Assembly (NCBI RefSeq): GCF_000469135.2
Contig: NZ_CP048117.1
Coordinates: forward strand, 1,029,501-1,093,500
DNA: 64,000 bases
Origin: Bacillus sp. SB49
GTDB taxonomy: Bacteria > Bacillota > Bacilli > Bacillales > Halobacillaceae
Direction of reading: 5' to 3'
This document shows, piece after piece, positions 1-64,000 of this stretch (positions within the stretch are counted from its first letter, which is position 1; each line of letters begins with the position of its first letter). A model generated the notes under the pieces. That model did no database searches, had not been told where the DNA came from, and saw only the letters and a program-made list of their open reading frames with translations. Both the position numbers and the translations under genes were made by a program.

Positions 1-756
1 ATCAAAACCTGGTTGATGGAGCAGGGACTGCAAATCCCGATCGAATGTCCCTGCGTTCGTGAGTTTGTCATCTTCCAGAAATAAAACCGTGCCTTCCAGT
101 GACGGCATATACTCTGTTCCTTGGAGGAGGTTGAGCGTGCAGAGATTTCCCCCCAGGGATATCCCTTCTGCTTCGCCTTCATTCAGAACGATACAGCCCG
201 GATTCGGATGAAACGTTCTGTCTTCCTGATTTATGTACCATAAATCATCGCTCCAATGATCAGCAGGTGTGATGCTGATGGGTTTATCTGATGTCATCAT
301 ATCAATGAAATGCTTGAAGGTGTATGCCGTCCCGCTTTTCATTCCGAACGTTGAAAAGTGGGGACCATTGTAGGTGACAAGACCTGTCTGTTTATAAATA
401 CTGCTGGAAAGAGCCGTAATATCAGAGTATCCGCAAAAAATCTTCGGATTTCTACCGATCAACTCATAATCGATGTAGCGGAGCAGCTGATTGCTGTCAT
501 AACCGCCGAGAGTCGTCCACACTGCTTTCACTGCCGGGTCGAGAAACGCTTCGTGCAAGTCCGATATGCGATGTTCAATAGGATTCGAGTGCAGAGATCT
601 GTGCTCATCTGCATAAGTGCTGAAGGTCACGATAAATCCTGCGTCGGTCATCCGTTGTACAGCTAACTGCTTTTGATCCTCCGCTACAATAGCCAGCGAT
701 TCGGCAGGGGAAATCACACGTATTTCATCCCCTTGCTTCAATTTTTCAGGAAACAT
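1..756 (-). CDS. Peptidase S66 (LD-carboxypeptidase / MccF-like), 3' part cut by window edge
   Basis: The reading frame opens at an ATG at 756 and stays open to base 1, giving 252 visible residues. The N-terminal part matches the S66 fold: a start of the type KLKQGDEIRVISPA, a Gly-Gly-Tyr loop (WTTLGGYDSNQLL) near residue 84, and the nucleophile motif GYSDIT with Ser near residue 111. A later LEDD segment would carry the catalytic Glu; the catalytic His lies beyond the edge. Family members cleave the L-D peptide bond of muropeptides in the cytoplasm or inactivate microcin C-type peptide-nucleotides. The MccF and LdcA branches cannot be told apart here. Confidence 0.85.
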   Translation of the reverse strand, partial: MFPEKLKQGDEIRVISPAESLAIVAEDQKQLAVQRMTDAGFIVTFSTYADEHRSLHSNPIEHRISDLHEAFLDPAVKAVWTTLGGYDSNQLLRYIDYELIGRNPKIFCGYSDITALSSSIYKQTGLVTYNGPHFSTFGMKSGTAYTFKHFIDMMTSDKPISITPADHWSDDLWYINQEDRTFHPNPGCIVLNEGEAEGISLGGNLCTLNLLQGTEYMPSLEGTVLFLEDDKLTNAGTFDRDLQSLLHQPGFD

Positions 757-873
757 AGTCCAAGCCCTCTCTTTCTTTTGAAATTACTCAACTATATCAA
801 ATAGGGAAGAAAGAGTCTAGATAAATTTGGAAAATGGATCGAATAGAAGAGTGCAGCCGTAAAGAAGATGCGC

Positions 874-1413
874 CTACTTCTCCGTGGCAGTATTTCTGCG
901 CGCATAGGTGACAAGCAGCATACCATCAGGATAGTGCTTCACGTCTTTGGTCATCAACTCTTCTTCGTGCTCATTATCGAGAAACAGTCGAATGCCTCTG
1001 CCAATTAACGTCGGCTGGATGGCTATTTGGAATTCGTCGATCAAGCCTGCACCAATGAAGTGGTGAATCAACTGGGCGCCACCGACCACCCATATGTTGC
1101 GGTCCTGCTCCTTCGACATAATTTGAATGAAAGGAACAATCTGCTCCGGTTCTAAATACGTCGCAAAATGATCATGACCTTGTCTGTGATCGCTGACCAC
1201 ATAAACATCCTTTGACTTGTAAGGGAACTCATCCGTCAATTCGAAAATATGGTCATACGTTTTCCGACCGAGAATGATGGTATCGATCGTTTGGAGAAAC
1301 GCTTCATATCCGTAATCTTCATCGGTATCACTCCAGAGCCAGTCAATGCTCCCGTCCTCTCTTGCAATATATCCATCCAACGACTGGGCGATGTAAAGGA
1401 TCACTTTTCCCAT
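874..1413 (-). CDS. Dihydrofolate reductase family protein (RibD C-terminal-like)
   Basis: This 179-residue protein has the hallmarks of the stand-alone DHFR/RibD_C family. They are an N-terminal YIAQSLDGYIA strand-loop, IILGRKTYD near residue 47, a WVVGGAQL nucleotide loop near residue 109 and a C-terminal QPTLIGRGIRLF segment. Members use NAD(P)H to reduce a pterin- or pyrimidine-like substrate; the real substrate of these small paralogues is generally unknown. The ribosome site AGGAGG lies upstream of the ATG. It reads in the same direction as the EamA gene but is separated from it by a terminator-like hairpin. Confidence 0.85.
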   Translation of the reverse strand: MGKVILYIAQSLDGYIAREDGSIDWLWSDTDEDYGYEAFLQTIDTIILGRKTYDHIFELTDEFPYKSKDVYVVSDHRQGHDHFATYLEPEQIVPFIQIMSKEQDRNIWVVGGAQLIHHFIGAGLIDEFQIAIQPTLIGRGIRLFLDNEHEEELMTKDVKHYPDGMLLVTYARRNTATEK

Positions 1414-1477
1414 ATCAGGTCCTCCTTCTTAATCGTACTTCAGACTAATCATAAAGAAAAAAGAGGCGAAAGAAAAG

Positions 1478-1502
1478 AAGCGCCCATTCACATGGACGCT
1501 TT
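1478..1502 (-). terminator. Terminator after the EamA transporter gene
   Basis: An imperfect hairpin AAGCG-CCAT / ATGG-CGCTT is followed on the minus strand by a T-rich tract (CTTCTTTTC), just after the EamA stop codon at 1508. Confidence 0.5.
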
Positions 1503-1507
1503 CTTCT

Positions 1508-2377
1508 TCAGGCTTGTTCTGTTTTCTTTGCTTCTTTATTATTACGCAGGAACATGTACAGAGAAGCACCGAAGATGACGACATAGCCGATCACACTCAG
1601 AATATCAGGTATTTGTCCGAAGAGCAGAATGCTGATAAGGGCCGAGTACACCACTGTTGAATAGAAGAAAATAGAGATTTCTCTTGCTGGTGCGAACTTG
1701 TAAGCAATAGTCAGTCCGAACTGTCCGAGGGTAGCAAATAACCCGGCAGAGAGCAGGTAAACCCATTGTTTAACCGTCATCGGCTCATAGAACGCGATGG
1801 TAAACGGCAGAAGAATGACGGTGGTGAAGAAAGAGAAATAGAAAACGATCGTGTAGAATTTTTCTCTGTCTCCAAGCACACGAAGCAGCGTATAGGCACC
1901 TGCCGCAAATACTGCCGACAGCACCCCGGAGACATAGGGAATGAACTCTACCGAAAACTGTGGCTTAATAATAAACAAGGTTCCTACGAATGCGATAATA
2001 ACAGCAATGATCTGATAAAGACGAGCTTTCTCTTTCAAGAAAATCGCTGAAAAAATGATCAGAAGAAAGGGACTCAATTTATTAAGCATGTCCGCATCCG
2101 AAAGGACCAGATGATCGATCGCATAAAAGTAAAGAACGATACCGATTGCTCCTAAGGTGGATCGGGAAAGCAGAAGCACCTGGTTCTCCTTCTTGCCAAA
2201 GAGCCGCTCTTTATTGTAAAGAACGAAACCGAATGCGATGACGGCAGAAACCAGATTACGGAATAATGTCTTTTGAACGGTGGGCACATCTCCTGACAGC
2301 TTGACAAATGCAGCCATCATGGAAAAGCCGAATGCTGATATCAATAATAGGATGATTCCTTTGTTTCGATTACTCAT
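1508..2377 (-). CDS. DMT-superfamily EamA transporter
   Basis: This is a 289-residue membrane protein of the drug/metabolite transporter (EamA/RhaT) type. It has about ten hydrophobic helices in two homologous halves; the second begins around SGVLSAVFAAGAYTLLR. A basic C-terminal tail (LRNNKEAKKTEQA) ends the protein. The start is the ATG at 2377, giving MSNRNKGI and preceded by AGGAGGTCACCC. The frame is open further upstream, but that extension has no ribosome site and is polar. Members of this family export amino acids, nucleosides or drugs; the substrate cannot be told from sequence. Confidence 0.88.
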   Translation of the reverse strand: MSNRNKGIILLLISAFGFSMMAAFVKLSGDVPTVQKTLFRNLVSAVIAFGFVLYNKERLFGKKENQVLLLSRSTLGAIGIVLYFYAIDHLVLSDADMLNKLSPFLLIIFSAIFLKEKARLYQIIAVIIAFVGTLFIIKPQFSVEFIPYVSGVLSAVFAAGAYTLLRVLGDREKFYTIVFYFSFFTTVILLPFTIAFYEPMTVKQWVYLLSAGLFATLGQFGLTIAYKFAPAREISIFFYSTVVYSALISILLFGQIPDILSVIGYVVIFGASLYMFLRNNKEAKKTEQA

Positions 2378-2530
2378 GATGGGTGACCTCCTGTTGTTCT
2401 TAGGATATACAAAAAAACACCTTTTCCATCCTAATACAAATTTCCTGCGAAGAAAAGGGAGAACACTCAAGCCCTGTTCTTTAGAAAAGAATGAGGTATA
2501 CTAAAAGTGAATAAGGAAAGGACGGTTCTT

Positions 2531-2803
2531 ATGATTTGTTCCCATCCGGTTTATTGGAAAGAGCGGAAGATCGAGAATAACAGACAAGTTTATATAGAGC
2601 ATGAAGCGGTGCTCGAGCTGTTCGAGGACAGAGTCCAGGCTCCTGATGAACAATTCACCATGGATCAAATCCACGATGTTTCCTATAGAGGATTGTCGGA
2701 GACGTATGGTTTCTTCTATTTACACACGATTAAGGGTGTGCGGACGTTTATCGTCAAAGAGACGCCCCTGCACTGGATCGAGGCATTCCGGACGTGCAGG
2801 TGA
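2531..2803 (+). CDS. Uncharacterised 90-residue protein
   Basis: I do not recognise this protein. The ATG at 2531 follows GGAAAGGACGG; a GTG at 2507 would add eight residues. The sequence alternates short strands (QVYIEHEAVLELFEDRVQ, FYLHTIKGVRTFIV) and ends in a short helix (PLHWIEAFRTC), resembling a small PH-like beta barrel. It has no signal peptide or membrane helix and so is probably cytosolic. It ends 24 bases before a GNAT acetyltransferase gene and is probably co-transcribed with it. Confidence 0.65.
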   Translation: MICSHPVYWKERKIENNRQVYIEHEAVLELFEDRVQAPDEQFTMDQIHDVSYRGLSETYGFFYLHTIKGVRTFIVKETPLHWIEAFRTCR

Positions 2804-2827
2804 CATGAGTGATAGGAAGGGATATAT

Positions 2828-3394
2828 GTGCGATCGGTAATAGAGAGTAAACGAATATATTTCAGAGAAGTGGAAGAGGGGGACTGGCCGGCCTTCTACC
2901 CGTTTGCTTCCAATGAAGAAGCGGTTCGCTATCAGCCGTGGGGGCCTAATACTCCGGAGGACTGCCAGTTTTTCGTCCGCCAGGTAATGTATGATCGGCA
3001 GCAAAGGCATCGCAGTCGCTTCGTTTTCGTTATTGTGAGCAGGCAGGATGGTGCGATTCTCGGTAATATGGAATTGAATATAAGGGACTGGGATGGTGTC
3101 GGGGAAATAGGGTTCATCATTAATCCTGATTATTGGGGAAAAGGGTACGCCACGGAGGCCGTACACCTTATCTTGGATTATAGTTTCGGTCTATGTGGTT
3201 TGCATCGAATTGCAGCGGTTTCCTGTCCGGAAAATAAGGCATCCATCCGAGTTCTGGAAAAAGCGAAGATGGTTAGAGAAGGCCTCTTGAGGAAGGATCT
3301 TTTCATTAAGGGGAAATGGATGGATTCTTGTGTTTACAGTATGTTAAAGGAAGAGTGGGAACAAGGAAAAAGAAGCGCAGAGCCTGCGAATTAG
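2828..3394 (+). CDS. GNAT acetyltransferase (RimJ/RimL type)
   Basis: This 188-residue protein transfers acetyl from acetyl-CoA. The RimJ/L-type signature is clear: an N-terminal ESKRIYFREVEEGDW, a central GEIGFIINPDYWGKGYATEA covering motif A (acetyl-CoA pyrophosphate loop), and LHRIAAVSCPENKASIRVLEKAKM for motif B. The start is GTG at 2828, set by AGGAAGGG six bases upstream; the overlapping ATG at 2826 is out of frame and hits a stop at once. It is the second gene of a small operon with the preceding 90-residue protein. The substrate (ribosomal protein N-terminus or small amine) is unknown. Confidence 0.88.
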   Translation: MRSVIESKRIYFREVEEGDWPAFYPFASNEEAVRYQPWGPNTPEDCQFFVRQVMYDRQQRHRSRFVFVIVSRQDGAILGNMELNIRDWDGVGEIGFIINPDYWGKGYATEAVHLILDYSFGLCGLHRIAAVSCPENKASIRVLEKAKMVREGLLRKDLFIKGKWMDSCVYSMLKEEWEQGKRSAEPAN

Positions 3395-3413
3395 GCTTCC
3401 TGCGCTTCTTTGT
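3370..3413. terminator. Bidirectional terminator between GNAT and SulP genes
   Basis: The 11-bp arms AAGAAGCGCAG / CTGCGCTTCTT plus an inner AGCCT/AGGCT stem overlap the GNAT stop codon. T-rich tails occur on both strands, serving the two convergent genes. Confidence 0.8.
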
Positions 3414-3423
3414 TTACTTATGA

Positions 3424-4896
3424 TTAATGATTAGACGCCGATGCGCCGGGTTTGTCGTACACAGCAAGGCGTTCTACGAGTTTGGAACTGTCCTTGTTAA
3501 GTCCGACAACGGAAACGTCTTTTTCATGTTCTCTGAATTTGATGACAAGCTTGTCAACGGCTCCGACTGCGGAATCATCCCACAGATGGGCGTTTGTAAA
3601 GTCTATTTCTACGTGATCCGCATCGACGGTGTAGTCGAATTGCTTAATTAAGTTCTCGGTAGAAGCAAAGAACACCTGTCCGCTGACACGGTACACGATT
3701 TTCTGTGCCCCCTCATCCAAGGAACGTTCGACATGTACTTTAGATATTTTAGCAGCGAAGAAAATCGCGCTCAAAAGTACACCCGCAAGGACACCGCGTG
3801 ATAAATCGTGCGTCATGACGACAGTACCGACTGTAATGACCATCACGGCTGTATCGGTAATCGGTGCCTTATGAAATTTAGTTAAGGAAGACCAGTCGAA
3901 GGTTCCGACCGAAACCATGATCATAACACCTACGAGCACAGCCATCGGTATTTGTACAAGCAGATCGTTAAATACGATGATCAGCAGCATCATGAAGATG
4001 CCGGCAACTAAAGTAGACAATCGTCCACGTCCGCCGGAAGAGACGTTGATGACAGATTGGCCAATCATCGCACAACCGGCCATACCACCGAAAAGGCCGG
4101 AGACAACGTTAGCGACCCCTTGGCCGCGAGCTTCTTTGTTCTTATCGCTTTCCGTGTCTGTCATATCGTCAACGATTTGAGCAGTAAGCAGGGACTCTAG
4201 CAACCCGACGAAGGCTAAAGCCAGGGAAATCGGAAAGATGATCTGTAATGTCTCAAACGTCAACGGAATGTCAGGCAGTAGGAAAACGGGGAGGGTACTG
4301 GACAATTCCCCCATGTCTCCTACCGTTTTAAGTCCTGTCCCTGTTGTAATGGCGATGATTGTCATCACGATGATGGCAACGAGCGGGGACGGCACAGCTT
4401 TTGTGAACCTGGGCAGAATATAGATGATAGCCAGTGAACCTGCAACCATCGCATACATCGCCAACCCTGCTCCTTCAAAGTGAACGAGCTGAGAGGAGAA
4501 AATAAGGATGGCCAGTGCATTCACAAATCCGACCATGACGGAGCGCGGAATAAAGCGCATGAACCGGCCGATTTTCAGAACACCAAGCAGAAACTGCAGG
4601 ATACCTGTCAGAATTGTGGCGGCAAGCAGATACTCGAGTCCGTAATCTTTGACCAGAGTAACCATCAAAACAGCCATCGCACCTGTAGCAGCGGATATCA
4701 TCCCGGGACGTCCGCCGATGAATGCGATGACGACAGCGATACAGAAGGAAGCGTACAAACCTACCATGGGGTCGACTCCAGCTATGATAGAGAATGCGAT
4801 TGCCTCAGGGATGAGCGCCATAGCGACGACCAAGCCTGAGAGCACATCGTTTTTTACGTTTCCAAACCATTGTTGTTTAATTGTAAGAGTGTTCAA
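3424..4896 (-). CDS. SulP-family anion transporter with STAS domain
   Basis: The 490-residue product has the SulP architecture: about 10-14 hydrophobic helices from residue ~20 ([20 protein letters not shown], the family signature) to ~385. A cytosolic STAS domain follows ([17 protein letters not shown], then [13 protein letters not shown]). SulP proteins import sulfate, bicarbonate or other anions, often with Na+ or H+. The TTG start at 4896 sits five bases after AGAGGTG; an ATG 12 codons upstream has a weaker site. The gene is divergent from a UspA gene 240 bases away, a pairing that suggests but does not prove joint function. Confidence 0.88.
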
Positions 4897-5137
4897 TCGT
4901 GCACCTCTTTCCTTGTTATTTGAACTGTCCATGACAGTCCTTCATTCCGGCAAGAACGATGAGATTATAACACTTATTCCAGATGAAACATAATGCGATG
5001 TAAGCGTGAAAATCCTGTTCATGCGCTTATATTCTTATCTTTACTCTTTTATTCTCTGTTTTTCGCAATTCGGATAGTGGGGTGAATATACGTGGAAACA
5101 ATCATGGTAGAATAAGGATAAGAAGGGGGGAGGAACC

Positions 5138-5557
5138 ATGTTCGCGAAGATATTAGTTGCTGCTGACGGATCCAAGCACTCGTTCCGGGCTGCAGAAAAA
5201 GCGGGGGAGCTTGCAGCAATGCAGGAAGATGCGGAGGTGACCGTTCTTTACGTAGTGGATAAAGAGAAAGCGAAGTCGGATGTGTTAAATGCTGGTGACA
5301 AGGAGACAATCGATCAAAGGAGAAAGGAAAGGCTTCAACCTGTGGAAGCTATTTATAAGGAAAAAGAGGTCCCTTTTCAAACGGTCATCTGTCATGGGGA
5401 CCCTGGTCCGACTATCGTAACCTACGCTAACACGGAAGCCTTCGACCTCCTTGTTATCGGGAGCCGGGGATTGAATACTGTGCAGGAAATGGTGCTGGGA
5501 AGTGTGAGCCATAAAGTAGCGAAGCGTGCCGACTGCCCTGTCATGATCGTCAAATGA
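5138..5557 (+). CDS. Universal stress protein UspA
   Basis: This 139-residue single Usp domain opens with KILVAADGSKHS and carries the full ATP-binding motif G-2x-G-9x-G-S (GSRGLNTVQEMVLGS) near residues 110-124. The C-terminal strand is ADCPVMIVK. This is an ATP-binding Usp and is probably a cytosolic dimer. The start is set by AAGGGGGGAGGAACC before the ATG. It stands alone, divergent from the SulP gene. A GTTTTT...GGGGTGA pattern upstream vaguely resembles a sigma-B promoter but is too poor to call. Confidence 0.92.
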   Translation: MFAKILVAADGSKHSFRAAEKAGELAAMQEDAEVTVLYVVDKEKAKSDVLNAGDKETIDQRRKERLQPVEAIYKEKEVPFQTVICHGDPGPTIVTYANTEAFDLLVIGSRGLNTVQEMVLGSVSHKVAKRADCPVMIVK

Positions 5558-5579
5558 AGAGAAAGGCTGTTTCAGTAAT

Positions 5580-5608
5580 AAAAGGCATGGGGAGTCCCCA
5601 TGCCTTTT
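5580..5608. terminator. Bidirectional terminator, uspA / ABC permease
   Basis: A perfect 13-bp stem, AAAAGGCATGGGG / CCCCATGCCTTTT, with a 3-base loop lies between convergent genes. It supplies T runs in both directions. Confidence 0.9.
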
Positions 5609-5610
5609 GA

Positions 5611-7248
5611 TCAGCTGATTTTATGATACTTCTCTCTGACCATTTTATTTAATAGGAGATGGCCGAGGGTGATTAAGAGTAATAGGAAAGCAAGTACGAT
5701 TCCGGTAGTCATCCAAAGTCCTTCCAGGCTGCTGTGCCACAGGAAGAAGATGAACAATCCGAATAGGACTGCTTCGACAGCGAGAGGTACAATCGTAATG
5801 AACCGGCCCTTGAATACTTCCCGTTCATCTGTCCAATTCAATTTCGGACTGTACAGGTCGATCAGCATTCCCCCGATGCCGGCAAGCCAGCTCATAGCCA
5901 GGGAAAGAAGGAACCAGATCCCCCAGATAAGCAGTGGAACTTTGAGTACGATCAGCGCCCCGGCACTGATAATGACCAACGTGAGCAGGTTCATCGTAAA
6001 GGAAGTCCACAGCTTACTGAAGATGACAAGCTTTGGCTGGATGGGTAAGTATAAATGATTAAACCAGCTCTTCCCGTCCCGGGAGATAGAAGAAAAGGAA
6101 GCTGGATTAACTCCAAGAGCAATGACAGCTACACCAAATGTCCCCAGTATGGCTTTTTTACCGGGAATATCAGCTAACTGTTGGCCGAAGCCGGCCATCG
6201 GACCATTCATATCCATTAGAAGGATGACGATCAAAAACACAGGAAAGAACAGGCTCTGCACGAAAATCTGTGTAAAGAACGTCGGTGTCCGAAAGATGAC
6301 CCGCATCTCTTTCTGCCATAAACGAAGAAGAAGTGGACGTCTTTGCAGGCTTTTATCAAAATCTTCGGATTGGAAAGTGCTGCGTCTTCCGCCGGATAGT
6401 CCAAGCACCCCGCGGAAGTAAAGTTTCTGACCTATGGAAGCGAATAGAATAACAGCGGCGATCGCCAAGGCAATCATCAGCAGCAGGTAAAGGATCCCTC
6501 CCACACTGGCAGGTTCTGTAAGGGCGATACTGCTGAAATAAGCAGTCGGAACGAATTTCGTTACCATTTCCAGAAGGCCGTTCTGCTCAAGGAGCAGAGC
6601 AGCTATGTCGCTGTTTGTCCCACCATCCATACGGATAAGGACATTGATACCGATAGCAAATACAAAACCAAGCATTCCGACGATGATTTTCGTGCGGTCT
6701 TTGTTCTTAGAAATATTAGCGAAACGCATGATGAACATGACCAGTATCGACGTCACGACGAACGGAATGATCGGTGTAATCACCCACATGATTATGGAAA
6801 AAAAGTAATAAAGCACGCCGGCTCCGCTGTTCAACCCGTAAAAGATTAACGAAGGCAGCAGCAAAGCTGTATTTAATAAGTATAAAGAAAGAAAAGGGAC
6901 AGCCGATTTCCCAAACAGGATTTGATATGGCTGTAAAGGAAGAGGAATAAAGGATTCAACGTCTTCCGCAAAATAAAATGAACTCAGAACCGTCCCAATG
7001 CTTAAGAAAAAGAACAAAATCGTCATCAACACAAATAAAAGTCCGAGAATAAGATTTTCCATACCGAGCGGCTCAAAGGCGGTGTACATATTGCCTATGA
7101 TACCGTTGAGAAAATAAAGGATCATTAATCCGAAGGGGATGAGTGCAATAACGAGAAAACCGTAGCCCAGCTTTTCACTATTGCTCTTCCCCTGCATGGA
7201 GAGCTGCATTTTCAACATGGCTTTCGTCAGGATCCACGCTTTATTCAT
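5611..7248 (-). CDS. ABC exporter permease (large ABC-2-like subunit)
   Basis: The 545-residue product has about a dozen hydrophobic segments and is the membrane partner of the ATPase encoded just upstream; the two genes overlap by 8 bases. It lacks a long extracellular loop. Its features (an SFYFAEDVESFIPLPLQPYQI loop near residue 90 and an RLWQKEMRVIFRTPTFFTQIF amphipathic entry helix near residue 310) recall the putative ABC exporter family of Firmicutes rather than classic NatB. The substrate is unknown. The ATG at 7248 follows GGAGTTGACGGAAA, within the end of the ATPase gene. Confidence 0.8.
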   Translation of the reverse strand: MNKAWILTKAMLKMQLSMQGKSNSEKLGYGFLVIALIPFGLMILYFLNGIIGNMYTAFEPLGMENLILGLLFVLMTILFFFLSIGTVLSSFYFAEDVESFIPLPLQPYQILFGKSAVPFLSLYLLNTALLLPSLIFYGLNSGAGVLYYFFSIIMWVITPIIPFVVTSILVMFIMRFANISKNKDRTKIIVGMLGFVFAIGINVLIRMDGGTNSDIAALLLEQNGLLEMVTKFVPTAYFSSIALTEPASVGGILYLLLMIALAIAAVILFASIGQKLYFRGVLGLSGGRRSTFQSEDFDKSLQRRPLLLRLWQKEMRVIFRTPTFFTQIFVQSLFFPVFLIVILLMDMNGPMAGFGQQLADIPGKKAILGTFGVAVIALGVNPASFSSISRDGKSWFNHLYLPIQPKLVIFSKLWTSFTMNLLTLVIISAGALIVLKVPLLIWGIWFLLSLAMSWLAGIGGMLIDLYSPKLNWTDEREVFKGRFITIVPLAVEAVLFGLFIFFLWHSSLEGLWMTTGIVLAFLLLLITLGHLLLNKMVREKYHKIS

Positions 7249-7963
7249 TTTCCGTCAACTCCAGGAACAGCCTTTCCAGGTTGTCATCTTCTTTGAACTG
7301 CTGCCGCATTTCCGTCATATTGCCTTGGAACTGGACATGGCCGTTATGTATAATAGCTACCTCATCACAAAGCTGCTCCACCACTTCTAAGACGTGTGTC
7401 GAGAAGAAGACGATCTTCCCTCTGGCGGCATGGTCACGCATCAGCTCTTTCAATGTATAAGCGGACTTTGGATCGAGTCCTGTCAAAGGTTCATCCAGAA
7501 TCCACACATCCGGGTCGTGCAGCAGCACGCCGGTGACGACTATTTTCTGCTTCATCCCATGAGAGTAGGTTTGAATATGGTCATTCAGTGCATCATAAAT
7601 ACCAAAGCTTTTTGTAAGTTCATCGATTCTCCGGCGTCGTAAATCCTCTGGAACCTCGAAAATATCGGCAATGAAGTTTAAGTATTCGATTCCTTTCAGG
7701 CGGAGAAATATATCAGAGCGGTCCGGAACATATCCGAAGAGGCGCTTCGCTTTCATTGGATCTTTTGATATATCAACCCCGTTCAGGGTAATGCTCCCAT
7801 CATCGATCGGAAGAATACCTGTCATCATTTTAATAGTCGTCGATTTGCCGGCGCCGTTTGGTCCTAAAAATCCGAAGATCTTCCCGTCAGGAATGGAGAG
7901 GTCCAGTTCCCGGACCGCCTGTTTGCCGGCGAAGCTCTTGGATATCCGGTTGATTTCTATCAT
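7241..7963 (-). CDS. ABC transporter ATP-binding protein
   Basis: This 240-residue ATPase of the CcmA/NatA class has Walker A GPNGAGKST (about residues 35-43), signature YSHGMKQK, Walker B VWILDEPLTGLD and the switch-His strand FFSTHVLE. It energises the 545-residue permease encoded downstream with an 8-base overlap. The start is set by AAAGGAGTAGATAAAT. Transport direction is probably export, judged from the ATPase class; the cargo is not evident. Confidence 0.92.
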   Translation of the reverse strand: MIEINRISKSFAGKQAVRELDLSIPDGKIFGFLGPNGAGKSTTIKMMTGILPIDDGSITLNGVDISKDPMKAKRLFGYVPDRSDIFLRLKGIEYLNFIADIFEVPEDLRRRRIDELTKSFGIYDALNDHIQTYSHGMKQKIVVTGVLLHDPDVWILDEPLTGLDPKSAYTLKELMRDHAARGKIVFFSTHVLEVVEQLCDEVAIIHNGHVQFQGNMTEMRQQFKEDDNLERLFLELTENE

Positions 7964-8029
7964 ATTTATCTACTCCTTTTATCAACAAGTTCTCACTACA
8001 TGTACGGTCGAGGGCCGGGAAACGTTTCA

Positions 8030-8533
8030 TTATGTAAGGAAGCACTCCATATGCTCTTCATCAAGGTACCGTTTCTCCAGTTTGACCGCATGTTTCTCCG
8101 TACCGTATGTCTTGAATCCAACCTTGGCGTAAAGTCTTTTTGCTGCTTTGTTTTCTGTGACGACGGAAAGGTGAAGCAGTTCGATGCGGATGGCTTTGGC
8201 GAATTGCATCACTTCGTTCATCAGCATTTCCCCGCCGCCCGATCCGCGGATGGAAGGTGTGACATACATGGCTACGATATTTGCTTTATGTAAGTACTTT
8301 GGATGCGTTTCTTTGACAAGGGTGACAACTCCGGACAGTTTTCCGTCTGAGAAAAGTCCGAATGTCCTGGAAAGATCGTTGTCCAGTCTATCTGCCGTTG
8401 TTGGAATAGGGTCCGGTCGCTGTTTCTCCTGGGCGTAGGTGGTGAGGAAAGCGTCCGGGTTTGTCAGCAGTGCTTCGAGTCGGAGTTCATAATAGTCCGC
8501 TGCATCTTTCCCGTTCAGTTCTCTAACTTGCAT
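8030..8533 (-). CDS. GNAT acetyltransferase
   Basis: The 167-residue GNAT-fold protein starts [22 protein letters not shown], has the acetyl-CoA loop at [20 protein letters not shown] near residues 90-108, and ends with [17 protein letters not shown]. It groups by eye with the YjaB/PhnO-like small acetyltransferases. GGGGGAATTCG precedes the ATG. It is monocistronic and divergent from the maa gene. The substrate is unknown. Confidence 0.87.
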
Positions 8534-8622
8534 CGAATTCCCCCTTAGTAGTGGTTCCTAGACTAGCTGAAAACTATGGTAAAGTAAAGAAAGAAATGGA
8601 AACCTATGACGGAGGTGCGAGA

Positions 8623-9177
8623 ATGACGGAAAAAGAAAAGATGTTAGCTGGAGAATTATACGAATCGTGGGATGATCAACTCGTTGTGGAGCGGTCGCGG
8701 GCGAGACAGCTCACCTACGCGTTGAACCATACGAAAGAGTCTGAATCCCATTATAGGAATCAATTGCTGCACGACCTTTTCGGATCCATTGAAGGAGAAA
8801 TGAGCCTGGAGCCTCCGTTCCATTGTGATTACGGCTCCAACATCCACGTCGGGGACGGTTTCTTTGCAAATTTTGGATGTATCTTTCTGGATGTATGCGC
8901 GATTACAATTGGAAAAAGGGTACTGCTTGGCCCGCAGGTGCAGATTTATACCGCTACCCACCCGATGGACAGAAAAACAAGAGCAAGCGGGCTGGAATCG
9001 GGAAAGCCGGTCACCATTGGAGATGATGTATGGATCGGTGGTAATGCCGTCATCTGTCCCGGGGTTACAATCGGTGATAATGTCATAATTGGTGCCGGCG
9101 CTGTCGTAACGAAAGACGTTCCTTCCGATGTTTTCATTGGAGGAAACCCTGCGTCTATCATTAAAGAAGTGGAATAA
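8623..9177 (+). CDS. maa: Maltose/sugar O-acetyltransferase
   Basis: The 184-residue hexapeptide-repeat acetyltransferase begins with the Maa domain ([20 protein letters not shown]). The left-handed beta helix follows, with hexad repeats such as [24 protein letters not shown] and the catalytic-His region TATHPMD. It transfers acetyl from acetyl-CoA to maltose, glucose or similar sugars as a trimer. The ATG at 8623 is chosen because GGAGGTGCGAG lies just before it; the frame is open 24 codons further upstream without a ribosome site. Confidence 0.88.
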
Positions 9178-9264
9178 GGGCTATGGGTGGTCGTTCTTTC
9201 ATTTTTTCGTTATCATACTATATGGTGAACACATACGTAAGAAGATAGAAAGGGTTGAACCTAA

Positions 9265-10020
9265 ATGATTAAACGTAAGAGTCGGAGAGAAATTGAGAAG
9301 ATGCACGAAGCTGGTAAACTGCTGGCAAGTGTACATGAACGTCTACGCAGCTTCATCAAGCCGGGCGTAACGACGATGGAAATTGAACAATTCGTAGAGA
9401 AATACTTGGCGGAACACGGAGCGACAGGGGAACAGAAAGGGTACCAAGGGTATGAATTCACAACATGTGCTTCCATTAATGATGAAATCTGCCATGGATT
9501 CCCTCGCACCGAGAAATTAAATGCCGGCGATATCGTAACGATTGATATGGTCGTAAACTTGAACGGCTACCTTGCTGACTCTGCCTGGACGCACGCGGTT
9601 GGAGAAATCAGTGAGGATGCCCGTAAGCTGATGGATGTAACGAAAACGTCCCTTTATAAAGGGATTGAGCAGGCAGTGCCGGGTAACCGCATTGGAGATA
9701 TCGGTCATGCCATTCAAAGTTACGCAGAAGGAGAAGGGTATTCTGTCGTCCGTGACTTTACTGGACACGGCATTGGTGAATCCATTCACGAAGACCCATA
9801 TATCCCTCACTTCGGAGCTGCCGGTAAAGGGGCACGTTTGAAAGATGGTATGGTCATTACGATTGAACCGATGATCAATATCGGTGGATGGGCAAGCCAG
9901 ATGGATGAAAACAACTGGACAGCACGCACCGTAGACGGATCCTTGTCTGCTCAGTACGAGCATACCATTGCGATTACGAAAGATGGTCCAATCATCTTAA
10001 CAGAGCAAAGCGAAGAATAA
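9265..10020 (+). CDS. map: Methionine aminopeptidase type I
   Basis: The 251-residue enzyme removes initiator Met from nascent proteins. All five metal ligands of the pita-bread fold can be placed: Asp in VTIDMVV and in LADSAW, His in TGHGIG, Glu in TIEPM and Glu in QYEHTIA. It resembles the second Bacillus paralogue (MapB/YflG) more than the map gene of the ribosomal protein operon; this copy also stands alone. The ribosome site is AAAGGGTTGAACCTAA. A strong terminator follows at once. Confidence 0.92.
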   Translation: MIKRKSRREIEKMHEAGKLLASVHERLRSFIKPGVTTMEIEQFVEKYLAEHGATGEQKGYQGYEFTTCASINDEICHGFPRTEKLNAGDIVTIDMVVNLNGYLADSAWTHAVGEISEDARKLMDVTKTSLYKGIEQAVPGNRIGDIGHAIQSYAEGEGYSVVRDFTGHGIGESIHEDPYIPHFGAAGKGARLKDGMVITIEPMINIGGWASQMDENNWTARTVDGSLSAQYEHTIAITKDGPIILTEQSEE

Positions 10021-10022
10021 AG

Positions 10023-10053
10023 AAAAAGCCCGGCAATGGATGCCGGGCTTTTT
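10023..10053 (+). terminator. Terminator of map
   Basis: A perfect AAAAAGCCCGGCA / TGCCGGGCTTTTT hairpin lies two bases after the map stop codon. Confidence 0.9.
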
Positions 10054-10058
10054 CGTAT

Positions 10059-10085
10059 AAAAAAACTCCCCGGAAAGGGGAGTTT
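10059..10085 (-). terminator. Terminator of the csp gene
   Basis: The AAACTCCCC / GGGGAGTTT stem is followed on the minus strand by a run of T. It lies eight bases after the csp stop codon. Confidence 0.85.
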
Positions 10086-10093
10086 ATACGTCC

Positions 10094-10291
10094 TTATTTT
10101 TGAACGTTAGCTGCTTGTGGTCCACGCTGACCTTCTTCGATTTCGAAAGTTACAACTTGACCTTCTTCAAGAGTTTTGAAACCTTCTTCTTGAATTGCAG
10201 AGAAGTGTACGAAGACGTCGTCTTGACCTTCTACTTCAATAAATCCGAAACCTTTTTCTGCGTTAAACCATTTTACTGTACCTTCAACCAT
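10094..10291 (-). CDS. cspD: Cold shock protein (CspB/CspD type)
   Basis: The 65-residue single cold-shock domain has RNP1 KGFGFIEV and RNP2 VFVHF, with the family start [14 protein letters not shown]. It binds single-stranded RNA and DNA and keeps mRNA unfolded in the cytoplasm. The start is the ATG at 10291, nine bases after AGGAGG; an upstream in-frame TTG two codons earlier is ignored. A good extended -10 promoter lies about 130 bases upstream, so the mRNA has the long leader typical of csp genes. Confidence 0.95.
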
Positions 10292-10421
10292 GTACAATTA
10301 CCTCCTGCGTGGAACATCCACATTGTATTACTATTCTTGCTCTCTTCAATTCCATCAAGACGACATCTTTCAAAACATCTTCTCTTGCATGAATCTGATT
10401 GAACAACGAATAATTAACATC

Positions 10422-10450
10422 AGTATAACAGATGGCCCAATTGAATGAAA
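10422..10450 (-). promoter_or_regulatory. Sigma-A promoter with extended -10 for the csp gene; long leader
   Basis: On the minus strand a TTTCAT -35 lies 17 bases from a TATACT -10 preceded by an extended TG (TGTTATACT). Transcription would start near 10415, leaving a leader of about 124 bases before the csp ATG. Long leaders of csp genes act as cold-responsive RNA thermosensors in known cases; that role is inferred here. Confidence 0.6.
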
Positions 10451-10486
10451 GCCCTATCTCGAAGAAAGTTGCCATTAATTTGGATG

Positions 10487-11338
10487 TTATTCCTGGGGCT
10501 GTTTTGTGTATGCTTTATTCAGCAGAGCGAAGAGGCTTTTCTCTACAATCGCATCCACATCCCCCTTAGGAATCCTGACTAATTCCGGCAGAGAATATCC
10601 CTGTTCGAGAAGGTGGGAAACAACGAGCCATCCGGTGTAATTGGCCTCTTTTTCGTAACCGGATGCGCCTGTACCTTTTGTAAAGGAATAGAGTGCTTCA
10701 TAATCCGTCCGATGGAGGTGTGGAAGAATGTTGATCATCACCCGGTTAGGTTCACGGGTACATCCCTCCTGATCCCACGTGAAGCAGGGGTCAAATCTGC
10801 TGTCGTCCTCGAGAAGAGCCTGAGTCGTATGGAGAGCGACCCCTTCCTGGAATAGGAGCTGTCCAAGCGTCCTGGTGAAGCTCGGGGCAAGACCCGAACG
10901 GCTGCAGTGTACGACTCGGGCCAGTTCCTGAATCAACCGGGATTCACTCGCTTCCAGCTCAACCGGGAAGCAGAGGGTATAAGTATCTTCTTCTTTAACG
11001 ATGAAAGGGTCCGTTTCAAAGGTGCCTACGAAGAACAGCACGGTCAAAGATATCGGCTCTGTGTACCGCATTGTTTGTTTTATATAATCGAAACGATCGT
11101 TCAAGTCCACTGGGTCCATTTCAAAATACTTGATACGTTCGTAGGCGAGAGGGTACTGTCCCCACCCATATTCAAGCATTTCTTTAGCGAGCTGGTCATT
11201 CTGGTATCCCGGAGGTGTGTGGGGAAAAGCGTAATGTTCCTTCCAAAGGCTTAAGCGTTCATGCGGAGGTGTTTTGGATGCCAAATCATAAAACGTTAAG
11301 AAACGATCCAACATTTGTTCACACTTGACAGCAGTCAT
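10487..11338 (-). CDS. Putative DUF2268-like protein, degenerate zincin motif
   Basis: The 283-residue cytosolic protein resembles the YjaZ/DUF2268 group of predicted zinc peptidases in layout: an N-terminal helical region, then a helix where the active site should be, followed by FQEGVALH. However, the expected HExxH helix reads QELARVVH near residue 139, so the first metal-binding His is Gln and the second is Arg. It may be a non-catalytic relative or a different family. GGGAGGAGATCATC precedes the ATG. It is flanked by csp and an alpha/beta hydrolase gene on the same strand. Confidence 0.55.
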   Translation of the reverse strand: MTAVKCEQMLDRFLTFYDLASKTPPHERLSLWKEHYAFPHTPPGYQNDQLAKEMLEYGWGQYPLAYERIKYFEMDPVDLNDRFDYIKQTMRYTEPISLTVLFFVGTFETDPFIVKEEDTYTLCFPVELEASESRLIQELARVVHCSRSGLAPSFTRTLGQLLFQEGVALHTTQALLEDDSRFDPCFTWDQEGCTREPNRVMINILPHLHRTDYEALYSFTKGTGASGYEKEANYTGWLVVSHLLEQGYSLPELVRIPKGDVDAIVEKSLFALLNKAYTKQPQE

Positions 11339-11358
11339 GATGATCTCCTCCCAATGGA

Positions 11359-12186
11359 TTATGGTTTATTTAAGAATTCCAATCTTTTATTCCACACTTC
11401 TTGAGCATCACTGCCGATCCAAATCAAATGACTGTCCGAGTCGACTTCAAATATTTCACAATCACGGACGTTTGACTTTAAGAGAACGGCATGGGCATAG
11501 GGGACGGAGCGGTCATAATGGGAATACATTCCAAGTACCGGTACTTCCAGACGATCCATCACCGGGACCTGATGTCTCAAATCCGTCCGAAATCCTTTGC
11601 CGGAACGGGAAGTGGCAATCATGTCATAAATGAAGCGACGGTCGTTTGTAGACAACTCCCGGACGATATGATCGGCATCTTTCGTTGTTAACTCTGCCAG
11701 CATCTGTTTGATGACGAGGTCCGGAAATAGGGTAAGCATCGTCTTCAAACTTTTCCAAAACACTTTCTCAGCCGGGCCGAATAACACTTGTGCCCGCCGT
11801 CTTACTTTTTCTTCCCAAGGCATGGTCATTGCCGCTTCCATGATCAGCTTGGACACACGATCAGGGTGATGCAGTGCCAGGGCGATGCCGGTAGGACCTG
11901 CGGCTGATACAGCAATGACATGGACCTTCTCCAAACGTAAATGATTGAGAACTTCAATGATCGTATCGGCGAAAGCGTCAGGCGTGCGTCCTGTGGATAT
12001 ATCCGTTCCATCGTATCCTGGACGGGAAATCGTAAGCAGGGAATAGCCTTCATAGACAAGGCTGCCGTGGGAAAGGTCGGTTTCCCTGGTGCAGTGCCCG
12101 CCTTTCAGAAGCAGCACAACAGGGCCGACTCCTTTATATGTATATTCAACGACTCCTTTGGACGTATCGAGTAATGCTGTCGTCAT
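11359..12186 (-). CDS. Alpha/beta hydrolase
   Basis: The 275-residue alpha/beta hydrolase has an oxyanion strand VVLLLKGG, a nucleophile elbow with VSAAGPTG (nucleophile Ser in A-x-S-A-A-G, a variant of G-x-S-x-G), a cap of helices around residues 130-210 and a late Asp/His pair (MYSHYDRSVPYAH and DSDSHL). The start is the ATG at 12186, eight bases after AAAGGG, rather than one seven codons upstream. The substrate is unknown. The elbow having Ala before Ser and lacking the first Gly is atypical. Confidence 0.8.
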   Translation of the reverse strand: MTTALLDTSKGVVEYTYKGVGPVVLLLKGGHCTRETDLSHGSLVYEGYSLLTISRPGYDGTDISTGRTPDAFADTIIEVLNHLRLEKVHVIAVSAAGPTGIALALHHPDRVSKLIMEAAMTMPWEEKVRRRAQVLFGPAEKVFWKSLKTMLTLFPDLVIKQMLAELTTKDADHIVRELSTNDRRFIYDMIATSRSGKGFRTDLRHQVPVMDRLEVPVLGMYSHYDRSVPYAHAVLLKSNVRDCEIFEVDSDSHLIWIGSDAQEVWNKRLEFLNKP

Positions 12187-12281
12187 GAAATCAGCCCTTT
12201 CTTTCATTTTCCATAAATTAAATATAAGCTATAATGAAGGAAATTGAAACATCAGATGATTCTGAAAAAAGAGGTGGGAAC

Positions 12282-13061
12282 ATGAGAATTGTGTCGATTT
12301 CTCCTAGCAATACTGAGATTGTCGCGTATTTGAATCAGACACATCTGTTGGTTGGTGTCGACAATTATTCTGATTACCCGGTGGAAGTAAAGAAGCTGCC
12401 AAAACTTGGCCCGGATTTGTCCATAGATATGGATAAAGTGGCTTCTTTGAAGCCTGACCTCGTCCTTGCGTCGTTATCCGTTCCGGGAATGGAGAAAAAT
12501 ATCGAAGCACTGGAAGACCGGGGCTTGCCCTACATTATATTGAAGGCGGACAGTCTTTATGAGATCGGCGAGGAAATCAGGAAAGTAGGCACAGCTCTTG
12601 GAGTAAAGCGGGAAGGAGAAGCAAAAGCATCGGCATTTCTCGCAGAAATTGATTCCTATCGACAGAAAAACAGGGAGAGTGGGGTTCGTCCTTCTCTTTA
12701 CTGGGAGTGGTGGCCCAAACCGGTGTTCAGTCCTGGAGGAAAGAACTGGTTGACGGAGATAAGCGAGCTGGCTGGTGCTGTCAATATTTTTGCTGACAAG
12801 GATATCGCTAATTATAAGACCGATTGGGAAGAAGTGAAGAGGAGAGATCCCGATCATATCTGCATGGTCTGGGTCGGCGTTGCGGAGGATAAGATGAATC
12901 CCGATCTACTAAAGAAAAGATCAGGGTGGAACGGGCTTAAGGCGTTAAAATACGAGAGGATTCACGTCTTGGAGGAATCGTTGTTCTGTCGTCCTGGTCC
13001 ACGTCTGCTGGCTGGACTTAGACAGCTTGATACTTTACTAAATGAAAAAAGAGACGGATGA
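12282..13061 (+). CDS. BtuF-like cobalamin-binding / ABC substrate-binding protein lacking a signal peptide
   Basis: The 259-residue periplasmic-binding-protein fold of the helical-backbone (BtuF/FhuD, class III) type begins MRIVSISPSNTEIVAYL and continues with KVASLKPDLVLA near residue 60, YWEWWPKPVFSPGGKNWL near residue 145 and a C-terminal FCRPGPRLLAGLRQLD. Relatives bind corrinoids or siderophores. There is no signal peptide or lipobox at the chosen ATG (ribosome site GAGGTGGGAA), and the upstream frame gives none either, so the product looks cytosolic. No permease or ATPase gene is adjacent. Confidence 0.82.
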   Translation: MRIVSISPSNTEIVAYLNQTHLLVGVDNYSDYPVEVKKLPKLGPDLSIDMDKVASLKPDLVLASLSVPGMEKNIEALEDRGLPYIILKADSLYEIGEEIRKVGTALGVKREGEAKASAFLAEIDSYRQKNRESGVRPSLYWEWWPKPVFSPGGKNWLTEISELAGAVNIFADKDIANYKTDWEEVKRRDPDHICMVWVGVAEDKMNPDLLKKRSGWNGLKALKYERIHVLEESLFCRPGPRLLAGLRQLDTLLNEKRDG

Positions 13062-13074
13062 ATTTCCGTCTCTT
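13047..13074 (-). terminator. Terminator of the MBL-fold hydrolase gene
   Basis: The AGAGACGGA / TTCCGTCTCT stem is followed on the minus strand by TTTTTT. It overlaps the 3' end of the convergent BtuF-like gene. Confidence 0.75.
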
Positions 13075-13081
13075 CGCCGGG

Positions 13082-13918
13082 CTAATGGATGTTTCGCTTA
13101 TGCTTCGGCACCGCGAGCTCTTTGAAGTTTTTTGCGAGCTCCTCCAATTGGGTCGTCAGGAGCTCTCCTTCCATTGGAAGCCCATGACCGGTAATCGCTA
13201 CTCCAGGGTTCAGTGCAGCCAATGCCTTGACGGATTTTTCCGCATCGTCCCAGTTATGAGTGAAATAGGCAGGTGGCCCATGGACGTGTTGATGCTGAAT
13301 GAACACAGCCATACTTGACTCCTGTTGAACCGTGATAAAGGCGTCGCCTGCGATCAGCGTCCTGTCCTGCTTTCTGAACAAGGAGACGTGTCCCGGTGTA
13401 TGTCCCGGGGTGTGAACGATACGCCAATCCTCTAAAAAAGGAAGTGTTCCATCTTCCGGAAGCGGGTGAACGTATTTGCTCAGATCGACCGGATCTGTTG
13501 GGAAGAACGGGGACAACAGCGAGAAGAGCCCGCCTCCAACTGTAGCATCTCCAACCGGATAATCCCGTTTGCCTGTTACATAATCCATCTCCAACGGGTG
13601 AATATATATGGGTACTTCCCAATGGTGCGCGAGCTTCTTCGCAGATCCGACATGGTCGAAGTGACCGTGAGTGAGGAGGATCGCCCGCGGGGGATTGTCC
13701 TGTCCAAACCTTTTTTCTACCGCTTCAATAATCCGTTTGCTGTAATGAGCTATGCCGCAATCGATCAATACCCAGTCCTTGGTGTCCTTGTTTCCTATAA
13801 ATACCACATTTGCAATCAGTGTTCTATAAAATGCAAGGTCCGGAAGAACTTCCTCTGCCTCTGCATGCCCCATATGCCAATCGTCATTCGAATGTTCTCC
13901 ATGCTCGAACGTTTCCAA
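13082..13918 (-). CDS. MBL-fold metallo-hydrolase
   Basis: The 278-residue metallo-beta-lactamase-fold protein carries the dinuclear zinc motif THGHFDHVG near residue 88, a distal His in HTPGHTPGHVSLF, an Asp in IAGDAF and a final His in ITGHGLP. The TTG at 13918 is the likely start because AGAGGTG sits six bases before it; the GTG at 13927 overlaps that ribosome site. Members hydrolyse thioesters, lactones or phosphodiesters; the substrate is unknown. A possible glyoxalase-II-like activity is only a family-level guess. Confidence 0.87.
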   Translation of the reverse strand: METFEHGEHSNDDWHMGHAEAEEVLPDLAFYRTLIANVVFIGNKDTKDWVLIDCGIAHYSKRIIEAVEKRFGQDNPPRAILLTHGHFDHVGSAKKLAHHWEVPIYIHPLEMDYVTGKRDYPVGDATVGGGLFSLLSPFFPTDPVDLSKYVHPLPEDGTLPFLEDWRIVHTPGHTPGHVSLFRKQDRTLIAGDAFITVQQESSMAVFIQHQHVHGPPAYFTHNWDDAEKSVKALAALNPGVAITGHGLPMEGELLTTQLEELAKNFKELAVPKHKRNIH

Positions 13919-14070
13919 TCGCTTCACCTCTTTCTTTTCCTTTCTTTATTTTGAGTGGTTCGCTCCTGCTTTATTCAAGAAGAGGGGATGCGGAAACAGG
14001 ATATGGTAATAAGGCTTCCGATCTGCGTTAAAGGTATGGCTTTTCCTGTCAATATTTCTTCTGAAAGCTG

Positions 14071-14100
14071 AAAAAAAGAGCGCAGAGTGCGCTCTTTTTA
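14071..14100 (-). terminator. Terminator of nhaC
   Basis: AAAAAGAGCGCA / TGCGCTCTTTTT, a perfect 12-bp stem, ends eight bases past the nhaC stop codon with a T tract on the minus strand. Confidence 0.9.
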
Positions 14101-14107
14101 CCTTTGT

Positions 14108-15508
14108 TCAATTCACTTTTCGATATGTTTCTTCTGCTTTCGGTGTCAGAGTCCTTCCCGTCAATCCGAAAAGGATCGTGAGTATCGGACAGAGGATACA
14201 GAAGAAGGCGAAAGGTAGGTAATCCAGCACCGAAACCCCGAGAACGTCGGCAAGGAAGACACCGCACACGCTCCACGGAACGAGCGGATTGATTACTGTA
14301 CCGGCATCTTCCAGTGTCCGGGAGAGGTTCTTCTTCGCAAGACCTGCTTTCTCATACACGCTTTGGTATGCTTCTCCTGTCAGGAGAATGGAAAGGTATT
14401 GCTCTCCGATAGCAACATTGATCCCGATGGCTGTGAGTGCTGTCGAAACGGTCGCTGCCCGTGCGGACTTCAAAGTGCTCTGAACGCTGGAGAGAACGGC
14501 TGGTATCACTCCTGTAACAAAGAATAATCCTCCTAATGCGAGTGCCAGAATGACGAGAGAAACGGTGAAGAGCATTCCGTTCATCCCGCCACGGGTTAGC
14601 AACTGGTCGATGACTTCGTTTCCAGTCGTTCCCTGAAAACCTCCAAACCAAGTACTCCATAATGCCTGCCAGTCAAGGATTCCCCGTAAACCTGCGATGA
14701 CAGTGGCAGTCATACTGCTGATGGCGAGAGATAAGAACGCCGGTCTTTTGGTCATCGTCATGATAACTAAGACAAGAAGAGGAATCCAAGACGTCCAATG
14801 CATTAATCCGGTGTCCACAAGACCGATACGAAATTCATCCAGTGCTTCTGTATTCGTCGATGCATCAGGAGACAGAAATATGAAAAGCACGAAAGTCAGA
14901 ATGGAAGCCGGAATAGTCGTCCAGGCCATATTTTTGATATGATCGAATAAGTCGACCTTTACGACGGTAGAGGCTAGGTTGGTTGTATCTGACAATGGTG
15001 ACATTTTATCTCCGAAGAAAGCACCGGAGACGATTGCTCCCGCTGTCATGGGTAAGGAAACATCTGCGGACTGTGCTACACCCATAAAGGCGACACCGAC
15101 AGTTGCTGCGGTTGTAAAAGAACTCCCCAGGGCGACGCCTACGATGGCTGTGACCGCGAAGATGATGGCCAGGAACCAAGGACCTCCGGCCAGCAGGAAG
15201 CCTGTATTCATAAGTACGGGAATGGTACCGCTCGCCATCCAGCTGGAAATAAGTATTCCGATGACGAAGAATAACAGAACGGCTCCCATTCCCGTCTGAG
15301 CACCTTCGACCATTCCGTGCTGCAATTGCTTAAACGACATCTTCTTTAAGAGACCGTAACCGATCATGATGAAGATGCCGATCAGAATCGGTACATGGGG
15401 AGTTGCCTGCAGACCTATAATGAAATAACTGATGACTCCCACTGTGATCAAAAGCATAATAATGGATTCTATGATGCCGGGCAGTGATTTGGGCTGTAAA
15501 TGTAACAT
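14108..15508 (-). CDS. nhaC: NhaC-family antiporter under T-box control (probable amino-acid/tyrosine-linked transporter)
   Basis: The 466-residue NhaC-family carrier has about 11-12 membrane helices. Visible signatures are VALGSSFTTAATVGVAFMG near residue 125, GAFFGDKMSPLSDTTNLA near residue 165 and a late NPLVPWSVCG loop. Homologues are annotated as Na+/H+ (or malate/lactate) antiporters. Transcription passes through a tyrosine-type T-box leader, and B. subtilis YheL has the same arrangement, so the physiological substrate may be tyrosine. AGGAGGAATAGGAT precedes the ATG. It is divergent from azlCD. Confidence 0.9.
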   Translation of the reverse strand: MLHLQPKSLPGIIESIIMLLITVGVISYFIIGLQATPHVPILIGIFIMIGYGLLKKMSFKQLQHGMVEGAQTGMGAVLLFFVIGILISSWMASGTIPVLMNTGFLLAGGPWFLAIIFAVTAIVGVALGSSFTTAATVGVAFMGVAQSADVSLPMTAGAIVSGAFFGDKMSPLSDTTNLASTVVKVDLFDHIKNMAWTTIPASILTFVLFIFLSPDASTNTEALDEFRIGLVDTGLMHWTSWIPLLVLVIMTMTKRPAFLSLAISSMTATVIAGLRGILDWQALWSTWFGGFQGTTGNEVIDQLLTRGGMNGMLFTVSLVILALALGGLFFVTGVIPAVLSSVQSTLKSARAATVSTALTAIGINVAIGEQYLSILLTGEAYQSVYEKAGLAKKNLSRTLEDAGTVINPLVPWSVCGVFLADVLGVSVLDYLPFAFFCILCPILTILFGLTGRTLTPKAEETYRKVN

Positions 15509-15535
15509 ATCCTATTCCTCCTGTTCTTTTCTGCA

Positions 15536-15781
15536 TACAAAAAAGCCTCGTCCTGGATCAGGGACGAAGCTTTACTCCGCGGTACCACCCTTGTTGGTAA
15601 GATAACTTACCCGCTCATTTGGTGTATCATCTGCAGCGAACCCTGTAATTCAAAGTTGGAAGGGCCCGGATTTCCACCATTTCATCCGGTCTCTGACTGC
15701 TGCTCTTTCCACTTCTACTTCGGAGTTCCTGATACGTATATATTCTTTTTCGCTTGAACGCTTTTGTGCAATGAAGTAAGT
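15536..15781 (-). promoter_or_regulatory. T-box riboswitch leader, tyrosine specifier, upstream of nhaC
   Basis: The minus strand carries the T-box core GGGTGGTACCGCGG at 15577-15590, whose TGGT would pair with a tRNA ending in A-CCA. A terminator stem (GCTTCGTCC / GGACGAGGC, then TTTTTT) lies at 15538-15573. Stem I can be drawn: GAAC-CC pairs with GG-GTTC, and AAGTGG-AA pairs with TTCC-AACTT. The internal loop has AGTA opposite GAA, the usual loop-E. The codon after that GAA-T is TAC (15645-15647), followed by A, so the specifier is Tyr. Uncharged tRNA-Tyr should therefore switch on nhaC. Confidence 0.88.
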
Positions 15782-15787
15782 AAATAC

Positions 15788-15816
15788 ATAATATGAAAAA
15801 CAAGGCTCCATGTCAA
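15788..15816 (-). promoter_or_regulatory. Sigma-A promoter of the T-box/nhaC unit
   Basis: A consensus TTGACA (15811-15816) is followed after exactly 17 bases by TATTAT (15788-15793) on the minus strand. Transcription would start near 15781. Confidence 0.85.
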
Positions 15817-15908
15817 TGGTTTTTTATGCTAGTCTATTTTCTTTGATCCTGATATTCTGTATATTGTAAATATTGTGAAGTTCTTAGTCGATCAGGAGGG
15901 GTTGCTAG

Positions 15909-16649
15909 ATGGGAGCATCACTAATTGGAACGCCTGTTCCTGCGACACGTTTACATATGGTAAGGAACGGGATTGTTGCAGGTATGCCGATCATGCTCGG
16001 TTATCTCCCTGTAGCCTTGACCTATGGCGTACTGGCGGGAAGGTCGGGGATGACTATGGTGGAATTGACCTTAATGAGCGTATTGGTGTTCGCCGGAGCT
16101 GCGCAATTCCTGGCTGTAGGTATGGTGGCTTCGGGAACCGGAATCATTGAAATCATCCTTGCTACATTCGTTCTTAATTTTCGTCATTTTATCATGAGCT
16201 TTTCTTTTGTCAATCGTTTAAAAGGGATTGCCGTTAAACCCAAGCTTCCGATGGCGCTTGGACTTACGGATGAAACGTTTGCTATGTCTTCCTTATATAA
16301 GGATCCTGCCGACGAGCGGCATGGAGCGTATTTCTATGCGTCTCTTATTTTGACTGCTTATGTTTCCTGGGTTGCGGGTTCTTTCTTCGGAGGAGTGCTC
16401 GGGGATGTCATGCCGGAACGTCTGAGTGACAGCATGGGAATTGCGTTATATGCGATGTTTATCGGACTATTAATTCCATCTTTAAAAGGAAGTGTTCGAG
16501 TCGCATCCATAGCAGGAGCGGCTATGCTCATTAATTTTATTTGTCAATCCCCTGAGATGAGTGAAGGATGGTCGATTGTTCTCGGTACGGTAATCGGCGG
16601 CTTCCTCGGGATATGGATGCCGGATGAAGAAGGGGGAGAAGGTAAGTGA
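15909..16649 (+). CDS. azlC: AzlC-family branched-chain amino acid exporter, large subunit
   Basis: The 246-residue membrane protein has the AzlC layout: GIVAGMPIMLGYLPVALTYGVLA near residue 20, VFAGAAQFLAVGM near residue 60, NFRHFIMSFSF near residue 94 and LTDETFAM near residue 118. Together with AzlD it forms a branched-chain amino acid (or analogue) efflux pair. CAGGAGGGGTTGCTAG precedes the ATG. azlD follows with a GTGA start-stop overlap. It is divergent from the T-box-controlled nhaC, and no regulator gene is adjacent. Confidence 0.92.
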   Translation: MGASLIGTPVPATRLHMVRNGIVAGMPIMLGYLPVALTYGVLAGRSGMTMVELTLMSVLVFAGAAQFLAVGMVASGTGIIEIILATFVLNFRHFIMSFSFVNRLKGIAVKPKLPMALGLTDETFAMSSLYKDPADERHGAYFYASLILTAYVSWVAGSFFGGVLGDVMPERLSDSMGIALYAMFIGLLIPSLKGSVRVASIAGAAMLINFICQSPEMSEGWSIVLGTVIGGFLGIWMPDEEGGEGK

Positions 16650-16939
16650 TCGTTTGGATGATTATCGGTATGGCCGTTGTTACAGCCATCCCTCGCATTG
16701 CTCCGGTATGGATTGCCGGGTTCGTCAGCTTTCCTCCTTGGGTGGATCGGTGGTTAAATGCCATTCCTTACGCCGCGTTAGGAGCGTTAATCTTTCCTGG
16801 TATTCTGCGTGTAAAGCCGGATGCCCCGCAGGTCGGTATCATTGCGGGTCTTGCGGCCGTTTTGTTAGCCTGGCTGAAAGTACCCGTCATAGGAGTGGTT
16901 CTTGGTGCGGTCATCGTGGTGTTCCTCCTGACGTTGTAG
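16646..16939 (+). CDS. azlD: AzlD-family exporter, small subunit
   Basis: This 97-residue protein with three to four hydrophobic helices has the AzlD signature RIAPVWIAG...PPWVDRWLNAIPYAALGALIFPG. The GTG start overlaps the azlC TGA (GTGA), a sign of translational coupling. It is required with AzlC for export in known systems. Confidence 0.9.
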   Translation: MIVWMIIGMAVVTAIPRIAPVWIAGFVSFPPWVDRWLNAIPYAALGALIFPGILRVKPDAPQVGIIAGLAAVLLAWLKVPVIGVVLGAVIVVFLLTL

Positions 16940-17000
16940 GCACACCTCTGGTTGGGGTGCATATCGTATAAGGATAATTCGCGGAAGGGATTTGATCGTT

Positions 17001-17399
17001 ATGTACCGACAACAATGGTTTCCTTTCGGGCCGCCGGGACGACCGCCCGGCCCTTCAGGCCCCCCTGGACCTCCAGGGCTCCCACCCGGGCCTCCAGGAC
17101 CGCCGTTTGGAGGTGGAAGTGGTGCAGGACAGCTGCCGCCCCCTCCGCCCCCTCCTCCGCCGGAACCGCAGCAAAATCAGTACCAGTCTCCTGCCCCCCT
17201 TGCTGTGGATCCGCAGTCTCTGTTCGGCTGCATGTACCGGAATACGTGGATTCGCTTAGAGAATGGCAGCTCTTTCTGGTTTTATCCGACGTTCATCGGG
17301 AGGACGTCGGTCGCGGGATACAGATGGCAGCGCCGCCGGCAGCAATGGGTTTATACCGGTTTCGACACCCGGTTAATAGCAAGCTTCCAGTGTAGATAA
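17001..17399 (+). CDS. Collagen-like, proline-rich protein with a conserved C-terminal domain
   Basis: The 132-residue protein has Gly-Pro-Pro triplets from about residue 9 to 37, then a run of nine prolines near residue 47. A non-repetitive C-terminal domain follows (PQSLFGCMYRNTWIRLENGS, then FYPTFIGRTSVAGYRW and FDTRLIASFQC) with two Cys. Related proteins of unknown role are common in Bacillaceae, sometimes mislabelled transporters. There is no signal peptide. The ATG at 17001 follows GGAAGGG by 11 bases. GC content rises sharply across the repeats. A spore-coat or other surface role is possible but unproven. Confidence 0.8.
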   Translation: MYRQQWFPFGPPGRPPGPSGPPGPPGLPPGPPGPPFGGGSGAGQLPPPPPPPPPEPQQNQYQSPAPLAVDPQSLFGCMYRNTWIRLENGSSFWFYPTFIGRTSVAGYRWQRRRQQWVYTGFDTRLIASFQCR

Positions 17400-17405
17400 G
17401 GGAGA

Positions 17406-17440
17406 AAGGATGATGCCCTCAGGTATCATCCTTTTTTATT
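17406..17440 (+). terminator. Terminator of the collagen-like gene
   Basis: AAGGATGAT / ATCATCCTT with a 9-base loop and TTTTTTATT, just after the stop codon. Confidence 0.85.
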
Positions 17441-17521
17441 GACGGCCGCAACGGGAAGAAGACTGCTATTTACAAGGCATTCTGATACAATAGAAGCATC
17501 TTAAGTGAAGGGACGAGTACC

Positions 17522-18055
17522 ATGCCTGAAGTAAGAACGGCCCGTTTTGAAGATGCAGCCACTATAGCAGAAATACATGTGAAAAGCTGGAAATCTACGT
17601 ATAAGGATCTAATAGCAGAGAAGGACTTAAGCAATACGACGGTCGAACATCGAATCGCGTTATGGGAAACCGTCCTGAAAAAACCGGTGAACGGTCAAAT
17701 TGCCTATGTCATTGAGAACGATGATCACGAGCCCGTAGGATTTGTTTCCGGGGGGAAAGAGCGGACGAAAAACTACGGGTATGATGGAGAAATATACGCG
17801 ATTTATTTATTGGAAGAATACCACGGAAAAGGATACGGAAAGCAGCTGCTGAGAGCATTTACGGAAGGAATGCTGGAAGCCGGATATCAATCGCTGCTCG
17901 TATGGGTGCTGACCAATAACCCGTCCAGCCGTTTTTATATTAAATATGGCGCCGACCCGGTGGAAGCGGAAAAGGTGACCATCGGACAAGGAACATACGA
18001 GGAGACTGCGTATGGATGGCGTAACCTTTTAGATCTTTTAGGAAAATTAAACTGA
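17522..18055 (+). CDS. GNAT acetyltransferase
   Basis: The 177-residue GNAT protein begins VRTARFEDAATIAEIHVKSW, has the acetyl-CoA loop AIYLLEEYHGKGYGKQLLRAF near residues 92-112 and a WVLTNNPSSRFYIKYGADP motif-B segment. GAAGGGACGAGTACC precedes the ATG. It is monocistronic, ending at a strong bidirectional terminator. The substrate is unknown. Confidence 0.88.
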   Translation: MPEVRTARFEDAATIAEIHVKSWKSTYKDLIAEKDLSNTTVEHRIALWETVLKKPVNGQIAYVIENDDHEPVGFVSGGKERTKNYGYDGEIYAIYLLEEYHGKGYGKQLLRAFTEGMLEAGYQSLLVWVLTNNPSSRFYIKYGADPVEAEKVTIGQGTYEETAYGWRNLLDLLGKLN

Positions 18056-18093
18056 AGAAAAGCCCCTGCTGGAATTCCAGCAGGGGCTTTTCT
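18056..18093. terminator. Bidirectional terminator, GNAT / CDF transporter
   Basis: A perfect 17-bp palindrome, AGAAAAGCCCCTGCTGG with its complement and a 4-base loop, lies between convergent genes. Confidence 0.92.
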
Positions 18094-18971
18094 TAATCCT
18101 CTTCTTTTTCGTAGGGCTCGATGTGAATGTGGGCATAAGTAATGTTGTTCTCTTTCTCCAAGTGGTCTTCGATTTCATCTGTAATGTCATGCCCCTGTTG
18201 AATGGTGATGTTGGGATCGACGTGAATGATCGCATCGACCAGTGTTTTGTTTCCTTGAAGACGCGCTTTCACATCCTTTACCGCCCACACTTCCGGATGA
18301 GAAGCAATGGCTTCACGTATGTGCTCCAAGTCCCCTTCATCGTATCCGTCGGTAAGGGTATGGGTGGAGTCCTTGAAAATATCCCAAGCGGTTTTGCATA
18401 TGATGAGGCCTACGATAAGACCTGCCAGAGGGTCCAGCCAAAAGACTCCGAACTGGGCGCCGAATATCCCGATCGCTGCGCCGATACTGACAAGGGCGTC
18501 GGAGCGGTTATCCTGTGCTGCGGCATAGACGGCACTGCTGTTGACCGACTTAGCAAGGTTTAAATTATAGCGGTAAACGCCATACATAATGACAGCGGCG
18601 ACAAGAGCGGTCCAGGCGGTCAGCATCTGCGGCTGCGTTGATTTCTGTTCCAGGATGTCCTGAACGGTACCGATAATTACTTCCAGACCGACGGTCATCA
18701 TGATAAACGCTGCAATCAGGGAAGCGATTGTCTCTGCGCGGAAGTGGCCGTAGTGATGATCAGCATCAGGCGGCTTCCTGGAAATTTTCAGCCCCACCAG
18801 TACAGCGATAGAGGCGATTACATCGGTTGTATTATTCAATCCGTCGGCTCGAAGCGCTTCGGAATCACCGATGGAAGCAATCGTCAGTTTGGCGATGGAG
18901 AGGATGACGTAGGCAATGATACTTACCCAAGCTCCACGCTCACCTTTCTTCAAATTATCGTAATCATTCAT
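18093..18971 (-). CDS. Cation diffusion facilitator (CDF) transporter
   Basis: The 292-residue CDF protein has six membrane helices in the first ~200 residues. A signature DADHHYGHFRAETIASL lies near residue 75 and the second metal site helix near NRSDALVSIGAAIG. The C-terminal cytosolic metallochaperone-like domain spans about 205-285 (VWAVKDVKARLQG, then IIHVDPN). It exports Zn2+, Mn2+, Fe2+ or Co2+ in exchange for H+. Helix 2 has an N-x3-D (NNTTD) rather than an H-x3-D pair, hinting at Mn2+/Fe2+ preference; that is inference. GGGGGTTGAAGA precedes the ATG. Confidence 0.9.
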   Translation of the reverse strand: MNDYDNLKKGERGAWVSIIAYVILSIAKLTIASIGDSEALRADGLNNTTDVIASIAVLVGLKISRKPPDADHHYGHFRAETIASLIAAFIMMTVGLEVIIGTVQDILEQKSTQPQMLTAWTALVAAVIMYGVYRYNLNLAKSVNSSAVYAAAQDNRSDALVSIGAAIGIFGAQFGVFWLDPLAGLIVGLIICKTAWDIFKDSTHTLTDGYDEGDLEHIREAIASHPEVWAVKDVKARLQGNKTLVDAIIHVDPNITIQQGHDITDEIEDHLEKENNITYAHIHIEPYEKEED

Positions 18972-19169
18972 TCTTCAACCCCCGATGTATTCGGATAAAA
19001 GCAAGATATAGCTTACCAGATACATTTTCGTTGAGTCTAGAGAAAAAATGCTTTCCACAGGCATCTTGCTTGGCTGAGGTAAGGATAGTTGCCTTTGTTC
19101 AAAAACTCAATGGTGTTTAGTATGTGGAATCTTTTTGATAATAAATATATCTGATAATTAAATCTATTT

Positions 19170-19195
19170 GTTTCCATTTAGAGGCAATCGGGTAT
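19170..19195 (+). promoter_or_regulatory. Sigma-B-type promoter of the flavodoxin/WrbA gene
   Basis: GTTTCC at 19170 is followed after 14 bases by GGGTAT at 19190, fitting the general-stress consensus GTTT..-N12-15-GGGTAT. It would give a leader of about 80 bases. The rest of the 308-base gap (18972-19280) shows no ORF and no further structure I can support. Confidence 0.6.
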
Positions 19196-19280
19196 AGAAG
19201 GCAGTGTATTGTACGAAGAATATGACAGATAGTAGGAGAGTAACGATTTTACCTTTAACTTAAAAAAAGGAGTGATCTGT

Positions 19281-19886
19281 ATGTCTCAAGTCAAACTGGC
19301 AATCATTTATTACAGTTCGACAGGAACGAACTATAAGATGGCGAAGTGGGCGGAAGAGGAAGCGAAGCAAACAGGAGCAGAGGTGAAGCTTCTTCGCGTC
19401 CCGGAGCTTGCACCGATGGAGGCCATTGAGCAGAACCCTGCCTGGAAAGAACATTACTTACAGACGAAGGATGAAGTGGAAGAAGCGAAGGTGGATGACA
19501 TGGACTGGGCTGATGCCATTTTGTTCAGTGTTCCCACCCGTTTCGGTAACGTACCGGCACAGTTTAAGCAGTATATGGATATGGCGGGTGGACTTTGGTT
19601 CCAGGGGAAGCTCGTCGACAAAGTGGTCAGCGCCATGACCTCTGCGCAAAACCTTCATGGAGGACAGGAATCGACACTCCTGAATCTCTACACGACTATG
19701 TTTCACTGGGGGGCACTCATTGCTGCGCCCGGATATACGGATGATGCAATATTTGCTTCCGGTGGAAATCCCTACGGTACAAGCGTCAGCGTCGATGCGG
19801 ATGGCAATATGAAAGAAGATATTGAACCGGCCGTTCGTCATCAGGTCCGACGCACACTCGATGTCGCCGGTAAAATTAACAGGTAA
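19281..19886 (+). CDS. NAD(P)H:quinone oxidoreductase, WrbA-like flavodoxin
   Basis: The 201-residue flavodoxin-fold protein has an FMN phosphate loop YYSSTGTNYKMAKWAEEEA at residues 9-27, the PTRFGNVPAQFKQYMD segment near residue 80 that is typical of WrbA, and HGGQESTLLNLYTTMFHWG near residue 133. WrbA enzymes reduce quinones by two electrons, limiting radical formation in oxidative stress. AAAGGAGTGATCTGT sets the ATG at 19281. The upstream sigma-B-type promoter fits a stress role. Confidence 0.9.
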   Translation: MSQVKLAIIYYSSTGTNYKMAKWAEEEAKQTGAEVKLLRVPELAPMEAIEQNPAWKEHYLQTKDEVEEAKVDDMDWADAILFSVPTRFGNVPAQFKQYMDMAGGLWFQGKLVDKVVSAMTSAQNLHGGQESTLLNLYTTMFHWGALIAAPGYTDDAIFASGGNPYGTSVSVDADGNMKEDIEPAVRHQVRRTLDVAGKINR

Positions 19887-19891
19887 GGGAG

Positions 19892-19922
19892 AAAGCAGCT
19901 TCTTAAGAAGCTGCTTTTTTTT
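19892..19922 (+). terminator. Terminator of the WrbA-like gene
   Basis: Perfect palindrome AAAGCAGCTTCTT / AAGAAGCTGCTTT followed by a T run. Confidence 0.9.
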
Positions 19923-20091
19923 ATGTCGGAAACCCCTCAGCAATGCAGAATACAATCTCCTTCATCGACGTTGGAACGATTCTACCTGCCGGCCCGGCTC
20001 CTTCTCCTGGATACATGACTGCTTCAAAAAGCGCGTCTATTTTTATTTCAGACGTGTATAGAATCGGATACGAATTCCAATTGGTTCTTAA
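19921..20091 (-). pseudogene. Coding-like remnant, no usable start (unidentified)
   Basis: A minus-strand frame of 56 codons bounded by stops ends in a convincing protein-like stretch (ALFEAVMYPGEGAGPAGR, then SMKEIVFCIAEGFPT). It has no start codon with a ribosome site; the only internal ATG (20016) lacks one. I do not recognise the family. It may be the 3' remnant of a decayed gene or chance. It occupies most of the gap between the WrbA-like and IDEAL genes; otherwise that gap holds only a promoter for the latter. Confidence 0.25.
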
Positions 20092-20212
20092 TTACCATTT
20101 TTTGTTTCAGAGGTAAGGTGGGAATCTTGGAATCAGCCCTCTATTAATGCGTTTTTGCAGGTTTATAAATTTTTAAAATGGGAATCATATAACTAAATAT
20201 TCAGAAAACTTG

Positions 20213-20241
20213 TTGCGTTTGCTTGATAAATCCTGCATAAT
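20213..20241 (+). promoter_or_regulatory. Sigma-A promoter of the IDEAL-domain gene
   Basis: TTGCGT, a 17-base spacer and CATAAT lie about 29 bases before the ATG. Confidence 0.5.
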
Positions 20242-20269
20242 GAAAAAAAGCATGAAGGGGGTATTCAAA

Positions 20270-20512
20270 ATGAGAAAGCAAAAGATCATTTACGTTATCC
20301 GTCGGGACCCCGAATACAAAGGGAAAGAGATTACGGCAAAGAGAGAATTGTCCTATGGTATTCAACTTGCCTCACGTCTGCTTTTAGATCACTTAAGTTA
20401 TCAATTCAATAAAGAACGCCTGGACGAGCAGATAAACCGGGCCATTGATAACCATGACCGCGAAGAATTCGAGCGCTTGAGTAAACAATATCAACCCTTC
20501 ACATGGGAATAA
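20270..20512 (+). CDS. IDEAL-domain protein
   Basis: The 80-residue basic protein starts MRKQKIIYVIRRDPEYKGKE. Its C-terminal half, LLLDHLSYQFNKERLDEQIN followed by RAIDNHDREEFERLSKQY, matches the IDEAL domain found in YpiB and other small Firmicute proteins. The domain is thought to mediate protein-protein contacts; no reaction is known. AAGGGGGTATTCAAA sets the start. It is followed directly by its own terminator and is not in an operon with the lipoprotein gene. Confidence 0.8.
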   Translation: MRKQKIIYVIRRDPEYKGKEITAKRELSYGIQLASRLLLDHLSYQFNKERLDEQINRAIDNHDREEFERLSKQYQPFTWE

Positions 20513-20516
20513 ATGA

Positions 20517-20549
20517 TAAAGCCACTGGGACATGCAGTGGCTTTTTTTA
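20517..20549 (+). terminator. Terminator of the IDEAL-domain gene
   Basis: AAAGCCACTG / CAGTGGCTTT with seven T, four bases after the stop codon. Confidence 0.88.
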
Positions 20550-20638
20550 ATGGAAAAGAGAAGGGTTTCCCATATGCAACATCTTCCTCTGAGTGTTATA
20601 GTAGACTATATGAATACAGATATAGGAAGGTAATAACA

Positions 20639-21418
20639 TTGAAAAAAGCACTGGCAATAACTATGATCAGCCTGTCGCTGACTGCGTGTTCCATCAACAC
20701 TCAAACGACAGAGCAGAAGGACGAAACCGTTCCGGCTTCGGCGGAACAGAAGCAACAGACATCCGAACAGAAACAGTCTCAGGAAACGAAGCAGGAGCAG
20801 TCCGAAGACATAGCCTTGGAGGATGGGACAGTACAGGTTGGTGAGCCGGAGAGCATCACCGCTGTGGTCAACAAGGAAAGAAAGCTGCCCGGTGATTATG
20901 TACCGAATGATCTGACCGTTCCAGACGTCCCGTTCTATTTTGAAGAATTCCAGGAGAAGAAGCAGCTGCGTGAACCTGCGGCACGGGCTCTGGAGGATCT
21001 GATTGCTGCTGCAGAGGCAGATGGGATGAACATCGTCGCTGCCTCCGGTTATCGCTCGTATGACCGTCAGACGGAAATTTACGATCGCAATGTGGAGATA
21101 TACGGAAAAGAGGAGACCGATACCTTTTCCGCCGAACCTGGTACAAGTGAGCACCAGACAGGGCTTGCCATGGACGTGACGTCCGCTCAAATGGCATTCA
21201 AGCTCGATCAATCATTCGGGGAGACACCGGAAGGAAAGTGGCTCGCTGAGCATGCTCACGAATATGGATTCATTATCCGATATACAGAAGGAAAAGAAGA
21301 CATAACAGGTTATACGTATGAGCCGTGGCACCTGCGGTATGTAGGGACGGAATACTCTACGGAAGTCCATGAAGAATCCAAGTCATTGGAAGAATTTTTC
21401 GGTTTTTATAAGGAATGA
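20639..21418 (+). CDS. VanY-type D,D-carboxypeptidase lipoprotein (M15B)
   Basis: The 259-residue lipoprotein starts at TTG 20639 after AGGAAGGTAATAACA. The short signal peptide MKKALAITMISLSLTAC ends in an LTAC lipobox with Cys at residue 17. A Gln/Glu/Ser-rich linker (residues ~20-65) leads to the VanY domain: SGYRSYDRQTEIY, SEHQTGLAMDV (zinc His and Asp) and EPWHLRYVG (catalytic Glu, zinc His). It trims D-Ala from muropeptides on the outer face of the membrane. No van regulator or ligase lies nearby, so a housekeeping wall role is likelier than resistance. Confidence 0.9.
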   Translation: MKKALAITMISLSLTACSINTQTTEQKDETVPASAEQKQQTSEQKQSQETKQEQSEDIALEDGTVQVGEPESITAVVNKERKLPGDYVPNDLTVPDVPFYFEEFQEKKQLREPAARALEDLIAAAEADGMNIVAASGYRSYDRQTEIYDRNVEIYGKEETDTFSAEPGTSEHQTGLAMDVTSAQMAFKLDQSFGETPEGKWLAEHAHEYGFIIRYTEGKEDITGYTYEPWHLRYVGTEYSTEVHEESKSLEEFFGFYKE

Positions 21419-21425
21419 GTAAAAA

Positions 21426-21463
21426 AAGAACTCCCTTTCCAATGAACGGGAGTTCTTTTTTTT
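21426..21463 (+). terminator. Terminator of the VanY gene
   Basis: AAAGAACTCCC / GGGAGTTCTTT with a long T run. Confidence 0.88.
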
Positions 21464-21476
21464 CAAGAAGTGATGT

Positions 21477-21617
21477 TTAAGGAGCAGGATGCTTCAAATG
21501 GGACGCTGCTTTAAGGGCTGCCGGTAATACTTCTTTTTGCTGTTCCGGAAGCTATCCCGCGACCAGCACATCTTTCATGCAGTCCGCAGCTGTCCAACGT
21601 TTCTTTTCATCGTACAC
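21477..21617 (-). pseudogene. Possible broken small gene with in-frame TAG (unidentified)
   Basis: Directly after the NAD(P)-binding gene the minus strand continues as a protein-like frame (VYDEKKRWTAADCMKDVLVAG), is cut by TAG at 21552-21554, then reads LPEQQKEVLPAALKAASHL to a TAA. It has no good ribosome site. It may be a decayed gene or the trace of a longer downstream gene. I do not recognise it. Confidence 0.22.
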
Positions 21618-21635
21618 TCCAAGACAAAATCTATC

Positions 21636-22256
21636 TTAATAGCAGATGCCGACTCTTTTTTGGGGGAATCGGCTGTCGATCATTTCCTGCATAGCAAATT
21701 CCGCAGTATCTGTAACCGTTATTTTTTTGCCGTCTTCCGGCAGTTTGTTTATTTCATAACGCACAATTCCTTCTTTTCCACCGTCAGGAAGGTAAGTGGG
21801 GCATATAATCGTCCATTCAAGGTCGGACGCTTGCAATAGTCGATAAACCTGGGCGTGTTCTTCCGCAGCGAATGTCTGCTTCCGCTTGGATTCATTGGTT
21901 TCAAAGCGGAATTTCCCTTCCTCGTGCCGGCTGTTCAGTATGCCGGCGGTTCCAATAGTGACAATGCGGCTGATTCCCTTTTCCTTCATTACTTGAATAA
22001 TGTGAGGAAATGATGTGGTTAATGTATCTGTTTTATCCGTACTCAGGCCACTGAAAACAAGATCGCAGCCATCCAGGGTTTGTCTGACGGCTGCCTCTTC
22101 TTTCGTATCTCCGACGATAAGCTCCGCACCCGGGATCATCGCTTCTGCTTTCGAGCGGTCTCTTACCAACGCTTTTACGGCGAACCCTCTTTCTATGGCA
22201 TGCTTGACAACAAGCGAGCCAACTCGTCCTGTTGCTCCAAATACAGCTATTTTCAT
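21636..22256 (-). CDS. NAD(P)-binding / atypical SDR-family protein
   Basis: The 206-residue Rossmann protein begins MKIAVFGATGRVGSLVVKHA with the GxxGxxG dinucleotide loop, followed by ALVRDRSKA (NADP-type Arg), a DLVFSGLST strand near residue 70 and WTIICPTYLPDGG near residue 155. It resembles the YhfK/YwnB group of atypical SDRs (NAD(P)H-binding, PF13460). The ATG at 22256 lies nine bases after GGAG. A promoter-hairpin-terminator unit 90-220 bases upstream on the same strand may control it. Confidence 0.85.
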   Translation of the reverse strand: MKIAVFGATGRVGSLVVKHAIERGFAVKALVRDRSKAEAMIPGAELIVGDTKEEAAVRQTLDGCDLVFSGLSTDKTDTLTTSFPHIIQVMKEKGISRIVTIGTAGILNSRHEEGKFRFETNESKRKQTFAAEEHAQVYRLLQASDLEWTIICPTYLPDGGKEGIVRYEINKLPEDGKKITVTDTAEFAMQEMIDSRFPQKRVGICY

Positions 22257-22346
22257 ATAGATCAACTCCGTGTTTCTCAATTATCTTATTTCTTTTTCCT
22301 TACACACAAGACTCCTATGTAAACACTCGTCCATTTTAGACGCTAC

Positions 22347-22380
22347 AAAAAAAGGGAGCCCGTTGCAAGGCCCCTTTTCA
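22347..22380 (-). terminator. Terminator of the candidate small RNA / leader
   Basis: On the minus strand AAAAGGGGCC / GGGCTCCCTTTT pairs with one bulge and is followed by TTTTTTT. No annotated gene ends here. Confidence 0.7.
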
Positions 22381-22442
22381 CCACATTATACCCACTTGAG
22401 AGATCAAGCAATTATGGACGATGTGTTCAATGGTTGCTTGAT
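22347..22442 (-). ncRNA. Candidate small RNA or attenuated leader
   Basis: A good sigma-A promoter on the minus strand would start RNA at about 22442. The first bases form a perfect 9-bp stem ATCAAGCAA / TTGCTTGAT (22434-22442 with 22403-22411) with a 22-base loop. The RNA ends at a terminator hairpin with seven T (22347-22380). It contains no ORF. It is either a ~96-base small RNA or, since the NAD(P)-binding gene starts 90 bases beyond on the same strand, a transcription-attenuating leader. I do not recognise a known riboswitch class. Confidence 0.5.
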
Positions 22443-22448
22443 ACGGTC

Positions 22449-22477
22449 ATTATACATAAAAATCAGAAAAATGTAAA
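22449..22477 (-). promoter_or_regulatory. Sigma-A promoter of the candidate small RNA / leader
   Basis: TTTACA (22472-22477), a 17-base spacer and a perfect TATAAT (22449-22454) on the minus strand. The remaining bases up to fumC (22478-22596) show no other clear element. Confidence 0.7.
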
Positions 22478-22596
22478 TAATCTGAATTAAAATAAGTAGT
22501 ATTTTGTCAAAAAGAATCGGAACGGTACGTGATTGTTCAAAAGATTCTTGATACAATGAAATGGCAGAAAATGAAATGGTGAAAGGGAGGATTCTT

Positions 22597-23988
22597 ATGG
22601 ATTATCGTATGGAGAAGGATACCATTGGTGAAATCAAAGTGCCAAGTGAAAAATACTGGGGAGCACAAACACAGCGGAGTAAGCAGAACTTTCCGATCGG
22701 GGAAGAGAAGATGCCGAAGGAAGTTGTGGAAGGATTCGCTATATTGAAGAAAAGTGCAGCCAGGGCGAATGCAGAGCTCGGGCTTTTAGAAGCGGATAAA
22801 GCGGATGCCATCACCTACGCAGCGGATAAGATTATCGCAGGGGAGCTGGAGGAGCATTTCCCACTGGTCGTATGGCAGACAGGTAGTGGTACACAGTCCA
22901 ATATGAACGTCAATGAAGTCATTGCCTACGTAGGAAACCAGTGGCTGGAGGAACAAGGCAAAGAAGTGCGTCTCCATCCAAATGACGACGTAAACAAATC
23001 ACAAAGCTCGAATGATACCTACCCGACGGCGATGCATATCGCATCCGTAAGAAAAGTCGAAGACGTTGTACTTCCGGCTCTCGTACAATTGAAACAAACA
23101 TTGAATGAAAAAATGGAAGCGTTTCATGAGATCGTTAAAATCGGCCGAACCCATTTGCAGGATGCCACTCCTTTAACATTGGGACAGGAGATCAGCGGCT
23201 GGCACCGTATGCTTGAAAAGACGGAAAAAATGCTGATTGAAAGCACTCAATATGTGAAGGAATTAGCTATCGGCGGCACAGCTGTAGGAACGGGGCTCAA
23301 CGCTCATGTCGATTTCTCCGATCATGTCGTAGCTGAAATCAATAAAGCGACAGGAAAAACTTTCCTTTCTGCACCAAATAAATTCCATGCGCTTACATCT
23401 CATGATGAACTCGTCCATGCTCACGGAGCTTTAAAGGCATTAGCCGCGGATATGATGAAAATCGCCAACGACGTGCGCTGGCTTGCCAGCGGACCACGCT
23501 GCGGCATCGGTGAAATTACGATCCCGGCCAATGAACCGGGAAGCTCCATTATGCCTGGTAAAGTGAACCCTACTCAAAGTGAAGCCGTGACGATGGTGGC
23601 GGCCCAAGTAATGGGAAATGATGCGACCATCGGATTTGCAGCCAGTCAGGGAAATTTTGAACTGAATGTATTCAAACCTGTCATTGCTTATAATTTCCTC
23701 CAGTCTGCACAGCTCCTTGCCGACAGCATCGTTTCCTTTGATGAGCGCTGCGCAAGTGGAATTGAACCGAATCACGAACAAATTGAAAAGAATCTGCGCG
23801 ATTCCTTGATGCTTGTCACAGCCCTGAACCCGCATATCGGTTATGAGAATGCGGCGAAAATCGCCAAGACCGCTTATGAGAAAAATCAGACGCTGAAAGA
23901 GACGGCAGTCGAACTGGATCTGTTAACAGAAGAACAATTTGAAGAATATGTAGATCCTAAATCCATGACGAAACCGAACGCAAAGTAA
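22597..23988 (+). CDS. fumC: Fumarate hydratase class II
   Basis: The 463-residue enzyme interconverts fumarate and L-malate in the TCA cycle. It starts [24 protein letters not shown] and carries the class II signature [11 protein letters not shown] near residue 315, the [14 protein letters not shown] substrate loop near residue 97 and [11 protein letters not shown] near residue 140. GGGAGGATTCTT sets the ATG at 22597; an upstream ATG at 22561 lacks a site. It is monocistronic. Confidence 0.95.
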
Positions 23989-24058
23989 GTAATACCAAGG
24001 GTTTTCAGCCATCGTGATCTCTTTTCGTTTTATCTCCAAAAATTTCCTCTGTTTTTTT

Positions 24059-24090
24059 TGACATAAAAAACAGATGTCCGACCCATACTA
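24059..24090 (+). promoter_or_regulatory. Sigma-G (forespore) promoter of the SASP gene
   Basis: TGACATA (24059-24065) and CATACTA (24084-24090) are separated by 18 bases, fitting the sigma-G consensus TGAATA-N17-18-CATACTA closely. Confidence 0.85.
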
Positions 24091-24119
24091 CGATTACACA
24101 GGACAGGAGGTGAGACACG

Positions 24120-24323
24120 ATGGCTAACAACAACAGTTCAAACGAGTTGGTTGTACCTGGCGTACAACAAGCTCTAGACCAAATGAAATACGAAATCGCT
24201 CAAGAATTCGGCGTACAACTTGGTGCTGACACTACAGCTCGCGCTAACGGTTCTGTAGGTGGAGAGATCACTAAGCGTCTTGTACAAATGGCTGAACAAC
24301 AGTTCGGTGGATACCAAAAATAA
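24120..24323 (+). CDS. sspB: Alpha/beta-type small acid-soluble spore protein
   Basis: The 67-residue DNA-binding spore protein coats forespore DNA and is degraded at germination. It has the germination protease site region [13 protein letters not shown] (cleavage after E in the EIA/EFG motif) and the family signature [32 protein letters not shown] precedes the ATG and a sigma-G promoter precedes that, so expression is forespore-specific. Which Ssp paralogue is orthologous is not decidable. Confidence 0.95.
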
Positions 24324-24335
24324 ATATTGGTGACG

Positions 24336-24370
24336 AAGGAGGAAGGGTGAGCCCTTCCTCCTTATTTTTT
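24336..24370 (+). terminator. Terminator of the SASP gene
   Basis: AAGGAGGAAGGG / CCCTTCCTCCTT with a 4-base loop, then TTTTTT. Confidence 0.92.
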
Positions 24371-24387
24371 GTTAAAGGAGTCCACTT

Positions 24388-24621
24388 ATGCAGGAATGCA
24401 GTGCATGCAATGGCTGGGGGGACCAGGAGTATAACTGCCCGCGATGCCCGAACCTCATGAAGGACGAAGGCCGTGCGGCGGATTATTTCGATGATTACAG
24501 TCCTTATCTCGATCAGAATGCCACCGATCTCGTGGACGGAGTGGAGAACTCTGGTACCGGTACATGTGTTCATTTGTTTGTATGTGATTCATGCGGGTGG
24601 CAGGATATCCGGCAGGTGTAA
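24388..24621 (+). CDS. Small zinc-ribbon-like protein
   Basis: The 77-residue acidic protein has eight Cys in metal-ligand spacing: CSAC near residue 4, CPRC near residue 17, then a C-terminal CVHLFVCDSCGW. It is probably a double zinc ribbon. I do not recognise a named family. AAAGGAGTCCACTT precedes the ATG. It lies just behind the SASP gene but after a strong terminator, so co-expression in the forespore is not assured. Confidence 0.72.
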   Translation: MQECSACNGWGDQEYNCPRCPNLMKDEGRAADYFDDYSPYLDQNATDLVDGVENSGTGTCVHLFVCDSCGWQDIRQV

Positions 24622-24636
24622 GGAGAGGAATGAAAA

Positions 24637-24680
24637 AAAAGAATCCGGCATGACCATTATTGGTTCTGCCGGATTCTTTT
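24637..24680. terminator. Bidirectional terminator, zinc-ribbon gene / msmX
   Basis: AAAAGAATCCGGCA / TGCCGGATTCTTTT, a 14-bp stem with a 16-base loop. Confidence 0.85.
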
Positions 24681-24720
24681 CGTTTATACGTAAAATCGGT
24701 GGCTGTAAGATTGACGTATA

Positions 24721-25818
24721 TTAATGGATGCGAAGTTCTGTATCTTTGTCGAAGAAGTGGACTTTGTTCATGTCGATCGCTAATTCAATCTTATCTCCGC
24801 CTTGAATGTCTGAGCGGGAGTCCACACGTGCGATAAATTCCTGGTCGTTTACTTTGGAATACAGGTAGGATTCGGATCCCATCAGTTCCGCAACTTCGAT
24901 ATCAGCTGTGATTTTCTTATCCTGGTTGGCGTCAATGAACAAAGGTTCGTCGTGCATATCTTCCGGGCGGACGCCGAGAATAATATCTTTGCCGATATAA
25001 TTCTGCTCGCGAAGCGGCTTCATCTTACCTTCAGGAACGGCAATCTTAATTTCACCGAGCTCAATGTGCCCATCTGCCAGCGTTCCGTTCAGGAAGTTCA
25101 TGGCGGGAGAACCGATGAAACCACCGACAAACACGTTATCCGGCTTGTCATAAACTTCTTTAGGAGCACCGACCTGCTGAATGATTCCGTCTTTCATAAC
25201 GACAAGTCTCGTCGCCATTGTCATCGCTTCCGTCTGGTCGTGGGTAACATAAATCGTTGTCGTCTGCAGGCGCTGGTGCAGCTTCTGAATCTCGGCACGC
25301 ATTTGCACACGAAGTTTCGCATCCAAGTTGGAGAGCGGTTCATCCATTAAGAACACTTTGGCATCACGTACGATGGCACGACCCAGCGCAACACGCTGGC
25401 GTTGTCCGCCTGATAACGCTTTTGGTTTACGGTCTAAAAGAGCTTCCAGACCAAGAATCTTGGCAGCATTGTTTACGCGTCGCTCAATTTCACTCTTGTC
25501 CATTTTACGGAGCTTCAGGCCGAATGCCATATTATCATAAACGTTCATGTGCGGGTACAAGGCGTAGTTCTGGAAGACCATCGCGATATCGCGGTCTTTA
25601 GGAGCAACATCATTCATGCGCTTATTATCGATCATGAAGTCGCCGCCGCTGATTTCTTCCAATCCGGCAATCATCCGGAGAGTGGTGGATTTTCCACAGC
25701 CGGAAGGACCGACGAAAACGATAAACTCTTTATCGTCGATATGTAAATTGAAATCATCTACCGCTTTCACATTTTTATCATAGATCTTATCGATATTCTT
25801 CAACATTAACTCTGCCAT
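24721..25818 (-). CDS. msmX: Multi-sugar ABC importer ATPase (MsmX/UgpC)
   Basis: The 365-residue shared ATPase energises several sugar ABC importers. It has Walker A GPSGCGKST, signature LSGGQRQRVALGRA, Walker B VFLMDEPLSNLDA, switch THDQTEA and a C-terminal TOBE/MalK regulatory domain from about residue 240 (VRPEDMHDE). No permease gene is near, as expected for MsmX. The ATG at 25818 is nine bases after GGGGGAA. Two cre-like boxes and an operator-like inverted repeat lie upstream. Confidence 0.92.
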   Translation of the reverse strand: MAELMLKNIDKIYDKNVKAVDDFNLHIDDKEFIVFVGPSGCGKSTTLRMIAGLEEISGGDFMIDNKRMNDVAPKDRDIAMVFQNYALYPHMNVYDNMAFGLKLRKMDKSEIERRVNNAAKILGLEALLDRKPKALSGGQRQRVALGRAIVRDAKVFLMDEPLSNLDAKLRVQMRAEIQKLHQRLQTTTIYVTHDQTEAMTMATRLVVMKDGIIQQVGAPKEVYDKPDNVFVGGFIGSPAMNFLNGTLADGHIELGEIKIAVPEGKMKPLREQNYIGKDIILGVRPEDMHDEPLFIDANQDKKITADIEVAELMGSESYLYSKVNDQEFIARVDSRSDIQGGDKIELAIDMNKVHFFDKDTELRIH

Positions 25819-25845
25819 GATCATTTCCCCCTGTGCTAATTTTTA

Positions 25846-25871
25846 AAAACGCTTTCTGAAAACGTTTTCTT
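25846..25871 (-). promoter_or_regulatory. cre-like catabolite-repression sites before msmX
   Basis: TGAAAACGTTTTCT (25858-25871), a near-perfect CcpA-type palindrome, overlaps a second AAAACGCTTTCTG box. They sit just downstream of the predicted transcription start (+4 onward), a repressing position. Confidence 0.65.
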
Positions 25872-25881
25872 ATTAGCTTCA

Positions 25882-25910
25882 GTGTAGCGGAGTTCCTTGA
25901 TCTGGTAAAT
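25882..25910 (-). promoter_or_regulatory. Sigma-A promoter of msmX
   Basis: TTTACC (25905-25910), 17 bases, TACACT (25882-25887) on the minus strand, predicted start near 25875. Confidence 0.55.
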
Positions 25911-25912
25911 GG

Positions 25913-25957
25913 ACAAAGTGCACAAACCTCTGTCGAATTGGTTTGTGCACTTTGTCG
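25913..25957. repeat. Perfect 17-bp inverted repeat upstream of msmX -35
   Basis: The arms GACAAAGTGCACAAACC and its exact complement are separated by 11 bases. The repeat starts four bases after the stop codon of the PucR-type regulator gene and ends two bases before the msmX -35 hexamer. It has no T tract on the minus strand, so it is a poor terminator. An operator for the neighbouring regulator, or an mRNA-stabilising hairpin, fits better. Confidence 0.7.
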
Positions 25958-25961
25958 GATG

Positions 25962-26855
25962 TTACTGTTCCATTTGCAAAAGAGCCAGATATACCGGGAC
26001 TGCCACTTCAAATTTCTTTACATCCAGTCCTGTTCTTTCAATGAATTTGTCGACCCTGTATTGCAGGCTGTTCCGGTGCATATACAATTTCTTAGCCGCG
26101 AGAGTCGTGTTGGAACCGGACTCGAGGAACACCCGGATGGTATCAAGCAGTTCCTTCTCCTCGTCCATATCTGAAAAAACGGTTCGTTTCATATAATTCC
26201 AATCCTCTCTGTTCAGAGAATCTAGAAAAAGGTACGGCAGGATTTCGATGGAGGACACGACGGGACCCAAATGATAATCGGCTGCAATAGCTGCTGCCCT
26301 TTCGGACCAGAGGAATACGGTGCGCGCATCTTGAATATGCGTTTCCGTATCACTGACATAGAAGCGGATGTCGGTATAGAGATCGCTCATCAATATGTCC
26401 GGGATGCCTTCCAAAGTGAGCAGTTCCTGATTTTCCTGAAATACTTCTTCAATAATCATTCCTTCCCGGTTATTCTTCCAAAGAATTGGTACTTCCTCCG
26501 GGAAAAGCGATTGGAAAGCTTCTTGTATCGATTCCTTATCAGGCGTTGTATCCTTGATGGAGAAAATTAAGAAACGAAAGGCCCGAGGCGGATGGAAATC
26601 AGGAGCTTTGTCCTGGCCTTTAAGTATTTGCCGCCATTGGGCTTCTCTTGTCGGTTCCCCGTGCCTCTCGTTGATCGGCGTGAGGAAAATCGACAGCAGG
26701 TCTGCTTCTTTATCGTGAAGTGCAGCTTTGTCAATACCGACCAAATCGCCGTCCTCCGTCGTAAACCATTGGAATTTTGCTGCCTCTTTTCTGTTTTTAG
26801 GTTTCTGTAATAAGATCGAAGGGTATATACGTGTGAGTTGATCGATTATCGTCAT
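25962..26855 (-). CDS. PucR/CdaR-family transcriptional regulator
   Basis: The 297-residue protein ends with the PucR-type helix-turn-helix (TLAAKKLYMHRNSLQYRVDK, then FIERTGLDVKKFE). The N-terminal and central regions resemble the GGDEF-like sensor core of CdaR proteins in length but carry no recognisable catalytic motif. Members sense sugar acids, purine catabolites or amino acids. The ATG at 26855 follows AAGGAAGAGAGCC. It sits directly upstream of msmX on the same strand with a large inverted repeat between them, so msmX is a candidate target. Confidence 0.82.
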   Translation of the reverse strand: MTIIDQLTRIYPSILLQKPKNRKEAAKFQWFTTEDGDLVGIDKAALHDKEADLLSIFLTPINERHGEPTREAQWRQILKGQDKAPDFHPPRAFRFLIFSIKDTTPDKESIQEAFQSLFPEEVPILWKNNREGMIIEEVFQENQELLTLEGIPDILMSDLYTDIRFYVSDTETHIQDARTVFLWSERAAAIAADYHLGPVVSSIEILPYLFLDSLNREDWNYMKRTVFSDMDEEKELLDTIRVFLESGSNTTLAAKKLYMHRNSLQYRVDKFIERTGLDVKKFEVAVPVYLALLQMEQ

Positions 26856-26975
26856 AGCTCGGCTCTCTTCCTTTTCATTAGAATATTTAATAATATAGTA
26901 GTACAATATAGGAATTACGCAAAGCGCTGTTATCAAAATAAGATAAAGGGTGTTAGTGGAGAGGAGGAAAAAGAC

Positions 26976-27257
26976 ATGGATCAATTGAAGGAAAAAAGCG
27001 TCTACGGTCAGGAGACCAAGAATCGGTTGAAGAGAATTGAGGGACAGGTCCGGGGCGTGTTGAAGATGATGGAAGAAGAAAAGGACTGCAAAGATGTCAT
27101 CACCCAACTTTCCGCTGCCCGTTCTGCAATGGACCGTGCAATCGGGTACATCGTGGCGAAGAACCTGGAAGGATGCATTCGTCAGGCACATGAAGAAGGA
27201 GAATCAGCGGAGGATTTAATTAATGAAGCAGTTCAAATGATTGTTAAAAGCCGATGA
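26976..27257 (+). CDS. CsoR-family repressor, CstR-like (persulfide sensor type)
   Basis: The 93-residue all-helical repressor begins ETKNRLKRIEGQVRGVLKMM, the DUF156 signature. The metal or sulfur site has Cys in KDCKDVI (about residue 37) and Cys in AKNLEGCIR (about residue 67). The His that CsoR needs for Cu(I) is Asn here, exactly as in CstR, which senses persulfides through its two Cys. GAGGAGGAAAAAGAC sets the ATG at 26976. No rhodanese, SqrA or TauE gene is adjacent, so it is an orphan regulator here. Confidence 0.85.
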   Translation: MDQLKEKSVYGQETKNRLKRIEGQVRGVLKMMEEEKDCKDVITQLSAARSAMDRAIGYIVAKNLEGCIRQAHEEGESAEDLINEAVQMIVKSR

Positions 27258-27273
27258 GCTCGTCGGAATAAAG

Positions 27274-27329
27274 AAAGCTGTCGCTTCACCGCGTCTGGAA
27301 CCCAGACCTTTTAGCGACAGCTTTTTTTT
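27274..27329 (+). terminator. Terminator of the CstR-like gene
   Basis: Long stem AAAGCTGTCGCT / AGCGACAGCTTT with an inner GTCTGG/CCAGAC hairpin and eight T. Confidence 0.85.
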
Positions 27330-27504
27330 ATTTCCCGTCTTTCTTATTTTCTGCCTGTTCCGGGATCTCATGGGCTTCTCCTATTTGTTCTCTGCCGTAC
27401 ACAGGGAGGACCGTGCCGCCGGCCATACCTTCATTGATCATACGGTCGACATCCAGCTCATATTTATCTTTTCCTTCGGGAGCTTCCTTTCGCTTCTTCG
27501 TCAT
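27328..27504 (-). CDS. Small conserved Bacillaceae protein, 58 residues
   Basis: A short gene with an excellent ribosome site (AAAAGGAGGTGAGAAA) before ATG 27504. The hydrophilic product begins MTKKRKEAPEGKDKYELDVD and contains DRMINEGMAGGTVLPVYGR, a segment I have seen conserved in small Bacillus proteins of unknown role. There is no Cys, signal peptide or membrane helix. It is convergent with the CstR-like gene; its stop codon lies inside the latter's terminator tail. Confidence 0.7.
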   Translation of the reverse strand: MTKKRKEAPEGKDKYELDVDRMINEGMAGGTVLPVYGREQIGEAHEIPEQAENKKDGK

Positions 27505-27637
27505 TTTCTCACCTCCTTTTTTACATTCTGCCCGATATGGCAGAAACGATGAGGAAAGGAAGCGCTTCTTCTCTTATTGGCACGAGACGTGGAAATCGAT
27601 TATACTTGGTACACTATGATTGGAAAGAAGGTTGAAC

Positions 27638-28774
27638 ATGAATCCAGTACTACTCATCATCATGATGGTCGCCATCGGGGCCCTGATTGGTGGTTTGACG
27701 AATTCATTGGCTATTAAGATGCTTTTCCGTCCGTACCGGGCGGTTTATATAGGGAAATTCCGACTTCCATTTACACCCGGGTTGATTCCTAAGCGTCAGA
27801 AAGAACTGGCGCAGCAGCTTGGAAAGATGGTCGTCAACCATCTGTTGACAGCAGAAGGACTTCGAAGGAAATTGGAGCATCCGAAATTTCAGGAACAGAT
27901 GACCGCGTTTGCCGGCCGTGAGGTTCAAAAATTACTGCAGCAGGACAAGCCTTTACGTGACCTGCTCAACAAGTATCACGTGGACGTTTCGACCGCTATG
28001 TTGGAACAACAGATAGAAGCATGGGTCGAAGAGCGTTATGATCTGGTTATGGAACGATATCGCACGGTTCCGCTTAAAGAGGTTCTGAAAGAGCAATGGC
28101 TGGAACAGGCGGACGAAAGTATAGAAGCTCTGGCCGGGCATCTGCAGGCGAGCGTCGAACAATACTTCCGAAGTGGGGAAGGCCGGGAGAAAGTGGAGGC
28201 GCTCATTGAAAATTATATGGACAACCAAGGTTTTCTTGGCAGCATGATTTCCTCATTCATCGGTCCGGAGGGACTGACGGAGCGTATTTATCCCCTTATA
28301 CTAAAGTATGTTTCCGATAGAGAGATGAATGACTGGCTGCAGTCGATGCTTCGTAAAGAGAAGGACAAGCTGCTCGAGCAGCCGGTCGGTTTCTTTGAAG
28401 ATAAGGTCGGAAGCCGGACGATCAGCAAAACTCTAGGCAGGACAGCCTCCAACGCCCTCCCTGTGGAAGAGTGGATGAACCGGACGGTACAGGAGTGGAC
28501 AGCTCCTTATCAGAAGAAGATTGTAGAAGAGTTCGTGCCTGTGGTCGTTCAGAAATCGATCGTCCTGTTATCCTCGAAGATAGAAGGTCTCATGTCTACG
28601 ATGAAACTTGCAGACATTGTTCAGGAAGAAGTGGAAGCCTTTCAAGTCGATCGACTGGAGGAAATGGTTCTCGGCATTTCCAGAAGGGAATTTAAGATGA
28701 TTACGTATCTTGGTGCTCTTCTCGGTGGATTAATCGGAATATTACAGGGATTGATTGTCTTATTGATGGGATAA
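27638..28774 (+). CDS. yheB: DUF445 membrane protein YheB
   Basis: The 378-residue protein has an N-terminal membrane helix (LLIIMMVAIGALIGGLTNSLAIKMLF) running into the conserved RPYRAVYIGKFRLPFTPGLIPKR motif. A long helical cytosolic region follows, and a C-terminal membrane helix (YLGALLGGLIGILQGLIVLL) closes it. It matches B. subtilis YheB in length and order with yheA. Function is unknown. The ATG at 27638 follows GAAGGTTGAAC, preferred over one six codons upstream. Confidence 0.92.
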   Translation: MNPVLLIIMMVAIGALIGGLTNSLAIKMLFRPYRAVYIGKFRLPFTPGLIPKRQKELAQQLGKMVVNHLLTAEGLRRKLEHPKFQEQMTAFAGREVQKLLQQDKPLRDLLNKYHVDVSTAMLEQQIEAWVEERYDLVMERYRTVPLKEVLKEQWLEQADESIEALAGHLQASVEQYFRSGEGREKVEALIENYMDNQGFLGSMISSFIGPEGLTERIYPLILKYVSDREMNDWLQSMLRKEKDKLLEQPVGFFEDKVGSRTISKTLGRTASNALPVEEWMNRTVQEWTAPYQKKIVEEFVPVVVQKSIVLLSSKIEGLMSTMKLADIVQEEVEAFQVDRLEEMVLGISRREFKMITYLGALLGGLIGILQGLIVLLMG

Positions 28775-28860
28775 CCGGTAATTCCTATACAGAACGAAAT
28801 GAGTTTGTTATAGTGGGGTAGGAGTTTTGAAAGAACGAAATCTTAGGAGGTACGTAAATT

Positions 28861-29220
28861 ATGTCAAACCTATACGATCACGCATATGATCTTGAGAAAG
28901 CAATCCGCAACAGCGAGGAATTCAACGGACTGAAAAGTGCTTATGAAGCAGTCATGAACGACGAAGCTGCGAAGAAAATGTTCGATGATTTCCGCGAAAC
29001 ACAAATCAACCTGCAGCAGAAACAAATGCAGGGTCAGGAAATTACAGAGGAAGAAGTGGAACAGGCACGCAACGTGGTAGAGCTTGTTCAGCAGCACCCT
29101 CAAATCTCCAAGCTTATGGAAGAAGAACAGCGTCTGAACACGGTTATCAATGACATCAGCCGCATCATCACGAAGCCGTTGGAAGAGCTTTACGGTAACC
29201 CGGAAGCACCTCAACAGTAA
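28861..29220 (+). CDS. yheA: YlbF/YmcA-family protein YheA
   Basis: This 119-residue all-helical protein of the YlbF/YmcA (DUF964) family has the typical ANDLEKAIRNSEEF-like start and the FRETQINLQQKQMQGQEIT helix. Relatives YlbF, YmcA and YaaT form a complex affecting RNase Y and sporulation or competence; YheA itself is uncharacterised. TTAGGAGGTACGTAAATT precedes the ATG. It follows yheB by 86 bases, as in B. subtilis. Confidence 0.92.
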   Translation: MSNLYDHAYDLEKAIRNSEEFNGLKSAYEAVMNDEAAKKMFDDFRETQINLQQKQMQGQEITEEEVEQARNVVELVQQHPQISKLMEEEQRLNTVINDISRIITKPLEELYGNPEAPQQ

Positions 29221-29232
29221 GTAATTCGTACA

Positions 29233-29261
29233 CGCCGCCTGAAAAGGGCGGCGTTTTTTTT
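29233..29261 (+). terminator. Terminator of yheBA
   Basis: CGCCGCC / GGGCGGCG stem with a run of eight T. Confidence 0.88.
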
Positions 29262-29319
29262 GCCTTTTTAAAGATGAAAAGGCAAAAACAAGGGAATGCT
29301 GTCGATCAAAGCAGGAAAA

Positions 29320-29333
29320 TGAATGGTCATTCA
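29320..29333 (+). promoter_or_regulatory. TetR/FadR-like operator upstream of yhaR
   Basis: TGAATG-GT-CATTCA is an inverted repeat with the same half-sites as the FadR box at lcfB but a 2-base centre. It lies 48 bases before the yhaR start. Confidence 0.45.
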
Positions 29334-29380
29334 CGAAAGAGTATGCATGGTTCAATTCTTATCAACGAAGGGGAATGGAT

Positions 29381-30151
29381 ATGAGTCGATATATCATAGA
29401 AGAAAAAGATAATGTCGTCCATTTGAAAATCGCCCGAGGGGAGAAATACAATGCCCTTGATGCGGGAATGCTTAAGGAATTTGTCCAGGCGCTCCACGAT
29501 GTAGAGGCGTGTGAGGCGCAGATTGTCGTCCTTTCAGGAGACGGGCAGGGATTTTGTGCGGGTGGGGATGTTACGATGATGACGGAAGTGGCGGATAAAG
29601 ATGTATTTGCTGCTGTTATGAATGATATTGAATCCATCGTGACGTCGATATTCCGTATGCCTAAGATTGTCATAGCCGCTGTTCACGGACCAGCTGTAGG
29701 ATTAGGATTAAGCATTGCCCTTTCGGCTGATTATATTATCGCGGATGCGGACGCCAAGCTTTCGATGAATTTCATTGGTATTGGTCTCGCTCCGGATGGA
29801 GGAGGTCATTTCTGGCTTCAAGAACGGCTTGGAACCCATCAAGCAAAGCACTTCGTCTGGGCTGGAGAACAGATGACGGCCGAACAAGCTCTCGAGCATA
29901 AACTGGTGGATAAAGTTGTAGAGGGAGACATACAGGCTGAAGCGGATACGTTCGCTGCCTATTGGAGCAGGCGTCCATTATCTTCGATGATTGCAACAAA
30001 GCAGATCTATCATCAATATCAAATGCCTCAACTGCAGCGTTATCTTGCAGATGAGAGGGAAGCGCAGTGGCAGCTGAGGCAGACCGCCGATCATGAAGAA
30101 GGCGTTCGTGCATTCGTTGAAAAGCGAAGACCACATTTTACCGGGAGATAA
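29381..30151 (+). CDS. yhaR: Enoyl-CoA hydratase/isomerase family protein YhaR
   Basis: The 256-residue crotonase-fold protein has oxyanion-hole segments GFCAGGDVTMM (about residues 60-70) and HGPAVGLGLSIALSADY (about 105-120). One catalytic Glu appears lost (DGGGHFWLQERLG near residue 138), so it may be an isomerase or thioesterase-like crotonase rather than a hydratase. The ATG at 29381 is seven bases after AAGGGGA; the ATG two codons upstream is too close. The FadR-like palindrome upstream suggests control with fatty-acid degradation. Confidence 0.88.
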   Translation: MSRYIIEEKDNVVHLKIARGEKYNALDAGMLKEFVQALHDVEACEAQIVVLSGDGQGFCAGGDVTMMTEVADKDVFAAVMNDIESIVTSIFRMPKIVIAAVHGPAVGLGLSIALSADYIIADADAKLSMNFIGIGLAPDGGGHFWLQERLGTHQAKHFVWAGEQMTAEQALEHKLVDKVVEGDIQAEADTFAAYWSRRPLSSMIATKQIYHQYQMPQLQRYLADEREAQWQLRQTADHEEGVRAFVEKRRPHFTGR

Positions 30152-30159
30152 GAAAGTAG

Positions 30160-30192
30160 GAAAGCCACGCACCTGAAGATGCGTGGCTTGAT
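30160..30192. terminator. Terminator between yhaR and the yhzD-like gene
   Basis: AAGCCACGCA / TGCGTGGCTT stem between convergent genes; the T tract is short on both sides. Confidence 0.7.
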
Positions 30193-30197
30193 TTATT

Positions 30198-30383
30198 TCA
30201 TCGGTGAAACAGGACGAGACGGCCGTCCGGAGATACACAGCGGTGAGTGTAGCTGTCGTATCCCTTCTCTGCTAACTTTTGAGAACCAATATCTTTCGCT
30301 TTGTCATCGTTCTCTGCTTCGAATGCTTCATCCAGTACATTTGTGCCGTCCTTTTCGAATACGGTTAAGTAGTAACGCTTCAT
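30198..30383 (-). CDS. yhzD: YhzD-like small protein
   Basis: This 61-residue protein (MKRYYLTVFEKDGTNVLDEA, later THRCVSPDGRLVLFHR) fits the YhzD-like family, whose B. subtilis member lies in the same chromosomal area. It is probably a small alpha/beta cytosolic protein of unknown function. CTGAGGAGGCATTGCC precedes the ATG. Confidence 0.78.
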   Translation of the reverse strand: MKRYYLTVFEKDGTNVLDEAFEAENDDKAKDIGSQKLAEKGYDSYTHRCVSPDGRLVLFHR

Positions 30384-30543
30384 GGCAATGCCTCCTCAGG
30401 TGAATAATCGTTCATTTTCTTACATTGGCTTTTCATACGGGAAAATCCTGCATGGAAGCTGGATTTCTTTTATTTTCCTTGATTATGAAACCTTTTGTTC
30501 AAATAGGGCGTACGTATAGAGTACAGAAAGGGGAGAGAAAGGC

Positions 30544-31443
30544 ATGACATTGAAATTAAAATCTGTGACGAAGCAGTTCGGGTCGTTTACAGCTGTGAAT
30601 GATTTATCGCTGGAAATACCGGAAAAGCAGATCTTCGGGTTTCTTGGTGCGAATGGTGCGGGAAAAACGACGACGTTCCGGATGATTCTCGGGCTGCTGG
30701 ATCAATCAGCAGGAGAGATTACGTGGGAGGGCGAGACCGTCGGTTACGATAAGAGTCATTTAATTGGTTATTTACCGGAGGAAAGAGGGCTGTATCCGAA
30801 ACTGAAGGTTCGTGACCAACTCGTCTATCTCGCCTCTTTACGCGGGATGAAGAAGGCAGAAGCCGTAAAGGAAGTTAAAGCCTGGCTCGAACGTTTCAAA
30901 GTGCCGGAGTATGAACAGAAACGAGTCGAGGAGTTGTCCAAAGGAAACCAGCAAAAAATCCAGTTCATATCTGCCGTTTTACATAAGCCGAAGCTGCTGA
31001 TTCTCGATGAGCCTTTTTCCGGATTAGACCCGGTTAATGTAGAGATGCTTAAGTCTGCTGTCGTCGATTTGAAAGAAGCAGGCACGTCGATTGTTTTCTC
31101 TTCCCACCGGATGGAGCATGTAGAAGAATTGTGTGAGCATTTATGCATCATGCATCACGGCCGCCCGGTTGTCCATGGAAAGTTGAAGGACATTAAACGT
31201 TCTTTCGGAAAAAAGAATATCCGTGTACATGCGGACTTCGATACGTCCTACTTGGAGGCGGTGGAAGGGGTGACGGCTTACAAGTCCATGTCGGAAGGAT
31301 GCGAATTGCAGATTGCGGAGGAATCGGTTGCCGGCCGCGTGTTTGAAGCGCTTCATGGGAAAGGATTCGTACGCACCTTCGATTTAGAAGAGCCTACCTT
31401 GAATGATATTTTCATTGAGAAAGTGGGGTCTTCCTATGAATAA
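30544..31443 (+). CDS. yhaQ: ABC exporter ATPase YhaQ
   Basis: This 299-residue NatA-type ATPase has Walker A GANGAGKTT, signature LSKGNQQKIQF, Walker B LLILDEPFSGLD, switch SSHRMEH and a C-terminal ~70-residue extension typical of the YhaQ/NatA class. It partners the YhaP permease, whose start overlaps its end by 8 bases. In B. subtilis this pair is similar to the Na+ exporter NatAB; Na+ or drug export is inference. Confidence 0.92.
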   Translation: MTLKLKSVTKQFGSFTAVNDLSLEIPEKQIFGFLGANGAGKTTTFRMILGLLDQSAGEITWEGETVGYDKSHLIGYLPEERGLYPKLKVRDQLVYLASLRGMKKAEAVKEVKAWLERFKVPEYEQKRVEELSKGNQQKIQFISAVLHKPKLLILDEPFSGLDPVNVEMLKSAVVDLKEAGTSIVFSSHRMEHVEELCEHLCIMHHGRPVVHGKLKDIKRSFGKKNIRVHADFDTSYLEAVEGVTAYKSMSEGCELQIAEESVAGRVFEALHGKGFVRTFDLEEPTLNDIFIEKVGSSYE

Positions 31444-32689
31444 ATTCTTCATTATGATGGGGCATGCCTATAAAAACAGAGTGAAGTCGAAATCATTCGT
31501 CATCACGACGGTTGTGATGGTTGCTCTTATTTTTCTAGTTTCCAACCTTCAATCCATCATCGAAACATTCTCAGGAGAAGAAGACAGCAGGGAAGTAGCA
31601 GTCCTTTCTGAAAATCCGGAATGGTACGCTGCACTGGAACAGACACTATCGACCAATGAAGAGATGGAATTAACGAATTACAAAGGGAACCTCGATGAAG
31701 CAAAAGAGGAAGTGGAATCCGGCAATTATGATTCCATTATCGAAATAGAAGCGGATGAATCCGGCCTGCCTGTCGCGACGTATTATGCGGATCAGATCGC
31801 TAATACAGGAGAGAGTGAACCTGTCCGCCAAGCACTGGAACAAATGAAGGTCCTTCAGGTGACACAAGATGCGAACGTCGATCCGGAAGTCCTTCAGCAG
31901 ATTAATCAGCCGGTCGTCTTCGAGTTGGTAGCTTTGGAAGAGAGTGCAAAAACGGCCGAAGAATTGGAACAAACGCGTGGGATCGTCTACATCATGCTGT
32001 TCTTTATGTATTTTTCCGTCATCATGTACGGCAATATGATAGCGACGGAAGTGGCGACGGAGAAGTCGAGCCGCGTCATGGAAATACTCATTTCTTCCGT
32101 CTCACCTGTATCGCAGATGTTTGCAAAAATCATCGGAATTGCTCTGCTCGGTTTGACTCAGTTTGCCGTCTTTATCCTGGCTGGGTATATTGGCTTGAAA
32201 CAGAGTGCTGATGGAGGCGAAGATACATTCCTCAGCTTCATCGGTCTGACCAATATTGAGCCGATGACCATTATCTATGCCGTCATCTTCTTCCTGCTCG
32301 GCTATCTGCTTTATGCTACGCTTGCAGCTATGCTCGGTTCTCTTGTCAGCAGACTGGAGGACGCCCAGCAGATCGTTGCACCGATGATCATGATGATCGT
32401 CATCGCCTTCTTCCTGGCAATAGTGGGCTTAAGCATGCCGGATGCCACATTCATCACAGCAGCTTCGTATTTCCCATTCTTTACGCCGCTGCTTATGTTC
32501 CTGCGTGTAGGTATGCTGGATGTACCCGGTTGGGAAGTAGCTTTATCCCTAGGGGTTCTTATTGGATCGATCGTACTGCTTGCCGTCATCGGTGCAAGGA
32601 TTTACCGCGGCGGTGTTCTCATGTACGGGAAATCCACGTCACTCAAGGATGTGAAGACGGCCCTTCAATTATCTAAAAAGGAAAAATAA
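31436..32689 (+). CDS. yhaP: ABC-2 exporter permease YhaP
   Basis: The 417-residue NatB-type permease has a first membrane helix near residues 15-38 and a long acidic extracellular loop (about 40-180, rich in Glu). Five or six more helices follow from LFFMYFSVIMYGNMIATEVATE onward. The motif EKSSRVMEILISSVSP is the ABC-2 coupling loop. The ATG at 31436 overlaps yhaQ and follows GTGGGG. The strongly acidic outer loop fits a halophile. Confidence 0.9.
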   Translation: MNKFFIMMGHAYKNRVKSKSFVITTVVMVALIFLVSNLQSIIETFSGEEDSREVAVLSENPEWYAALEQTLSTNEEMELTNYKGNLDEAKEEVESGNYDSIIEIEADESGLPVATYYADQIANTGESEPVRQALEQMKVLQVTQDANVDPEVLQQINQPVVFELVALEESAKTAEELEQTRGIVYIMLFFMYFSVIMYGNMIATEVATEKSSRVMEILISSVSPVSQMFAKIIGIALLGLTQFAVFILAGYIGLKQSADGGEDTFLSFIGLTNIEPMTIIYAVIFFLLGYLLYATLAAMLGSLVSRLEDAQQIVAPMIMMIVIAFFLAIVGLSMPDATFITAASYFPFFTPLLMFLRVGMLDVPGWEVALSLGVLIGSIVLLAVIGARIYRGGVLMYGKSTSLKDVKTALQLSKKEK

Positions 32690-32694
32690 AGCTG

Positions 32695-32732
32695 GAGATC
32701 TGCGGGAGAGGGCTTCCGCAGATCTTTTTTTG
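32695..32732 (+). terminator. Terminator of yhaQP
   Basis: GAGATCTGCGG / CCGCAGATCTTT with a 10-base loop and seven T. Confidence 0.88.
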
Positions 32733-32809
32733 TGTTATAGGGGAACGTGCATTCGTTTCTTTCGTTTGGTAAAATGAAGATAAAGCTATTGGAAAAGGGG
32801 AAAGTCTAC

Positions 32810-34057
32810 ATGCATAAACCGATCCGTTTTATCCACAGTGCGGACCTGCACCTCGACAGCCTCTTCAAGACGAAGGGACATCTCGATGATCGTATACTGG
32901 AGCAGCTGCGCGAAAGTACCTTCCATGCATTCGATAAGCTGGTCCAGGCAGCTATTGAGCATGAGGTGGATTTTGTGCTGATTACCGGTGACTTATATAA
33001 TGAAGAAAACCGGAGTCTGAAAGCACAGGTTCACCTCCGGGAAGGATTCAAACGCTTGAAGAAGTTTGGAATCCCTGTGTTTTTAAGCTACGGTAACCAT
33101 GACTTTACGAAGGGGATGGAAGATCCAATTGAGTTCCCTGACAATGTACATATTTTTCGATCAGAGAATGTAGAACATTTTATATATGAAAAGCAGGGGG
33201 AGCCACTCGCTCATATATATGGCTTCAGTTATGAAACAAAAGCGGTGGAAGACAGAAAAGCACTCGAATACAAGCGTACAGGGGCCCCGGCATATCATAT
33301 CGGAATGCTCCACGGCAGCTTGGATTCGAACAGCGATCATGATGTATATGCTCCGTTCACAATAAGTGAATTGAGGGAGCGTGACATGGACTACTGGGCG
33401 CTCGGTCATATTCATAAGCGAAGCATACTTTCCGAGGATCCGCCAATCGTGTATCCGGGAAACATCCAGGGAAGATCCATGAAGGAACAAGGGGAAAAAG
33501 GCTGCTATCTGGTGGAAAATAAAGACGGAACCTGGAGCCGCAGCTTCCTGCCGCTGCATACGGTAACGTTCGAAGCGAAGAAGGCAGCTTGTTTATCCGA
33601 TCATCCACAGGCGATTGAAAAGGCATTAGACGAAGCGAAGTCGCAAGTCGGTGGAGCGAAGTCTGCTGTTATGCTGGAGGTGACGCTGACAGCAGAAGGT
33701 GGAGTGCTCAAGCGATGGGCAGAGCAAGGGACAGTCGATGAGTGGGTGGAAGTCCTGAACGAAGCGGAAGATGTAAACAGGGAAGATTGGATATGGATCG
33801 ATCGTGTCGTTATTAATGATCAGCCTGGCTGGGAAGAAGCGGAACTTCGACGTGGAAACCACTTTCCCGGTGAGCTCTTAAAGATATCTGATGAAATAGG
33901 GGACGCAGAACTGGAGGAATGGCTGGCTCCAGTCTTTCAACATCGGAAAATAGCTAAATATGCGGCAGAGATGTCCAGCGAAGAACGACTTTCCATCATG
34001 CAGGAAGCGAAGGCGCTGACCATTGACCGGTTATGGAAGGGAGAGGACAGCGAGTGA
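32810..34057 (+). CDS. yhaO: DNA repair exonuclease YhaO (Mre11/SbcD-like)
   Basis: The 415-residue metallophosphoesterase has all nuclease motifs in order: HSADLHLD (residue ~8), GDLYN, YGNHDF, MLHGS, then ALGHIHKR near residue 198. A C-terminal capping domain follows. It acts with the YhaN ATPase on DNA ends. AAAAGGGGAAAGTCTAC sets the ATG at 32810, not the upstream one at 32747. yhaN starts inside its stop codon (GTGA). Confidence 0.92.
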   Translation: MHKPIRFIHSADLHLDSLFKTKGHLDDRILEQLRESTFHAFDKLVQAAIEHEVDFVLITGDLYNEENRSLKAQVHLREGFKRLKKFGIPVFLSYGNHDFTKGMEDPIEFPDNVHIFRSENVEHFIYEKQGEPLAHIYGFSYETKAVEDRKALEYKRTGAPAYHIGMLHGSLDSNSDHDVYAPFTISELRERDMDYWALGHIHKRSILSEDPPIVYPGNIQGRSMKEQGEKGCYLVENKDGTWSRSFLPLHTVTFEAKKAACLSDHPQAIEKALDEAKSQVGGAKSAVMLEVTLTAEGGVLKRWAEQGTVDEWVEVLNEAEDVNREDWIWIDRVVINDQPGWEEAELRRGNHFPGELLKISDEIGDAELEEWLAPVFQHRKIAKYAAEMSSEERLSIMQEAKALTIDRLWKGEDSE

Positions 34058-36975
34058 AAATCCTCGAGTGGAAAATTTACGGATTCGGAAAATGGAACGA
34101 CCAGTCGATGGAGCTCTCCACTACTCAGGTGAACCTGTTAACCGGCCCGAATGAAGCAGGTAAGTCGACGTTGTATCAATTCATCCTGTTCATGCTTTTC
34201 GGTATGAATCCAAAACAAAGAGAACGTTATCTGCCGAAATCCGGCGGAGCAATGGGGGGGCGGTTGGTGATAGAGACGGAAACAGAAGGGGTCGTATCGA
34301 TCGAGCGCATCCATGATCGTCATAACGGCCGTGCCGTCTGTAGGATGGAAACAGGGGAAGAATATGGGGAAGAATGGTTAGGAGAGCTTCTCGGAGCCGC
34401 TGATCGGCATGTGTATCAATCGATATTCAGCTTCAATTCTGAAGACCTTCTTTCCCTGGAGGAAGTTACCGGAGAAAATCTTGGCGAGTTACTGCTGAAT
34501 ATCGGTCTCACAGGGTCCGACGAAATTTATCAAACTGAGAAATGGTTGGAGAAGATGACGGAAGACCGTTTTAAGCCGAAAGGGAGAAAGCCGATCATTA
34601 ACGAGCAGCTGCAACGATTGGAAACTCTCGATTGCGAGCGAAGAGCGGCTGAAATGGAAGAGAAAGATTACCGGCGATTCCTGGAGGAAGAGAAGCGTAC
34701 GCGCGAGGAGCTCGATTATCTTGACCAAGCGTGGCAGGAGAATTTGAACCGTCTATACAGAGCACAGCAGCTAATCAAAGCGAGGCCGGTGCTGCTGCAG
34801 TATCACCAAACGAAGGAAGAGGCGGAAGGCAAAGATAAGAACCTCCCCTTCCCGGTGTCCGGAAGAGAACGTTACCAGCAGTTAAGAGAATCTCTGCTTC
34901 CGTTAGAGTCGGAACAAAGAATGCTGGAAAGCAGGATAGAAGAGCTGAGAGAGGAACAGGCGGAACTCCTGGACAAGGTGGATGAAGATATGGGGGGGTT
35001 GGCCCCGTCTGTTTTAGCTGAAAAAGAGGGTTACGAGAGGCTCAGCCATGAACAGGAACAGTTGGAAGAGCGCCGACTGTCCTTGAATGAATCTGTCAAC
35101 AGGGACTTGAAGAATATGGATGTTCCGGTGGGAGTGGAGGAACTCGACGAGTATACTCTGCCTTTCTATATTGAGGAAACATGGCGTGATCTACATGCAG
35201 AGTCCCAAATGGTGGAGCAGGAAGAGCGTCGTATAGAAGAACAGTGGACGGAGATGTCGCGGACTTTTGATCGTGTAGAAGTCCGAAAGGCAGAGATCGA
35301 GGAAGAACGGATCAGCAGGGATCAGCGGGACAGGTATGAAAAGCAGATAGAAGCTGCTTATGAGTCGGCTGCCGCTTCCAATCCGGACAGACAGGGACGT
35401 ACGACAAAGGATCAGCTCTATAAACGGAGAACGGTTGGTGCAGGTGCAGCTGTGGGTTTTGTCCTGTTTATCGGTATTCTGATTGCATCAGGCGCTGGTA
35501 ATGGATGGTTTTATCTACTCCTCCTTGGACTCGCCGCCATAAGCGGAGCAGCCGCCTTTATGAGTCATAAAAGGATCCGCATCCTCGCTGTATCTGCGGC
35601 AAATAAGCTTCCTATATCCCCGCACGGTCTGGAGGAAGCGAGAAGACAGATGAAGAGAGAGGAAAAGCTTCAGGCGGAGTGGGAACATTTGCACCAACAA
35701 TGGAAACGACTCAGCCAAGAGGAGATTCGACTTGAGGAAAAGCGCAGCCATTTGTCGCAGAGAAAGAATAGACTGGACGCCGGCATCGACGAACAGAAAA
35801 GTCTGTACCCATTCCTGACATCGTTGCAGCTCGCTTATTGGGAAAAACTCTATCATCTATTGACGAGAGCCCGGGATAAGAAGTTGGAGTTGAATCAAAC
35901 GGTGAAGAGAATGGAAGAGAATAGAGAGCAGCTTCTTCTTTCTGAAGAGCGGCTGAAAGCTTTTCATCACCAGATGAATTGGGAATTTAACTCGAAGGAT
36001 GTGCAGAGAGGATGGCAGCGGCTCTCGGACTGGATTCATGAGCAGGAAAGGATCGATGAAAGAAGGCAGCAGCTGGAACAATCCATTTTAGGAATGAAGG
36101 AAAAGGCGAAAACCTGCCTGGATCGGATGAAAGTCTATCAGGATAAAAAGTATGAGCTTTTTTCCATGGCAGGTGTTGATAAGGAAGAAGACTTCCTGTT
36201 GAAGTCGAAGGAGAAAGAGGAAGCAGAAGATCTTCACGCACGGCTTTATGAACTCGGACAAAGAGTGGAGGGAATGCTGTCGGACGAAGAGCAGCAGGAA
36301 TACGCCGTATGGTCGATGGTCCCTGACGAATCGTTTCTTCATGCAACAGTGGAGAAATTTCAGGCAGAGAAAGAGCAGCTGGAAGCGAAGAAGAAAGATA
36401 CCCAGAAATTGCTTGTGGAAACGACAAGCAAGCTTCAATCACTGGAACGTTCCGGTCGGCGCTCGGAAACGGCACATCGTTTTCAAACAGAGAAAGACCG
36501 CCTTCAGGAACAAGTGAAAGAGTGGGCGAAATATCAAATGGCACTTCAGTTTCTTAGAAAAACCAAGCAAGCGTACAAGGATGGCTATCTACCTCGTGTG
36601 ATGGATGCGGCGGAACGTTATTTTCATAAGCTTACGAAGGGCAAGTACGGGGAGATTTTTCTTTCGGAAGGTACGGAGGTTATACAGGTAAGGGATGGGG
36701 ATGGCGTCGTCTACAATCCTGAAGAACTATCCAGAGGTACGAGGGACCAGTTGTATGTTTCCTTCCGTCTTGCCTTGGCGGAAACCATGGCGGATTCGTT
36801 CCAGCTTCCGTTTCTTGTGGATGATGCGTTTGTCCATTTTGATAAGGATCGTCTTGATACGATGCTGCAGATTCTGGAAGATATTTCTTTGAGGAATCAG
36901 GTGCTGCTTTTCTCATGGAGAAGCGACTTGTCTGTGCATTTCCGCTCTGCCCATACGATCGAGTTAACATCGTAA
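34054..36975 (+). CDS. yhaN: SMC-like AAA ATPase YhaN (Rad50/SbcC-like)
   Basis: The 973-residue protein has Walker A GPNEAGKST near residue 35 and long coiled coils (about 190-450 and 510-800). Two membrane-like helices lie in the middle (about 462-500, GFVLFIGILIASG...FYLLLLGLAAISG). The C-terminal ATPase half carries the signature ELSRGTRDQLYVSFRLALAE and Walker B LPFLVDDAFVHFD. The hydrophobic hairpin where SbcC and Rad50 have a zinc hook is characteristic of YhaN. The GTG start overlaps the yhaO TGA. It pairs with YhaO; yhaM, which follows in B. subtilis, is absent here. Confidence 0.92.
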   Translation: MKILEWKIYGFGKWNDQSMELSTTQVNLLTGPNEAGKSTLYQFILFMLFGMNPKQRERYLPKSGGAMGGRLVIETETEGVVSIERIHDRHNGRAVCRMETGEEYGEEWLGELLGAADRHVYQSIFSFNSEDLLSLEEVTGENLGELLLNIGLTGSDEIYQTEKWLEKMTEDRFKPKGRKPIINEQLQRLETLDCERRAAEMEEKDYRRFLEEEKRTREELDYLDQAWQENLNRLYRAQQLIKARPVLLQYHQTKEEAEGKDKNLPFPVSGRERYQQLRESLLPLESEQRMLESRIEELREEQAELLDKVDEDMGGLAPSVLAEKEGYERLSHEQEQLEERRLSLNESVNRDLKNMDVPVGVEELDEYTLPFYIEETWRDLHAESQMVEQEERRIEEQWTEMSRTFDRVEVRKAEIEEERISRDQRDRYEKQIEAAYESAAASNPDRQGRTTKDQLYKRRTVGAGAAVGFVLFIGILIASGAGNGWFYLLLLGLAAISGAAAFMSHKRIRILAVSAANKLPISPHGLEEARRQMKREEKLQAEWEHLHQQWKRLSQEEIRLEEKRSHLSQRKNRLDAGIDEQKSLYPFLTSLQLAYWEKLYHLLTRARDKKLELNQTVKRMEENREQLLLSEERLKAFHHQMNWEFNSKDVQRGWQRLSDWIHEQERIDERRQQLEQSILGMKEKAKTCLDRMKVYQDKKYELFSMAGVDKEEDFLLKSKEKEEAEDLHARLYELGQRVEGMLSDEEQQEYAVWSMVPDESFLHATVEKFQAEKEQLEAKKKDTQKLLVETTSKLQSLERSGRRSETAHRFQTEKDRLQEQVKEWAKYQMALQFLRKTKQAYKDGYLPRVMDAAERYFHKLTKGKYGEIFLSEGTEVIQVRDGDGVVYNPEELSRGTRDQLYVSFRLALAETMADSFQLPFLVDDAFVHFDKDRLDTMLQILEDISLRNQVLLFSWRSDLSVHFRSAHTIELTS

Positions 36976-37067
36976 TAAAAAGGATGGTGCTCTGCTTATG
37001 CGCACGATGCCGTATGATGGAACATGTGTGGAAGTGGAGCATTTTATATGGACAGGAGAAATAAAGA

Positions 37068-38330
37068 ATGAAGTGGAAAGACTGGGATAGAAATTTAAAG
37101 ATACGTTTGTTTGGAGAAGGGACGATGAATGTACTGTTCTGGGCATTCTTCCCTTTCATGACCATCTTTTTTGAACGTTCTTTCGGAAAAGATCAAGCCG
37201 GCCTGATGTTGATCATGTCACAGGCATTTTCGGTCGTCGCCAGTCTGACCGGCGGCTATTGTGCCGATCGTTTCGGCCGAAAGAAGATGATGGTTTTCTC
37301 AGCTCTTGGAGAATGCGGGGCATTCGTGCTGTTTGCTGCTGCGAATTCCCCCTGGCTGGATTCACCTTGGTTGACCTTCACGGCTTTCAGCCTGCTCGGG
37401 GTTTTCGGAGCGTTATACTGGCCGGCTTCGCACGCAATGGTGGCGGATGTCGTGGAAGAGAAGCACCGCGCAGGTGTTTTCGCTGTGTTCTATACGTCCA
37501 TTAATATCGCGGTCGTCATCGGACCGTTGATCGGGAGTTACGTTTTCTATGAGCACCGATTTGAGATGCTTTTGACAGGGATCGTCGTTACCGCAGTGCT
37601 TGCCTTTGTGCTTTGGTATTTCCTTGAAGAAACGGTGCAGGTGAAAGAGCGTCATAAAACAGAGGGGAAAGGGTTCTTTGCCGTCTTATGGGAGGAATTG
37701 GCTGCTTACAGACTCATCGCAACGGACAAGCTGTTCCTCTTGTTCATTGTGGCCGGTGTCCTCGTCGCTCAAACATTCATGCAGCTTGATTTATTGATAG
37801 CTGTGTACACAAGTGAAGTCATCGATAATCAAACCCTGCTTGCATTCGGGAATTGGGAATGGACCGTTTCCGGCGAAAGGGCCTTCGGTTTGATTTTGGC
37901 TGAAAATGGCCTGCTTGTTGCTTTGTTCACGGTCATTGTCACCAGATGGATGACTCGTTATAAAGAAAAATGGGTTTTTATCGGTTCGAGTCTCTTGTAC
38001 GCATGCGGGATTGTTTTGTACGGTTTCACGCAATCCATTTGGGTATTTGTCCTCGCCATGGCACTCTTTACGTTTGCTGAATTGATGGTCGTCGGTATAC
38101 AGGAGAGCTTTGTATCGAAGCTTGCCCCGGAAGATATGCGCGGTCAATATTTCTCAGCTGCATCGTTGAGGTTTACCCTCGGGCGTTTATTAGCACCATT
38201 CAGCCTCATCCTCTCCAACTACTTAGGCTTTACCATGACCTTTGTATTGTTAGGAGTCTTCGCTTTGTTGAGTGCCGGAGTATATAGTGTCATGTTTCAC
38301 AGGCTGGAGAAAAAGGAAAGTGCAGCTTAA
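37068..38330 (+). CDS. MFS transporter (drug-efflux type)
   Basis: This 420-residue major facilitator has 12 helices, the loop 2-3 signature GGYCADRFGRKKMM near residue 63 and a central cytosolic linker around residue 190-210. It resembles the DHA1/MdtH-like multidrug branch. GGACAGGAGAAATAAAGA precedes the ATG. It sits where B. subtilis has yhaM, between yhaN and yhaL, so it may be an insertion that displaced yhaM. Confidence 0.88.
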   Translation: MKWKDWDRNLKIRLFGEGTMNVLFWAFFPFMTIFFERSFGKDQAGLMLIMSQAFSVVASLTGGYCADRFGRKKMMVFSALGECGAFVLFAAANSPWLDSPWLTFTAFSLLGVFGALYWPASHAMVADVVEEKHRAGVFAVFYTSINIAVVIGPLIGSYVFYEHRFEMLLTGIVVTAVLAFVLWYFLEETVQVKERHKTEGKGFFAVLWEELAAYRLIATDKLFLLFIVAGVLVAQTFMQLDLLIAVYTSEVIDNQTLLAFGNWEWTVSGERAFGLILAENGLLVALFTVIVTRWMTRYKEKWVFIGSSLLYACGIVLYGFTQSIWVFVLAMALFTFAELMVVGIQESFVSKLAPEDMRGQYFSAASLRFTLGRLLAPFSLILSNYLGFTMTFVLLGVFALLSAGVYSVMFHRLEKKESAA

Positions 38331-38402
38331 TGGAGAAGCTTGTTCATAAACTACTTCTTTCCTACATAAGATAGTGACAAATGGGATAGGGAGGATATAT
38401 CC

Positions 38403-38594
38403 ATGCTATTCGGATTTCCAATTTGGGTCATCTTGTGTGTTGTTTTTATATTTTTAAGCGGCTATATGGCATTCCGTGCAATGAAAGCGGAGCAGAGTCT
38501 GGAGCAGGAACATATCGAGAGGGAAGGGCAAGTGTATTTAAAGCGGATGGAACAGGAACGGGAGCGGAAGAAGAAGGCAGTCGTTTCCAAATGA
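38403..38594 (+). CDS. yhaL: Sporulation protein YhaL
   Basis: The 63-residue protein has one N-terminal membrane helix (PIWVILCVVFIFLSGYMAFRA) and a charged cytosolic helix (HIEREGQVYLKRMEQERERKK). Its length, layout and position beside prsA match B. subtilis YhaL, a small sporulation-linked protein of unknown biochemical role. ATAGGGAGGATATATCC precedes the ATG. Confidence 0.85.
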   Translation: MLFGFPIWVILCVVFIFLSGYMAFRAMKAEQSLEQEHIEREGQVYLKRMEQERERKKKAVVSK

Positions 38595-38626
38595 AAAGCC
38601 AGGTGAATGCTCACCTGGCTTTTTTG
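38594..38626. terminator. Bidirectional terminator, yhaL / prsA
   Basis: AAAAGCCAGGTGA / TCACCTGGCTTTT with a 4-base loop and T runs on both strands. Confidence 0.92.
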
Positions 38627-38634
38627 ATGGAGTA

Positions 38635-39525
38635 TTATTCTTCTGTCTGCTGCTCGGAATCGGCTTCTTCTTTATCGAAAAGATCTTTGAATTGGTCGAT
38701 TTTCACATCAGGATTGGCATCCTCGATGATTTGATCCATTTTTTCCTGAATGGCAGCTTGATCGAGCTTGCTGCTCTTCAGTGTGCGTTCAATTTCAGCT
38801 TTTTCATCTTCGTAAGAACCTACGTCTTCCACCTCACGCGTATCTGTAAGTTTGATGATGTGGAATCCATAAGAAGTTTGGACAGGGTCACTTACTTCGC
38901 CTTTTTCCAATCCGTATGCAGCATCTTCAAACTCTTCAACCATTTGTCCCGGACCGAACCAGCCGAGTTCTCCACCGCTCTCTGCACTTGTATCTGTGGA
39001 GTATTCTTTCGCAAGCTCAGCAAAATCTCCCCCGTCGGCAAGTTTCTGCTCGACTTCCTTCGCTGTTTCTTCATCTTCTACAAGGATATGGCTCGCTTGA
39101 AGTTCCGTCTTCATGCGGTCATAATATTCCTTCACTTCTTCTTCTTTGACTTCGATGTCCTCAGTCGCTGCTTTTTCCTGCAGTAGGCTTAAACGAAGCG
39201 TTTCTTTGAATTCATCTTCATCTTTAATATTGCTCTGTTTCAGAAGGTCTTCAAATTGATCACCGGTTTGGTCTTTGATCTTCTGCAATTCTTTGTCGAC
39301 TTCCTCATCGGAAACTTCGTAGTTGCTCTTCAGCACTTCTTCCAGGACAAGTTGATTCAGGACTTGCTCTCCAGCCTGGTTTTGCAGTTCCTGGTAGAAC
39401 TCTTCCTTCGTCACTTCTCCATCTTTTGTTTTCACGACCGCTTCGGACTCATCGGCATCCGATGAACATGCGGACAGGGTAAGTACACTTGCTGCTAAGG
39501 CAGCACTTATGACTATTTTCTTCAT
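38635..39525 (-). CDS. prsA: Foldase lipoprotein PrsA
   Basis: The 296-residue lipoprotein has a signal peptide ending in LTLSACSS (lipid Cys near residue 20). A SurA-like helical N-domain is followed by a parvulin peptidyl-prolyl isomerase domain (about residues 135-230: ASHILVEDEETAKEV, GELGWFGPGQMVEEFEDAAY, TSYGFHIIKLTD) and an acidic C-terminal tail. It folds secreted proteins on the outer membrane face. TTAGGAGTGTCCAAGCT precedes the ATG. In B. subtilis ScoC (encoded nearby) and wall-stress systems influence secretion genes. Confidence 0.95.
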   Translation of the reverse strand: MKKIVISAALAASVLTLSACSSDADESEAVVKTKDGEVTKEEFYQELQNQAGEQVLNQLVLEEVLKSNYEVSDEEVDKELQKIKDQTGDQFEDLLKQSNIKDEDEFKETLRLSLLQEKAATEDIEVKEEEVKEYYDRMKTELQASHILVEDEETAKEVEQKLADGGDFAELAKEYSTDTSAESGGELGWFGPGQMVEEFEDAAYGLEKGEVSDPVQTSYGFHIIKLTDTREVEDVGSYEDEKAEIERTLKSSKLDQAAIQEKMDQIIEDANPDVKIDQFKDLFDKEEADSEQQTEE

Positions 39526-39714
39526 AGCTTGGACACTCCTAAACCTGTAATGTAGTTTTCCTGACGTAGAGGTTTTATCTTAACAGCCTATGAGTTAATA
39601 TAACATATTTTCCTTCGTCAGTTCTATATGGACCCTATAAAATGTGTGAATAATTGGTTAATCGACGTTTTTCTTATAGCAGAAGGGGGAATAAGAAGTG
39701 GATGCGATGGAAGA

Positions 39715-39755
39715 CATAAAAAAACAGGCCGGGTTAGGAGAACCTGCCTGCCTGC
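39715..39755 (-). terminator. Terminator of the 60-residue membrane protein gene
   Basis: On the minus strand AGGCAGGTT / AACCCGGCCT pairs and is followed by TTTTTTT. The 230 bases between here and prsA hold this hairpin and the prsA promoter region; I see no further gene. Confidence 0.65.
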
Positions 39756-39758
39756 TTC

Positions 39759-39941
39759 TTATAGTGTATTCAGTACTTCCACATATGATGAAATCAATAA
39801 GATTGTAATCAACACATTAATAGTCCGGAAGACGCGGGTTTGCTTTTCATTCGACATTTTCGTCTTTAAGCATAAGGAATGAGTGAGTGAATTAAACACG
39901 AATAGAATGACGAGCGCGTACAAGCTGAATCCAATTGCCAT
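39759..39941 (-). CDS. Small two-helix membrane protein
   Basis: The 60-residue hydrophobic protein has two membrane helices (FSLYALVILFVFNSLTHSL and INVLITILLISSYVEVL) around a basic loop. AAAGGAGGTTCTTCAAC precedes the ATG, a very good site. Its place after prsA is that of B. subtilis yhaK, but I cannot confirm sequence identity. Confidence 0.65.
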   Translation of the reverse strand: MAIGFSLYALVILFVFNSLTHSLCLKTKMSNEKQTRVFRTINVLITILLISSYVEVLNTL

Positions 39942-40023
39942 GTTGAAGAACCTCCTTTATTCCCTATGAAACTACTCTATCAAAATTTGGATGGAATGAA
40001 CAGAAAAAACACCCCTCATGATA

Positions 40024-40056
40024 AAAAACAGCGCCCCTTTTAACGGGCGCTGTTTT
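40024..40056 (-). terminator. Terminator of the DUF3267 gene
   Basis: AAACAGCGCCC / GGGCGCTGTTT stem with T runs, five bases past the stop codon. Confidence 0.88.
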
Positions 40057-40060
40057 ATTG

Positions 40061-40612
40061 TCACGCTTTAGGCTGGTGGATAAGGATGTCGTATCCTTCC
40101 TTGGCGTTTTCGATCAGGCATTTCTTCGGTGCTTTCGCGAAATGATTCAGATAAAGGTAATCCGGGAAAGACAGGCCGATGTTCACAGATGCCAGCAGGA
40201 CAAAGTAAGCGAAGTAGTGAGGGAACATATATCCCATGATCAACGCCGGAAACGTAATTAACATCGTTGGCGCAAGAGCCATAGCGATGGATGTCTGTTT
40301 CGAAAGCTTTGTCTTGCATTGGTAGGTGAAAGTCGGAACGCATCTTTTCTTGACCCGGAACTTAACGTGCAGCCTCTTATAACTAAGAATAAGTGGCAGC
40401 ATGTGCATCAGCCGGTGAATCGACGGCAGAAAGAACATCAGTAATAGAAATGGCAGAAAGCCTCGATCGTTCACATCGTGGCTGCCATGAATCATGGAAA
40501 AAGGCAGATACAAAAGTAAAAACGACAGTAAACCTGTCATGAAAGACATGAGTAAAAGACGATTCAAGCCGAATTCTTTATTGATGTTGACTGATTTCCA
40601 GCAGTTCATCAT
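40061..40612 (-). CDS. DUF3267-family membrane protein, degenerate zinc motif
   Basis: The 183-residue protein has four membrane helices (residues ~20-40, 50-75, 110-130, 135-155). The pattern matches DUF3267 membrane proteins, predicted zincin-like. The expected HELxH helix reads HRLMHML, so the catalytic Glu is Arg. It is probably the counterpart of B. subtilis yhaJ by position. GGGAGGGATTCTT precedes tandem ATGs. The 228-base gap upstream, shared with the divergent yhaI, is AT-rich promoter DNA without another gene. Confidence 0.72.
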   Translation of the reverse strand: MMNCWKSVNINKEFGLNRLLLMSFMTGLLSFLLLYLPFSMIHGSHDVNDRGFLPFLLLMFFLPSIHRLMHMLPLILSYKRLHVKFRVKKRCVPTFTYQCKTKLSKQTSIAMALAPTMLITFPALIMGYMFPHYFAYFVLLASVNIGLSFPDYLYLNHFAKAPKKCLIENAKEGYDILIHQPKA

Positions 40613-40840
40613 AAGAATCCCTCCCTTGCTACTAAAAATGGTGTAATTGTATAATGAATATCAATAAGATATGTTTGATTGTTTGACAGCCGATTAAGCG
40701 GCACAAATGGAATAATAGTATGTTTCTACACAAAAAGCAATAGGTTTTATGTAAAAAAATGATTGTCTTTTAAACTTGCAGGGAACGGATAGGTAACCCC
40801 TGTAAATAAAGCGTTAACAAGGCGTTGTGGAGGGAAGATT

Positions 40841-41173
40841 GTGAATAAAGAAAATAATGGGGATTTATGTGCGTTTCATTTGCAGTTGCTGCTGGACGTG
40901 GAAGAGATGGATAGATATCCTTTTACAAGGCTGGTTATTGATCGGGAAGTGACAAAGAGGGAGTATCGGCAGACGATGCACCTGCTGGATACGTTAGAAG
41001 CTCGCTATGAACAGGAGAAGGAAATCGGATTGATGGATCATACGCCGCTGCTGCTGCACTATGCCGGGATGCTCTGTCCCAAGCTCCCTGTCGGCGAATC
41101 CTTGGAAGCTCTTTTAGAAGAAGGATTGTACGAAGAGTTGATCAGCAGACTATTACTACTACATAAACCATAA
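40841..41173 (+). CDS. yhaI: DUF1878 protein YhaI
   Basis: The 110-residue helical acidic protein (FHLQLLLDVEEMDRYPFTRL, then VIDREVTKREYRQTMHLLDTL) fits the DUF1878 family, known from B. subtilis YhaI next to scoC. Function is unknown. A GTG start follows GTGGAGGGAAGATT. It is convergent with scoC across a bidirectional terminator. Confidence 0.85.
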   Translation: MNKENNGDLCAFHLQLLLDVEEMDRYPFTRLVIDREVTKREYRQTMHLLDTLEARYEQEKEIGLMDHTPLLLHYAGMLCPKLPVGESLEALLEEGLYEELISRLLLLHKP

Positions 41174-41213
41174 AAAACCCTTTCCCCGAATCGGTTCGAG
41201 GAAAGGGTTTTTT
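41172..41213. terminator. Bidirectional terminator, yhaI / scoC
   Basis: AAAAACCCTTTCC / GGAAAGGGTTTTT with a 14-base loop. Confidence 0.9.
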
Positions 41214-41225
41214 ATTGCCTGTTAT

Positions 41226-41798
41226 TTACGAAGATTTAGACTGTTGCTTGTAACTTTCGATATCCGTAGGCTGTTTGATGTTTGTCTCCTGCTCAATATT
41301 CTCAAGAGAACGTTCTAGAATTTCCATATATTCATCTCCGTAGATCTCTTTAATCAGGGCAGATAAATCAAGGAATTCCGGTAATTTCCCATACATTTCT
41401 GTCATCGGCATCACACCACGCAGCACAGAATTATCTTCTGGATTGTATTCATTTAGTGTTGCTTCCAACAGTTCGATTCCGTCTGCAGTCAATTCCACGT
41501 ACGTGTTTCTCTTATCATTTTCCCGTTTGGAAAACTGCAGAAGGCCTCGCTCTTCCATTTTCTTCGAGAAATTGAAGGCAGTGGATACATGCATGACTCC
41601 ATATTTTGAAATCTCTGAGATGCTCGCACCTTTTAAATGGTAAGCAATCCATAAAATATGGTGTTCATTAATGTTCAACTGGAACGGCTTAATCCAATCT
41701 TGCCAATCCTTTTCGATGGCTTTCCAAAGCGCCTTGGACAACTGCGCCATTTTATGACTATAGAAAATCGCCTCTCGCTTGGAAACTTTATCCTTCAT
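41226..41798 (-). CDS. scoC: MarR-family transition-state regulator ScoC (Hpr)
   Basis: The 190-residue winged-helix regulator has [27 protein letters not shown] at the N-terminus and recognition region [30 protein letters not shown], the Hpr signature. The wing is [14 protein letters not shown], with a helical C-terminal extension. In B. subtilis it represses extracellular proteases, oligopeptide uptake and sporulation genes. AAGGTGAGATGT sets the ATG at 41798, 15 codons inside the open frame. The 400-base upstream region is AT-rich with several GATATAAT-like stretches. Confidence 0.92.
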
Positions 41799-41969
41799 AC
41801 ATCTCACCTTCTTTTGGTTTTGTATTAGCTTATATTTTGACACGTTTGTCCTAACATAAAAAGATATAATGCGTTAGTTTACGATGATATCTTTCTCCAC
41901 TATTAATGATATAAAATTTCTATGAATTATCAAGATATAATGTGCTGATATAGTATAAAAATTTCTCGA

Positions 41970-42006
41970 AGCCGGGTGTCCTCTCTTATGGAACACTTTC
42001 CCGAGA
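41970..42006. repeat. Hairpin in the scoC-yhaH intergenic region
   Basis: TCTCG-(5)-GGGTGT-CC pairs with GG-AACAC-TTT-CCCGAGA. It lacks a T tract on either strand. The surrounding gap 41800-42203 holds no convincing gene other than the tiny ORF at 42204. Confidence 0.4.
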
Positions 42007-42035
42007 TTGACGATTTCAAACTATAAATGTATAGG
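42007..42035 (+). promoter_or_regulatory. Putative sigma-A promoter in the scoC-yhaH gap
   Basis: TTGACG, a 17-base spacer and TATAGG on the plus strand, pointing at a tiny ORF at 42204; RNA would start near 42042. Confidence 0.4.
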
Positions 42036-42203
42036 TATTTTAACATAAATTGGTTCGTTTTGGATGGAAGCTTCAAGGTTTTGGGTCAAAATACATTTTT
42101 TAAAGTATGGAGGATTTCATTTTCCATTCGTTCCATGGAATTTGAGTCGTTTCAGAATCTTTTTAAAAAAACAGACGTGAAGAACAAAAGGGGAGTATCG
42201 CTC

Positions 42204-42275
42204 GTGAAAAATCTGCATAGAGCTGAAATCGACCAAGCCCTATCTGATATACACTCCAAACAGACGGCTGAATAA
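42204..42275 (+). CDS. Possible 23-residue microprotein
   Basis: GTG start after AAAAGGGGAGTATCGCTC; the product is MKNLHRAEIDQALSDIHSKQ plus three residues, an amphipathic helix by eye. A promoter-like sequence lies 170 bases upstream. It overlaps no other gene but its 3' end abuts the yhaH terminator. Support is only the ribosome site and promoter pattern. Confidence 0.25.
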   Translation: MKNLHRAEIDQALSDIHSKQTAE

Positions 42276-42305
42276 AAAAGAATCCCGCTTCATGCAGCGG
42301 GATTC
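42273..42305 (-). terminator. Terminator of yhaH
   Basis: GAATCCCGCT / AGCGGGATTC followed by TTTTTT on the minus strand. Confidence 0.88.
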
Positions 42306-42313
42306 CGTGTCGT

Positions 42314-42721
42314 TTACTGGTGGTTAATGACTTCATGACTTGGCTGGGTTGTGTGGCCCGGCTGTTCTGCTTTGGCCTTCTCTTCCAGCTCTTTCAAGCT
42401 TTCTTCGATCTGTTCCAAGTACTTTTGAATGTTCTTCTGATGAGGCTCTACGGTACGCTTCCAGCCTTCAATGGAAGTCTTCACGTCTTCGGAAAGCTCT
42501 TTGATCAGCTCCGCGCCTTCTTTGGAAGTCTGAGCAATCTGATCCTTCAACTGGAATCCTTCTTCTTTCAAACTGAGGACGGTGTTCTTCAAACTCTCAC
42601 TCCTCAGTTTCGCGTTCTCCCTGAAGTCCCGCCCGGAAGAAGGCGTATTAAGCAGGGTGTAAATGGCTGCTGCCGTACCTCCGACAAGAAAACCTAAAGC
42701 TAATGATTTACCGTTTGGCAT
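42314..42721 (-). CDS. yhaH: YtxH-domain protein YhaH
   Basis: The 135-residue protein starts with a glycine-rich membrane helix (LALGFLVGGTAAAIYTLL, then NTPSSGRDFRENA), the YtxH signature. It continues as an amphipathic coiled coil to about residue 115, ending in a His/Gln-rich tail. YtxH-type proteins are small stress-linked membrane-anchored proteins of unknown role. GAAAGGAGACGGAAT precedes the ATG. It lies between scoC and trpP, as in B. subtilis. Confidence 0.88.
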   Translation of the reverse strand: MPNGKSLALGFLVGGTAAAIYTLLNTPSSGRDFRENAKLRSESLKNTVLSLKEEGFQLKDQIAQTSKEGAELIKELSEDVKTSIEGWKRTVEPHQKNIQKYLEQIEESLKELEEKAKAEQPGHTTQPSHEVINHQ

Positions 42722-42826
42722 ATTCCGTCTCCTTTCGAAAATGGCTCTTATTTATATTTTCTCTTAATATGTATGATTGAAACATGAAAAACAACAAAAA
42801 ATTCCTTGCTCCTCGAAGTAGTAAAC

Positions 42827-42854
42827 CAAGGGCACTACGCCCGTAGTGCCCTTG
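42827..42854 (-). terminator. Terminator of trpP
   Basis: A perfect 12-bp stem, CAAGGGCACTAC / GTAGTGCCCTTG, lies after the trpP stop; the T tract is weak. Confidence 0.7.
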
Positions 42855-42869
42855 CAGCATCCTCTGCTG

Positions 42870-43409
42870 TTATTTTGCTGTCACACCGGCGGCTGTCTTG
42901 GCGATGGATGTCCGTTTCATGATTTTCGTGGCAATCGGGTAGACTACCGCGATGAACAGGATGTTAAAGGCAGTTGCAGGCAACACGACGGTTGCGAACA
43001 TAATACCGAAACTGGCATCCATCAACCCGATGATATAAAGAACAACGGCTAGGAAAATCGATCCGCTGATCATCGTGCCGATGCCGGCAAGTACAGGCTG
43101 TGTGACTTTATGATGAGAGATTTTCTTCGTCATCAGTACGAGAGCGAAAAATGCGAAAGCAGTAACGGGCTTATCAATGATATTGGCCAGTTGGCCGCCC
43201 GGGGCTGTGGTCGTAAGTGCGGATATGAACGCAGTCGCAAGGGAAATTAAAAGCACATATGGTACTTTTGGAAACATCAGAATCCCTAAGAACATCATGG
43301 CAAGCATCATATCCGGACGCATCCCGAAGAAAAACGGCGGTGCTACGGCGTGAAGCACGGCTCCAATTCCTACTAACAACGATAACATGACTAATACTCG
43401 AATATTCAT
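42870..43409 (-). CDS. trpP: Tryptophan transporter TrpP
   Basis: The 179-residue protein has five to six membrane helices (from LVMLSLLVGIGAVLHAVAPPFF). It carries the GMRPDMMLAMMFLGILMFP and TTAPGGQLANIIDKPVTAFAFF segments of the TrpP family, next to yhaH and hit as in B. subtilis. It imports tryptophan. Its ribosome site GAGGAGAGG is embedded in a row of NAG triplets, the target of the Trp-activated RNA-binding protein TRAP, so translation is probably shut off by excess tryptophan. Confidence 0.9.
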   Translation of the reverse strand: MNIRVLVMLSLLVGIGAVLHAVAPPFFFGMRPDMMLAMMFLGILMFPKVPYVLLISLATAFISALTTTAPGGQLANIIDKPVTAFAFFALVLMTKKISHHKVTQPVLAGIGTMISGSIFLAVVLYIIGLMDASFGIMFATVVLPATAFNILFIAVVYPIATKIMKRTSIAKTAAGVTAK

Positions 43410-43417
43410 TTACAAAC

Positions 43418-43445
43418 CTCTCCTCAACTATGCTGGTCTCTACTG
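43418..43445 (-). promoter_or_regulatory. TRAP-type NAG-repeat array over the trpP ribosome site
   Basis: The mRNA reads CAG-ua-GAG-ac-CAG-ca-UAG-uu-GAG-GAG-AG across the ribosome site, with mostly 2-base spacers as TRAP requires. Further GAG and UAG triplets follow inside the first codons. In B. subtilis trpP is known to be controlled by TRAP at translation. Confidence 0.72.
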
Positions 43446-43494
43446 TATTTACGTCCAGGTGTGTCCTCATGACCACCTGCGATCGTATGCAGAT

Positions 43495-43522
43495 ATTATA
43501 TCAAAAGCTCGTTAAAAATCAA
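43495..43522 (-). promoter_or_regulatory. Sigma-A promoter of trpP
   Basis: TTGATT (43517-43522), a 16-base spacer and TATAAT (43495-43500) on the minus strand; the leader is about 79 bases and contains the TRAP-type array. Confidence 0.7.
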
Positions 43523-43536
43523 AAAAGACGGCTGTT

Positions 43537-43959
43537 TTAAAGATGGCTCCCGATCTGGGCTGCGATTGTCTGCAGGTCATCGCTTGAGTAGTCGTCGGTA
43601 TGCACTTCCCACTTGGCATCAAACCCATCCCCTTCGCCGTAGCGGGGAATCAGGTGGATATGTAGATGGAAAACCGACTGTCCTGCCGGAGCTTCGTTAT
43701 TGTTCAGGATATTCATTCCGATCGGTTCATACTGCTTTTTGATTGCGTTCGCTATGGCTGGTACCTTCGAAAACAGGCGGGCAGCTATTTCCGGATCGGT
43801 GTGGTACACGTCTTGTGTATGGTGTTTCGGGATGACGAGGGTATGTCCTTTCGTCACTTGGCTGATGTCGAGGAAGGCGTACACGTCTTCATCTTCATAT
43901 ACCTTTGCCGACGGGATTTCGCCGTCAATAATTTTACAAAAAATACACGATTCTGCCAT
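43537..43959 (-). CDS. hit: HIT-family hydrolase Hit
   Basis: The 140-residue histidine-triad protein has an N-terminal CIFCKIIDGEIPSAKVYED with a CxxC (zinc) and the triad HLHIHLIPR (H-x-H-x-H) near residue 97. It hydrolyses nucleoside phosphoramidates or dinucleotides. AAAGGAGTGTTGACAT precedes the ATG. It is divergent from ecsA as in B. subtilis. Confidence 0.93.
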   Translation of the reverse strand: MAESCIFCKIIDGEIPSAKVYEDEDVYAFLDISQVTKGHTLVIPKHHTQDVYHTDPEIAARLFSKVPAIANAIKKQYEPIGMNILNNNEAPAGQSVFHLHIHLIPRYGEGDGFDAKWEVHTDDYSSDDLQTIAAQIGSHL

Positions 43960-44094
43960 ATGTCAACACTCCTTTTCTTTTGTCATTCATTGTATCACAG
44001 AAACTCTGCTGTTCTCGACGGCGAAAAGTGTATCGCGGAAGGAAATATGATAAAATTTTGGCAAACGTGATGTTCAAGAAAATGGGGGAATACA

Positions 44095-44838
44095 ATGGAA
44101 CCTTTATTACATATTGAAGATCTCCACGGAGGTTATACGCACAAAAACGTCCTGCACGGCATTTCCTTCAATGTGAATCCACAGGAAATTGTCGGTCTGA
44201 TCGGACTGAACGGAGCAGGGAAGAGTACGACGATTAAACACATCATCGGCATGATGCAGGCGAAGAAAGGAAAGGTCGCCATCAACGGAACTTCTTTTGA
44301 TGAAGAGCCGGAGAAATACAGGCAGCAGCTCGGTTATATACCGGAAATGCCGATCCTGTACGATGAACTGACTCTTTATGAACACCTGCATTTGACCGCG
44401 ATGGCTTACAACGTTCCGGAGGATGAATTCAAGAAAAGGATGGACCCGCTCTTAAAAGAATTTCGGATGGAGAAGAAGCTGAAATGGTTCCCTGTTCATT
44501 TCTCGAAAGGGATGAGACAGAAGGTGATGATCATGTGTGCTTTCCTGATCGAACCAGAACTGTATATCGTCGATGAACCGTTCGTCGGTCTCGATCCGCT
44601 CGGAATCCAGTCCTATCTTCAGATGATGGAGGATATGCGCGACAAAGGGGCTGGAATCCTGATGTCGACCCATATCCTCGCGACGGCCGAGAAGTACTGC
44701 GATCGTTTCATCATTCTTCATGACGGGGAAATACGCGCACAAGGCACGCTGGAAGAACTGCGCCGTTCGTTTGGTAAAGCGCAGGCATCACTTGATGATA
44801 TCTATGTGGAACTGACGAAGGAAGAGCAGCATGATTAA
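44095..44838 (+). CDS. ecsA: ABC exporter ATPase EcsA
   Basis: The 247-residue ATPase has Walker A GLNGAGKST, signature FSKGMRQK, Walker B LYIVDEPFVGLD and switch MSTHILA. With EcsB it forms the Ecs exporter, needed in B. subtilis for protein secretion, competence and regulated proteolysis. GGGGGAATACA precedes the ATG. ecsB begins 8 bases inside its end. Confidence 0.94.
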   Translation: MEPLLHIEDLHGGYTHKNVLHGISFNVNPQEIVGLIGLNGAGKSTTIKHIIGMMQAKKGKVAINGTSFDEEPEKYRQQLGYIPEMPILYDELTLYEHLHLTAMAYNVPEDEFKKRMDPLLKEFRMEKKLKWFPVHFSKGMRQKVMIMCAFLIEPELYIVDEPFVGLDPLGIQSYLQMMEDMRDKGAGILMSTHILATAEKYCDRFIILHDGEIRAQGTLEELRRSFGKAQASLDDIYVELTKEEQHD

Positions 44839-46045
44839 TGCCAAGGAATTTTGGAAAAAACGCTTCTCCGCACATATGAAAGAAACGAACCGGTACTTGA
44901 AGTACATTTTTAACGGTCACATGGCCGTCGCGATGTTCTTCTTCGTTTCCGCTCTCGCCTATTTCTATCAGCAGTGGCTGCAGGATATCCCGGAAGGCTT
45001 TCCAACGGCTTTGATCGTAGGTGCGGCTTTCGGATATATGGTGAGCTACAGCCCGGTGCGTACGCTTCTCAAAGAGCCGGACTTAGTGTTTCTTCTTCCT
45101 GCAGAATATCAGCTCGGAGATTATTTCAGACGCTGCTTGTACTACAGCTATGTCATCCAGCTATACCTCATTTTCCTGATAGGTGCTGCGCTTGGGCCGC
45201 TGTATTTTGCCACATATCCGGAATTCGGCACCCGCCATTATTTGATGATGATCGGAGTCGCACTCATCATCAAGGTGTGGAATATGTTGTCGAACTGGTG
45301 GATGCTGAAAGAACGCAGTCCGCGGATCCGAGTCACGGACCAGCTTGTAAAAGCCGTCCTGAATGTCGTCATCTTTTACTTCCTGGCGAAAGGGGAGTGG
45401 TTGTTTGCAAGTATCGTAACCGTTCTGCTTGTGGTCGTCGTTCTTTATTCGTACAACCTTTCCAGGAAAAAAGCCGGGCTGACTTGGGATCTGCTTGTAC
45501 AAAAAGACCAGCAAAGGATGCGTACGTTTTACAGAATCGCCAATATGTTTACGGATGTCCCTCATTTGAAGAACACCGTCAAGAAAAGACATGGTTTAGT
45601 GCGGGCACTGATTGGTGGACTAACCTATCGGCAAGACCAGGCTTTCGCTTATTTATACCGGATTACGTTCGTCAGAAGCAGTGATTATCTGGGCATGTAT
45701 TTCCGTTTGATCGTCATAGGCGGTCTCGCTGTCTGGTTCGTTCCGAATGTCTGGTTCAAAGCGGCCTTCGCTCTCCTGTTTCTTTATTTGACCGCTTTTC
45801 AAATGATGTCGCTCTGGAACCATCACCGGACGATTGCCTGGATGGATATTTATCCATTAAAGAAGGAATGGAAAACGAAAGCGCTGCTTAGTTGGATGAA
45901 GCAGCTTATGCTGTTTCAGACATTTCTCTTCGGACTCTTATTCCTTGTCCAATGGAACCCTGTCGGTCTCGTCATCGTTTGGGGAGGCGGAGCAGTATTC
46001 AGCTATCTATTTATAAACAGTTATGTGAAACAAAAGCTGGTTTAG
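44831..46045 (+). CDS. ecsB: ABC exporter permease EcsB
   Basis: The 404-residue membrane protein has about eight to ten helices, a characteristic basic N-terminus (EFWKKRFSAHMKETNRYLKYIFNG) and the YSPVRTLLKEPDLVFLLPAEYQL loop near residue 77. The family exports peptides or other unknown cargo with EcsA. The start overlaps ecsA by 8 bases, so the two are translationally coupled. Confidence 0.92.
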   Translation: MINAKEFWKKRFSAHMKETNRYLKYIFNGHMAVAMFFFVSALAYFYQQWLQDIPEGFPTALIVGAAFGYMVSYSPVRTLLKEPDLVFLLPAEYQLGDYFRRCLYYSYVIQLYLIFLIGAALGPLYFATYPEFGTRHYLMMIGVALIIKVWNMLSNWWMLKERSPRIRVTDQLVKAVLNVVIFYFLAKGEWLFASIVTVLLVVVVLYSYNLSRKKAGLTWDLLVQKDQQRMRTFYRIANMFTDVPHLKNTVKKRHGLVRALIGGLTYRQDQAFAYLYRITFVRSSDYLGMYFRLIVIGGLAVWFVPNVWFKAAFALLFLYLTAFQMMSLWNHHRTIAWMDIYPLKKEWKTKALLSWMKQLMLFQTFLFGLLFLVQWNPVGLVIVWGGGAVFSYLFINSYVKQKLV

Positions 46046-46155
46046 AAACGTACACGTTTACGGCCCGGCTTCATCCGGACATTGTCCCGGCATTCCTCCT
46101 CGGAAGACCGGCATGTCCGGATTTTTCATATAATAATCGGAATGGAGGGAGATAC

Positions 46156-46857
46156 ATGTCCTATGAATCACGTGTAAAGAGTGAAGCCGAGCGGTGGGCC
46201 CGCGCGCTTGAGAAACGACCTTCCCGGCTGCAGCGGTCATCCAAGCGGTTTCAGACGAAAGTGAATGATAAAATTCCGGACAACGTGCATAAGGTAGTCA
46301 CGGAAGCCGTCAAAGGAATGATCGAAACCGCTTTGACAACATCGAAATATATAGATCGGGTCGAAGTAGATCCGGAATGGACGTTTGCAGAAAAGGAAGA
46401 GAAAGTGATGGAACTGCGCCGTAAATATAGCAGGAGTGCGGCATTAGAGGGGGCTGGAACAGGCCTCGGAGGTTTCTGGATCGGGTTGGCCGACTTCCCA
46501 CTGCTCTTAAGTATAAAAATGAAGTTTTTATTTGATGCAGGTCAGGTTTATGGATGGCAAGTGGAAAGGTATGAAGAAAGGCTTTATCTTCTTCATATAT
46601 TTCTGCTCGCTTTCTCAAGTGATGAGGCGAGAGCAGGGGTGAAAGAAAAGCTTTGGAAGTGGGAAGAGCTTCCGGAAGAAGCGAAGCAGATGGATTGGCA
46701 GACTCTTCAGCAGGAATATCGGGATACGATTGATTTTGTGAAGCTGTTCCAACTGCTCCCTGGAGTCGGGGCTGTAGTGGGATTCGCCGTAAATGGCAGA
46801 ATGCTTCATCATTTAGGGGAGACGGCGATGCAGTGCTGCCGTCTCCGGATTCTTTAA
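46156..46857 (+). CDS. ecsC: EcsC family protein
   Basis: This 233-residue EcsC-domain protein has the family core ALEGAGTGLGGFWIGLADFPLLL near residue 95 and the late GAVVGFAVNGRMLHHLGETA segment. It is non-essential for Ecs transport in B. subtilis and of unknown biochemistry. AATGGAGGGAGATAC sets the ATG at 46156; the frame is open upstream into the 110-base gap after ecsB. Its stop codon overlaps that of the convergent yhaA (TTAA), leaving no terminator between them. Confidence 0.9.
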   Translation: MSYESRVKSEAERWARALEKRPSRLQRSSKRFQTKVNDKIPDNVHKVVTEAVKGMIETALTTSKYIDRVEVDPEWTFAEKEEKVMELRRKYSRSAALEGAGTGLGGFWIGLADFPLLLSIKMKFLFDAGQVYGWQVERYEERLYLLHIFLLAFSSDEARAGVKEKLWKWEELPEEAKQMDWQTLQQEYRDTIDFVKLFQLLPGVGAVVGFAVNGRMLHHLGETAMQCCRLRIL

Positions 46858-48032
46858 TGTTTATGGTTTTTCTGGTAGCTGAGGAATGTTTGGAACAGCG
46901 TCTTTGCAGCGTGTTTCATTGCCCGCTCATCAAAGTCGAATTTCGGATGATGATGAGGGTAATAGTGGTCCGGTAGTCTTGCTCCGGTGAAATAATAGGC
47001 GCCCGGTTTCTCCAGCAAATAATAGGAAAAGTCTTCGCCGGCCATGCTTGGAGCTATTTCTTCTGTTTCCAGCCCGGCTTCTGCTTTCGGAGCATTTTTT
47101 AGGATTAACTCGGCCTCTTCCGCATGATTGATGACAGGAGGATATCCTTTATGATATTCCAGGGTGTACGCTGCATCATAACCGGTACATGTCCCTTTCA
47201 GGATCTTCTCGATTTCTTCGATAATGGAATCCTGGACTTTTGTTTCGAACGTCCGGACGGTGCCGGTAATTTTAGCGGAGTCTGCAATGACGTTGAATGT
47301 TTGTCCTGCCTCGAACGTTCCGATAGTGACAACAGCCGTTTTAAGTGGGTCTACACGTCTGCTCACGATTTGCTGCAGGGAAGTGACGAGCTGGGAGCCG
47401 ATGACAATAGCATCTTTTGTTTGATGAGGCATTGCTCCGTGTCCGCCTTTACCGTGAATGGTGATCTCAAAGCGGTCGGCACCGGCCATGAACGCGCTCT
47501 TGGACGTCTGGATCGTTCCGAATGGGGCATCGACCCATAAGTGGGTACCGAAGACAGCATCGACGCCGTCGATAGCGCCGGCTTCCACCATCGGTTTCGC
47601 CCCGCCGGGAGCATATTCTTCGGCATGTTGATGAAGAAACAGGATCGTTCCCGGAATCTCTTCTTTATACGGCAGAACGGCTTCTGCTAACCCGAGGAGC
47701 GCTGCTGTATGACCGTCATGGCCGCAGGCATGCATGACACCGTCGTTTTTCGAGCGGTAGGGGACATCGTTTTCCTCCTGAATCGGAAGTGCGTCGAAAT
47801 CCGCACGCAGAGCGACGGTCTTACCTGGTTTCCCGCCTTTCAGAGTGGCGATGACGCCGTTACCTCCTATGCCCGTTTCATACGGGATGCCCAGCTTCTC
47901 GTATGTACCTGCAATGTATTTCGCTGTCTGTTCCTCTTCAAAGGAAACTTCCGGGTGCTGATGTAAGTACCTTCTCGTTTCGACCATCTTGTCGTACAAA
48001 TCGTCGATCGCTTGGAAAATATTATCCCACAT
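46854..48032 (-). CDS. yhaA: M20D amidohydrolase (N-acyl-amino-acid deacylase type), YhaA
   Basis: The 392-residue M20D metallopeptidase has MHACGHDGHTAALLG near residue 98 (metal Cys/His), HQHAEEYAPGGA near residue 135 (catalytic Glu pair) and GEDFSYYL near residue 355 (metal site end). A dimerisation insert lies around residues 180-290. It cleaves N-acyl or N-acetyl amino acids, or similar amides, in the cytosol. AAAGGAGGCAGATAAAC precedes the ATG. It is convergent with ecsC by stop overlap. Confidence 0.92.
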   Translation of the reverse strand: MWDNIFQAIDDLYDKMVETRRYLHQHPEVSFEEEQTAKYIAGTYEKLGIPYETGIGGNGVIATLKGGKPGKTVALRADFDALPIQEENDVPYRSKNDGVMHACGHDGHTAALLGLAEAVLPYKEEIPGTILFLHQHAEEYAPGGAKPMVEAGAIDGVDAVFGTHLWVDAPFGTIQTSKSAFMAGADRFEITIHGKGGHGAMPHQTKDAIVIGSQLVTSLQQIVSRRVDPLKTAVVTIGTFEAGQTFNVIADSAKITGTVRTFETKVQDSIIEEIEKILKGTCTGYDAAYTLEYHKGYPPVINHAEEAELILKNAPKAEAGLETEEIAPSMAGEDFSYYLLEKPGAYYFTGARLPDHYYPHHHPKFDFDERAMKHAAKTLFQTFLSYQKNHKH

Positions 48033-48117
48033 GTTTATCTGCCTCCTTTTCCTATGTGTAAATTTTAATACACTCCCGAGGCATTCACAAACAAATATTA
48101 TTATTCTGATAATAAGA

Positions 48118-48144
48118 AAAGCCCCGGCACGGCCGGGGCTTTTC
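48118..48144 (-). terminator. Terminator of the ferritin-like gene
   Basis: AAAAGCCCCGGC acg GCCGGGGCTTTT, a perfect 12-bp stem with a 3-base loop. Confidence 0.9.
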
Positions 48145-48155
48145 TGGATATGCTG

Positions 48156-48593
48156 TTAATCGTGAAGGCGTGAATCCTGCAGCAGGCGGCCGATTTCTTC
48201 CATGTGGCCGGTTTCATCTGCAATCATATCATCAAGCTTGACGGACAACTCTGTCAGCCCGAGTTCCTCTGCCTGCGCTTTACGTTCTTCATACCGTTGA
48301 ATCGTCTGGCGTTCTGCCTCTTTCGCTTCTTCGAGCATCGGCCGGACATCCTTCAACTGTTTTACTTCTGCCGGAGTCGTCGTAGGCGTTCCGCCCAGTG
48401 TGCTGATTTTTTCTGCCAAATAGAGGGCATGGCCCTGCTCGTCGGCTACTTCACTTTCAAAGAACGGCTTTAAAACAGACCGGTACAAGCCTGTGACGAC
48501 AGCGGCATTATACGTGTACATGATCGATGCCGCATACTCATGGGACAAATCCTCGTTTAAGCCTTCGATCAATGCTTTCATTTTTTCATCCAT
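48156..48593 (-). CDS. Ferritin-like diiron protein (bacterioferritin/Dps-type)
   Basis: The 145-residue four-helix bundle has helix-1 Glu in LSHEYAASIMYTYNA, ExxxH in SEVADEQGHA, Glu in ERQTIQRYEERK and ExxH in DETGHMEE, a full diiron ligand set. It probably stores or oxidises iron. AAAGGATGTTGCTCG sets the ATG at 48593, inside a longer open frame. A PerR-like box lies 30 bases upstream, fitting peroxide or iron control. A GC-rich terminator hairpin (AAAAGCCCCGGC / GCCGGGGCTTTT, 48118-48144) follows the gene. Confidence 0.85.
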   Translation of the reverse strand: MDEKMKALIEGLNEDLSHEYAASIMYTYNAAVVTGLYRSVLKPFFESEVADEQGHALYLAEKISTLGGTPTTTPAEVKQLKDVRPMLEEAKEAERQTIQRYEERKAQAEELGLTELSVKLDDMIADETGHMEEIGRLLQDSRLHD

Positions 48594-48621
48594 CGAGCAA
48601 CATCCTTTCGTAAAACATGGT

Positions 48622-48636
48622 CTATAATTATCATTC
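48622..48636 (-). promoter_or_regulatory. Possible PerR/Fur-type box before the ferritin-like gene
   Basis: CTATAATTATCATTC matches the PerR consensus TTATAAT-N-ATTATAA at about 10 of 14 positions and the Fur box slightly less well. Its place near the promoter of an iron-storage gene is suggestive. Confidence 0.35.
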
Positions 48637-48799
48637 CCCGTGCCTTTTCCTTTAAACATCAGCACTCATATATTGGAGGAAGACGGTGGGTATTTCCCTG
48701 GAAATAGGCGGTTGTCCGGCAGCCGGGAAATCCCTTTGTTTTCCTTTGGATCCATTGTATAATGGCAGGTGAGAGAGAGGTTAAGAAAGGATTTGGCGT

Positions 48800-49225
48800 A
48801 TGAAAAAAGACATGGAAACACGGGTTTTCCTTATATGGGCAGTGGCGCTCGTCGCTACCGCCGGGAGTTTGTTCTTTTCCGAAGTGCTCGGCTATATTCC
48901 GTGCGAGCTGTGCTGGTATCAAAGGATCCTTATGTATCCGCTCGTCCTGATTTACGGTACTTCTCTGATCAAGAAAAATATGGACATCGCCCTGCCGGGG
49001 CTCTTCATGAGTGGAATCGGTTCACTCGTATCGATCTACCATTACTGTATCCAGAAAATTCCTGCACTGTCGACGACCGACAGCTGCGGACTTGTCCCTT
49101 GTAACGGGCAATACATCAACGTATTCGGTTTCATCACGATTCCTTTTCTGGCCGGTATCGCATTCCTTATCATCTTCATCATTCATTTGACACTTGTTAG
49201 ACAGAAGGGGAGAAAAGAAGCATGA
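48800..49225 (+). CDS. bdbC: Disulfide oxidoreductase BdbC (DsbB-like)
   Basis: The 141-residue membrane protein has four helices. Cys pairs sit at IPCELCWYQR near residue 36 and in the second outer loop (YCIQKIP ... SCGLVPCNGQ). It passes electrons from a thiol oxidase to quinone on the outer membrane face. AAGAAAGGATTTGGCGT precedes the ATG. It overlaps the downstream thioredoxin-like gene by ATGA. Confidence 0.9.
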   Translation: MKKDMETRVFLIWAVALVATAGSLFFSEVLGYIPCELCWYQRILMYPLVLIYGTSLIKKNMDIALPGLFMSGIGSLVSIYHYCIQKIPALSTTDSCGLVPCNGQYINVFGFITIPFLAGIAFLIIFIIHLTLVRQKGRKEA

Positions 49226-49719
49226 AAAAGAATATGATCATTTTTGCAAGTATTCTCGCTGTATTAATTGTCGTCCTGATTGTAGTCGTTAACTATCAAA
49301 ACGGCCAGAAGACGGCGGATAATCCTTATGGAAAAGACAACTTGGATCAGGCGACGATCGATCAGCTTGATGATCCGAACTATCAGAACCAGATCCAGCC
49401 GGACGATCTACAGGAAGAAATCGCGTCCGGGGAGCCGGTTACGGTCTACTTTTACAGTCCTACCTGTGTCCACTGTCAGCGGACGACCCCGGTGCTTGTT
49501 CCGATGACCGATGAACTCGGAGTTGATATGAAGAAGCTGAATTTGGATGAGTTTGAAGATCAATTCCAGGAATACGGCATTGAATCGACGCCGACGCTCG
49601 TCCATTTTGAAGACGGGGAAGAGCAGGCACGGATCGTCGGCGAGCAGTCCGTCACAGCTTTCGATGATTTCTTTCATCAGGAAGTGCTGAAGGACGCAGA
49701 AGAGGAAGGGCAGGGCTGA
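49222..49719 (+). CDS. Membrane-anchored thioredoxin-like protein
   Basis: The 165-residue protein has one N-terminal membrane anchor (residues ~5-24). An acidic linker leads to a thioredoxin fold with active site SPTCVHCQRT near residue 77 and a cis-Pro loop ESTPTLVHFEDG near residue 128. It is the likely partner of BdbC (ATGA overlap). It is shorter than B. subtilis BdbD and lacks the DsbA helical insert, so it is not a true BdbD. Confidence 0.87.
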   Translation: MKKNMIIFASILAVLIVVLIVVVNYQNGQKTADNPYGKDNLDQATIDQLDDPNYQNQIQPDDLQEEIASGEPVTVYFYSPTCVHCQRTTPVLVPMTDELGVDMKKLNLDEFEDQFQEYGIESTPTLVHFEDGEEQARIVGEQSVTAFDDFFHQEVLKDAEEEGQG

Positions 49720-49762
49720 ACGAACAGCTTCGCGGGTTTCCTCTGATATTTCAAGCAACAAA

Positions 49763-49794
49763 AAAAGTGAGCGGCCTCGTGCCGCTCACTTTTC
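49763..49794. terminator. Bidirectional terminator, thioredoxin / hmoB
   Basis: AAAAGTGAGCGGC / GCCGCTCACTTTT with a 5-base loop. Confidence 0.92.
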
Positions 49795-49798
49795 TATA

Positions 49799-50305
49799 CT
49801 ACCCGTCAAGCTGTGTCATATGGTATTTGGTGATATAAGCGTCACCGTCGATGAAAGAAGGCTTCTTCGCGTGCTTCGGTCCGGACTTCTTATGGGCATC
49901 GTCAAAGGATTTGGAGTTCTTCCAATCTTCAAAATCCTGTTCGTTCCGCCACTGGGTGAAGACGACATAGGTGTTACCTTTCAAAGGACGGAGGATGCGG
50001 ATGGCTTGAAAACCTTCGCGCTGTTCCACATTTCCAGCCCGTTGTTTGAAGCGGTCCTCGAATACGGGACGGCCTTCGTCGCTGACAGGGATGTTATTCA
50101 TGACCACGAAGCCGTCCGCTTGAACGGTTCCGACGTGGTCGACGGTTTCATAATCCCGTCCTTCTTCAAAGATGGATGTATCCTCCCCTTCATAATAAGC
50201 GACGGTCTTATCTCCGTCCTGCATGAAAAACAGAGGGGCTTGTGGATGCTGCTCTTTCAGTTTGGATAGATAGTTTAATGTACCATGCGTCATCGAAACC
50301 TTCAT
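49799..50305 (-). CDS. hmoB: Heme-degrading monooxygenase HmoB
   Basis: This 168-residue protein of the IsdG-like ABM fold has an N-terminal half with the KVSMTHGTLNYL start. The catalytic half has VMNNIPVSDEGRPVFEDRFKQRAG, FQAIRILRPL and the W-x10-H pair (DWKNSKSFDDAH), giving the Asn-Trp-His set used for heme ring opening. It matches B. subtilis HmoB (YhgC). GAAAGGAGACATCGGTT precedes the ATG. It is divergent from pbpF and the heme biosynthesis genes. Confidence 0.92.
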   Translation of the reverse strand: MKVSMTHGTLNYLSKLKEQHPQAPLFFMQDGDKTVAYYEGEDTSIFEEGRDYETVDHVGTVQADGFVVMNNIPVSDEGRPVFEDRFKQRAGNVEQREGFQAIRILRPLKGNTYVVFTQWRNEQDFEDWKNSKSFDDAHKKSGPKHAKKPSFIDGDAYITKYHMTQLDG

Positions 50306-50401
50306 AACCGATGTCTCCTTTCTTCACGTTGGTTCCAGTTTACCAACCGCCGATCCACCATGGCAAGCAGGAAGGAGAATAGCAGGAAAGGATGCAAATA
50401 G

Positions 50402-52546
50402 TTGAACTTCAAGAAAATAACAGAAAAACTGCCGCCGTGGAGCAAACGGTTGAAGTGGCCGGGCATTGTCCTTGGTTCCTTCTTCCTGCTTGCACTCATC
50501 GGCTATATGACGATTCTTTTCGGCGGCCGGTTTGTTGTAGAGGAAGAAGATTTGATATTGAATGAAATGACGACGGTAGAAACGCCGGATGGAGACGTCA
50601 TCGAGCGGATCTATACGGAGAATCGTCAGGTCGTCCCGATCTCCCAAATTCCGGAGCACGTGCAGGAAGCTTTCATCGCAGTGGAGGACAGCCGCTTCCG
50701 GGACCATTCCGGTGTAGACTTTAAAGGCATTATGCGAGCCGTCTATAAAGATATTATCGCCATGAAGAAAGTGGAAGGAGCGAGTACGATCACCCAGCAG
50801 GTGGCGAAGAACCTGTTCCTCTCCAATGAGAAGACGTGGATGAGAAAGACGAAAGAAATGATGGCGGCTTCCTACCTGGAAAGGAATTACACGAAAGATG
50901 AGATATTGGAACTGTATTTGAACCGAATTTATTTCGGGGAAGGCGCTTATGGTATTGAGGCCGCTTCCCAGCATTACTTCCAGACATCCGTGGAAAATTT
51001 GACCGTGGCTCAAGGAGCCCTGCTCGCTGGACTTCCGAAAGCACCAAACACGTACTCTCCTTTTGATCATCCGGAAGAAGCGGAACAAAGAAGAAATGTT
51101 GTACTTTCCCGTATGTATGACGTGGGCGCCATTGACGCTGCTACGATGAAGCAGATGCAGGGATCGACACTTGCTGTTGAAAAAGACGACGAAGAGCCGG
51201 AAACGTGGTCGAACAGTTATGTGGATCTCGTCATCGATGAAGCAGCGGATCGGTACCATATTTCCCGTGATGAACTGAAAAGGGGAGGATACCGAATCAT
51301 CGTAGAAATGGATCCGGAGATTCAAAAGATCGCAGCAGGGGAAATGAAGAATGGGGAATTCGTGCCCGGATCAGCGGGAGAAGTCGAAGGTGCTTTCACG
51401 TTGATGGATCATCGAACCGGTGCGTTGGTAGCCGTGGTCGGAGGACGCAATTTCCAGCATGGAGACTTCAACAGGGTACAGGCGAAGCGGCCCCCGGCCT
51501 CCACCATTAAACCGCTGGCGGTGTACGGGCCGGCTCTTATGACCGGCGACTATGACCCGTTCTCCCTTTTGTCCGATGAGTTTCAGGGGTTCGGAGATTT
51601 TGAACCGAAGAATCATGATGGTCAATATGACGGGGAAGTTTCCCTGTATCAGGCCTTGATGGAATCAAAGAACGTATCGGCCGTCTGGCTGCTCGATAAA
51701 ATCGGAATATCCTATGCAAAAGGGTACTTGGATAAGCTTGGCCTGCCGACGAAAGATAAAGGTCTTGCTATCGCACTGGGAGGTTTGTCGACCGGCTACT
51801 CGCCTATACAAATGACAGAAGCTTACGGCGCCTTTCCGGAAGGAGGAGCGGTACGGGACAGCTACACGATTCGGAAGATCCTCGACCGGAATGATGAAGT
51901 CATCCATGAGCATAAGCCTTCTGTAACGAAAGTGTTTGATGCGCAGACGTCCTGGTATATGACGGAAATGCTGCAAGCGACAGTGGAAGAAGGTACAGCT
52001 GATGCTGGAAATTATCCGAAGGCGCTTGCGGGCAAGACGGGCACGAATGGTAAGAAGGATGTATGGTTCACAGGCTATACCCCGCAGTACGCAGGCGCTC
52101 TTTGGATGGGCTATGATGAGAGCGGAGGCAATCAGGTCCTGAATGGGAGCAGTGTATATCCGACACGGTTGATGAAAGAAATTCTTAGCCGGATCGATCA
52201 GCAGCAACCTCTGCAGGAAACGTTCGATAAACCGGACGGCGTGGAGAGCCTGCCTGATCCAATCGAACTGCCGGTCATTGATGATGCCCGTGCTGATGCC
52301 GGGTTTGGCGGTATTGCTTCGTTCCGGCACACGATCACCTGGTCTGTACCTGAGGATGACCGGATCATCTACCGTATTTTTAAAATGGAAAACGGAGAAG
52401 ATGTTAAGGTTGGAGAAGTGACTGGTAAAGGAGAATACAAGATCAATGGATTCCGTCTGTTCCAGCAGGAATCGTACTATATCGTCCCTTATGACCCATT
52501 AACAGGGAAAGAAGGACGCCGGTCCAACGTCGTTACCTTCGGATGA
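50402..52546 (+). CDS. pbpF: Class A penicillin-binding protein PbpF
   Basis: The 714-residue bifunctional peptidoglycan synthase has a membrane anchor (residues ~20-42), a transglycosylase domain (EDSRFRDHSGVD with catalytic Glu, EGASTITQQ, then RKTKEMMAA), and a transpeptidase domain with SxxK in PASTIKPL, SxN in ESKNVSAV and KTG in AGKTGTNGKKD. A C-terminal fibronectin-like tail follows. The TTG start at 50402 follows AAAGGATG. It precedes hemEHY as in B. subtilis. Confidence 0.93.
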   Translation: MNFKKITEKLPPWSKRLKWPGIVLGSFFLLALIGYMTILFGGRFVVEEEDLILNEMTTVETPDGDVIERIYTENRQVVPISQIPEHVQEAFIAVEDSRFRDHSGVDFKGIMRAVYKDIIAMKKVEGASTITQQVAKNLFLSNEKTWMRKTKEMMAASYLERNYTKDEILELYLNRIYFGEGAYGIEAASQHYFQTSVENLTVAQGALLAGLPKAPNTYSPFDHPEEAEQRRNVVLSRMYDVGAIDAATMKQMQGSTLAVEKDDEEPETWSNSYVDLVIDEAADRYHISRDELKRGGYRIIVEMDPEIQKIAAGEMKNGEFVPGSAGEVEGAFTLMDHRTGALVAVVGGRNFQHGDFNRVQAKRPPASTIKPLAVYGPALMTGDYDPFSLLSDEFQGFGDFEPKNHDGQYDGEVSLYQALMESKNVSAVWLLDKIGISYAKGYLDKLGLPTKDKGLAIALGGLSTGYSPIQMTEAYGAFPEGGAVRDSYTIRKILDRNDEVIHEHKPSVTKVFDAQTSWYMTEMLQATVEEGTADAGNYPKALAGKTGTNGKKDVWFTGYTPQYAGALWMGYDESGGNQVLNGSSVYPTRLMKEILSRIDQQQPLQETFDKPDGVESLPDPIELPVIDDARADAGFGGIASFRHTITWSVPEDDRIIYRIFKMENGEDVKVGEVTGKGEYKINGFRLFQQESYYIVPYDPLTGKEGRRSNVVTFG

Positions 52547-52661
52547 CTCGTGTTAAAAAGTACAAAATAGTGACAAATTATCCTTTTTTCTATACACATA
52601 AAAGATAAATCGTTATAGTTGAAAGCGGATAAATGATGAACGTGATAAAGGAGTCCTTAGG

Positions 52662-53711
52662 ATGAATAAAATCGAAAATGATACGATATTGAGAGCATTT
52701 CGAGGGGAAGAGACGGATCATACTCCGGTCTGGTTTATGCGTCAGGCCGGACGTTCCCAACCGGAATATCGGAAATTGAAAGAGAAATATTCGCTGTTCG
52801 AAATTACTCATGAACCGGAGCTTTGTGCTTATGTAACAAGGCTTCCGGTTGAACAGTACGGGGTGGACGCAGCTATCCTTTATAAAGACATCATGTCTCC
52901 GCTCCCGGCGATCGGTGTCGATGTCGAGATCAAGAAAGGCATCGGGCCGGTGATTCATAACCCGATCAAAAGTAAAGCGGATATCGAGAAACTAGGGTCC
53001 ATCGATCCGGAGTCGGATGTACCTTATGTCATGGATACGATCCGGCTGCTTACGAGAGAACAGCTGACCGTACCGTTGATCGGTTTCAGCGGGGCACCTT
53101 TCACTCTCGCAAGCTATATGATTGAAGGCGGACCGTCCAAAAACTATAATAAGACGAAAGCGTTGATGTACAGTGAGCCGATGACTTGGTTCAAGCTGAT
53201 GGAGAAATTGGCGGACATGGTGATTACCTATGTGAAGGCACAGGTCGCCGCTGGTGCGAAAGCGATCCAGATCTTCGATTCCTGGGTCGGTTCCCTTAAT
53301 GTTGAAGACTACCGCACTTATATCAAGCCTGTCATGGAGCGGATCTTCTCTGAATTGAAAGAAGAAGGTGTCCCGTTGATCACGTTCGGTGTCGGTGCCC
53401 GTCATTTGATCAACGAATGGAATGACCTTCCTGTGGACGTCATCGGTCTCGACTGGAGAATGTCGATTACAGAAGCAAGAGAAGCCGGAATCACAAAACC
53501 GCTTCAGGGCAACTTGGATCCTTCCCTTTTGCTTTCGGACTGGGAAGTGATCGAGGAGCGTGCCAAACGTATCATTGATGAAGGCAGGAAGCATCCCGCC
53601 CATATCTTCAACCTTGGTCACGGTGTGACGCCGGACATCAAGCCTGAAACGCTGAAGCGATTGACGAATCTGATTCATGATTATTCGAAAAAGAGCGGAA
53701 GAGGTGTATAA
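52662..53711 (+). CDS. hemE: Uroporphyrinogen decarboxylase
   Basis: The 349-residue enzyme converts uroporphyrinogen III to coproporphyrinogen III. Signature [17 protein letters not shown] lies near residue 20 with the essential Arg, the Asp of [16 protein letters not shown] near residue 75, and [13 protein letters not shown] near residue 195. AAAGGAGTCCTTAGG precedes the ATG. It is first of the hemE-hemH-hemY operon. Confidence 0.95.
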
Positions 53712-53713
53712 GT

Positions 53714-54640
53714 ATGGCAAAAAAACGCATGGGGCTGTTAGTGATGGCCTATGGAACGCCCTATAAAGAAGAGGACTTGGAAAGGTACTACACTCATATA
53801 CGCAGAGGACGTAAACCGTCTGAAGAACTGCTTCAGGATTTGCGCGAGCGGTATGACGCCATCGGCGGCATATCTCCTCTTGCTAAAATTACAGAAGACC
53901 AAGGAAAAGCTTTGGAAGATAAGTTGAATGGTATCCAGGATGAAGTGGAATTCAAGCTTTACCTTGGATTGAAACATATTGAACCGTTCGTGGAAGATGC
54001 GGTGGCGCAAATGGCGCAAGACGGGATTACGGAGGCTGTCTCCATCGTTCTCGCCCCACACTATTCCACGTACAGCGTCAAATCATATAACGGTCGCGCA
54101 AAAGAAGAAGCGGACAAACACGGCATTTCCATCCAATCTGTCGAGAGCTGGTACGATGCAGAAGGATTTATCGATTATTGGAGCGGCGTTATTGAAGCGG
54201 AGTATGCCAAGATGGATGAAAAAGAACGGGAGAAGGCGTGCTTGATCGTATCTGCTCACAGCCTGCCGATGAAAATTCTTGAAGGCGGCGATCCATACCC
54301 GGATCAGTTGAAGAAGACAGCAGAACTCATCTCTGAATCTACAGGAATTAAACAATATGAAATCGGCTGGCAGAGTGAAGGGAACACCCCGGATCCGTGG
54401 ATCGGTCCGGACGTGCAGGACTTGACGAAAGAGCTGTATGAGAAGAACGGTTACACCAGCTTCGTCTATGCTCCCGTCGGTTTCGTATCGGATCATCTCG
54501 AAGTTCTGTACGACAACGACTATGAGTGTAAAGTCGTCTGTGACGAAATTGGAGCGAATTACTATCGTCCGGAAATGCCGAATACCAATCCTCAATTTAT
54601 TCAGACCTTGGCCGAAGTCGTCTTGGCTGAAGTAGAGTAG
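53714..54640 (+). CDS. hemH: Ferrochelatase / coproporphyrin ferrochelatase (CpfC)
   Basis: The 308-residue ferrochelatase has ligand His in [10 protein letters not shown] near residue 178 and Glu in [11 protein letters not shown] near residue 260. It lacks the C-terminal iron-sulfur segment. In Firmicutes this enzyme inserts iron into coproporphyrin III. It starts three bases after the hemE stop. Confidence 0.95.
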
Positions 54641-54648
54641 GGATACGG

Positions 54649-56055
54649 ATGGGACAGAAGAAGGATGTTGTTGTCATCGGTGGCGGTATCACCGGTTTAA
54701 CGGCAGCTTATTATCTTCAGAAAGAGGCGAAGTCTTCCGGGAAGGACATGAATGTTCAGCTCATGGAAGCCGGTGATCGCCTCGGAGGTAAAATTCATAC
54801 GTATCAGAAGGATGGTTTCACGATTGAGCGTGGCCCCGATTCTTTCCTTGAGAGAAAAGAATCCGCAGGGCGCCTAGCAAGGGAGGTAGGCCTTGGAAGT
54901 GAGCTTGTTCCAAACGGGACAGGTCAGTCGTACATTCTTGTGAACGGCAGGCTTCATAAGATGCCGAGCGGTTCTTTTATGGGAATACCCACCAGGATTC
55001 GGCCGTTTCTTTTTTCTGGACTGTTTACTCCGGCAGGCAAAGTGCGGGCGGCGATGGACTTGATCAAATCGAAGAAAACCGTGGAAGGCGATCAGTCGCT
55101 CGGACTTTTCTTCCGCCGCCGTCTCGGCAATCAGGTTGTCGAGAACCTGGTAGAGCCGCTGTTATCGGGAATCTATGCCGGAGATATCGATCGATTGAGC
55201 ATGCAGGCTACGTTCCCTGATTTCTACGATTTGGAGCAGGAATATGGCAGCTTAATCAAAGGACTTCGTGCCACGCGGAAGATCCCGAAGCCTGTCAAAG
55301 GACAGAAGAAGCCGAGTGCTTTCCGTACGCTGAAGCGCGGACTTGGTTCACTCGTTGATGCGGTTGAGGATCATTTAGAACCTGGTTCTGTTCATAAAGG
55401 GACAGGTGTCGATCATATTGAAAAGAAAGAGGAAGGGTATCACCTTCTCTTAAGTAACGGCACGGTCAAACAGGCAGATGCGATCGTTCTGGCGGTTCCG
55501 CATTTCGTTGTCCGCCGTTTGTTCTCGCAGTATGATTTCTTCAAGCCGTTCAAGGAGAAGAATGCAACGTCTGTCGCCAACATTGCGATGGCTTTTGACG
55601 CATCTGCTATTAAGAAGGATATTGATGGGACGGGCTTTGTCGTGTCGAGGAACAGTGATTTCCGAATCACTGCTTGTACGTGGACCCACAAGAAGTGGCC
55701 GCATTCCACCCCTGAAGGGAAAGTCCTTCTGCGCTGCTATGTCGGGAAACCGGACGATCAGGAAGTGGTCGATCTGTCAGACGAGCAGATAGAAGCGTTA
55801 GTCCTTAAGGATTTGAACAAGACGATGAACATAACGGCAGCCCCTGAATTCTCCGTTGTCACCCGCTGGCACCACGGTATGCCGCAATACAAAGTCGGTC
55901 ATAAGGATCGACTGAAGCACGTGACGGAAGAAATGGCCGAACACCTGCCGGGGGTGTATCTGGCTGGTGGTTCTTTTTACGGTATCGGTCTGCCGGACTG
56001 TATCGATCAAGGAGAAGCGGCTGTCCGGAAAGTCGTGGACTATTTGAATAACTAA
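54649..56055 (+). CDS. hemY: Coproporphyrinogen III oxidase (HemY / CgoX)
   Basis: The 468-residue FAD enzyme has the dinucleotide motif VVIGGGITGLTAAYYL at residues ~8-23, ERGPDSFLERK near residue 60 and a C-terminal FAD segment LAGGSFYGIGLPDCIDQGE. In Gram-positives it oxidises coproporphyrinogen III to coproporphyrin III before HemH acts. AGGGATACGG precedes the ATG, eight bases after hemH. Confidence 0.95.
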   Translation: MGQKKDVVVIGGGITGLTAAYYLQKEAKSSGKDMNVQLMEAGDRLGGKIHTYQKDGFTIERGPDSFLERKESAGRLAREVGLGSELVPNGTGQSYILVNGRLHKMPSGSFMGIPTRIRPFLFSGLFTPAGKVRAAMDLIKSKKTVEGDQSLGLFFRRRLGNQVVENLVEPLLSGIYAGDIDRLSMQATFPDFYDLEQEYGSLIKGLRATRKIPKPVKGQKKPSAFRTLKRGLGSLVDAVEDHLEPGSVHKGTGVDHIEKKEEGYHLLLSNGTVKQADAIVLAVPHFVVRRLFSQYDFFKPFKEKNATSVANIAMAFDASAIKKDIDGTGFVVSRNSDFRITACTWTHKKWPHSTPEGKVLLRCYVGKPDDQEVVDLSDEQIEALVLKDLNKTMNITAAPEFSVVTRWHHGMPQYKVGHKDRLKHVTEEMAEHLPGVYLAGGSFYGIGLPDCIDQGEAAVRKVVDYLNN

Positions 56056-56057
56056 CT

Positions 56058-56089
56058 GGAGCTGTCGCACACGTGCGGCAGCTTTTTCT
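56058..56089 (+). terminator. Terminator of hemEHY
   Basis: AGCTGTCGCAC / GTGCGGCAGCT stem with five T, partly overlapping the end of the convergent hydrolase gene. Confidence 0.82.
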
Positions 56090-57017
56090 ATGCCAACACC
56101 TTCATGATGTCGTCGAGGAAAAGCTCCTTGTTGAAATCAAGGGCAATGGTGTGGACCGGTGATCCCGGTACCTTCTCCGGAGCGGCGCGGAAATCAGCAT
56201 AGGTCAGCCCTTTAGATGGACCGGCAGTTACGACTTCGACCTGTTTATGGACGACCTGGTAGTACTCCGGATGCATTAAATAGGAGAAAACAATTAGATC
56301 GTGCAGAGGTGCACCGCCTGCATCAGGCAGGATTTTTTCGTACTGTTTGCTGTAGTAGCGGATCATCGGAATAAGGATGCTGCTATATGGACCGGACGCT
56401 TGCTTCGCAATGGATTCAATCATGTGATCCGGAACAATGGCCCGGTTGCTGACGTTTAACGGGAGGAGCGTCGTATTGCGGCTGTTGGATATGACCGTCG
56501 CGGCTGCGTGTGGGTCGCCGTATATATTTGCTTCTGCAAGCGGCGTTCGGTTTCCGGGAACGAGGAAAGCTCCGCCCATAAGAAGCGTCTGTTTCACTTT
56601 CGTTACATTGCTCTCCGCTTGTATGAACGCGAGGGCGAGGGAAGTCAGCCGTGCAAGGCTGATGATGGTCAATTCGGATCGATATTGATCGATGATTTGA
56701 TAGATTTTCTGGAATGGGTGAATGCGCTGGATGCATTTGTCAGGGACGACAAACCCAAGGCCGTGTACTCCGTGGATGTCATAAAAATACTCGGGAGGAT
56801 TTCCTGACAGCGGTCTTTTTGCTCCAACAATCACTGGAATTTGCTGCTGGTCGGTCAGGTCAAGCAGGAACGTGATGTTCTTTAAAGCATCTTCCTGGCT
56901 GACGTTTCCATAATCTGCAACGATACCTGTAACGGTGATGTCCGGATGGTTAAGTGCATAAAGCAGGGCGAATCCATCATCCACTCCGGGATCTGCGAAA
57001 ATAAGGACCTTCTCCAC
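56088..57017 (-). CDS. Nucleoside hydrolase (inosine-uridine family)
   Basis: This 309-residue protein of the IunH fold opens FADPGVDDGFALLYAL. The calcium/catalytic Asps of D-x-D-P-G-x-D-D are present except the first, which is Phe. YDIHGVHGLGF near residue 79, MGGAFLVPGNRTPLAEANIYGDPHAA near residue 147 and GGAPLHDLIVF near residue 240 (final Asp ligand) are intact. It would split N-glycosidic bonds of nucleosides. GTG start after AAAGGGAGTGTAAGC. It is divergent from a LacI regulator gene, a plausible controller. Confidence 0.88.
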   Translation of the reverse strand: MEKVLIFADPGVDDGFALLYALNHPDITVTGIVADYGNVSQEDALKNITFLLDLTDQQQIPVIVGAKRPLSGNPPEYFYDIHGVHGLGFVVPDKCIQRIHPFQKIYQIIDQYRSELTIISLARLTSLALAFIQAESNVTKVKQTLLMGGAFLVPGNRTPLAEANIYGDPHAAATVISNSRNTTLLPLNVSNRAIVPDHMIESIAKQASGPYSSILIPMIRYYSKQYEKILPDAGGAPLHDLIVFSYLMHPEYYQVVHKQVEVVTAGPSKGLTYADFRAAPEKVPGSPVHTIALDFNKELFLDDIMKVLA

Positions 57018-57125
57018 GCTTACACTCCCTTTTTTTTCCTTTTAATAAGCGTACGTTAAGCGCGCAGCACCTATGATCCATTACATAAAAAGGAAAAAAT
57101 ATTATGATTCGTATAGTGACAGGGC

Positions 57126-57174
57126 TTGCAAGATGGCGGAAGGATTAGTATCATGATAATTGGAAACGTTTTCA
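57126..57174 (+). promoter_or_regulatory. Promoter and LacI/CcpA-type operator of the LacI-family gene
   Basis: TTGCAA (57126-57131), a 17-base spacer and TATCAT (57149-57154) form a sigma-A promoter. The palindrome TGGAAACGTTTTCA (57161-57174) lies at the transcription start, consistent with autoregulation by the LacI-family product or with CcpA control. Confidence 0.65.
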
Positions 57175-57198
57175 AGATAACATCAAGGGGGAGTAGGA

Positions 57199-58212
57199 AT
57201 GGCTACAATTGAAGATGTAGCAAAACTTGCGGGATTGTCCCGGACAACAGTATCCCGGGTTATCAATGATCAACCTTACGTGACGGAGGAGAAACGCCAG
57301 CGTATCCTTCAGGCGATGAAGGAACTGGGATATGTCCCGAACTCTTCTGCTCGAAGGCTCCGCAGTCAAAGGACGGAAACGATCGCTGTGCTCCTGCCTC
57401 GTCTCACGAATCCTTTCTTCGGAAACTTAATCGAGGCAATTGAGGAGAAAGCGTCGGAATGGGGTTATCAGGTCATTGTTTGCCAGACACACGATTCCAA
57501 GAAAAAAGAAATAGACTATCTGCAGTTGTTGAAAACCAAGCAGGTGGATGGGATGATTATGGCTTCTGTCGTTAATGATTGGAAGGAAGTGGAGCCGTAT
57601 TTGGAGTCCGGTCCGATTGTTTTTTGTAATGAATATATGGACGAGCCGCTTATTCCTATGGTGCATATGGATCATAGGCAGGCCGCCTACGAAGCCACCT
57701 CCCATCTCATTGAACAGGGCTGCCGCCATTTTGCTTATGTCAGTGGAGGTCCGGGGTCGCATCTTGTGAGGGAGCGACGGCATGGGTTCGATCAGGCATT
57801 GGAAGAAGCAGGAATGGACCTGACGGAAGTGGTTGCTGTTGATTGGGCGATGGATGTGGGGGACGGACAGAAGGTCTTCCATTTCATCAAAGAAGATCAT
57901 CCATACATCGACGGGGTCTTCACAGGATCAGATGAAGTGGCCGCGGGGCTTATCTATGAATCGGCATCATCGGATTGGAGCATTCCACAAGACCTGGCAG
58001 TCATCGGCTTCGATAATCAAATGATTTCCCTTCTGATGGTACCTTCTGTCACGACGGTGGAACAACCTGTCACGGAGATGGCGGATAAAACGGTTGAAAT
58101 ACTGATTCAGCAGCTTCTCCATCCAGGAGCCGTCATGCCGAGAAGGTATGTTTACCCTCATCAATTACTTATCCGCAATTCCACGAAGCGAAAGAAACTC
58201 TCCATCCAGTAG
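57199..58212 (+). CDS. LacI/GalR-family transcriptional regulator
   Basis: The 337-residue regulator has an N-terminal helix-turn-helix (IEDVAKLAGLSRTTVSRVIN), hinge helix SSARRLRSQRTE and a periplasmic-binding-like effector domain (IAVLLPRLTNPFFGNLIEAI; GFDNQMISLLMVPSVTTVEQP). It resembles the DegA type, but orthology is unsure. GGGGGAGTAGGA precedes the ATG. The effector is unknown; the divergent nucleoside hydrolase suggests a (ribo)nucleoside-related signal. Confidence 0.9.
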   Translation: MATIEDVAKLAGLSRTTVSRVINDQPYVTEEKRQRILQAMKELGYVPNSSARRLRSQRTETIAVLLPRLTNPFFGNLIEAIEEKASEWGYQVIVCQTHDSKKKEIDYLQLLKTKQVDGMIMASVVNDWKEVEPYLESGPIVFCNEYMDEPLIPMVHMDHRQAAYEATSHLIEQGCRHFAYVSGGPGSHLVRERRHGFDQALEEAGMDLTEVVAVDWAMDVGDGQKVFHFIKEDHPYIDGVFTGSDEVAAGLIYESASSDWSIPQDLAVIGFDNQMISLLMVPSVTTVEQPVTEMADKTVEILIQQLLHPGAVMPRRYVYPHQLLIRNSTKRKKLSIQ

Positions 58213-58240
58213 AAACTCTGCCGGGTGGTTTTTTTTGTGC

Positions 58241-58266
58241 AAAAAAAAGAGCAGCCTCGGCTGCTT
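58241..58266 (-). terminator. Terminator of yhfH
   Basis: AGCAGC / GCTGCT with a 4-base loop and a run of eight T on the minus strand. A weak CCATCC/GGGTGG-T8 hairpin at 58202-58236 probably ends the convergent LacI gene. Confidence 0.75.
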
Positions 58267-58309
58267 GAAATCTCCTGTTCTTTCTTATGATATTTGTGGA
58301 ATAATAAGA

Positions 58310-58438
58310 TTAGCGGGCCGGATGGTCACATTCGTCGCAGAGGTTTCCGTAGCAGTCTGCTTTTTCATCGATAACCTGCCCACAGGTAGAGCAGTGTTTT
58401 TTCGGTAGGTTGCGGAAGAATTCTAGAATACTCATCAT
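58310..58438 (-). CDS. yhfH: YhfH-family zinc-ribbon microprotein
   Basis: The 42-residue protein has MSILEFFRNLPKKHCSTCGQ at the start and CYGNLCDECDHPAR at the end. Two CxxC pairs and the FRNLP motif fit the YhfH family. B. subtilis has yhfH directly beside yhfI, as here. TTGGAGGCGTTTACAA sets the ATG at 58438. It is divergent from yhfI. Function is unknown; zinc binding is inferred from the Cys pairs. Confidence 0.82.
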   Translation of the reverse strand: MMSILEFFRNLPKKHCSTCGQVIDEKADCYGNLCDECDHPAR

Positions 58439-58557
58439 TTGTAAACGCCTCCAATTACTTTTAATGTAAAATCATTGTATTATAACAATATTCAGAAATC
58501 AACCAACTGTTATAAAACAATTGATAAATAGGAAAAAAGATACAGGGAGTGAGTGAA

Positions 58558-59289
58558 TTGAAATTGACAGTAATAGGCTATTGGGGTGCCTTTCCCGGTC
58601 CTGGAAGTGCGACGTCCGGCTATTTATTTGAGAAAGACGGCTTCTCCATGCTGGTGGATTGCGGAAGCGGTGTATTGTCCAGGCTCCAGCAGTTTCGGAA
58701 ACTGGAAGACATAGATGCGGTTGTCCTGTCCCATTATCATCAGGATCATATGGCGGATGTAGGTCCGTTGCAGTATGCGTGGCTTGTTCACAATAACCTG
58801 AAACAGACGGAGGAGATCCTGCCGATTTATGGACATCTGGAAGACGAAGAGAAGTTTTCCGCCCTGACCCATCAATACACAGAAGGAATCGCCTATGAGC
58901 CGGAGCAGCCGCTGCATGTCGGTCCTTTCCGTATAGACTTTCACCCAACAGCACATCCCGTTCCGTGTTACGGCATGAGGATAACCGATGGAGAGCAGAC
59001 GGTCGTCTATACAGCGGATACGAGTTATAAAGAAACCTGGGCACGATTTGCTAAGGATGCAGATCTGCTTATTACCGATACGAATTTCTATAAAGGAATG
59101 GACGGGAAAGGTCCAGGCCATATGACGAGTACGGAAGCAGCGACGATTGCAAGAGACGCCGATGTCGATACACTCCTGCTCAGCCATCTCCCGCACTTCG
59201 GCTCCTGGACAAAACTGAAGCAGGAGGCGGAGGATGTTTTTTCGGGAACGATCCACCTAGCAGAGGAAGGATGGTCCTGGGATGGGTAA
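58558..59289 (+). CDS. yhfI: MBL-fold hydrolase YhfI (RNase Z-like)
   Basis: The 243-residue MBL protein starts MKLTVIGYWGAFPGPGSATS with a GYLFEKDG loop. The zinc motif SHYHQDHMADV has Tyr for the second residue of the usual HxHxDH, retaining both His and the Asp-His. TADTSY near residue 145 and LLSHLPHF near residue 207 complete the site. It resembles RNase Z/phosphodiesterase-type MBLs, without the RNase Z arm. The TTG at 58558 after GGGAGTGAG is preferred over GTG 58549. Confidence 0.88.
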   Translation: MKLTVIGYWGAFPGPGSATSGYLFEKDGFSMLVDCGSGVLSRLQQFRKLEDIDAVVLSHYHQDHMADVGPLQYAWLVHNNLKQTEEILPIYGHLEDEEKFSALTHQYTEGIAYEPEQPLHVGPFRIDFHPTAHPVPCYGMRITDGEQTVVYTADTSYKETWARFAKDADLLITDTNFYKGMDGKGPGHMTSTEAATIARDADVDTLLLSHLPHFGSWTKLKQEAEDVFSGTIHLAEEGWSWDG

Positions 59290-59358
59290 AATCATTGTCT
59301 AACTTTGTCGGAACGCTTACAATAAGAGAGGGAATAACGGACTGAAAGGATGAACGGT

Positions 59359-60360
59359 ATGCTTTTTATCGATCATGAAGGAATTAACGATCCAAGAATC
59401 AACCTGGCTATTGAAGAGTACGCTTTGAAAAACCTGGATATTAACGAAACGTATCTGCTGTTCTATATCAATGAACCGTCGATTATCATCGGAAAGAACC
59501 AGAACACGGTGGAAGAGATCAACACGAACTACGTCGAGGAGAACGGCATCCATGTGGTACGCCGGCTTTCCGGCGGCGGAGCCGTTTATCATGACCTTGG
59601 AAACTTGAATTTCAGTTTCATTACGAAAGACGACGGAGACAGTTTCCATGATTTCGCGAAGTTTACAGAACCGGTAACGCAGGCGCTTAAGAAACTCGGT
59701 GTCAACGCTGAGTTGTCCGGGCGTAACGATATTGTCGCTGAGGACGGTCGCAAAATTTCAGGAAACGCTCAGTTTTCCACCAGGGGAAGAATGTTTAGTC
59801 ACGGCACGCTGATGCTGGATTCAGAAATCGAGAATGTCGTCTCTGCCCTGAATGTCAAGACAGAGAAGATAAAATCGAAGGGTATTAAATCCATTCGCAG
59901 CCGCGTGGCCAACATCTCTGAATTCATGGACGAAAAGATCTCCATGCAGGAATTCAAAGAATTAATTCTCCGCTATATTTTTGATGTCGAAGACGCAGCC
60001 GATGTACCACAGTACAAGCTGACAGAAGACGACTGGGCGAATATCCACAAAATTGCGGAGGAGCGCTATAAGAACTGGGATTGGAATTACGGAAAATCAC
60101 CGAAATTCAACATTCAGCATACGAAGCGTATCGAAGGTGCCGGCAGTTATGACATTCGTCTGGACGTGACGAAGGGGTATATACAGAATGCGAAGATCTT
60201 TGGAGACTTCTTCGGCGTTGGTGACATCTCAGAAGTGGAAGATGCGCTGATCGGTACGAAATATGACCGTCAATCGCTTTCTGCGGCTTTAGATGACATG
60301 GATGTGTCGTACTACCTTGGGAAGATAACGAAAGAAGATTTTCTGGAAATGATTTATTAA
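59359..60360 (+). CDS. lplJ: Lipoate-protein ligase LplJ
   Basis: The 333-residue ligase attaches free lipoate (via lipoyl-AMP) to E2 and GcvH proteins. It starts MLFIDHEGINDPRINLAIEE and carries RRLSGGGAVYHDLGNLNFSF near residue 70, GRNDIVAEDGRKISGNAQ near residue 120 and the catalytic Lys within the KSKGIKSIRSRV region. The ATG at 59359 is nine bases after AAAGG; an upstream ATG three codons earlier overlaps that site. Gene order with yhfI matches B. subtilis. Confidence 0.95.
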   Translation: MLFIDHEGINDPRINLAIEEYALKNLDINETYLLFYINEPSIIIGKNQNTVEEINTNYVEENGIHVVRRLSGGGAVYHDLGNLNFSFITKDDGDSFHDFAKFTEPVTQALKKLGVNAELSGRNDIVAEDGRKISGNAQFSTRGRMFSHGTLMLDSEIENVVSALNVKTEKIKSKGIKSIRSRVANISEFMDEKISMQEFKELILRYIFDVEDAADVPQYKLTEDDWANIHKIAEERYKNWDWNYGKSPKFNIQHTKRIEGAGSYDIRLDVTKGYIQNAKIFGDFFGVGDISEVEDALIGTKYDRQSLSAALDDMDVSYYLGKITKEDFLEMIY

Positions 60361-60364
60361 GGAG

Positions 60365-60399
60365 GACGCCGGTGCGGATAGGACGCACCGGTGTTTTTC
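60365..60399 (+). terminator. Terminator of lplJ
   Basis: CGCCGGTGC / GCACCGGTG stem with five T. Confidence 0.85.
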
Positions 60400-60415
60400 T
60401 ATTATTTTGCAAAAG

Positions 60416-60444
60416 TTGCTAAATAATTGTCAGTATTTTATAAT
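60416..60444 (+). promoter_or_regulatory. Sigma-A promoter of lcfB
   Basis: TTGCTA (60416-60421), 17 bases, TATAAT (60439-60444); start predicted near 60451. Confidence 0.75.
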
Positions 60445-60464
60445 TATATAGAAAATTAATAAAT

Positions 60465-60482
60465 TGAATGATTATTCATTCA
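60465..60482 (+). promoter_or_regulatory. FadR operator upstream of lcfB
   Basis: TGAATGATTATTCATTCA matches the B. subtilis FadR consensus TGAATGAMTANTCATTCA exactly. It lies at about +14 to +31, between the promoter and the ribosome site, a repressing position relieved by long-chain acyl-CoA. Confidence 0.85.
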
Positions 60483-60498
60483 TTGAGGAGGAGCATGC

Positions 60499-62037
60499 AT
60501 GAACTTAAGCGAACAGCTGTCGCTTACCGCCGGCAGACAGCCCGAGAGCGATGCTTACATATTTCAGGGCAAACGGGTCAGTTACCAGGAGTTTGATTCG
60601 TCGGTTACGAAATTTGCTGGTGCGTTGTCGCAGCTTGGATATGGAAGCGGGGATCATATCGCGCTTGTGAGTGGGAATAGTCCTCTGTTTATGATCGGTC
60701 TTTACGGTTCCCTTCGTGCAGGAGCGACGGTCATCCCGATCAATCCGACTTATACCGTGGATGAAATGAGCTATATTTTAAAGAATGGCGATGTGAAGGC
60801 TGTCATTACGATGGACATCCTCCTTGAGCAGTTTGAGTATATGGATGAGTCCCTGGATATCCTTCATTACTTCGCTGCGGACACAGGGTCCGGGATCGAT
60901 CATTCCGCTTCTTCGCTTTCGGAAAAAATGAAATCGTTTACAAGTGTAGTCGCAGGAGGAGACCCTTTGTTTGAAGGACCGCCTTTAAACGAAGAGGATG
61001 TGGGCGTCATTCTTTACACATCCGGTACGACCGGAAAACCGAAGGGAGCGATGCTCACCCATCGGAACCTGTATTCCAACGCCACAGACGTGGCAGATTA
61101 CTTAGCGATCAACGCGGAGGACCGTGTCATAGCGACACTTCCCATGTTCCACGTGTTCTGTTTGACGGTCAGCTTGAATGCCCCTTTGATGAATGGTGGA
61201 ACGGTGCTCGTCGTTCCTAAATTCTCTCCACAGGAAGTTTTTTCCGTCGCAGAGGAGCATCAGGCTACCGTATTCGCCGGAGTTCCGACGATGTACAATT
61301 ATCTGCTCCAAACCGGTGCAGGGCAGGAGCCGACATTCCGCCATATGCGTCTGTGTATCTCCGGGGGGTCTTCTATGCCTGTTTCTCTGCTTCAATCTTT
61401 TGAAGAGCGGTTTGAGGTGCGTATTTCTGAGGGGTACGGGCTCTCCGAAGCGTCTCCTGTAACCGCATTCAATCCGCTGGACCGTCCAAGGAAGCCCGGT
61501 TCGATCGGTATGAATATAAAGAATGTTGTTAATAAAATCGTGGATGAGCTCGGGGAAGAGGTCGACACGGGAGAGGTTGGAGAACTCGTTGTCCAAGGTC
61601 CCAACGTCATGAAAGGGTATTATAAGCTTCCGGAAGAGACGGCTGTCACAATCCGCGATGGCTGGCTTTATACGGGAGACATGGCCCGGATGGACGAGGA
61701 TGGTTATATTTATATCGTCGATCGGAAAAAGGATATGATCATTGTCGGCGGGTACAATGTGTACCCGAGGGAAGTGGAAGAAGTTCTTTACCACCATGAA
61801 GATATAACAGAAGCAGCAGTTGTCGGTGCACCCGATCCGGAGCAGGGAGAGACGGTGATCAGTTTTGTCGTTTCAAAGAACCCACTGCTTACGGAGGATC
61901 TGCTGAAAAACTACTGCAAGGAAAAACTGGCCAAATACAAACGTCCTTCGAGAATCGAGTTCATGAAAGAGCTGCCGAAGAATACGACAGGTAAAATCCT
62001 TCGCAGGAATCTTCGCGAACAACTCACCAATTCCTGA
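60499..62037 (+). CDS. lcfB: Long-chain fatty-acid CoA ligase LcfB
   Basis: The 512-residue adenylate-forming enzyme activates fatty acids to acyl-CoA through acyl-AMP. It has P-loop YTSGTTGKPKGAMLTHRN near residue 172, EGYGLSEASPVTAFNP near residue 313, TGDMARMDEDGYIYIVDRKKDM near residue 394 and the catalytic Lys in LPKNTTGKILRR near the C-terminus. GAGGAGGAGCATGC precedes the ATG. It is monocistronic, under a FadR-type operator. Confidence 0.94.
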   Translation: MNLSEQLSLTAGRQPESDAYIFQGKRVSYQEFDSSVTKFAGALSQLGYGSGDHIALVSGNSPLFMIGLYGSLRAGATVIPINPTYTVDEMSYILKNGDVKAVITMDILLEQFEYMDESLDILHYFAADTGSGIDHSASSLSEKMKSFTSVVAGGDPLFEGPPLNEEDVGVILYTSGTTGKPKGAMLTHRNLYSNATDVADYLAINAEDRVIATLPMFHVFCLTVSLNAPLMNGGTVLVVPKFSPQEVFSVAEEHQATVFAGVPTMYNYLLQTGAGQEPTFRHMRLCISGGSSMPVSLLQSFEERFEVRISEGYGLSEASPVTAFNPLDRPRKPGSIGMNIKNVVNKIVDELGEEVDTGEVGELVVQGPNVMKGYYKLPEETAVTIRDGWLYTGDMARMDEDGYIYIVDRKKDMIIVGGYNVYPREVEEVLYHHEDITEAAVVGAPDPEQGETVISFVVSKNPLLTEDLLKNYCKEKLAKYKRPSRIEFMKELPKNTTGKILRRNLREQLTNS

Positions 62038-62077
62038 CCGGTGTGGACGGCTTTCATCTAAATACAGTTCTTCAACA

Positions 62078-62108
62078 AAAGGACGTTTTCTAAGAAAGCG
62101 TCTTTTTG
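62078..62108 (+). terminator. Terminator of lcfB
   Basis: AAGGACGTTTTC / GAAAGCGTCTTT with two wobble pairs and five T. Confidence 0.75.
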
Positions 62109-62121
62109 GTTGGCTGTTTTT

Positions 62122-62250
62122 ATGGAGAGGAGCAGCGGGATCCGGAAAAAGGACACTTTCCACGTGGGCGGCCGATGAGTCTCCATCGCGTCGCGCTTCC
62201 AGGGGCTCACCTGTTGCGCTGATCCTGCTGGAGTCTGCCCGCTTCCCCTC
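62122..62250 (-). repeat. Degenerate Bacillaceae-type intergenic repeat
   Basis: On the minus strand the segment contains GACTCCAGCAGGATCAGCGC, CAACAGGTGAGCCCCTGGAAGC, GGAGACTCATCGGCCGCCCA and CGTGGAAAGTGTCC in this order. From memory this follows the common Bacillaceae repeat of the form GACTCCTGCGGGA-AGCG-CAGGTGAGACCCC-GGAGGCTCACCGGCCGCCC-GCGGAAAGCGAG. It is GC-rich relative to its surroundings and has no ORF. It fills most of the 324-base gap between lcfB and the coiled-coil gene. Confidence 0.55.
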
Positions 62251-62361
62251 CACCTTCTGGAGGAATTGGCCTTCCGTGATTATTTTGTATGACATAAAAT
62301 GGGAACCAAAAGCTTTCATCCCTCGTAAAAGGTAGAAGAGATAAAAAGGAAGGTGACTGGA

Positions 62362-63294
62362 ATGGCAGAATTACATGATTTGCTGATGGATGCAAAGAAG
62401 AAGATGTACGAAAAAGATCAGCTGGAGCGTAAAAGGGAGAAACGAATCGCAGAAGCGGAGGTGCTTCGGCTTAAGGAGGAGGCACTCCGGCATAAGCTGC
62501 AAGAAGAGGAGGAAGACGTAGAGAAACTCGAGAAGATGAGTCTAATGAACCTCTTCGTTACCGTGAGTGGAAGAAAGCTGGAACGGATGGAGAAAGAAAA
62601 GCGTGAGGTTGTCGAAGCGCGTCTTAAGTGGAGGGAGGTAAAACAGGCGGTTAAAGAGATTCAGCGGGAGATTTCCGGGATGGAAGCCTCCATCTCTGCA
62701 CTTGGAAATCCTGAGAGGGAGTACGATCGCTGTTATAAGGAGAAAAAAGCAGATTTGATTAAAAAAGGCAGTCAAAAAGGAAGAAAAATAATAGAGCTTG
62801 GAAACCAGCGTTCTTTCCTTCAAGCAGAACTTGTGGAAATAGAGGAAGCTGTAACGGCAGGAAAGCAGGCGGGTTCGGCGTTGGACGAAGCAGCAGCTTC
62901 TCTGTCATCAGCAGAGAACTGGGGCGTACTCGATATGGTTGGCGGCGGTTTTTGGACAACCGCCGTCAAACATTCCGAACTGGATGATGCGGATCGCTAC
63001 ATCCGAACAGCGCAACAATATTTGCGGACATTCGCAAATGAGCTTGACGATCTACACGACCATTATGAAGTGAAATTGGAAGTTTCCAGCGGATGGGCTG
63101 CAGCTGACTACTTCTTTGACAGTCTGGTCGTTGATTGGTTCGTCCAAAATAAAATTCAAGCATCCCAGAAAGAAGTAGAAGATTTACGAAGCAGGACGTA
63201 TGCAGCTGTTGCAGAACTAGAATCTCTCCATCAGCAATACGAACAGCAGGAAGCGGAATTGAAACGCGAACAGGACCAGGTCATCGGTGCCTGA
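62362..63294 (+). CDS. Uncharacterised coiled-coil protein
   Basis: The 310-residue, highly charged helical protein has heptad-rich stretches at about residues 10-60, 75-115 and 265-305. A central conserved-looking region carries SSAENWGVLDMVGGGFWTTAVKHSELDDADRY near residue 175 and SSGWAAADYFFDSLVVDWFVQNKIQ near residue 235. There is no signal peptide or membrane helix. I do not recognise a named family. AAGGAAGGTGACTGGA sets the ATG at 62362. It is monocistronic, ending at a hairpin terminator. Confidence 0.8.
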   Translation: MAELHDLLMDAKKKMYEKDQLERKREKRIAEAEVLRLKEEALRHKLQEEEEDVEKLEKMSLMNLFVTVSGRKLERMEKEKREVVEARLKWREVKQAVKEIQREISGMEASISALGNPEREYDRCYKEKKADLIKKGSQKGRKIIELGNQRSFLQAELVEIEEAVTAGKQAGSALDEAAASLSSAENWGVLDMVGGGFWTTAVKHSELDDADRYIRTAQQYLRTFANELDDLHDHYEVKLEVSSGWAAADYFFDSLVVDWFVQNKIQASQKEVEDLRSRTYAAVAELESLHQQYEQQEAELKREQDQVIGA

Positions 63295-63349
63295 GGGCGG
63301 ATAGGTAAGTGGGTATTCGGTTGTAATTTATTTGAAAATTCGCAATGGG

Positions 63350-63374
63350 TTTGCGGAATACCGCAACTTTTTTT
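63350..63374 (+). terminator. Terminator of the coiled-coil gene
   Basis: TTGCGG / CCGCAA with a 4-base loop and seven T. Confidence 0.78.
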
Positions 63375-63410
63375 CGGTGATATAGGAGAAAGAATATATT
63401 ACAATAGAAT

Positions 63411-63613
63411 CAGATAAGCGCTGATGCTTATTTATCTCAACTATTTATGATTGGTTGTCATAAATAGGTCAGTAACTTGCTTACTGATGAGTGCAGCGTT
63501 GAAAAAGTGCTTTCCTCTCAAAAGAACTTTTTCAAACAATTTATTCCCTCACTCAAAAGTTAACCAGTCGTCTCTTTTTGCCAATGCTCACGTGAGCATT
63601 GGTCTTTTTTTTT
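63411..63613 (+). ncRNA. Candidate structured small RNA
   Basis: About 200 bases without an ORF form a row of hairpins: AGATAAGC/GCTTAT (63412-63437), CTATTTATGA/TCATAAATAG (63441-63467, perfect 10 bp), TCAGTAA/TTACTGA (63469-63487) and TTGAAAAAGT/ACTTTTTCAA (63499-63535). A plus-strand terminator CCAATGCTCA/TGAGCATTGG with a T run closes it. The upstream gene has its own terminator and the downstream gene is on the other strand, so this is a separate plus-strand unit. Unpaired TTTCCTCTC and TTCCCTCACTC could pair with ribosome sites. The promoter is unclear (TACAAT at 63400, or a sigma-H-like AGGAGAA...GAAT). Confidence 0.55.
63581..63613 (+). terminator. Strong terminator of the candidate small RNA
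   Basis: Perfect 10-bp stem CCAATGCTCA / TGAGCATTGG with a 2-base loop, then TC and nine or more T on the plus strand only. Confidence 0.88.
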
Positions 63614-63624
63614 ATCCAGATCAT

Positions 63625-64000
63625 TCATCCCCCCGGTTTTTGATAGGTGATCATATATTCCTCTTTTGTCAGATAGAAATCCCTTTCCGGACGATACGGT
63701 AACAGGCCGAGTCTCTCCAGCTTATAATAACTTATCCGTTTATATGGATCTCCATCGATGATGGGAAGCTCCTGTGTCTGCTTCATATAGAGATCCAGGG
63801 CATGCTGGACCATGTCAATGTCATGAGCCAGGTCCTTATCCTGCTCCTCGAACAGTTGATATGTTTCGCGTGACATGTAAAACGTGTCTTTAGGGACAGC
63901 GTGCAGGTAAGGGAAGAGCAGCTCATAATCCAGTGTTAAATCATCCTGGATGAGCACGCTGAGCGGCACTTCTTTCGGTTTCGCGTCGGCATAGGAATGG
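63625..64000 (-). CDS. DUF3939-like protein, 5' part cut by window edge
   Basis: The frame is open to the window edge, so the true start lies outside; an internal GTG at 63969 is not needed. The visible 124 residues contain PLSVLIQDDLTLDYELLFPYL, then DTFYMSRETYQLFEE and IDGDPYKRISYYKLERLGLL, ending in a YLTKEEYMITYQKP tail. This recalls the DUF3939 family of Bacillus from memory. It has no membrane helix in the visible part. Function is unknown. Confidence 0.6.
   Translation of the reverse strand, partial: HSYADAKPKEVPLSVLIQDDLTLDYELLFPYLHAVPKDTFYMSRETYQLFEEQDKDLAHDIDMVQHALDLYMKQTQELPIIDGDPYKRISYYKLERLGLLPYRPERDFYLTKEEYMITYQKPGG

Follow-up and report, generated by a model that had tools for sequence, protein, structure and literature searches.

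Near the end of a 64,000-nucleotide stretch of Bacillus sp. SB49 DNA (the window, that is, the whole stretch that was analysed, to which all positions refer unless a locus handle is given), an earlier note had proposed an unannotated structured RNA with C/U-rich unpaired motifs. The locus raises the question of whether such an RNA exists, what switches it on and through which part it might act. The reading favoured here, with a probability of about 0.7, is that an orphan ComP-ComA pair would drive a free-standing regulatory RNA, which probably pairs with mRNAs via a C/U-rich core.

Borders and fold of the RNA gene

The 237-nt stretch 63377-63613, originally delimited as a single unit, folds with a minimum free energy of -64.9 kcal/mol versus -44.3 +/- 4.4 in 200 dinucleotide shuffles (z = -4.68), none of the 200 being as good. 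The five hairpins described before, terminator included and two of them with perfect 10-bp stems, were confirmed at their positions, and both the RNA and its end at 63613 were retained. The start had to be moved. It is placed near 63412 because 63377-63411 holds the end of the RE3 half-site, a -35-like GTGATA and the -10 box TACAAT, and is promoter rather than transcript. The resulting features are listed below.

63339..63345, plus strand: TTCGCAA, an extra half-site-like element upstream of the palindrome; CGCA is conserved in nearly all 30 alignment rows
63351..63366, plus strand: ComA-type inverted repeat TTGCGG-AATA-CCGCAA (RE1/RE2), identical to the published ComA consensus (PMC4797271)
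63372..63377, plus strand: RE3 half-site TTTCGG, separated from the inverted repeat by 5 nt
63377..63382, plus strand: weak -35-like GTGATA, 17 nt before the -10 box; CGGTGA is conserved and the spacing constant, the assignment as -35 being tentative
63400..63405, plus strand: -10 box TACAAT, at a 26-nt offset from TCGGTGA
63412..63613, plus strand: small RNA of about 202 nt, start predicted from the promoter and end from the terminator
63412..63437, plus strand: hairpin 1, paired in 99.6% of cells across 29 relatives; most positions do not vary, hence no covariation evidence
63441..63467, plus strand: hairpin 2, the covarying helix, a perfect 10-bp stem with two-sided changes in 5 of 10 pairs; 100% of cells paired in 29 relatives
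63469..63487, plus strand: hairpin 3, 100% of cells paired in 29 relatives; nearly invariant
63489..63493, plus strand: GAGTG, able to pair with CACTC (63550-63554) of the core; invariant in 29 relatives, hence no covariation evidence
63499..63535, plus strand: hairpin 4, a perfect 10-bp stem; variable in sequence and loop
63544..63574, plus strand: core UUCCCUCACUCAAAAGUUAACCAGUCGUCUC, mostly single-stranded and ultraconserved, the presumed working part
63581..63613, plus strand: intrinsic terminator, a 22-nt palindrome (63581-63602) followed by a T-run to 63613; 97.9% of cells paired, two-sided changes in 2 of 10 pairs

Distribution and gene neighbourhood

A DNA search of 61 genomes matched the RNA in 36 of the 37 genomes of the SB49 family and in none of the 24 genomes of other families. 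The only family genome without a match, G021, is split into about 1000 contigs. Ten of the 36 matching genomes, from more distant genera, are matched over the 3' part only. Absence of conservation in relatives had been named beforehand as grounds for abandoning the RNA, and the 36 family matches settle this point in its favour. An exact 27-base pattern of the core, a search that detects exact cores only, was found in 32 stretches of the named genome collection, all from Halobacillus, Pontibacillus, Salimicrobium or Thalassobacillus. A covariance model was also built from the last 73 bases of the RNA and run on 397 genomes of the order. Strong matches (E <= 4.2e-13) were obtained in 26 of these, confined to two families, f1 and f36; the latter appears to be the Pontibacillus group, judging by operator strings that named Pontibacillus loci share exactly. 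Six further matches of the core model, with E between 0.009 and 0.096, were treated as chance. That a real and conserved RNA is encoded here is virtually certain. Conservation, covariation and a dedicated promoter, all of them read from genome sequences, support the original claim that the locus holds a structured, unannotated regulatory RNA bearing a single-stranded C/U-rich motif.

Wherever the flank suffices, the upstream neighbour is usually a gene with AMP-binding domains, which we take to be lcfB, and the downstream neighbour is a convergent DUF3939 gene; in five Pontibacillus loci, DUF3939 is the sole neighbour found. A 310-aa ORF lies between lcfB and the RNA in some loci. In the window this ORF occupies 62362-63294 and has no Pfam match; it stands beside the RNA in part of the loci only.

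Structure across relatives

The full-length alignment consists of 29 distinct rows, all Halobacillus-like. The rows from Salimicrobium, Pontibacillus, Thalassobacillus, g2 and locus L088 were omitted because their 5' parts differ. Overall, 99.4% of the cells in paired columns are paired, a value that drops to 33-47% when the structure is slid by 1 to 3 columns. Two-sided changes were counted in 28 cells as opposed to 7.5 +/- 2.0 in shuffles, none of 500 shuffles being as high. The number of pair types is not unusual in the same alignment (88 of 500 shuffles as high) and the RNAalifold covariation term is small (-1.84). Covariation in the stems had been put forward in the earlier note as a check on the RNA. 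Helix 2 covaries and bears most of the signal with 5 of its 10 pairs, the terminator has two-sided changes in 2 of 10, and hairpin 4 falls outside the RNAalifold consensus. Helices 1 and 3 and the GAGUG-CACUC pairing hardly vary, and covariation therefore neither supports nor refutes them. In hairpin 4 an A/G-rich strand facing a U/C-rich one is kept, as judged by eye; its loop changes freely and its length varies freely between relatives. In Halobacillus the CACUC part of the core may be tied up by pairing with GAGUG; no GAGTG was seen at the matching place in the Pontibacillus and Salimicrobium sequences inspected by eye.

The same alignments bear on the idea of a coding or dual-function RNA that makes a small peptide. 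The region had been described as free of ORFs, which holds for conserved ones; an 83-codon TTG frame (63451-63702) nevertheless crosses it in the window, and closed frames of at least 15 codons are present in 27 of 29 relatives. These frames differ in position and length from one relative to another, however, the length of hairpin 4 is free, one base is inserted in 4 of 37 cores and the sequence changes follow the helices. A coding RNA is scarcely credible and was rejected on the unconserved frames and the core insertion.

The invariant core

The core alignment holds 37 rows over Halobacillus, Pontibacillus, Salimicrobium, Thalassobacillus and others, out of 42 distinct cores. The near-duplicates L008, L081, L116 and L117 were left out, as was L088, because its terminator hairpin looks lost. 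The blocks CCCTCACTCAAAAGTTAA and CAGTCGTCTC are invariant throughout, except for 4 rows with one inserted T; T replaces the intervening C in 2 of 37 rows, and the two leading T vary in 4 of 37. The 31-nt unpaired core ahead of the terminator thus hardly changes across genera. Outside the Halobacillus-like genera the 5' part of the RNA differs and the core persists, and the core is for that reason considered the part under strongest selection. Two C/U-rich stretches had been singled out before as possible working motifs. The one preceding the terminator shows almost no variation; the hairpin 4 loop reads CCUCUC in only 13 of 29 aligned relatives and was rejected in this role. Halobacillus hunanensis retains an intact core at L088:5032-5124, but its terminator hairpin looks lost or replaced.

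A ComA-type promoter upstream of the RNA

The strongest feature of the locus, a ComA-type promoter, had been missed in the earlier note, where the operator was taken for a terminator. The ComA consensus consists of TTGCGG, a 4-nt spacer and the inverted hexamer (PMC4797271). Three elements of a ComA-regulated promoter, namely an inverted repeat upstream of a core promoter, an RE3 half-site and a ComA with a matching recognition helix in the genome, were found. In the B. subtilis promoters tested, the RE4 half-site mattered, and it is degenerate in several promoters (PMC4797271); at the present locus a clear RE4 was not recognisable 5 nt after RE3, a stretch that is variable in the alignment. 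Upstream of the palindrome, TTCGCAA (63339-63345) resembles, in our reading, a further ComA half-site.

Wherever the script located both TCGGTGA and the -10 box, the offset between them is 26 nt. The script gave no promoter for five Pontibacillus loci (L061, L069, L072, L080 and L089) and no usable -10 for two g2 loci (L116 and L117); these were inspected by eye, apart from L069, whose upstream DNA is too short. Within the set of 61 genomes, the exact tripartite pattern occurs in 32, once in each and always in the family (32 of 37), and its reversed control nowhere. The perfect palindrome is present in 32 of the 37 family genomes: 31 have it at exactly one place, at the RNA, and one has it at two. 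Four of the five family genomes lacking it keep a degenerate copy at the RNA, the fifth being G021. Outside the family, the bare palindrome was found in 3 of 24 genomes, one copy in each.

The palindrome could instead be the intrinsic terminator of the upstream gene, with arms and T-run, the RNA then having an ordinary constitutive promoter. The window itself lends this some colour, since TTGCGG...CCGCAAC followed by TTTTTTT stands 56 bases past the stop of the 310-aa ORF. Terminator arms, however, need complementarity and not a fixed sequence, and those at this locus do have a fixed one, in agreement with the ComA consensus. In 7 of 9 copies from f36 (presumably Pontibacillus-type) and 2 of 4 from Salimicrobium, TGCGT stands opposite CCGCAA, which breaks one base pair and keeps the half-site core. 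The site also stays when the upstream gene varies between relatives (lcfB or the 310-aa ORF), and its distances to RE3 and to the -10 box are constant. A terminator was rejected as the main reading on the constant spacing, the broken pair and the varying upstream gene, and is regarded as highly improbable. The description of the RNA as an isolated unit is accordingly half right: the downstream gene is convergent, but what had been taken for the upstream gene's terminator (63351-63366) is, in our reading, a conserved operator of the ComA type.

The ComA orthologue and the comPA locus

The regulator expected at a ComA-type operator is encoded in SB49. A query representing B. subtilis ComA retrieved an orthologue with 41% identity (E 1.2e-44); 7 further SB49 response regulators match at lower scores, the next best with 31% identity to this query. 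The best solved-structure matches of the DNA-binding part are to B. subtilis ComA (62 bits, next 35), the recognition helix reads SQRSVEYTLTG(I/V)F in all 26 orthologues examined, and a small tree sets the ComA-like proteins apart from three other SB49 response regulators. A different NarL-family regulator using the site would be conceivable in view of the 7 lower-scoring response regulators; the recognition helix differs, however, in the three that were extracted, and the presence of site, RNA and ComA orthologue coincides, which leaves this alternative quite improbable.

In SB49, comA adjoins a gene for a 774-aa ComP-type histidine kinase. This orphan comP-comA pair (L107:5053-8027, equivalent to G000:C1:2455552-2458526) lies between an iron-sulfur gene taken as sdhB and a small GerE-family gene (gerE). 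The locus consists of comP and comA only, no comQ or comX being seen in the stretch examined. The ComX model PF05952 had no match in SB49 and matched 3 of the 37 family genomes; its silence in SB49 carries little weight because it also found nothing in 14 control genomes. A complete and separate comQ-comX-comP-comA locus was observed in the Halobacillus-family genome G020 (L109:4492-8989), and the ComX model also matches G018 and G025. In an f36 genome, locus L164 has a similar neighbourhood by eye (comP, comA, a MarR-type gene and a racE-like gene). Autoregulation of comA was considered and dropped, since the comPA locus has 2 places with 3 mismatches to the site versus 4.25 expected by chance. 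Neither Halobacillus nor Pontibacillus is mentioned by name in the main text of a census of comQXPA loci from 2014 (PMC4008528), and a 2025 Halobacillus genome paper mentions comP and comA (PMC12167742).

Co-occurrence of RNA, site and regulator

Among the 397 genomes of the order, 98 have a ComA match at E <= 1e-35. The 26 best of these (at least 297 bits, next 240) are exactly the 26 RNA-bearing genomes, both sets having been cut at a wide score gap. The degenerate tripartite site is found in 31 of the 397 genomes, comprising the 26 RNA-bearing ones (one site each), 3 of genus g58 and 2 of genus g92. All 31 have a ComA match at E <= 1e-35, with a hypergeometric probability of 2e-21 that is inflated by shared ancestry; the co-occurrence is confounded by phylogeny, all 26 genomes falling within two families. 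Genera g58 and g92 represent lineages distinct from each other and from the RNA-bearing families. A strong RNA match is absent from 72 of the 98 ComA-matching genomes, and the RNA is therefore not a general ComA target.

One locus from each of three g58 genomes was inspected, and two further g58 places were left out. In L259 and L261, from this other family, the site lies just upstream of a comQ-like polyprenyl synthetase gene, and the promoters share TTTCGGTGA and the 26-nt offset to the -10 box with the RNA promoter. These comQ-like promoters provide independent support for the ComA-type reading of the latter. No such -10 box was found at the other sites in the L259 and L261 loci or at the site in L260. 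In g92, L262 and L263 have a ComA-type promoter of the same layout and offset from about position 1500. No ORF of at least 40 codons was found within about 200 bases of the g92 sites, which possibly serve another ComA-driven RNA or a long leader. The conserved RNA with its structure, the operator with its spacing, the orthologue and their co-occurrence are established at the level of sequence; on this footing the link of the promoter to ComA appears strong, and control of the RNA by ComA is very probable.

Mode of action

ComA binding, the direction of control, the start site and the pairing are inferred, and would combine as follows. The orphan ComP-ComA system encoded between sdhB and gerE would sense a signal, leading to phosphorylation of ComA. 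Phosphorylated ComA would bind the inverted repeat at 63351-63366 together with the half-site at 63372-63377 and activate RNA polymerase at a promoter devoid of a good -35 box. An RNA of about 200 nt would then be transcribed up to its own terminator. Hairpins 1-4 would form a 5' scaffold that varies between genera, and the 31-nt C/U-rich core would be the working part, most probably pairing with target mRNAs at their G-rich translation starts.

Gram-positive RNAs that act by pairing typically carry C/U-rich UCCC motifs, and base pairing of the core with mRNAs is given somewhat better than even odds. Blocking of AGGAGG-like ribosome sites, as had been suggested, is possible; no excess of the one 8-base complement before ATG accompanies it. 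The pattern GTGAGGGAN{2,9}ATG occurred at 70 places in 6 genomes versus 68 for the reversed control. Two of the 70 places are the antisense strand of the RNA itself, and 30 were inspected as loci. A perfect 14-nt complement to the core was found at the start of an nsrR-like gene in G025 (L189:1501-1535, minus strand). The nsrR start was located in 19 of 20 further family loci (the script missed L227), and in these 19 relatives the complement measures 9 nt in 3 and 5-7 nt in 15, and is missing in 1. When duplex energies were summed over the 20 starts, 25 of 200 shuffled cores paired as well, and nsrR was rejected as a target for this reason. No conserved target was found in these limited searches (one 8-mer before ATG in 6 genomes; nsrR starts).

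The empty target searches would also fit an RNA that is driven by ComA but binds a protein, as RsmY/RsmZ do with CsrA, the invariant core being the protein site. About 30 near-invariant bases across genera exceed the typical need of a pairing seed, and the combination of a NarL-type regulator with a single perfect site, located at a single RNA, is reminiscent of GacA with rsmY/rsmZ. CsrA itself is an unlikely partner, GGA being absent from the window RNA and occurring 0 to 2 times in each of 29 relatives; with no repeated GGA, a CsrA-sequestering RNA is not supported. The UCCC motifs likewise speak for pairing, and protein binding by the core is considered the less likely, though serious, alternative. 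Base pairing through the core is retained as the preferred mode of action.

Comparison with known systems

The search of Rfam release 15 suggested in the earlier note returned no family above the gathering cut-off in the window; 10 matches lay below it, the best at E 0.35. The RoxS/RsaE covariance model (RF01820) detected its B. subtilis control and had no match in the SB49 genome. The remark that the sequence does not match RoxS is thereby borne out and identity with RoxS/RsaE rejected. CsfG was no more than an initial guess at the identity of the RNA. Open-access literature, in titles and abstract starts among the matches listed, gave no report of this RNA or of a ComA-driven small RNA. To our knowledge, the known outputs of ComA, a well-studied quorum-sensing regulator, are protein genes. 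The RNA family is new; the circuit is of a known kind and its wiring is new.

The RNA resembles RoxS/RsaE in its C/U-rich single-stranded motif, which might pair with ribosome-binding sites, but promoter and layout differ. As in the B. subtilis ComA promoters (srfA, rapA and others), TTGCGG-N4-CCGCAA is followed by a TTGCGG-like half-site before -35 (PMC4797271); here, by contrast, 31 of 37 family genomes have no more than a single perfect palindrome each. The likeness to B. subtilis ComQXPA extends to a ComA with a near-identical recognition helix and a ComP-like kinase gene beside comA. The output, however, is a non-coding RNA, comPA stands without comQ/comX in the stretch examined and RE4 is unrecognisable.

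As the usually sole perfect ComA-type site of the genome lies at the RNA, the ComP-ComA signal may go chiefly into one RNA. It is conceivable, at somewhat less than even odds, that an orphan ComP-ComA freed from ComQ/ComX has turned into a one-output switch in Halobacillus, Pontibacillus and related genera, the RNA conveying the whole of its signal either to a single RNA-binding protein or to many mRNAs. A small RNA at the sole perfect ComA site in most genomes of a halophile group would show a rewiring of ComA output and would mean that RNA serves as a signal output also in Bacillales other than Staphylococcus. With one promoter, one regulator and one RNA, the system is directly testable. AgrA-RNAIII of Staphylococcus likewise couples two-component signalling to one structured RNA with C-rich unpaired stretches as its main output; the regulator is unrelated, the present RNA has no conserved coding frame and the sequences were compared via Rfam only. 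GacA-RsmY/RsmZ shares a NarL-family regulator and a palindrome found almost only at small-RNA promoters; it belongs to a different phylum, and without GGA repeats the SB49 RNA is by sequence not a CsrA sponge. If true, the one-output switch, with the quorum-sensing regulator ComA as its building block, would be the Gram-positive equivalent of GacA-RsmY/Z or AgrA-RNAIII.
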